Origin: Chromera velia
Taxonomy: Eukaryota > Sar > Chromeraceae
NCBI GenBank assembly: GCA_018398765.1
Contig: JAHBMJ010001859.1
Span: 1-25,624, forward strand
Direction of reading: 5' to 3'
Length of the DNA: 25,624 nt
Shown here: positions 1 through 25,624 of the stretch, piece after piece
Numbering within the stretch: the first letter of the stretch is position 1
Layout of the letters: each line of letters opens with the position of its first letter
Made by a program: the position numbers and the translations under genes
The notes under the pieces: model-generated
Database searches by the model: none
Seen by the model: only the letters and a program-made list of their open reading frames with translations
Told to the model about the DNA's origin: nothing

Positions 1-642
1 GATGTCGATTTATAGCAGAGGACAGAAAGTGGGGTTCCGTTAGAAATTCTAGCAGCGCTTCGCGATGTGGTCCTGCTTCTTCTCCTTGCAGGTACAGGAC
101 ACCAAAGGGATGGCCAAGTCGAGGGCGTACAAATTGAGGTTTGAGTTGATGGCTTGCAGGTGTGGGCTCCAGTAGTATGCGTGCAGATGATCACAGCGTT
201 CTGGTTTCCTCTGGGTAAACCTTCTCTAGGCGAAGAAGGTGGTCTGCGTTGCTTGCAGAATAGTTGTTGTTCAGCAGAGAAGGTTGGTCTCCGTTCGCTT
301 AGCTCTTTGATCTTGTTGATCTCGAGCTAGGCGTCACCACGTGTTAAGGCCTACTTAGAGGGGTTGGCGCTAGTAAGTGCTTGCAGAGGTTCAAGGGTCT
401 TCAGGGCTTGATGTCGCTGGAGCGATTCAGGTCGATCCTTAGTGACAGACTCGATCGATGTCAGGAGCATGGAGCTTTCTTGCGATTCAGTGATCAATCT
501 GATTTCATAGTAGTCTTCCAGAAAGTCTTTCGGAAGTCTTTCATATGATTTCGATCGAAATGCGACAGGCCAAAATCTGTATAGTACAGGACGTTAACGT
601 CCCGTCTCTTTTCTTGTTGATCCTTAAAAAGGCAGGTAGCGA

Positions 643-703
643 GGATTGAACCTATGATCTTCTGTTTGTTAATGTTGTATATTAACCACTAGGTCATGAA
701 CGT
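643..703 (-). other. tRNA-like fragment with pol III A- and B-box motifs
   Basis: On the minus strand, 696-682 reads TGACCTAGTGGTTAA, which resembles a tRNA A box. Positions 652-643 read GGTTCAATCC, which fits the B-box consensus. The boxes start 44 bases apart, as in tRNA genes. The acceptor and T stems do not pair properly, so this is not a functional tRNA. A tRNA pseudogene or the head of a tRNA-derived SINE is more likely. Confidence 0.4.
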
Positions 704-1135
704 AAGCGACACACACCATTTTCTTTTGCTTAGCACTATTTTCGATTAAGTCAATTTATTTAATTCTCATTTTCTTTCTAGTCACGCTTTGATAGCGTAT
801 AGCATCATATAGATCGAGAAAATCTAATAGTTGTAGTAATAGTTAATAAAACTAGCGCTCCAGAGTCCAGCTAGGGTTAAGCCGCATCCTTTAACTGAGT
901 CTAACTAATGGTGCAATTCAATATTTCAGTTGCATAACTTGTTATCAGATGCATAATAATATACTTGTAATATAGTCAGTTAAGTTAAACATGTTTTGAC
1001 ATGTTTAATATATTTTTACCTATCAATTAACGTACTAATTAATCAATTATTAGGATAGGATAGGATTTTATGTTCCGGGAATCCCCGCGGTTCACTGCAA
1101 GGTATCGCTAGAGGTATCGGCTTGCACCGATTATG

Positions 1136-1179
1136 ATCAATCAATCAATCACTCAATCACCTAGTCAATCACTCAATTA
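1136..1179. repeat. Degenerate AATC tandem repeat
   Basis: Repeats of TCAA/AATC with scattered changes (AATCAATCAATCACTCAATC and similar) run across about 44 bases. It is a simple-sequence tract with no visible coding role. Confidence 0.7.
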
Positions 1180-1742
1180 CTGCACTCGATAAACCAGTCA
1201 ATGAATCGTGTTTACAAACTAGGGTTACAAAATGCAAAGCCGCAATTAAGTTAAACCAGGAGTTAAGCGAGACGTAGGAAAGATAATTAAAAGGCATAAG
1301 ATTAAATTCAATTTAGAATGCAATTCCAGGAAGCCGTAAACGGACAATATACCACTCTAGGTAATTTGCAGAGCACGTCTCGTTTGAACTTTGAAAAGCA
1401 CCTTCGAGCAGCGAATCAAGCTCAAGAATTTGGTTTATGCCGCAAATTATGCGCTACAGCACATATTCAGAAACGAAGCCTGCGGGCCAGAGGCTTTGCA
1501 CCCTCGATCGGCCCATCCTTAAATATGTGAGTGGAGGGACGAAGCAGGTACCCAAATTTCTTCCCCTTGATGTTCTCCATCGCCATCTCCAGATTAGCAG
1601 CGGTTTTCCTTGCTCGTGGCATTCTTTCATCGTCGATCACGGCGTGAGTTGAAGGGCAGACGGTCCTCGGCCAAGATGAACCGAAAATTCATTGAGTGAG
1701 CTACACATACACTGGGTTGGCTGGGTTGGGGGGTTGATTCAT

Positions 1743-4064
1743 TCATACTGTGGGGGGCCTTGCTCGCAGACTCGGAGTCGCATTGCGAAATGGGCGATCA
1801 AAGTCCGTCCGACAGACAGGCAGTGTCGGACACCTGCCTCTTGGACTGCAGCAGTGAGGTAGAACAACAATGGGGAGAACAACAATGAACGGTGGACAGC
1901 AGAGCAGCCAACCAGCAGGCAAGGAAATCAGAGAAAGACTAATACCACACCAGCTCCGTATCTCCCTCCTGTCCTGTCTGATAAGGCATCCCAAGACCAG
2001 ACATTTCAAGAGAGTTGCAAGCAATCCATCAATCAATTTGTAAGAACAGAACCCAACCCTAGCTGTCTGGAGTTTCTCCTGCTGTACTTCTGCCTCCCTC
2101 TCTTTTTCCACTGCCCCCTGACTCTCTCCACTGAGCGCTACCGAATCGGCAGGCTCTTTCAACCCAGACATCCAGGCCGAAAGTCTCTTCATGCTCCACT
2201 CCCCCCTTCCTTTCCATCACCAACTCATTTCCATTTCAAAGCACACGGTCAGTTAGAATCAAGCGAATTAAGAAAGTGACCGACAGAGCACCAGCAAGAA
2301 GGACTGAAGGAAACAAAAACGAAAAGCAAAGCCAAATGGAGAGAAAAAACGGGTGAAACCAAGACACAAAAAAGAATCTCATGGCAGACATTGAAACTCA
2401 CAGGCAGCCCTACAACTCCCTTCGCATTCCCCCCTTTTCAAAAAAAAGAAAAACACGATCGATCGACGCCCTACCGCACCCCGGCCCGACGCACTTCATC
2501 TCATTTTTTCTTGAAACGTTTTGCAGCAGAAAAAAAAAAAGGAACATCATCGTCTACCACCGGAGAACATTCAAACCACTTTGCAACCACGCAGGCTGAC
2601 CATCAGGGTGACCCTATGTACACCTTCCTCCTTTTTTTCCTGCCCTCCTCCTTTTATTCCCCATTCTTCTTTCATTGCTTACAACCTTTGCAACGTCAGG
2701 CCTGCCTCTCCCCCCTGCTGGGTTGGCGTGTGGGAACTCTCCCCTTTTCACTCGATGAAACAATTGACCGGTCCGTCGGTCAATGAGTCAATAAATAAGG
2801 AATCGAACGAAATCAAAAAAAACGACAACCAGCAGAATGAAGACACAGCGCCAGCTCGACCCCTTCTCCTGCTTACCTTCAGTCAACCAAATCCAACGAA
2901 AAGGAGCTAATTGCACAGGGTGGCAGAGACACCGATAAGATCATGACCAGAAAGGAGAAGCGGAAAAAAAGACCGGGCAAATCGCCTCATTTTTTCGCAA
3001 AACGGAAAAGAGACTTCACAGCGAACAGACGCAGTTGAAAGTGTAAAGAAACAGTCTGGCCAATCCAAGAGAAGAGTCCAACAGACCGGCCAAGTACCCA
3101 GCCCTTCCCTTCTGTTTGTCTCCCGACGCTGCCGATACACAGGCATGACGTAGAGTGATACCATGGTGGAGGTGAGTTCGGACTTCGTTTCTATTTTCTT
3201 TTACATGAAGGGGGGCGCTAGACGGACAGTCACTCTCTCATGGATCACCATCAAAAAATAGTAGTCAGACGAAATTAGTGGACATGCACACGAACGAAGA
3301 CGGGTTTCACACATGATGAGACATGCAGACACGAACAGGGAGTGCAAAGTAGACGCCTGGATAGGATTGAGGGGGACCGAGAGAGGGAGGGAGGGAGATG
3401 TAAGGGGGAAGACGTGCACCACAGGCATTCGAGTCGAGTCTAAACAAAACAAAGGAAACCCAGAAGGAGGGCCCCAGCTGTCCAGACGGACTGACGGCCC
3501 CTCGGTTCCACTCAAAAAAGAGAAGGGTCGGGGGAACAACCACCAAAAGAGATTCGACACTCTACGCGCCTTATCATAAACACCATCGCCTTCATTAACT
3601 ACTCAATCTGTTGCGCCCCTTCCCTTCTTTCTACTTCTTCTTCTCTCTTCAGGCCCATCCCCCCTATGCGATGGGATGTTACTGACCACAAGAGTTCTTC
3701 TTCATTTGCTGACCACAGGCCTACACTGCTACAGACACGTGGCTGCTTCATCTGACAGCCAACCTCCTTCCCTTGTTCTGAGAAATGGAAACTGACTGAC
3801 AGAGTCAGCGAAGCAAAGCCTTTCCCGACAGGCAGAAAGATGACATACAGGGACAGGTCGGTCTCTCTCTGCATGAGTTTGATCGGCTGTCCGTTCTCTG
3901 AAAAGGAAGAAGGAAAAGACGCATGGCAACGGGAGAATTTCTATTTCCTCTCCTGTCTGCTCCATTTCAGATCATTTTTCTTTTTTTACTGCCAATCGAG
4001 CCGATGAATTCTTGATTTCGCCTGTCTGTGTCCCCTCTGCAGCAGCTCAAAGTTTGTCCTCATC
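1743..4064. other. Mixed low-complexity region without a supported gene
   Basis: Several frames of 70-150 codons exist on both strands, but none shows a recognisable domain, and none can be extended across phase-consistent splice sites. Composition alternates between purine-rich (about 2900-3560) and pyrimidine-rich (about 2600-2750 and 3600-3660) on the plus strand. The part next to 4065 probably includes the 3' UTR of the minus-strand gene. A small unrecognised gene cannot be excluded. Confidence 0.5.
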
Positions 4065-4317
4065 TTAGTTGGTGACTCCGTTCAGCTGCAGGGACGAAGG
4101 CTCGCTTTCGGGAGGTGTGACGTCGTCCTCGCTGTTGTGTGCAGTCGTGGTCCTGCAAAGAGAAAGAAGAAAAGACAGAAAAAGGGGGGGAGGGGAGAGG
4201 AGGGAAGAGGCTTCGATGCCTGGACAGAAGCTTCTTGCATCGCTTTTTTGCTTGACTACTTTTGTAAGTGCATGCACGCTCATCTACACATGAAAACCTG
4301 CCGACTTTCCGCCATCT

Positions 4318-4351
<34 letters not shown>

Positions 4352-7300
4352 TCATCCTGCGGATTTCCGCCTGTCTGCGCCCTCACCTGGCTCTCCTCCC
4401 CCTCCCTCATCTTTCTCTCGGTCTGTCCCTTCCTCTCCGCTCTACGGTTTCCTATGGAAAGACCTAGCGCCGAGCCGCAGCAATAGACAGAGGAGAAACC
4501 AGAATGCCCTTTCATGTCCACCCACCTACCCACCCTCCCCCCTGACCTCCTGTAAATAGGGTTGGGCATTTTTTCCTTCAGCCCTCCAGGTCCCCCCATC
4601 CCCCCTCCAACTCCTCCAAGGGAGGGCACTCCAGGCGCCCCTCCTCCCATCATTCCGGGAACATATTTCCGCAAGTCAATGTCTGTCATCATCGGACCGC
4701 TCCTTGCTCTGATCGGCTGTGCTTGAGGTAGCCCCCCCATCCTCAACACTTTCCGAGTCGCATCCGAGTCCCCCTCCGCTCCCCTCGCGTGCTCAGCCAA
4801 CGAGGGAAGGAAGCCCGAAGAGGCCCCAGCTGGAGGAAGTCCGTTGACAGACAGAGGGGAGTCGCCCCCGAAATTCCAGGGAGACGGCGAGGGGGCAAAC
4901 TCGCTCTGACTCGAGGCGTTGGGCTGTCCCTTGGAGGGACCGACTGCACGCACGTACGGACATCCAGAGAGAAAAAGGGGAGGGGAGGCAAAGCGAAAAT
5001 GCAGGCATGCGAGTACGCAGACACATGAATCCGTTCTCGTCACACCGTTGCGGCAATCAGATAAGATTAGATGCAAGAAGTGATCTATCAAGAGTTTATG
5101 AGAGGCAGGTCATCTGGTTTCTTTCTTTTTCCTTTCATGACAGACTATATGTTTCTTCTTCTCCCTGTTTTTCTTCATGTACACGACGGACAAAAAGACA
5201 GCCAGGCAGACAGATCGAGAGAGAGAGGGAGAGGGATAGAGAGAGAGAGACTGTACATGCATGCTGGGCTTCTGCTGACCTCCCCATGCAAAGTTTCGGC
5301 GAAAGAAGTCCGTCGCATTGCTGCTTGTCTGAGTCCCCACAGAGATGCCCGTGAGGGGCTTCCTCGAAGTCCCGTGACGCCAGAGAGAGAGACCGGGTTG
5401 GGGGAGGGCCAACAGGGCAGAGGAGTCAATCTCGAAATCAACCGACAGAACCCGATCTGCATGGAAATTTGCTTCATGTTTCTTCTCGATCTTGCTGTAT
5501 TGATTTGTGTACGGATGAATGAGTACGGAGGTGGAAGGGCAGGGCACGCAACCACACAGCTGGGGAACATTCATTCATTCATGTTCCATTCCAAGTCCCG
5601 GGCTTCTTTTCCTGTCGAAAAGAAGGACGGGGAAACGGCACCAGTGTGGCAGACTAGTCGGTAGCGTGAGTCGGTGAGGACGAGTTGAGAGAACCCAGTG
5701 TCAGAAAGGCGGAAGAGGGAAGCGAGACTGGAGGGGATCCAGGTGTTAATTAGGTTCTGTTACTTGACTCCTTACATGCCTGCCGCTCTGCCTGCCTTCC
5801 CAACTCACCGATGCACCAGGCGACTGCTTCCTCAGTTCTCGGCCCGACTTCCTTTTCGATTCGCTTCCTCTGCTCCTCTTCTTCTCCTTTCAGACGATCA
5901 TGTTCGGAAGAGAGATGGTCTTTGCACTGCACACCCAGACAGACATACATACACACGTGCACGCGTGAACGCAGGCACACAGCACGCACACACACACACA
6001 CAGTCTCTCTCTCTCTCTCACACACACACACACTCTCTCACACACACGCACGCACGCATGCGCACAAGCTACAGCAGTTGAACACACACACAAAAAGGCA
6101 AAAATGGGAAAATCGGGCGGCATGATAGAAAGGAGTTGACGGGATGTACAACCATCTGCCCTAGCTCCTTCCCCTTTCTTGACCCTGTGTGTTCGTCTCT
6201 CCCCTCTGACCTCTTTCATCAGCGCCTGGTGTTCTGCTTCTTGCTCCTTCCTGCAGGGTGAGGGTCGATTTGTGGGAAAAGGCAAGAGAGGAAACAAGAC
6301 ATCGTGAGGGGACGGAAGAAGCAAGGAAGCAGTTGGACAGGAGGATGCGCAAAACCGGAGAACACTTTGAAGTGACAGGAGAGGGAAGCTGCGAGACGGC
6401 CTCCGGACAGAGAAAAGAGAAGACAGATGAGCAGAAAAAGAGAGCAGCCCTTTCGAATTTCTTTCTTCCCCTTGGTTGCCTGACCTGAACGCATCTGCAT
6501 CCCTCTCTGCCTCCTCCCTTGCCTTCTGAATAAGCTCTGCCCGGTTGTCGTACGCTTTTCTGAGAATCCCCTGAGCCTCCCGGTTGGCCTCGTCAAGCAT
6601 TCTTTCAAGAACGCCGGGGTCAATTGAGGGCACTCCAACGACAGCGGGGGCGGTTGAAGTCTTCCTCCGAAGAGAAAACCGTCTCCGCGTGTCTCTTTTC
6701 CCACCCTCTTTCTCAGCCTCAACTGAAGAAGACCGTTGGGAGTCTCCTGCTGCCCCCGCACCACCCACTGATGCAGTCGTGGCGTGAGAATCTTGAAGAG
6801 CCCCGGTGGCAGTGATAAGGGGACGAGGAAGGGAGCCGTCTCGTGGGCGTTGGGTGTCCGTTTCGGCCGGTGCCTCAATGTGCTTTCTCCCGCAGGAGAA
6901 GAGACGGGCGAACCCGTTCGGCCGTCTCTTCGGTTTCTCTTGTACTTTCATTTTCCCCACCACAGGAGGAGCACGGCCGGGCTTGGTTTCGGCTGCTGTG
7001 GCGGCAGCGGGACCTGCAGTGGCGGCAGGGGCGGTGGAAGGACCCGGGAAAGAGGGGGTGGGGGACTTGACATCAGGCGGCGCTACGGGGAGAAGCACCG
7101 TGCCTGAAGGCTGACGGAAACTATGAACTGCATTGGAGGAGCCCGAAGGCTTTCGTCTGAATTCATTTGAGGATGCTCCGCTCTTCATACGATCAAAATC
7201 TGGCACAAGGAGCTCTCCCCTGCCAGGCGCTTCGAGAGACTGCCCGATCGGTCGGATGCCCCCGCTTGCCTGTCTTCCAAAACTGCTACTTCTCTCTCTC

Positions 7301-8025
7301 TGAAAGAAGAGCTGTCCGGATGGAGCACTGGGTTTTCTGAAAGTCTGTGAGAGAAATTCTTTGTGTGAAGTGCCAATGGTGTCGGACTCAAAGCGCTTGA
7401 TGCGCTGGCTATCATATTCTTCTTGGGAAGCGTCACATCGCACGTCTCGTTTAGTGTCGGGATCAAACATGATCGCATCCGAGTGAAGCCTCGGCACACC
7501 CGAGGACTGTCGGTCAACTTGCATTGCGCGTTCTTCTGTTTCGGTTGTCCGTCCCTTTAGTGTCCCCTGCACCAGTTCCCTTGCCTCAGCAAATCGACTC
7601 GATCTGTCGAAAAACTTTGAATAGCTGGGACAGCGGAACAGGTCCTGGCTGAACGTCAAGAAATCGCTTCGGATCGTCTCGCGCTCCAAAGCTTTTCCAC
7701 AACACTTCTAAGCTGACAATGACACAAGCACGGGTGCCAAACCGCTCTACACAGAGCGATATGTCGAGTCGCTTGAGACGCCAAACTGAAAAAGGAAAGG
7801 ATACCTGCAAGAAAAGTCTCAAATTTTGTCCGAAATTCGCCAACCTGCAATAACCTGCATGGGGCTTTTACCCCATGCAGGCTTTGCCCGCGGGGTGGGC
7901 AGGTTCTGCATGACCCATCCTCCCTCATGAGAAAAGCCATGGCCCGGAAAGCGTAGCACTTACAAAGAGTTGAGGTGGGAGAATCTGCGATTGAAAAACT
8001 GCATGACGCACGCAATTTTCATCAT
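4065..8025 (-). CDS. Multi-exon coiled-coil protein with a V-ATPase subunit G-like segment
   Basis: My exon model on the minus strand is 8025-7964, 7844-7805, 7707-6485, 6250-6211, 5926-5809, 5727-5682, 5494-5280, 4943-4547 and 4152-4065 (stop TAA). All phases agree and give 742 residues. Residues 400-494 are a charged helix (starts VLERMLDEANREAQ, continues KAREEAERDADAF). Its length and pattern match V-ATPase subunit G, the peripheral-stalk subunit of the proton pump, which is normally a protein of only about 110-120 residues. The N-terminal 400 residues are disordered, Ser/Pro/Ala-rich, with repeated basic-Ser motifs (residues 157-161, 177-182, 217-222, 231-235, 375-379, 381-385). The C-terminus is Gly/Pro-rich and contains SVGTQT, resembling a dynein light-chain binding motif. 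Exons 1-5 are well supported; exon 6 and its weak donor (GTCCTC) are not. If exon 6 is not spliced, the protein stops at TAG 5656-5654 (518 residues) and 5494-4065 may be a second gene. The start is the first in-frame ATG of exon 1. DivIVA-like or generic coiled coil are alternatives. Confidence 0.6.
4319..4349. repeat. (CA)n microsatellite
   Basis: An uninterrupted CA dinucleotide run of about 31 bases. It lies inside the last intron (4546-4153) of the minus-strand coiled-coil gene. Confidence 0.95.
5982..6062. repeat. Compound (CA)n/(CT)n microsatellite
   Basis: Alternating CA and CT runs followed by a CGCA-type tract cover about 80 bases. They lie in the intron between exons 4 and 5 (6210-5927) of the minus-strand coiled-coil gene. 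Confidence 0.9.
7854..7881. repeat. Perfect hairpin inside intron 1 of the minus-strand gene
   Basis: The 11-base arm CCTGCATGGGG (7854-7864) and its exact reverse complement (7871-7881) flank a 6-base loop. The hairpin sits just upstream, in transcript sense, of the TTATTGCAG acceptor at 7845. The same intron carries a GGCCCGGAAAGCG motif (7940-7952) that recurs at the right end of the window. Confidence 0.8.
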
Positions 8026-8407
8026 TGCCCCGGAAATATCGCTGAGAGGGCACTTAACAAAACTCGAGCACTTCCGACTCCAGTTAATTCCGAGTCTAAA
8101 GTTAATTTCGCTTTCCGGGCCATTCGCACGGAGTGCGTCAGATGGACATGCACTCCCACTGACCGAGAACTGTATTCTGCATGTCAAAAGACCGAGCTAT
8201 AACAGGTGACCTCCCTTTGATGATGTTGATGTTCTTTGCCTCCCTCTGCAGACTTGGCAACGAAAGCAAAGATCTTGCCGTGTAGTCCATGCATGGTGAC
8301 CAGCAGTGCATCCGTCAGGAAGCCGCATTTCGTCGAAGTTCTCTCTTTCAATTGAGTAAAGACCTCCCACCAAAATTGCGTTATAGAGGGTAGAAGGAGT
8401 GAACAAG
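8026..8407. promoter_or_regulatory. Divergent promoter region between two head-to-head genes
   Basis: This 382-base stretch separates the proposed ATG of the minus-strand coiled-coil gene (8025) from the ATG of the plus-strand MYST acetyltransferase (8408). It must carry the 5' UTRs and core promoters of both genes unless either has further upstream exons. I see no clear TATA box or repeated operator. Positions 8109-8123 hold an inverted copy of the GGCCCGGAAAGCG motif found at 7940-7952. Confidence 0.4.
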
Positions 8408-9133
8408 ATGGCCGGGAAAGCCGCAGCTTCCGGTGCCCTTCGCACGTACACCGAGAAAGTCAGTCATCAAATGAGAGAGGAGGCCAATGCATTGTGTCAG
8501 ATAGTCGGTCAAAAAGCGGAAAAAGGGACTCTTCATCTTTCAAATTCTCAGTCCGATTGGGGATGCACGTCTTTGAGCAGACAGACGGTGTGGGGATGTA
8601 GGAGGGGAAGGGATGGGGTGGGGTGGACAGACAGAGAGACTAGTGGGGTGGCGATCGAATTTTCATTTTGAATACAGGTGTATGGGACTCTGTCTGATCC
8701 ACCTGTCGTTCCCTCCAAAACTCACCTGAACGCCTTCCAGAGTTATTTTCGCTTTTTTCGTACTCACCGAAAAGGTTTCATACGTGTTTTTGTTTTGTCC
8801 CGCGGCGGCAAAAAAAAGATTTCATGAAGCGCTTCGAAAGAAAACGGGCTGAACCTCGATACATTTTAGCGCCAGAATCAGACTGTTCTGCATCAGTCAC
8901 CAATGTGTGAATTTGAAGCAGCAAACCAACCAACCTACCTGTTTGCAGTACCCCCATGCGCTGCCTGAGAAGAGCCGGATATGGGGACGGTCGGAGGGAG
9001 TATGGAGGAGAGCTCTAATTATTTCCTGCAGGTGCGTTGGTTTGTTTTGGCATGGAACAGCCTTTTTTTTTCGTCCCTTGGTTTTTTCTATCTGTCTGTC
9101 TTCCTTTCTTTTCCTTTGTTTCTTTTCTTTCCC

Positions 9134-9165
<32 letters not shown>

Positions 9166-9170
9166 TCCTT

Positions 9171-9209
<39 letters not shown>

Positions 9210-9290
9210 CCCTTCCTTCCTTCCTTCCTTCCTTTCTTTCTTTCTTTCTTTTCTTTCTTTTTTTTCTTTCTTTCTTTCTTTCTTTCTTTC

Positions 9291-9321
<31 letters not shown>

Positions 9322-12300
9322 TTTTTTTTTTTTCTTTCTTTCTTTTCTTTCTTTCTTTCTTTCTTTCTTTCCTTCTTTCTTTCCTTCTTTCCTTTCTTTC
9401 TTTCTTTCTTTCTTTCTTTCTATTTTTCCCCTTCTTTTTTGCTGGCTGTGTTCCGTCCCTCTCCTTTCTCACCCCTTGCTTGCCTCTTTCCATCCTTTTG
9501 CTTTGAGCCTGTGCTCTCCTTCCTCTTTGTCCGTTGAGTTGTGCCGGTGCGCTGGTTTGAAATGCCATGACTGCCCTTTGTGAGGTAGCGGTTCTTCTCT
9601 TTTCTCTTCTGTACTTCTTTGTTTTTGTTGAACGTGTTTGTTTGATTCTGTTGTTGTCGGTTCATTCATCCGTTTGTTTCAGTTTACTTCAAATTTCTTT
9701 TGCATTTTCTCTTGATCGTTGTCCTTCCTGTGTGTTTCTCCGCCTGCCTTGTTACTCTTCAGAATCGCGGAAAGGTTTCGGGATCCGAGAACTCGGCTTT
9801 ACGATCGCACTCTCCTGAGTCTTGACGAATCCGACTATGACTATTATGTTCACTGGGAAGGTTACGACAGGAGAAACGATGCGTGGTTAACGCACGAGAA
9901 CATTCGTAGTGAGGGGGAGAGACTGCCGGACAACGAGAGAATAGAGGACTCCCCCTCTGCCCAACCGGATCACGACCATGAAGGTTTGTTTGTTGCGCTC
10001 AGGAGGCAGGCCCTTTGAGTGTGTGCTTGCGCACTTGCGTGGGTGTGCGAGGAAAGTGCTTCAGGGGGCGGGTCGTAAAGCAGCACACAGGAGCTTTTCA
10101 GTGACAGCGCGGACTCCCGTGGGGTTCAGCGTGACGCGCTTCTGTCCCCCCCTCCCACCGGTGTGTGTGCGTATGTGTGTGTGTTTCGGTTTCGCAAACA
10201 TAGAGGCTTGGATTTGATGTGATGTGGTGTTCGGACCGATTTGTTGCAGGGATGGACGAGGCTTGGCTGCAAGAGCATGAGGAAAACACGAAAGTGAGTG
10301 AGTGTGTCAGAGAGAAGGGGGCTAAGAGGGCATGAGGGGCGTCGACCACTATGGGTTGGAGAGGAGAAAAAGTGGAAAGGCGGGTGGGGAAGAGTGCGGG
10401 TCCACGCGTAAATGGAGTGGGCTGTTACAGAGGTTGTGAAGGAGTTTTTGTTCTCTTTCTTTCGTTTCTTTGTGCACTCGCCCTCTTCCGCTTTTTTGTG
10501 AATTCGACTGCCTGTGCGGACAGGATCAGACAGCAGGGAGCTTTCATACTGCCCCCCCCCCCCCCCNNNNNNNNNNNNNNNNNNNNNNNNNNNNNNNNNN
10601 NNNNNNNNNNNNNNNNNNNNNNNNNNNNNNNNNNNNNNNNNNNNNNNNNNNNNNNNNNNNNNNNNNNNNNNNNNNNNNNNNNNNNNNNNNNNNNNNNNNN
10701 NNNNNNNNNNNNNNNNNNNNNNNNNNNNNNNNNNNNNNNNNNNNNNNNNNNNNNNNNNNNNNNNNNNNNNNNNNNNNNNNNNNNNNNNNNNNNNNNNNNN
10801 NNNNNNNNNNNNNNNNNNNNNNNNNNNNNNNNNNNNNNNNNNNNNNNNNNNNNNNNNNNNNNNNNNNNNNNNNNNNNNNNNNNNNNNNNNNNCCCCCACC
10901 ATGAATTCATTTGAATGTGAAATCAGGTCAAGTGCGTCATGACGATGGAGGTTGGGCCATTTCGAGTTCCGACATGGTCAGTCAGTGAGTCAGTGCGGAG
11001 CGGGGACACACACACACACACCGCGCGCGCGCGCGCGCACGGATGCGAGAGAGAGAGAGAGAGAGCTTCACCTGAATGGTGTCTTCTCATATTTTCACCT
11101 TCTTTCTTTTCTCTCTGAGAGTTTCGGGCAACCTATGAATCTGTCTAACTCTGCTGTGAGACATCATGGGTTGTAAGATAAGAAAAGGATCGATCGAAAG
11201 AAAATGTGAACTTAATTGCATGCTTACACTGACGACTTATTTCACTCAGGTACTACTCGCCTCTGCCTATCGGCTTTCATGGAAACGAAACGCTGTACGT
11301 GTGCGATTTCTGCCTGGAGCTGTTTGGGTCAGTGAGGGGGGGAGTGGAGTGAATGGATCAATCTTCTGTGGGTTGGCTCAAAGGAAGGTTGGATGGATGC
11401 TTTTTGATCATCTTTCCTCTCTGTCTTCCTTCGTTCGTCCCCTCCTTACCTCCCTCCTTCCCCACTTTGTTTCTCTGCTCCTCTCTCTCTCTCCCTTTGT
11501 ATGTATGTATGTATGTATTTATGTATGTATGTATTTTCTTGTTGGCTTTTGGCTTATGCGTTTCTCTATCGCATACACTCACTCTCTTTTCCGGTCGTGT
11601 GCCTCAAATAGCATGCTTCCTTCTCTTTGTGGGGCGAGAGCATTTCACGTCGACTGGTTGCACCGCCTGCCTGCAGTACCAAAAGAGCCCTGGAGCGACA
11701 CGAAAGCCGGTGCTACCTTCGGCACCCGCCTGGGGACGAAATCTACAGGTACGTCAGTGGGTGGGTGGGTATTTGGGTGGGCAGGTGGCTTCTGTCTGTC
11801 TTTGTCAATCGTCGGACCGAAGGGTGGAGGGAGAAGCAGGTTCGTTCAGCCTTCTTTCCATTCCATCCTTTCCATGCCGTCGCGCTTTTGAGTGCTTTTC
11901 GCTGCCTTCCTGATTTCTTGCCTGGTTGCCTTCCGCGGTAAAACAGAAATATTACAGCTGGCTGTACACAACTTCCCTTTCGAAGTCTATGCCGTCCCCC
12001 TCGATCCCTTCGTTCTCTTTCTCTCTCTCTCTTTTTTCTGGTTGTATTCGCACGCAGAGAAGGGAACGTGTCGATGTTCGAGGTCGACGGGTTCATGGCC
12101 CGCATTTATTGCGAGAACCTCTCGTACCTGGCGAAGCTTTTTCTCGACCACAAAACGCTCAAGTCAGGCAGACAGGCAGGAAAGAGGGAAGACAAAAGGC
12201 GGAAAATCGTCAGAACGGGGTGTGCGGGGGATTTCTTTACTTTACTGTCCATCACCAGGAGGGTGGGAAGGAATCGATGTGCCCTGGTGGCTGTCCATTT

Positions 12301-12910
12301 GCTCAAGGGATGGACACAAACACGTCCCGACATGCGAGAGGGAGGAGAGTCAGAAAGACTCGCATGGCTCGTAAGCGAAGAAAAGCCTGAAGTCGAGAAA
12401 AGTGGGAATGTGCGTAAACAAGAAACAAAAGGGGAGCTCCGAATTGGTTTGTGGTTTGATTTGTTCTGTTCTGTGCTGCTTCTCTGTTACTGGTTACACG
12501 TGGAGTGATTCAAAACCTGACTTCACTTCTTTCTGTTTTTGCTGGCCTCCTTGTTTGCAGGCACTCTGTTGCATTTTTCATTTTCTACGTCCTGTGCGAG
12601 TACGTACCTGAAAGCGGTTGGTTGATCGATCGGTGTCTTTCTTTTTCGACACTACCCTTTCTTTCACGCAGCTGAAACTCGTTGGTTTTGGTTGGCAGTC
12701 AGAAAAATCAGAGGAAAGAAAGAAAGAAAGAAAGAGGGCAGGCGGGAAGAAAATCATGGTAGACGAAAAAAAACGAAGTGAGTGGTCCACTCTCCTGTCT
12801 GACTGGCAATTGCACTGCCTGTGTGAGTGACAATGGTTTTCTCGTTATGTTTGTTTATCGCTCTCTCGCTCTCCCCGTCTGAGTTTGTGTAAGTGTGTAT
12901 GCGCGCGCGC

Positions 12911-12941
<31 letters not shown>

Positions 12942-15609
12942 CGTTTGTGTATGTATATTGATGTGCGAGCAGGGTATTACCGGGTGGTCGGGTACTTCTC
13001 ACGAGAGAAAGGGTCTGCGAATAATCTGTCGTGCATTCTGACCTTTCCGCAGGTAAGAGAGAGTCAAAGGAAGGGGAGTGAACAGCGGCTCACAAACCCT
13101 AAGCCCTGCATTTGTCTTTTTTTGCTTGTTTCTTTTTGTTTTATTAGCAGCTTGGTCAGCTGATGCCAGGCCGTCTCCCATGCAGTCACTCCATCATATG
13201 TGTATTCTATTCTACATGCATCCACGATGAGCACTCATGCATTCTTGAGGTCACTTGAGGTGATGTACAACACCTATCTGGTCTTTTCTCCTGTACGTCC
13301 CTTTCTTTCCCCAGGCGGGACGACATCACGCTGAGTCGCAGTTGTTTCGTCTCTTCCTCTCACCCCCTCTCTATCCATGCCTAAGTCGGCAGAGTGGTGG
13401 GCTCCAAGGAGGCCGGGCAAAGATGGGAAAAGGAAAACTTTTGCTTGGCTCTTCTTGCGCTTGCTTATTTACTCCTTTGTCTGTTTCTGTATTTTTTTTC
13501 CTTCTCCATCATCCGTCGCTTTCTTCCCTTCTTTCTCCGTGTCTCCCCTTATTTGTTTCAACGCAGCACCAGAGGAAGGGACATGGCAAATTCCTCATCG
13601 CTTTCTCCTACGCACTCTCAAGGAGGGAGGGAGTCAAAGGTCCCTCGCTGTGGCTGTATGAATGCATACGTGGGGGTCTCGTTCGTTGTGTGTAGGCAGT
13701 CCATCCATCTGGCCTTCCTTCCTTCATTTCGCTGTGGTCCTCCTGACAGCTGTCTGTCTGTCTGAAGTCTCTTTCCTCTTTGTAGTTGTGTCCGTTTTCG
13801 TGTGGATGCAGATTGGGCCCATGCACTGGACTTTTGTCTTTCTCTTTTTTGTTCTTTTCTTTTTCCGTTTTGGACCTTTCATCCTGCCCGCGCGCCTTGC
13901 TCTCAATAGATTTCCTTTTGTATCTGTCTACTACTTGGCGGTCCCTCTTTTCGTACCTCTCCTTTTGACATCCATGACTTTCTTCTGTTTGACGTCTCTT
14001 TATTTATTTGTCTTGATTCAAATCTTGCAGGCGGCCCTGAGCGTCCTCTGTCGGATCTCGGGAAAAGCACCTACATGGCGTACTGGGTGGGGGAACTCCT
14101 CCCTGCCATCAAGGAACTCCAACGCGATAAGCAACCAGTAACCCTGATGGTCTGTCTGTCTGTCTGTTTCCGTGTTCCTCTGTTTCTTTGGTCACCCGTT
14201 CGCCTTTTTGATGGACGGCATTTTTGTTTTACTCTTTTCCTTTCTTCTTGTCTGTTTATTGACCAGCTGCTTCTCCTCTCTGTCCGTATGTCTGCATGGT
14301 GTCGGGCTCTCCTCTGCGGCTCTTTGTCGGTGTGTCTGTGGATTCGATCATAATTTTGTCTAGGTCGATAATTTTGCTTCTGAGTCATTGATAGAGTAGT
14401 CTTCCAACGCAAATATCATTGCGGCCATTTCTTTCTGTCTACGCGTGTGTCCGTTTGAAGAGAATATAGATTTTTATCTCCCTCTTGTGAATCTGTGCGA
14501 GAGAGAGAACGCATGCAGACTCTCTCGAACAAAACGTTCCTGACAGTGGCGGACGTTCGTCTGGCCCTGGAGGGCTACGGGATTCTTCGCGTGTTTCGGG
14601 ACAAGGACTACCTCTGGCTCCCTCCTGAGTTGGAAACCAGGTAGGTTCGTGGTGGGTGGGTGGACAGATCAGATGGGGGGGCAGCTGGGGAGACGAGACT
14701 GAATGACGGTTAGAGACAGATCCGAAAGTGCCCTATGCGATTGAGTCCTTTCAGTCGATCGAGTAAATTCCTTTTCATGTGGATCGATGGAGTTTTCTTC
14801 TTTCTGTGTCTCTCTATCAGTCTTTCCCTATCTCAGAGTCTTTTCAACTGCACTCTCCTTCGCTCACTTGCTTGCCTGCGGTTTTGGGCTGTTAGATTCT
14901 CGCTTGTTACCTTTTTGTTTTTGTCTTTTGGCTTCTGTTTGCTTTTTTCTTTGATTGTTTGCTTCGACTCGCCTTCCCTCACTCTCTTTCCTCTCCTCTT
15001 CCTTCTGTCTGCAGAGTCCTCGCCCTCGCAGGCCGCCCTGCACGGAAGGTTCACGAAGAGCTTCTCCACTGGACGCCCTACAATGCAGGGGCTCTCGGAT
15101 TCGCACAGACAAGCCAGGTGTTCCCCTCGGCTCTGCCAGGGGGACCGACGGGGTCCACCGGGACTGGACACGGGGTGGGGGGCAGCTTCAGCTCGCAGCA
15201 GCAGCAGCAGGGTGGAGGGAAGACGCTCCCCCCCCCCTCACCATCAGCAGGAGCACCTAGTCCCCTGCCATCTGAATACCCAGGAGGTGGTCAGATGACT
15301 GGCGCCATGGAGACGGGGGGAGAGACTGGGGCCGTGCCGACAGGCGCGGCAGGGACGGAAGGGAATGGCGATGTGAACATGAACGACGCGAATGTGCCGG
15401 CAGCTGGGGGAGGTCCGGGTCCGTCTGCCCACTTTGGGACCGCCTCGACTCCCGGAGGCTCCAATTCAGCAACCGGAGGACAGCAGCAGGGCTTCTCCCT
15501 TGCCAGTCTTCTGCAGGGACAGGGAGGCACTGGAGGGGGAAAGAACGGACAGCAGCAGAACAACCCGGCTGCCAGTGCTCCTCTCAATCCGAATGCTCCA
15601 CTTTTCTGA
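8408..15609 (+). CDS. MYST-family histone acetyltransferase with chromo-barrel domain (Tip60/Esa1 type)
   Basis: Fourteen exons: 8408-8458, 8949-9031, 9763-9983, 10250-10293, 10927-10976, 11250-11327, 11677-11748, 12058-12162, 12561-12616, 12973-13052, 13567-13639, 14031-14149, 14519-14640, 15015-15609. They total 1749 bases and 582 residues, with every phase consistent. The enzyme moves acetyl from acetyl-CoA to histone lysines in the nucleus. A chromo barrel lies at about residues 27-110 ([18 protein letters not shown]), and the HAT core at about 134-415. The zinc finger is C168, C171, H184, C188. The lysine matching the autoacetylated residue of Esa1/Tip60 is K226 ([11 protein letters not shown]). 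Catalytic Cys is C274 (SCILTFP), the acetyl-CoA loop is QRKGHG (282-287), and the catalytic Glu is E308 ([10 protein letters not shown]). Residues about 415-582 are a Gly/Pro/Gln-rich tail. The first ATG has a good context (AACAAGATGGCC). Exons 9 and 11 use weak donors (GTTGGT, GTCCCT), chosen because they restore the family sequence. Exon 1 is the least certain. The N gap lies in intron 4. Confidence 0.92.
9118..9421 (+). repeat. Long (CTTT)n polypyrimidine microsatellite in MYST intron 2
   Basis: About 300 bases of CTTT, CCTT and CT repeats, almost wholly C and T on the plus strand. It fills the middle of intron 2 (9032-9762) of the acetyltransferase gene. Long open frames across it on both strands are compositional artefacts of the repeat. 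Confidence 0.95.
10567..10892. other. Assembly gap (326 N)
   Basis: A run of N flanked by poly-C on both sides, which suggests the assembly failed at a C homopolymer. It lies wholly within intron 4 (10294-10926) of the MYST gene. The exon 4 to exon 5 junction is in phase and gives the expected conserved sequence, so probably no exon is lost. Confidence 0.95.
11009..11066. repeat. Compound (CA)n, (CG)n and (GA)n microsatellite
   Basis: Successive CA, CGCG and GAGA runs in intron 5 of the MYST gene. The alternating purine-pyrimidine CG/CA section could adopt Z-DNA. Confidence 0.9.
11499..11534. repeat. (TGTA)n microsatellite
   Basis: A TGTA tetranucleotide run with one irregular unit, about 36 bases long, in intron 6 of the MYST gene. 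Confidence 0.9.
12901..12942. repeat. Compound (GC)n, (GT)n and (GA)n microsatellite
   Basis: GCGC, GTGT and GAGA runs in intron 9 of the MYST gene, about 30 bases upstream of the exon 10 acceptor. The GC/GT part is a candidate Z-DNA tract. Confidence 0.9.
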
Positions 15610-16512
15610 TCACCCACCCGCAGCACGACCAGAGACGCCAGCCCGTCCCGGGCCCGGTCCTAGGCCCGGTCCTCTCCTGTCCGGACGGTTCTTAGCAGAA
15701 AGTGTACTCAGTGGCAGGATTCCGCCGCAGGAAACAGTGCCAGCTTTAATTAAAGTTCTCTAGGTTTTGAGTCTGTTTCAAATTCATAGAATGCAATCAA
15801 ATCATGCACGACTCGTAGGAGACTAGGAGTGAAAACAAAATGCAATTTTCTTCGAGTGTTTCCTATGGATATATAGAGTTCCCGGCCTATGAATTTCAGA
15901 GTTTTTTTCAGATAACGACTTCTTTTAGCTTACCTAGCGTAAAGCCTGACCGTCCAGCTAGCTAGGTTTATATATAGGTTTGGAATGTGTACTAGATCAC
16001 GGTTTGCCATGCACAAATTCACCTCCAAACTTTTTAAAAGGAATTCAGCCTTTAAATTCCTTAAGACTCCTAAGGGTAATTTTCAAACAAAAAAAAAAGC
16101 GCTCTTCGGACCTTTTTTTTTTTGTTTTTTTTTTTTTTCAGATGCAACCATGGTAAGGATGTAAAAATAATAGGGAACCACACATTTCTTACATGAAAAA
16201 AAAAAAAACAAACAACAAAAAAGTGAAAATAACCAATTTTTTTATTTTTTTTTAATTCCTCCCAGTGAGACTCCTGTCCAAATTCCTGATTAATTATTTT
16301 TTTAAATTCCTCAGAGAATCCTCTCTAAAGTCTAGTCTAAAGTTCTGTAACTTCTGTTTAAATTCCTTGAATTTAATTAGGCTATAAATTCATATTTAGC
16401 TCTACGTCTAGGTTTATAGGTCCTTGCAACGTGCTAAGCATCACTATATAGCTAACATACCGATGATACCAGGAGTGCTTTTCTGGTCGGTAACTTCGAC
16501 GGTAAGAGCTTT
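15610..16512. other. AT-rich 3' flank of the MYST gene, no gene seen
   Basis: The first part is presumably the acetyltransferase 3' UTR. From about 15770 the sequence turns AT-rich and stays so, with long A and T runs (16089-16140, 16196-16260). The short motif AAATTCCT recurs at 16056-16372. Nothing here looks coding. Confidence 0.6.
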
Positions 16513-16591
16513 CTATTAAATTGGGGTATAAATGGAGGAAATGGGGCCCCATTTCACCCCGATTTCCCAAAATAGGCCAATATTTTTTGGG

Positions 16592-16690
16592 GGTTAATTA
16601 TATCATATGAAGCTCAAATTAAGCTCATAAAAACCGTTTAACGTTGTTCTACTCATTTCAAACGCTTTTAAAACCATTCATAATGTTTTT
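16592..16690 (+). repeat. Paralogous unoccupied copy of the MITE insertion site
   Basis: This stretch (GGTTAATTATATCATATGAA and onward) matches 17486-17592 at roughly 80% identity or a little more. The sequence just before it (CCAATATTTT then GGGGG) matches the sequence just before the MITE. Together they show the site uninterrupted, which defines the ends of the 16826-17486 insertion. Confidence 0.75.
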
Positions 16691-16825
16691 CACATTAAAA
16701 AAAAAATAATTGGGGGAAATTGGGTAAAATGGGGTAACTTAATTTCCGATACCCCATTTTACCTCATTTCACCCGATTTTACCCTATTTCTCAAAATGGA
16801 CCAATATTTTTCAGGGGGTTAATTG

Positions 16826-17486
16826 CAGAGTTGTTAAGTCCCGACAAACCTAAGTACCGAAATCTGATACCGACCCCCCGATCCGAAATTTTTCGGTACT
16901 TTCGGTATCTTTTTGGTACTTTTGGTACCGGCTTTTTTATATATTCTAAACAGGTTTTTAGATCGAACTCTTTACAGACTGTTTATATGCCGTTAGGACA
17001 CTGGAATGCTCAAAGATGACTAACATGAACTTTTGATATCTAATTTGAAGCGCGAGGGGGGGGCACACACCTGCATGGGCCGCGGCGTGCAGGCCCTGGG
17101 CCGCGCATTGTGTGTGTCTCACGTATCCTCACATGGATACAGAACTGTCATCTGAAGCATCACCGTCTCCTTACATGAATTTTGGGGCTGCACATGTGCA
17201 CCATCACAAAAAAAATAAGAGTGCTGGTCTGAGTCTCTTTTCATGTTGTTCCTATCCTTCAATTGATCTCTCTCTTCCAACAGTGATCAACACTGGTCAG
17301 GGAGATTTGTATGCAAGTCCCGACTTTCGCTTAAATTCCATTTGGATGATATTGTAACATCAGACTGCATATGATTTTTAAGTTTGAGAGTCATTTAGGT
17401 CAGTACCGAAAGATCCGATCCAAAATCCGATACCGACCCCCCCTCTGGTACCGAGGTACCAAAAGTACCGAGACTTAACAACAGTG
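16826..17486. mobile_element. Non-autonomous hAT-like element (MITE)
   Basis: The terminal inverted repeats are CAGAGTTGTTAAGTC at the left end and, read from the right end, CACTGTTGTTAAGTC: 15 bases with two mismatches. The 8-base direct repeat GTTAATTG flanks it (16818-16825 and 17487-17494). An 8-base duplication with CA..G termini is characteristic of the hAT superfamily. Subterminal copies of a GGTACTTTTGGTACC-like motif occur at both ends, as often seen for hAT transposase binding. The only internal frame (17112-17357, 81 codons) has no recognisable transposase motif, so the element must have been moved in trans. Confidence 0.75.
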
Positions 17487-17592
17487 GTTAATTGTGTCAT
17501 ATGAAGCTCAAATTAGGCTTATAAAAACCATCTAACGTTATTCTACTCATTTTAAATACTTTAAAAGTCATTCACTATTTTTTTCATATTAC

Positions 17593-18777
17593 CAAGGGAA
17601 GGAAATAGACTGGTGTGATCAGTACAAATATTTGGGTTGCCTTCTGTTTGAGGGAGGGGATTTGACTCGGTCAATTGAAGCACGCCTACGCAGTGTAGAG
17701 CGTGCAATGGGGGCGGTGATTGGTCTGGCTGCAAGTCTGTCTGGGTTGCCTCTCGGAGGAAAGATGTAGCTGCTGAAGGCGTGCTGGGAGCCGGTGGCAG
17801 TCTATAGCCTGGAGTGCTTTCCGATAAGACAGGGAGACTAGGAGGCGATTGACAACTTGCGGCTCCGGTTTGTTCGATGGGCGGCCCGACTTCCGGTTAG
17901 GAGTTTGCGTATACCCTCTCTTTTGTCTGTTAATTTAATGTCTGCTCGCGCGCTCTTGTGTGCTCGTTTTGCTTCATTCTGGATTGCACTTAGCCGTTCA
18001 TATCTCCATATTCCTCAGGCTCTTTTGAATTTATGGAAGGGACCAGCGGGGCAGAAGCAAAGAAGAGCCGTCAATAGTTTGTTCAGATGGGCAGGCCTTG
18101 ACTTTTTGACGTCTCTCCCTGTCCGGAGCTCAGAAAGACGGGCCCCGAAGGGGAATTCGTTTGTTTCTACCAAAATTAAGGATACTTGGGGAATGGAATG
18201 CATGAAAAGGGGAGACAGGGAAGAAAGGGGCAACTTCCCTCTGTTTGCCTCTTTATCAGGACTACAGAGAGCTCTTCTGTCTTCTTTACGTTCTTCTCTA
18301 TTTCTTTTATCTTCAAAGAATGGCCCCAAGGTACGGATGTCCTGTCTGCTGAGAAGTGCCTTATGTGAGAAGATTGAGCTACTCCTAAGGGCAATGACAC
18401 TAAATCGGACGGGGGGGGCCAACTCTCCGGGAGAGGTGTTTTGTCTGGCAGAGGGTTGTTCAAATGGAAGAAAAATTGATGATCTCTGGTATCGGCTTTC
18501 AGTATGCTCCAATTAGGTAGAAGCAAGAAATAAACTAAACAAAGTGGTAGAGGGAAAGAAAGTCAAGCAAAGGATTCAAAGAGAAGGAATTAAAGGATCG
18601 GATGCAGCCAAAACAGAAGCGAGGAAGATGCTGCTTTTGGCTTTACAAGTCGATCCGTATGAAGCATGCAGAGCGTGGCCCATCCACTCTGGAAAAAATG
18701 GTAAGGGGTCTTCAACTCAAGAATATTTGGTATTGAAGACTAGAGAAAATCAGCCTTCGATGGGTCAGATGTTTTGA
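17593..18777 (+). mobile_element. Non-LTR retrotransposon remnant (3' part of reverse transcriptase ORF)
   Basis: One plus-strand frame runs from about 17593 to TGA at 18775-18777. It begins near the RT/thumb boundary with DQYKYLGCLL, the YLG motif typical of LINE reverse transcriptases. It continues with LLKACWEPVAVYSLECF and LRLRFVRWAARLP, which resemble the region after the RT core. The catalytic RT core is absent, so the copy is 5'-truncated. The frame has three in-frame TAG codons (17767, 17839, 18514) but no TAA, TGA or frameshift. It lies within the larger inverted-repeat structure. The rest of the C-terminus is unrecognised. Confidence 0.7.
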
Positions 18778-19496
18778 TTTCAGCAGTGTTTTTTGCCTTA
18801 TTTGAGCCTTTGTGGGAAAGTTTGGCAAGGGGGGGGCAAAAAAGGGAAAATTTGGCAGGGGTCTTAAAGTTCTGGTACCAAAAATTCCCAAGTGGATGGG
18901 CCGCGATGCAGAGCCGTTTGCGATCTTTGTTACTCACTGTGCATGCCTGTTTCTGTGTGAACGCGACCTTTTCTTCTTCTGTTCGAGTCTTCAATTGCCA
19001 CCTCCAACGCGCATACTGCTCATGAGCTCACCAAGCGAGCACTTCAGGGGATCTCGCGCTTAGCCTTATCTCTAAAGTTGAGTGATTGACGATCTCTTGC
19101 ATGAACATGGGCTGCTGGGAGCACGGCTCCACTCTAGCAAAGCCAACTTCATTCATTCATATATGTAAAAAAATATTCTTCCTCATTTCATCCCAATTCA
19201 CCCCAGAAATTACATAAAAAAATTTGCTCTGGTCCCTCTGGAATTGAGGCCCCCATTTCACCCCAATTTCCAATTATGTTTATAATTTATGAAAAAGCTT
19301 TCATATAATATTCTAAATGACTTAATTGGATTTTAGAAACCCCAAATTTTTAGAAACACGCCTTATTTTGACTAGATAACATGTTTTTATCAGTCAAAAA
19401 ATATATCCCGTTTGGGGGAAATAGGGTGAAATCTAGGGTGAAATGGGCCTCAATTTGCCTCTATTCATCCCATTTATACCCCATGCAATTTTATAG

Positions 19497-19787
19497 GGAG
19501 TGTAAGATGAATAGTACAATGCTATACTATACGGTGGTCCGAAGGTACGTCTGACCTAGAAGCGTCAGTGTTCAATCTAGCCAGTCAAACAGTCTGTTGA
19601 TCACTTCATGCACCAGGCTGCTCAAACCATGAACTGCATTTATTTGGCCTCGTCTCATAGCAGCCTTCACTAAAATCGATATGATTACGCGCGCTCTTTC
19701 CATTGTTGTGGCCCGGCGGCAAGCCGTCTCCGAGCCGGTCCTGGTACCTATACTATGTACGCTCACATCCCGGCAGCACCTCTCACG
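19497..19787. other. Unassigned sequence between two repeat blocks
   Basis: Lies between the right inverted-repeat arm and the first copy of the 1-kb module. I see no gene. Composition becomes less AT-rich from about 19680. It may be the continuation of the element that includes the 1-kb module. Confidence 0.4.
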
Positions 19788-20808
19788 CCGCCACATGTAC
19801 AGCCCGACATCTCAGCCCCAGGTACGCCCCTCACAGGGAGGTGTAGTCTATCGGCAATTGCCAGTAACCGGTAATGGGGCCGTACTAATGGCCTCAGTCT
19901 ACTTTCCTTTTACCCGGTCCGACAAAAAAAAATAATAAAAATTATGGTTAAAAAAAAATTTCGCCTGCGGCGCCAAACTTCAAAAACATGTTTTTAAATG
20001 TTTAATGACATTTGAACTAGCATTTTAAAAGCCTATTAATAAAAAAAGAAATAACATAAAAAAAATTATAATTTACTAATTTTGGATGGTTCAGCTAGCT
20101 TTGCCATAGAGTGGTTTAGGTAGTGGCGTGCTCATGGTCCGTCTCAGACTATTTGGGTGAAATGCATGTGGTGTGGTCAATGTTTTTCTGTGTTTAAGTG
20201 TATAGCAGAGGGCACTATGGATAATGACCATATTTGATTTGATTATATTTGATTTGATTTGATTTGATTTAATTTGATTTAATTTGAGCTTCAACCTCAA
20301 ATATTTGATATTTGAGGTAAGATTTGAGGTTAACCTCTTAGGGTTCCTTACTGAGTCACTGACTTACTGTCACTCTGATCATTTTTCTCATGACAATAGT
20401 TATCAGAACATTTCTGATGTATGTTTCAAAAATTTAAAAATATATACATATAATTATAACTTATCAGTTCCGTAAAAAAAATATGCCTGTGTGGCAGTGT
20501 ATATACACTAGTCACTGAGACTCACTCTAGTACTAATAGAGATTAAGAACGTAAAATTGATAGATTTGAAATTGTATATAACTTTTTGTTGATACGATAA
20601 AGTTAGAGCACGTACCAAAATTGAGGTGACAATCACTCAGCTTTATGGCACTTCCTTTTCCTCTTCTTCATGATCACTTTCTTCAATGTGAATCGAATCG
20701 ATCGGTGGTGGGAGCTGCTGAGAGCTTTTTCTCTGGCTTTTCGGCTTTCCAGGAGTGGGTGCTCCTGGGCTTCTATTCGGTTGCGGAGAGATGACAACGG
20801 GGTGAGAC
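19788..20808 (-). repeat. 1-kb repeat module, copy 1
   Basis: Nearly identical to 20959-21952. The differences I found are a shorter GATTT microsatellite in copy 2 (15 bases fewer), a 12-base deletion in copy 2 near the end of the reading frame, and a few substitutions. On the minus strand the module carries the C-terminal coding end of a protein, then non-coding sequence with a (GATTT)n tract at about 20233-20285. It looks like the 3' part of a mobile element. Confidence 0.85.
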
Positions 20809-20957
20809 GGAGAACCGCGCACACGTTTGCTATTGCTGTTGGTGTTGGAACCGTCCTGTTTCTGGGCAGCTAAGCATCCAGAGTTGGTAAGTTCGGCTAC
20901 CCTCTGTGCCGCGCCAGGGCCGACAACAAGCCCCTTGTGTTGGAGGTGAATATAGAG
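20643..20957 (-). CDS. Partial ORF, unrecognised protein, 5' end cut at contig seam
   Basis: Open minus-strand frame ending in TAA at 20645-20643. The C-terminus (from SHPVVISPQPNRSPG) is Pro/Ser/Lys-rich and ends in an acidic run (ESDHEEEEKEVP). It is shared with the ORF at 21799-22227, but the sequence upstream of SHPVV (AAQKQDGSNTNSNSKRVRG) is different. No domain is recognised. The frame runs into the N at 20958, so the start is missing. A mobile-element protein is likely from the repeated context, but no function can be assigned. Confidence 0.4.
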   Translation of the reverse strand, partial: LYIHLQHKGLVVGPGAAQRVAELTNSGCLAAQKQDGSNTNSNSKRVRGSPSHPVVISPQPNRSPGAPTPGKPKSQRKSSQQLPPPIDSIHIEESDHEEEEKEVP

Positions 20958-20958
20958 N
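20958..20958. other. Single-N contig seam
   Basis: The N marks an artificial join. The sequence just right of it (CCGCCACATGTACAGCCCG) also occurs at 19788, so two contigs that each contain the 1-kb module were placed end to end here. Any frame crossing it is unreliable. Confidence 0.9.
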
Positions 20959-21952
20959 CCGCCACATGTACAGCCCGACATCTCAGCCCCAGGTACGCCC
21001 CTCACAGGGAGGTGTAGTCTATCGGCAATTGCCAGTAACCGGTAATGGGGCCGTACTAATGGCCTCAGTCTACTTTCCTTTTACCCGGTCCGACAAAAAA
21101 AAATAATAAAAATTATGGTTAAAAAAAAATTTCGCCTGCGGCGCCAAACTTCAAAAACATGTTTTTAAATGTTTAATGACATTTGAACTAGCATTTTAAA
21201 AGCCTATTAATAAAAAAAGAAATAACATAAAAAAAATTATAATTTACTAATTTTGGATGGTTCAGCTAGCTTTGCCATAGAGTGGTTTAGGTAGTGGCGT
21301 GCTCATGGTCCGTCTCAGACTATTTGGGTGAAATGCATGTGGTGTGGTCAATGTTTTTCTGTGTTTAAGTGTATAGCAGAGGGCACTATGGATAATGACC
21401 ATATTTGATTTGATTATATTTGATTTGATTTGATTTGATTTGAGCTTCAACCTCAAATATTTGATATTTGAGGTAAGATTTGAGGTTAACCTCTTAGGGT
21501 TCCTCACTGAGTCACTGACTTACTGTCACTCTGATCATTTTTCTCATGACAATAGTTATCAGAACATTTCTGATGTATGTTTCAAAAATTTAAAAATATA
21601 TACATATAATTATAACTTATCAGTTCCGTAAAAAAAATATGCCTGTGTGGCAGTGTATATACACTAGTCACTGAGACTCACTCTAGTACTAATAGAGATT
21701 AAGAACGTAAAATTGATAGATTTGAAATTGTATATAACTTTTTGTTGATACGATAAAGTTAGAGCACGTACCAAAATTGAGGTGACAATCACTCAGCTTT
21801 ATGGCTCTTCTTCATGATCACTTTCTTCAATGTGAATCGAATCGATCGGTGGTGGGAGCTGCTGAGAGCTTTTTCTCTGGCTTTTCGGCTTTTCAGGAGT
21901 AAGTGCTCCTGGGCTTCTATTCGGTTGCGGAGAGATGACAACGGGGTGAGAC
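20959..21952 (-). repeat. 1-kb repeat module, copy 2
   Basis: Second copy of the module at 19788-20808, same orientation. It begins right at the contig seam, so its true 3' boundary is unknown. At 21952/20808 the two copies diverge abruptly within a reading frame, immediately upstream (minus strand) of the codons for SHPVV. Confidence 0.85.
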
Positions 21953-22227
21953 TCACAGCCATAAATAGTTTCTCCTTCCCCCTCAGCTCCTTGTATTTTC
22001 ACCTGACACTGAATCATATTTGCCCCCTTTTGCACGGACCATTTTTTTTTTGCGTACCCGACTCTAAAAACAAATGCCTCCTTCTTCCCGTTCGATCCTG
22101 TCGGATTGTGTAACATGTCTTTACGGGGTGTAAAATGTTTGCAGACGCTCAAAAAGGGGGCCGTAAAAGATGTTCCAGCACCAAAAAAGTTAACACAGCT
22201 GTTCGGGAAAACGTTCAGCTGATCGGT
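21799..22227 (-). CDS. Partial coding exon, unrecognised protein sharing a C-terminal module
   Basis: The minus-strand frame is open from just after a TAA at 22230-22228 down to TAA at 21801-21799. It reads as protein (CVNFFGAGTSFTAPFLSVCK, VFRVGYAKKKWSVQKG) and ends in the Pro/Lys-rich acidic tail shared with 20643-20957. There is no early in-frame ATG; the first is at about 22119. The true start is therefore probably in an upstream exon, with an acceptor such as CCGATCAG near 22216. No family is recognised. The repeated tail argues for a mobile-element gene, but a host gene whose end was captured is also possible. Confidence 0.45.
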   Translation of the reverse strand, partial: TDQLNVFPNSCVNFFGAGTSFTAPFLSVCKHFTPRKDMLHNPTGSNGKKEAFVFRVGYAKKKWSVQKGANMIQCQVKIQGAEGEGETIYGCESHPVVISPQPNRSPGALTPEKPKSQRKSSQQLPPPIDSIHIEESDHEEEP

Positions 22228-23297
22228 TTACCTCTGCATGAAGTAAAAAGGAGTGAAACGTCAATTTCAGTGCAGTTCAAAACGTTTTTTTTTTGAGAGC
22301 AAACCATCAAGATTTAGGTTTTTTCATTTGAATCAGCATGCGTGACGGATCGGTACTTGCAAAAGTTTTTTCGGGACCTTCATATTTGAGGTTGAAAGTC
22401 ATATTGATCAAATATTTGATCGTATTTGATAGGTCTTTAAACACTAGGTCCTCCCTGACTGGATATTTGATTTGAGCTTAAGCCCTACCTCAAATCAAAT
22501 CAAATCAAACATGGTCACTAACTATGGACAAACCATCCACTTCCAGTTGTATAATCTGCTTATACACACCCTGGTAATACCTAGATACACCCAGGGTGTC
22601 TGTCTTGCCCACTACAATTTTTAATAAGGCAATGAATTCATTTTAATTTGTTTTTATCCAACTTCCTAGCACTAAGCTATAACATAAACTTGAATTCTAC
22701 CACCATCTTGCTCAGACTAGCTGTATCATAAACTATATAATCAGTTTATATGATCTCTTATAGGTGGTAACTCTAGTACAGTAGCACTTCTTCGGACTGT
22801 GCCAACTATGATTGATTGATTAACGTTGCATTATGAAGTAAAGTCAATGTCAGGCAAGCTTAAGATGTACACGCATGCCAAGCGTACGCACTAGCGTACG
22901 CACATTCATGCATGCTGTTCAGTCTGATACGCGTATGTATGCATGCAGTGGATGTCTTCCAGTCTGAAATCAGTCTGTAGCCTTCTGTAAGGAAAGCTGT
23001 AGGAAAGTACTGACTATGCATGACAGAACTTCAATACCATAAGCCCCATTACGTTATATTAGCCCTGCTAGTAGCCCTGCTGCACCTGCTATCCAGCTAG
23101 CGATTGACCTATAACGGAGTGTTAGTGACTGTTAGAATTCTACCATGGTAAGTCTTTGCCGACTACCAGCAAACTCTGCCGGTAATTACTGGTTACCGGT
23201 AATGAAGCTTGTTTACGTACCGCCGAAAAACTCGGTAACAAACCCTGGATACCCCCCCTGACACTCCAGTCTGTCTTGAAATGGATGTTCTAATGCT
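22228..23297. other. AT-rich region with repeat fragments, no gene seen
   Basis: Positions 22380-22515 hold an inverted, diverged fragment of the (GATTT)n section of the 1-kb module (CAAATCAAATCAAATC, next to a match to GACCAT on the other strand). Positions 22880-22900 repeat GCGTACGC twice. Around 23195-23207 there is a short match (ACTGGTTACCGGTAATG type) to 19860-19880. No coding frame is convincing. Confidence 0.5.
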
Positions 23298-23470
23298 GGC
23301 CGCGCCTACGGCACGATTCTTTCAAGACTGTCTGCGCCTTCTACAAAAAATTTTAAGTGTACTTTATTTTGGCCGCGCTTTCGGTACGCTACCTTCAAGT
23401 TAAACCACGCCTGCGGCGCAGACGTTTCAAGTCTGGCCACGCCTACAGCGTGGCGTTTTAAGTTTACTAG
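23298..23470. repeat. Degenerate 32-base tandem repeats
   Basis: Units starting CCGCGC or CCACGC and ending near TTCAAG or TTTAAG begin at about 23373, 23405 and 23437, exactly 32 bases apart. A related unit sits at 23300. The core GCCTGCGGCGC also occurs at about 19965 and 21136 inside the 1-kb modules. Role unknown. Confidence 0.6.
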
Positions 23471-23694
23471 AGAAGCATTGAGCGGTATCACACACTGCCT
23501 CTTGAGCAAAGTGAAAGGCGGCGACTGCAAGCGCCCCCTTCCCTCCTCTGTTTACGTTCTGTCTGTCGCATACAGGGACACTGCATGCATTTATCATGAT
23601 GATTGTGTAGACGGATCCGAAGAATCTTGGCAGCTCGTCTGAAGGTCTCTCCCGCTGCAGTACTAGCGAATTGTGTCTTCCACTGATACCCTTT

Positions 23695-24876
23695 TCAGAG
23701 CCTCGGGCGATGGACGCACCTTTCCTCATGACCAGCCAGAGCTTTGAGGGTCAAGAAGACCTCACGGCACCCTGAGGTGGCATAGTCACAAGGTGCTTCA
23801 CCGAGCTTGCGGGCAAGCTCCTCGAGGCTTCGGTTGCGAATGCGCGTCCAGCGGTTTCTGCACAGAGTGCAGGAGCGCGTCAGAGAAACGCAGCGACGAC
23901 AAGCGCTGTGGCCGTTCTCGCATATGTACACTTTGCCCGTCATCCATTCAAAACAGATGAAACAACGAAGAACCTCGTGGGAAGGGCCCGAAGGAGGAGC
24001 CTGGGGAGCCTCTGAGTCTGAGTCATCGGTCTCCTGCTCCTCCTGCTGGTGTTGCGGTGAGTGCCCAAAGGGCCTGAAGGGACTTTCAGCAGGCTGCCCG
24101 AAGATGCCTCCTCTGAGCTGCGGCTGCTGCTGCTGTGTAGATGGCTGACCAAAGAGCCCTCCAGTTGTCTGATGCTGCTGTGGCGGTTGCTGCCCAAAGA
24201 GCCCTCCCACTCTGGGCTCCTGCTGCTGCTGCTGTGGCGGCGGCTGCCCAAAAACCCCTCCCACTCTGGGCTCCTGCTGCTGCTGTGGCGGTGGCTGCCC
24301 AAAGAGCCCTCCAGTTGTCGGCTGCTGCTGTGTAGATGGCTGACCAAAGAGCCCTCCAGTTATCTGATGCTGCTGTGGCGGTTGCTGCCCAAAAAGCCCT
24401 CCCACTCTGGGCTCCTGCTGCTGCTGCTATGGCGGCGGCTGCCCAAAGACCCCTCCCACTCTGGGCTCCTGCTGCTGCTGCTGTGGCGGCGGCTGCCCAA
24501 AGACCCCTCCCACTCTGGGCTCCTGCTGCTGCTGCTGTGGCGGCGGCTGCCCAAAGACCCCTCCCACTCTGGGCTGTGTAGATGGCTGACCAAAGACCCC
24601 TCCCACTCTGGGCTCCTGCTGCTGCTGTGGCGGTTGCTGCCCAAAGAGCCCTCCCACTCTGGGCTCCTGCTGCTGCTGCTGTGGCGGCGGCTGCCCAAAG
24701 ACCCCTCCCACTCTGGGCTCCTGCTGCTGCTGTGGCGGTGGCTGCCCAAAGAGCCCTCCAGTTGTCAGCTGCTGCTGCGGTGGTTGCTGCCCAAAGAGCC
24801 CTCCGGACTGCTGGAAGATACCTCTGGAAGCTCCGGTGGGTTGCTGTGACTGCAACGACCTATGACCACCGAACAT
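23695..24876 (-). CDS. GLFG-repeat protein with C-terminal SIAH-type RING finger (one in-frame TAG)
   Basis: The frame runs from ATG at 24876 (MFGGHRSLQSQQ) to TGA at 23697-23695, 393 codons. The first two thirds hold 15 G-L/V/I-F-G motifs in Gln/Pro-rich spacers (GGLFGQPPPQQQQ), the type seen in FG nucleoporins. An acidic linker (EEQETDDSDSE) follows. Then comes a RING with spacing C-x2-C-x10-C-x3-H-x2-C-x2-C-x6-C-x2-C (starts CFICFEWMTGKVYICENGH) and the first half of a SIAH zinc finger (PCDYATSGC, GHEERCVHRPR). SIAH RINGs are E3 ubiquitin ligases; the substrate-binding domain is absent here. A TAG at 24429-24427 stands where other repeat units have CAG (Gln) and the frame continues unbroken. 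Possible readings are a nonsense mutation, readthrough, an assembly error or sense decoding. An upstream exon is possible, since the frame stays open to about 24948. Confidence 0.7.
24105..24835 (-). repeat. Coding tandem repeats for GLFG units
   Basis: Repeats with CTG/CAG runs and the plus-strand words GGCTGCCCAAAGA and CCCTCCCACTCTGGGCTCCT recur about every 45-60 bases. On the minus strand they encode the GLFG/Gln-Pro units of the RING protein. Long plus-strand frames rich in Leu and Ala across this stretch are antisense shadows. Confidence 0.9.
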
Positions 24877-25139
24877 ATCGATGGATATGTATCCTTGCAC
24901 GTGCAGAGGAGACTGGCCAGACTGCGCTCGCGACAGACTTTCGGACAACGCAAACAGATAAGAAGAAAAAGGATGAGCACAATCCTAGGTCTTTGTCAAT
25001 GACAAACAGAATAAAAAGTGTTACAGAGATTTCCCCTTTTCTTTAATCATAAAATTCCACAGGCACGTATATACGTACATTCTCAAACCCTGCATGAATG
25101 CATCATTAACGTAGCTAGGCATGCATGCATACAAGCATC
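24877..25139. other. Upstream flank of the GLFG-RING gene
   Basis: Minus-strand upstream sequence of the GLFG-RING gene. It includes a pyrimidine-rich tract (about 24960-24975 on the minus strand) ahead of CGAAAG, which could be a splice acceptor for an unseen upstream exon. Otherwise I see nothing identifiable. Confidence 0.4.
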
Positions 25140-25176
25140 TGACGCAAGCAATTAAGCTTGCGAACGGCCCCGGAAA

Positions 25177-25200
25177 GCAAGAAAAAAATTTTTTTCTTGC
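25177..25200. repeat. Perfect 24-base palindrome
   Basis: GCAAGAAAAAAA followed directly by its reverse complement. A second small inverted repeat (GCAAGC, six bases, GCTTGC) lies at 25144-25161. Between them is GGCCCCGGAAAGC, the motif shared with intron 1 of the minus-strand gene. Confidence 0.9.
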
Positions 25201-25337
25201 GAAGGTAAAGAAAAGAAAAATGAGAACTGCACAATTGACGCACGCCGGGCCGTCGCCGGCCAGTCGACCGCGCGCCGACTCCCCTCCCCCCCNCCCCCCC
25301 CCCAGGAAAAAAGCCCCGGGGTAAGCTAAAACCCATA

Positions 25338-25576
25338 CATCTGACGCACGCATAGCATAAATCAGCCTTTCGGGGCCGGGTTTTTGGTGAAAGACACTGC
25401 ATGGCCCCAGAAAGCGAAGCGGGGGGCACTTACAAAACAAAAATACCCCAGCCCATATGAATGAATGAATGAATTAGAATGAATGAATGAAATTGGCTTT
25501 ACTATGCGTGCATACTAGTCTTTCACCAAAAACCCGGCCCCGAAAGGCTGGATTTGTACTATGCATACGTCAGATG
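25338..25576. repeat. Long inverted repeat, MITE-like or hairpin structure
   Basis: A perfect 32-base inverted pair lies at 25363-25394 and 25519-25550 (one arm starts CAGCCTTTCGGGGCC). Imperfect outer arms extend to 25338 and 25576 (CATCTGACGCACGCATAGCA against TATGCATACGTCAGATG). The 124-base centre carries GGCCCCAGAAAGCGAAGC, GCACTTAC and an ATGA microsatellite. Confidence 0.85.
25457..25491. repeat. (ATGA)n microsatellite
   Basis: ATGA units with one interruption, about 35 bases, in the centre of the long inverted repeat. Confidence 0.9.
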
Positions 25577-25624
25577 GCCGCCAGGCTTTTTTCCCGTGGG
25601 GGGGGGAGGTTTCTGCGCTGCTTT

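Follow-up and report, generated by a model that had tools for sequence, protein, structure and literature searches.

The locus described here raises the question of whether repeats of the nuclear pore type and a SIAH-type RING belong to one gene of Chromera velia, and of what such a gene would mean. The window analysed is the whole of contig C1855 (25,624 nucleotides) from a genome assembly of 177.8 Mb in 4040 contigs. The reading frame is located on the minus strand at 23695-24876; it runs from an ATG at 24874-24876 to a TGA at 23695-23697 and comprises 393 codons, an internal stop among them, before the terminal stop codon. Along this frame the G-x-F-G repeats come first, followed by an acidic linker, the RING and a zinc finger. 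The preliminary description had one frame carry all of these; repeats, RING and finger do share a single frame, but it is interrupted by a TAG at 24427-24429 (minus strand), which is codon 150 and falls between repeats 8 and 9. The 5' open part (24427-24948, minus strand) contains the MFGG start region and repeats 1-8, and the 3' open part (23695-24426, minus strand) contains repeats 9-15, the acidic linker, the RING and the first zinc finger. The openness of the frame across the array is weak evidence, since a plus-strand ORF of 262 codons is also open throughout and two further minus-strand ORFs (129 and 135 codons) extend over much of it. The domain order is real and is unique within the searches made, on a copy with an interrupted frame.

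The RING (C3HC4, Sina_RING; 23860-23964, minus strand) contains all eight zinc ligands with the spacing C-x2-C-x10-C-x3-H-x2-C-x2-C-x6-C-x2-C, and reaches 35.5 bits against a cut-off of 29.3. A complete, SIAH-spaced RING had been claimed beforehand, and the ligands, the profile score and a match to the SIAH1 structure bear this out: among solved structures, the RING-finger part of 93 amino acids matched SIAH1 (9g0l) over residues 3-91 with E 3.2e-13, and with E 2.1e-19 when a family profile was used. Judged by these sequence comparisons, the RING match is certainly beyond chance. Contacts between RING domains and E2 enzymes usually use the Ile of C-x-I-C and the Arg following the last RING Cys. 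Both residues are retained, and the domain may act as a ubiquitin ligase together with an E2. An AlphaFold2 model of the RING-finger part, based on 7 sequences, has a mean pLDDT of 77.3 and a pTM of 0.52. When the genome was searched at the DNA level for the RING region, the window was the sole hit and no second copy was found.

Only the start of a SIAH zinc finger had been announced after the RING. As read from the ligands and from an alignment to SIAH1, what lies there is probably the whole first finger (C, C, H, C; 23716-23790, minus strand). All four ligands are present (C-x6-C-x12-H-x3-C), but the Sina_ZnF profile gives 19 bits, under its 32-bit cut-off. The frame stops six codons past the last ligand of this finger, and inspection by eye of all three minus-strand frames as far downstream as 22401 showed no second finger. 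The Sina_TRAF substrate-binding domain was not found in the frame with the Pfam profiles, as the preliminary description had stated; a genome-wide Sina_TRAF search gave no match, and its controls were silent too, so that nothing follows from it on absence across the genome.

The remainder of the contig was also surveyed. No above-threshold Rfam match was obtained in the window. Short GC-rich hairpins with T-rich tails are located downstream of the frame at 23405-23456, and a bacterial-type scan, which is not relevant for a eukaryote, gave 8 terminator-like sites at 23000-25624 versus 2.9 expected. A perfect 33-base inverted repeat with imperfect outer arms (25363-25395 and 25518-25550, with 122 bases between the copies) lies close to the end of the contig and resembles a small MITE-like mobile element of the hairpin type. 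Two minus-strand frames at 20643-21005 and 21799-22152 encode almost the same protein segment (SHPVVISPQPNRSPGA...), which points to a local duplication; neither frame matched a Pfam family. A minus-strand frame of 599 codons at 5890-7689 weakly resembles the V-ATPase G subunit (18.1 bits, cut-off 28.6), and a run of 326 N occupies 10567-10892.

The RING-finger part is not alone in this genome, a search of which returned at least eight other places. In five of them (C1143, C3792, C3742, C2488 and C172) the RING and first finger are present and no second finger follows in frame; other partners come next, or the frame ends. In the alignment these sister modules are 34-44% identical, their finger closes with H-x3-C, and the window module keeps all ligands at ~45% identity to the nearest sister. 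The partners are ankyrin in C3792 and C172, MORN repeats in C2488 and a UBA-like end in C1143 (19.4 bits, which does not reach the cut-off of 22.4); C3742 has no further Pfam match, and membrane-like segments were noted by eye among the sister partners. The RING sits at the frame start in four of these five sisters. As in the window gene, a long low-complexity-looking stretch lies ahead of the RING in C1143, there without a Pfam domain; this N-terminus is P/Q-rich and has no FG repeats. In the tree the window gene is placed together with C1143 with a support of 84/88, which is not firm. Seven rows entered the alignment and tree, that of C3413 with its RING part only; C279 and C3779 were not included. 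C3413 is the most orthodox member (Sina_RING 52.6 bits) and holds the sole Sina_ZnF match of the own-genome search, on a separate stretch, with C-x2-RPFPC leading into a second finger. The RING of C3779 is of another kind, and the match to a TRAF-type finger there does not reach its cut-off. The idea that the FG region replaces the substrate domain is not borne out in that form by this comparison: the five sisters have no FG repeats, and no second finger was seen in them either. As the lack of second finger and substrate domain is common within the family, it did not arise with the FG repeats.

Some members of the family show broken frames. C279 contains one TGA and one TAA within the matched stretch. 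In C2488 (L013, 2201-3276) and C3792 (L011, 2401-3261) the MORN/ankyrin-like repeats resume in another frame past the stop; these breaks in repeat domains may be decay, introns or assembly errors.

The array itself (24097-24801, minus strand) contains exactly 15 G-[L/V/I]-F-G repeats (8 L, 6 V, 1 I) in the same frame at a spacing of 13-18 codons, and the motif scan thereby returned the number first reported. A six-frame scan of the 25.6 kb window gave just two further instances of the motif. The Pfam family Nucleoporin_FG was matched with 68.9 bits on 24430-24948 and 61 bits on 23695-24405 (cut-off 32.2), and FG-like residues are also found beyond the repeated units, in the start MFGG and in RPFGH of the linker. 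The array was built mostly by multiplication of a unit of ~45-54 bases, so the 15 copies are not independent observations. At the motif codons G-G-.-F-G-Q, 5/75 differ from the consensus and all five of these are synonymous, representing three distinct changes; the five motif codons of this count were picked after the fact. Across the ten-codon repeat core, non-synonymous changes account for 21 of the 35 changed codons, which leaves the array without a general sign of protein-level constraint. Signs in the sequence that the array was once coding are modest.

The composition of the array (30% glutamine, 17% proline, with 12 K/R and 8 D/E among 262 spacer residues) allows for a tail without any tie to the nuclear pore, namely a generic Q/P-rich extension that brings RINGs together in clusters. 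Such a tail would also suit the 7/15 repeats that are not strictly GLFG, and the P/Q-rich, FG-free N-terminus of the nearest sister, C1143. The strong Nucleoporin_FG match and the G-x-F-G core, unbroken in 15/15 units with strict GLFG in 8/15, speak against it, and a generic tail is considered unlikely.

Nucleoporin_FG matches were obtained on at least six contigs, and among the matches listed C1855 alone was also among the RING contigs. The order of repeats and RING had been put forward as unusual, and with both kinds of profile run against the own genome no other contig appeared in both listed match sets. A search for relatives in viral contigs gave 16 pattern matches, of which 0 were confirmed. 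The Nup98 autopeptidase domain (Nucleoporin2) was found in four places (C3310, C793, C167 and C220), with stops within the matched stretch in C793 and C220, and gave no match on the window contig. By eye, C3310 and C793 look nearly duplicated in their FG parts. A search for the array elsewhere in the genome yielded, outside its own contig, one weak match, on C167 (E 2.4e-4). C167, C3494 and C3460 are GxFG genes with glutamine-rich spacers and possible donors of the tail. The spacers of the Nup98-like gene on C167 contain 0 K/R and 2 D/E in 362 residues, and the C3494 pieces 3 and 0 in 142. With 20 charged residues in the window spacers versus 2 in C167, Nup98-like cohesion of the window array is not assured.

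The interruption of the frame bears most directly on whether the gene is still functional. Because of the TAG at 24427-24429 the gene is not a single open frame, and a spliced equivalent would have to skip this codon. Eight G-x-F-G repeats precede the TAG and seven come after it. The first in-frame methionine past the TAG is 162 residues later, within the RING; as none lies between the TAG and the RING, the assembled frame cannot restart to yield a repeat-RING protein. The present copy is best read as recently broken, as misassembled, or as one in which splicing bypasses the stop.

The TAG occupies the position at which sister repeat units encode glutamine, and a code in which TAG is decoded as glutamine throughout the genome would make it no stop at all. 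This was judged unlikely on scans of the genome for HSP70 and light-harvesting stretches. The light-harvesting proteins themselves indicate a photosynthetic eukaryote, whereas a plastid gene used as a marker gave no match. An internal TAG was present in 0/38 HSP70 stretches, with TGA in one. In the light-harvesting scan, internal TAG was found in 4/58 stretches, which by itself would suit such a code, but TGA was more frequent (7/58), and read-through of introns would give such a pattern. The remaining 12 Nucleoporin_FG rows, two of them from the window's own array, have no internal stop among the matches listed. A glutamine-coding TAG is therefore regarded as extremely improbable. The top HSP70 match, L039 on C4039, resembles bacterial DnaK as judged from its sequence, which suggests that C4039 is a leftover bacterial contig in the assembly.

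If the stop is real, the locus would be a young pseudogene of a formerly coding fusion, in which the RING is no longer made and at most a short FG-only peptide remains. The lack of a later start before the RING, the frame breaks in C279, C2488 and C3792 and the one copy found of the RING region fit this. The unit bearing the TAG is otherwise nearly identical to the neighbouring units, because of which the change would be recent. Against this, the lesion is the only one in 393 codons, the ligands of RING and finger are intact, and the motif-codon changes are silent. Loss of the gene is a serious possibility, although the odds are somewhat against it. The published C. velia assembly comprises 193.66 Mb in 5953 scaffolds, and, in the available part of that genome paper, models with in-frame stops are given a pseudogene annotation (PMC4501334); if the genome is the same, the locus might bear that label there.

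Alternatively, the true gene may be open and the stop an error of assembly, the short reads having failed on the tandem array. Within the array, stretches as long as 92 bases recur without a difference, which makes it unreliable in a short-read assembly, and the frame breaks of two sisters are also located in repeat domains. The sequence spanning the TAG is, however, unique in the array, so a plain collapse would probably not create a TAG by itself, and an assembly error is held to be somewhat unlikely.

Splicing was considered with a splice-site model derived from the own genome, consisting of 17 donors and 13 acceptors mostly inferred from HSP70 genes. Of 15 inferred HSP70 introns, one donor and two acceptors were dropped as doubtful, and one exon gap in C2567 yielded no row; three donors were added from C3494. 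With this small model an acceptor-like site, which is not evidence of splicing, scores 9.7 between the array and the RING (first exon base 24073, minus strand) and exceeds 8 of the 13 model acceptors as scored in the leave-one-out test. A donor-like site with a score of 7.2 (first intron base 23719, minus strand) is located just before the frame end; coding seems to continue beyond this site, given that 'RP' and the final zinc ligand are encoded past it. Introns of at least 60 bases that would skip the TAG in frame can be drawn from 576 GT-AG pairs, the best of which has a poor donor; these scores speak neither for nor against a spliced form.

The acceptor-like site would also suit two separate proteins, the array being intronic or part of another transcript and a RING exon starting near 24073. 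The GLFG-coding stretches of C3494 do look intron-split. Donors inside the array are nevertheless weak, the best scoring 3.6 where 16 of the 17 model donors reach at least 4.6 in the leave-one-out test; moreover, RPFGH keeps FG-like residues on the exon side, and the silent changes in the motif codons again argue for a coding array. In the one frame read upstream no further exon was seen. Separate proteins are improbable.

The explanation preferred here, with a probability of about 0.4, is that a SIAH-derived module of RING and first finger gained a nucleoporin-type N-terminal tail that would address the predicted ligase to nuclear pores or FG condensates. The domains and the order in which they stand are observed, as are the family and the uniqueness within the searches made. 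Both domain types exceed their Pfam cut-offs in a single frame, with the zinc ligands retained and G-x-F-G kept in 15/15 units, and the sister modules with differing partners (ankyrin, MORN, UBA-like) and the candidate FG donors of the genome are consistent with such a history. On the other side stand the TAG, the non-synonymous core changes, the charged spacers, the acceptor-like site before the RING and the broken sister frames; the breaks in C2488, C3792 and C279 fit decay of the family as well as assembly error or introns.

According to this explanation, an ancestral SIAH-type module would have lost the second finger and the substrate domain and given rise to a family whose partner region varies from gene to gene. 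One member would then have acquired the N-terminal G-x-F-G tail, enlarged by multiplication of the ~45-54 base unit; the origin of the tail, its cohesion and its location in the cell are presumed. Through its cohesive FG tail the RING would be positioned or concentrated within the FG phase of the nuclear pore or within FG-like condensates. The tail could mix with the pore FG phase or bind transport receptors, both of which are known for GLFG repeats (PMC13242641, available part). The RING would hand ubiquitin from an E2 to neighbours in the FG phase. For the assembled copy to function today, the TAG would have to stem from an assembly error or be removed by splicing. That a working ligase addressed by FG repeats exists today, as a portable RING-finger cassette whose partner sets the place and which exerts ubiquitin control over pore components or transiting cargo, is doubtful.

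Several known systems resemble parts of this gene. SIAH1 (SIAH/seven in absentia) has the same RING signature and first finger in the same order and at nearly the same spacing, whereas the window is without the second finger and the substrate-binding domain and has a long FG-repeat N-terminus and an in-frame stop. GLFG nucleoporins of the Nup98 kind likewise show G-[L/V/I]-F-G repeats, glutamine-rich spacers and an MFGG start; the window differs by the attached RING, by spacers more charged than those of C167 and by the lack of an autoproteolytic domain on the contig. The sisters C1143, C3792, C3742, C2488 and C172 have the same module as the window, but their partners are UBA-like, ankyrin, MORN or membrane-like and not FG. 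The plant protein HOS1 is not known to have FG repeats. In the available part of PMC12626886 it is reported as a RING-type ligase at the nuclear pore and as part of the pore scaffold with an ELYS-like region; its likeness to the window is by description only. NUP98 fusion oncoproteins, as far as the available text of PMC8983581 goes, combine a disordered NUP98 part with another domain into condensates that decide the site of action; they are somatic cancer fusions driving aberrant gene expression, and that text names no ligase partner. By analogy, these fusions may serve as a precedent for FG tails that re-address attached domains (PMC8983581). No protein combining FG repeats and a RING was found in the open-access literature, including the available parts of PMC7789003, PMC4501334, PMC9601220, PMC12407827, PMC13242641 and PMC12626886, and nothing was found there on C. 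velia nucleoporins or on protist proteins with a SIAH-type RING and ankyrin.

If expressed, the gene would encode an FG-repeat protein equipped with a RING in nature, a product of evolution rather than of leukaemia, and would make it easy to test whether cohesive repeats suffice to direct a ligase to nuclear pores. Should the copy prove broken, the family still shows SIAH-type modules without a substrate domain beside varied partners in a single genome.
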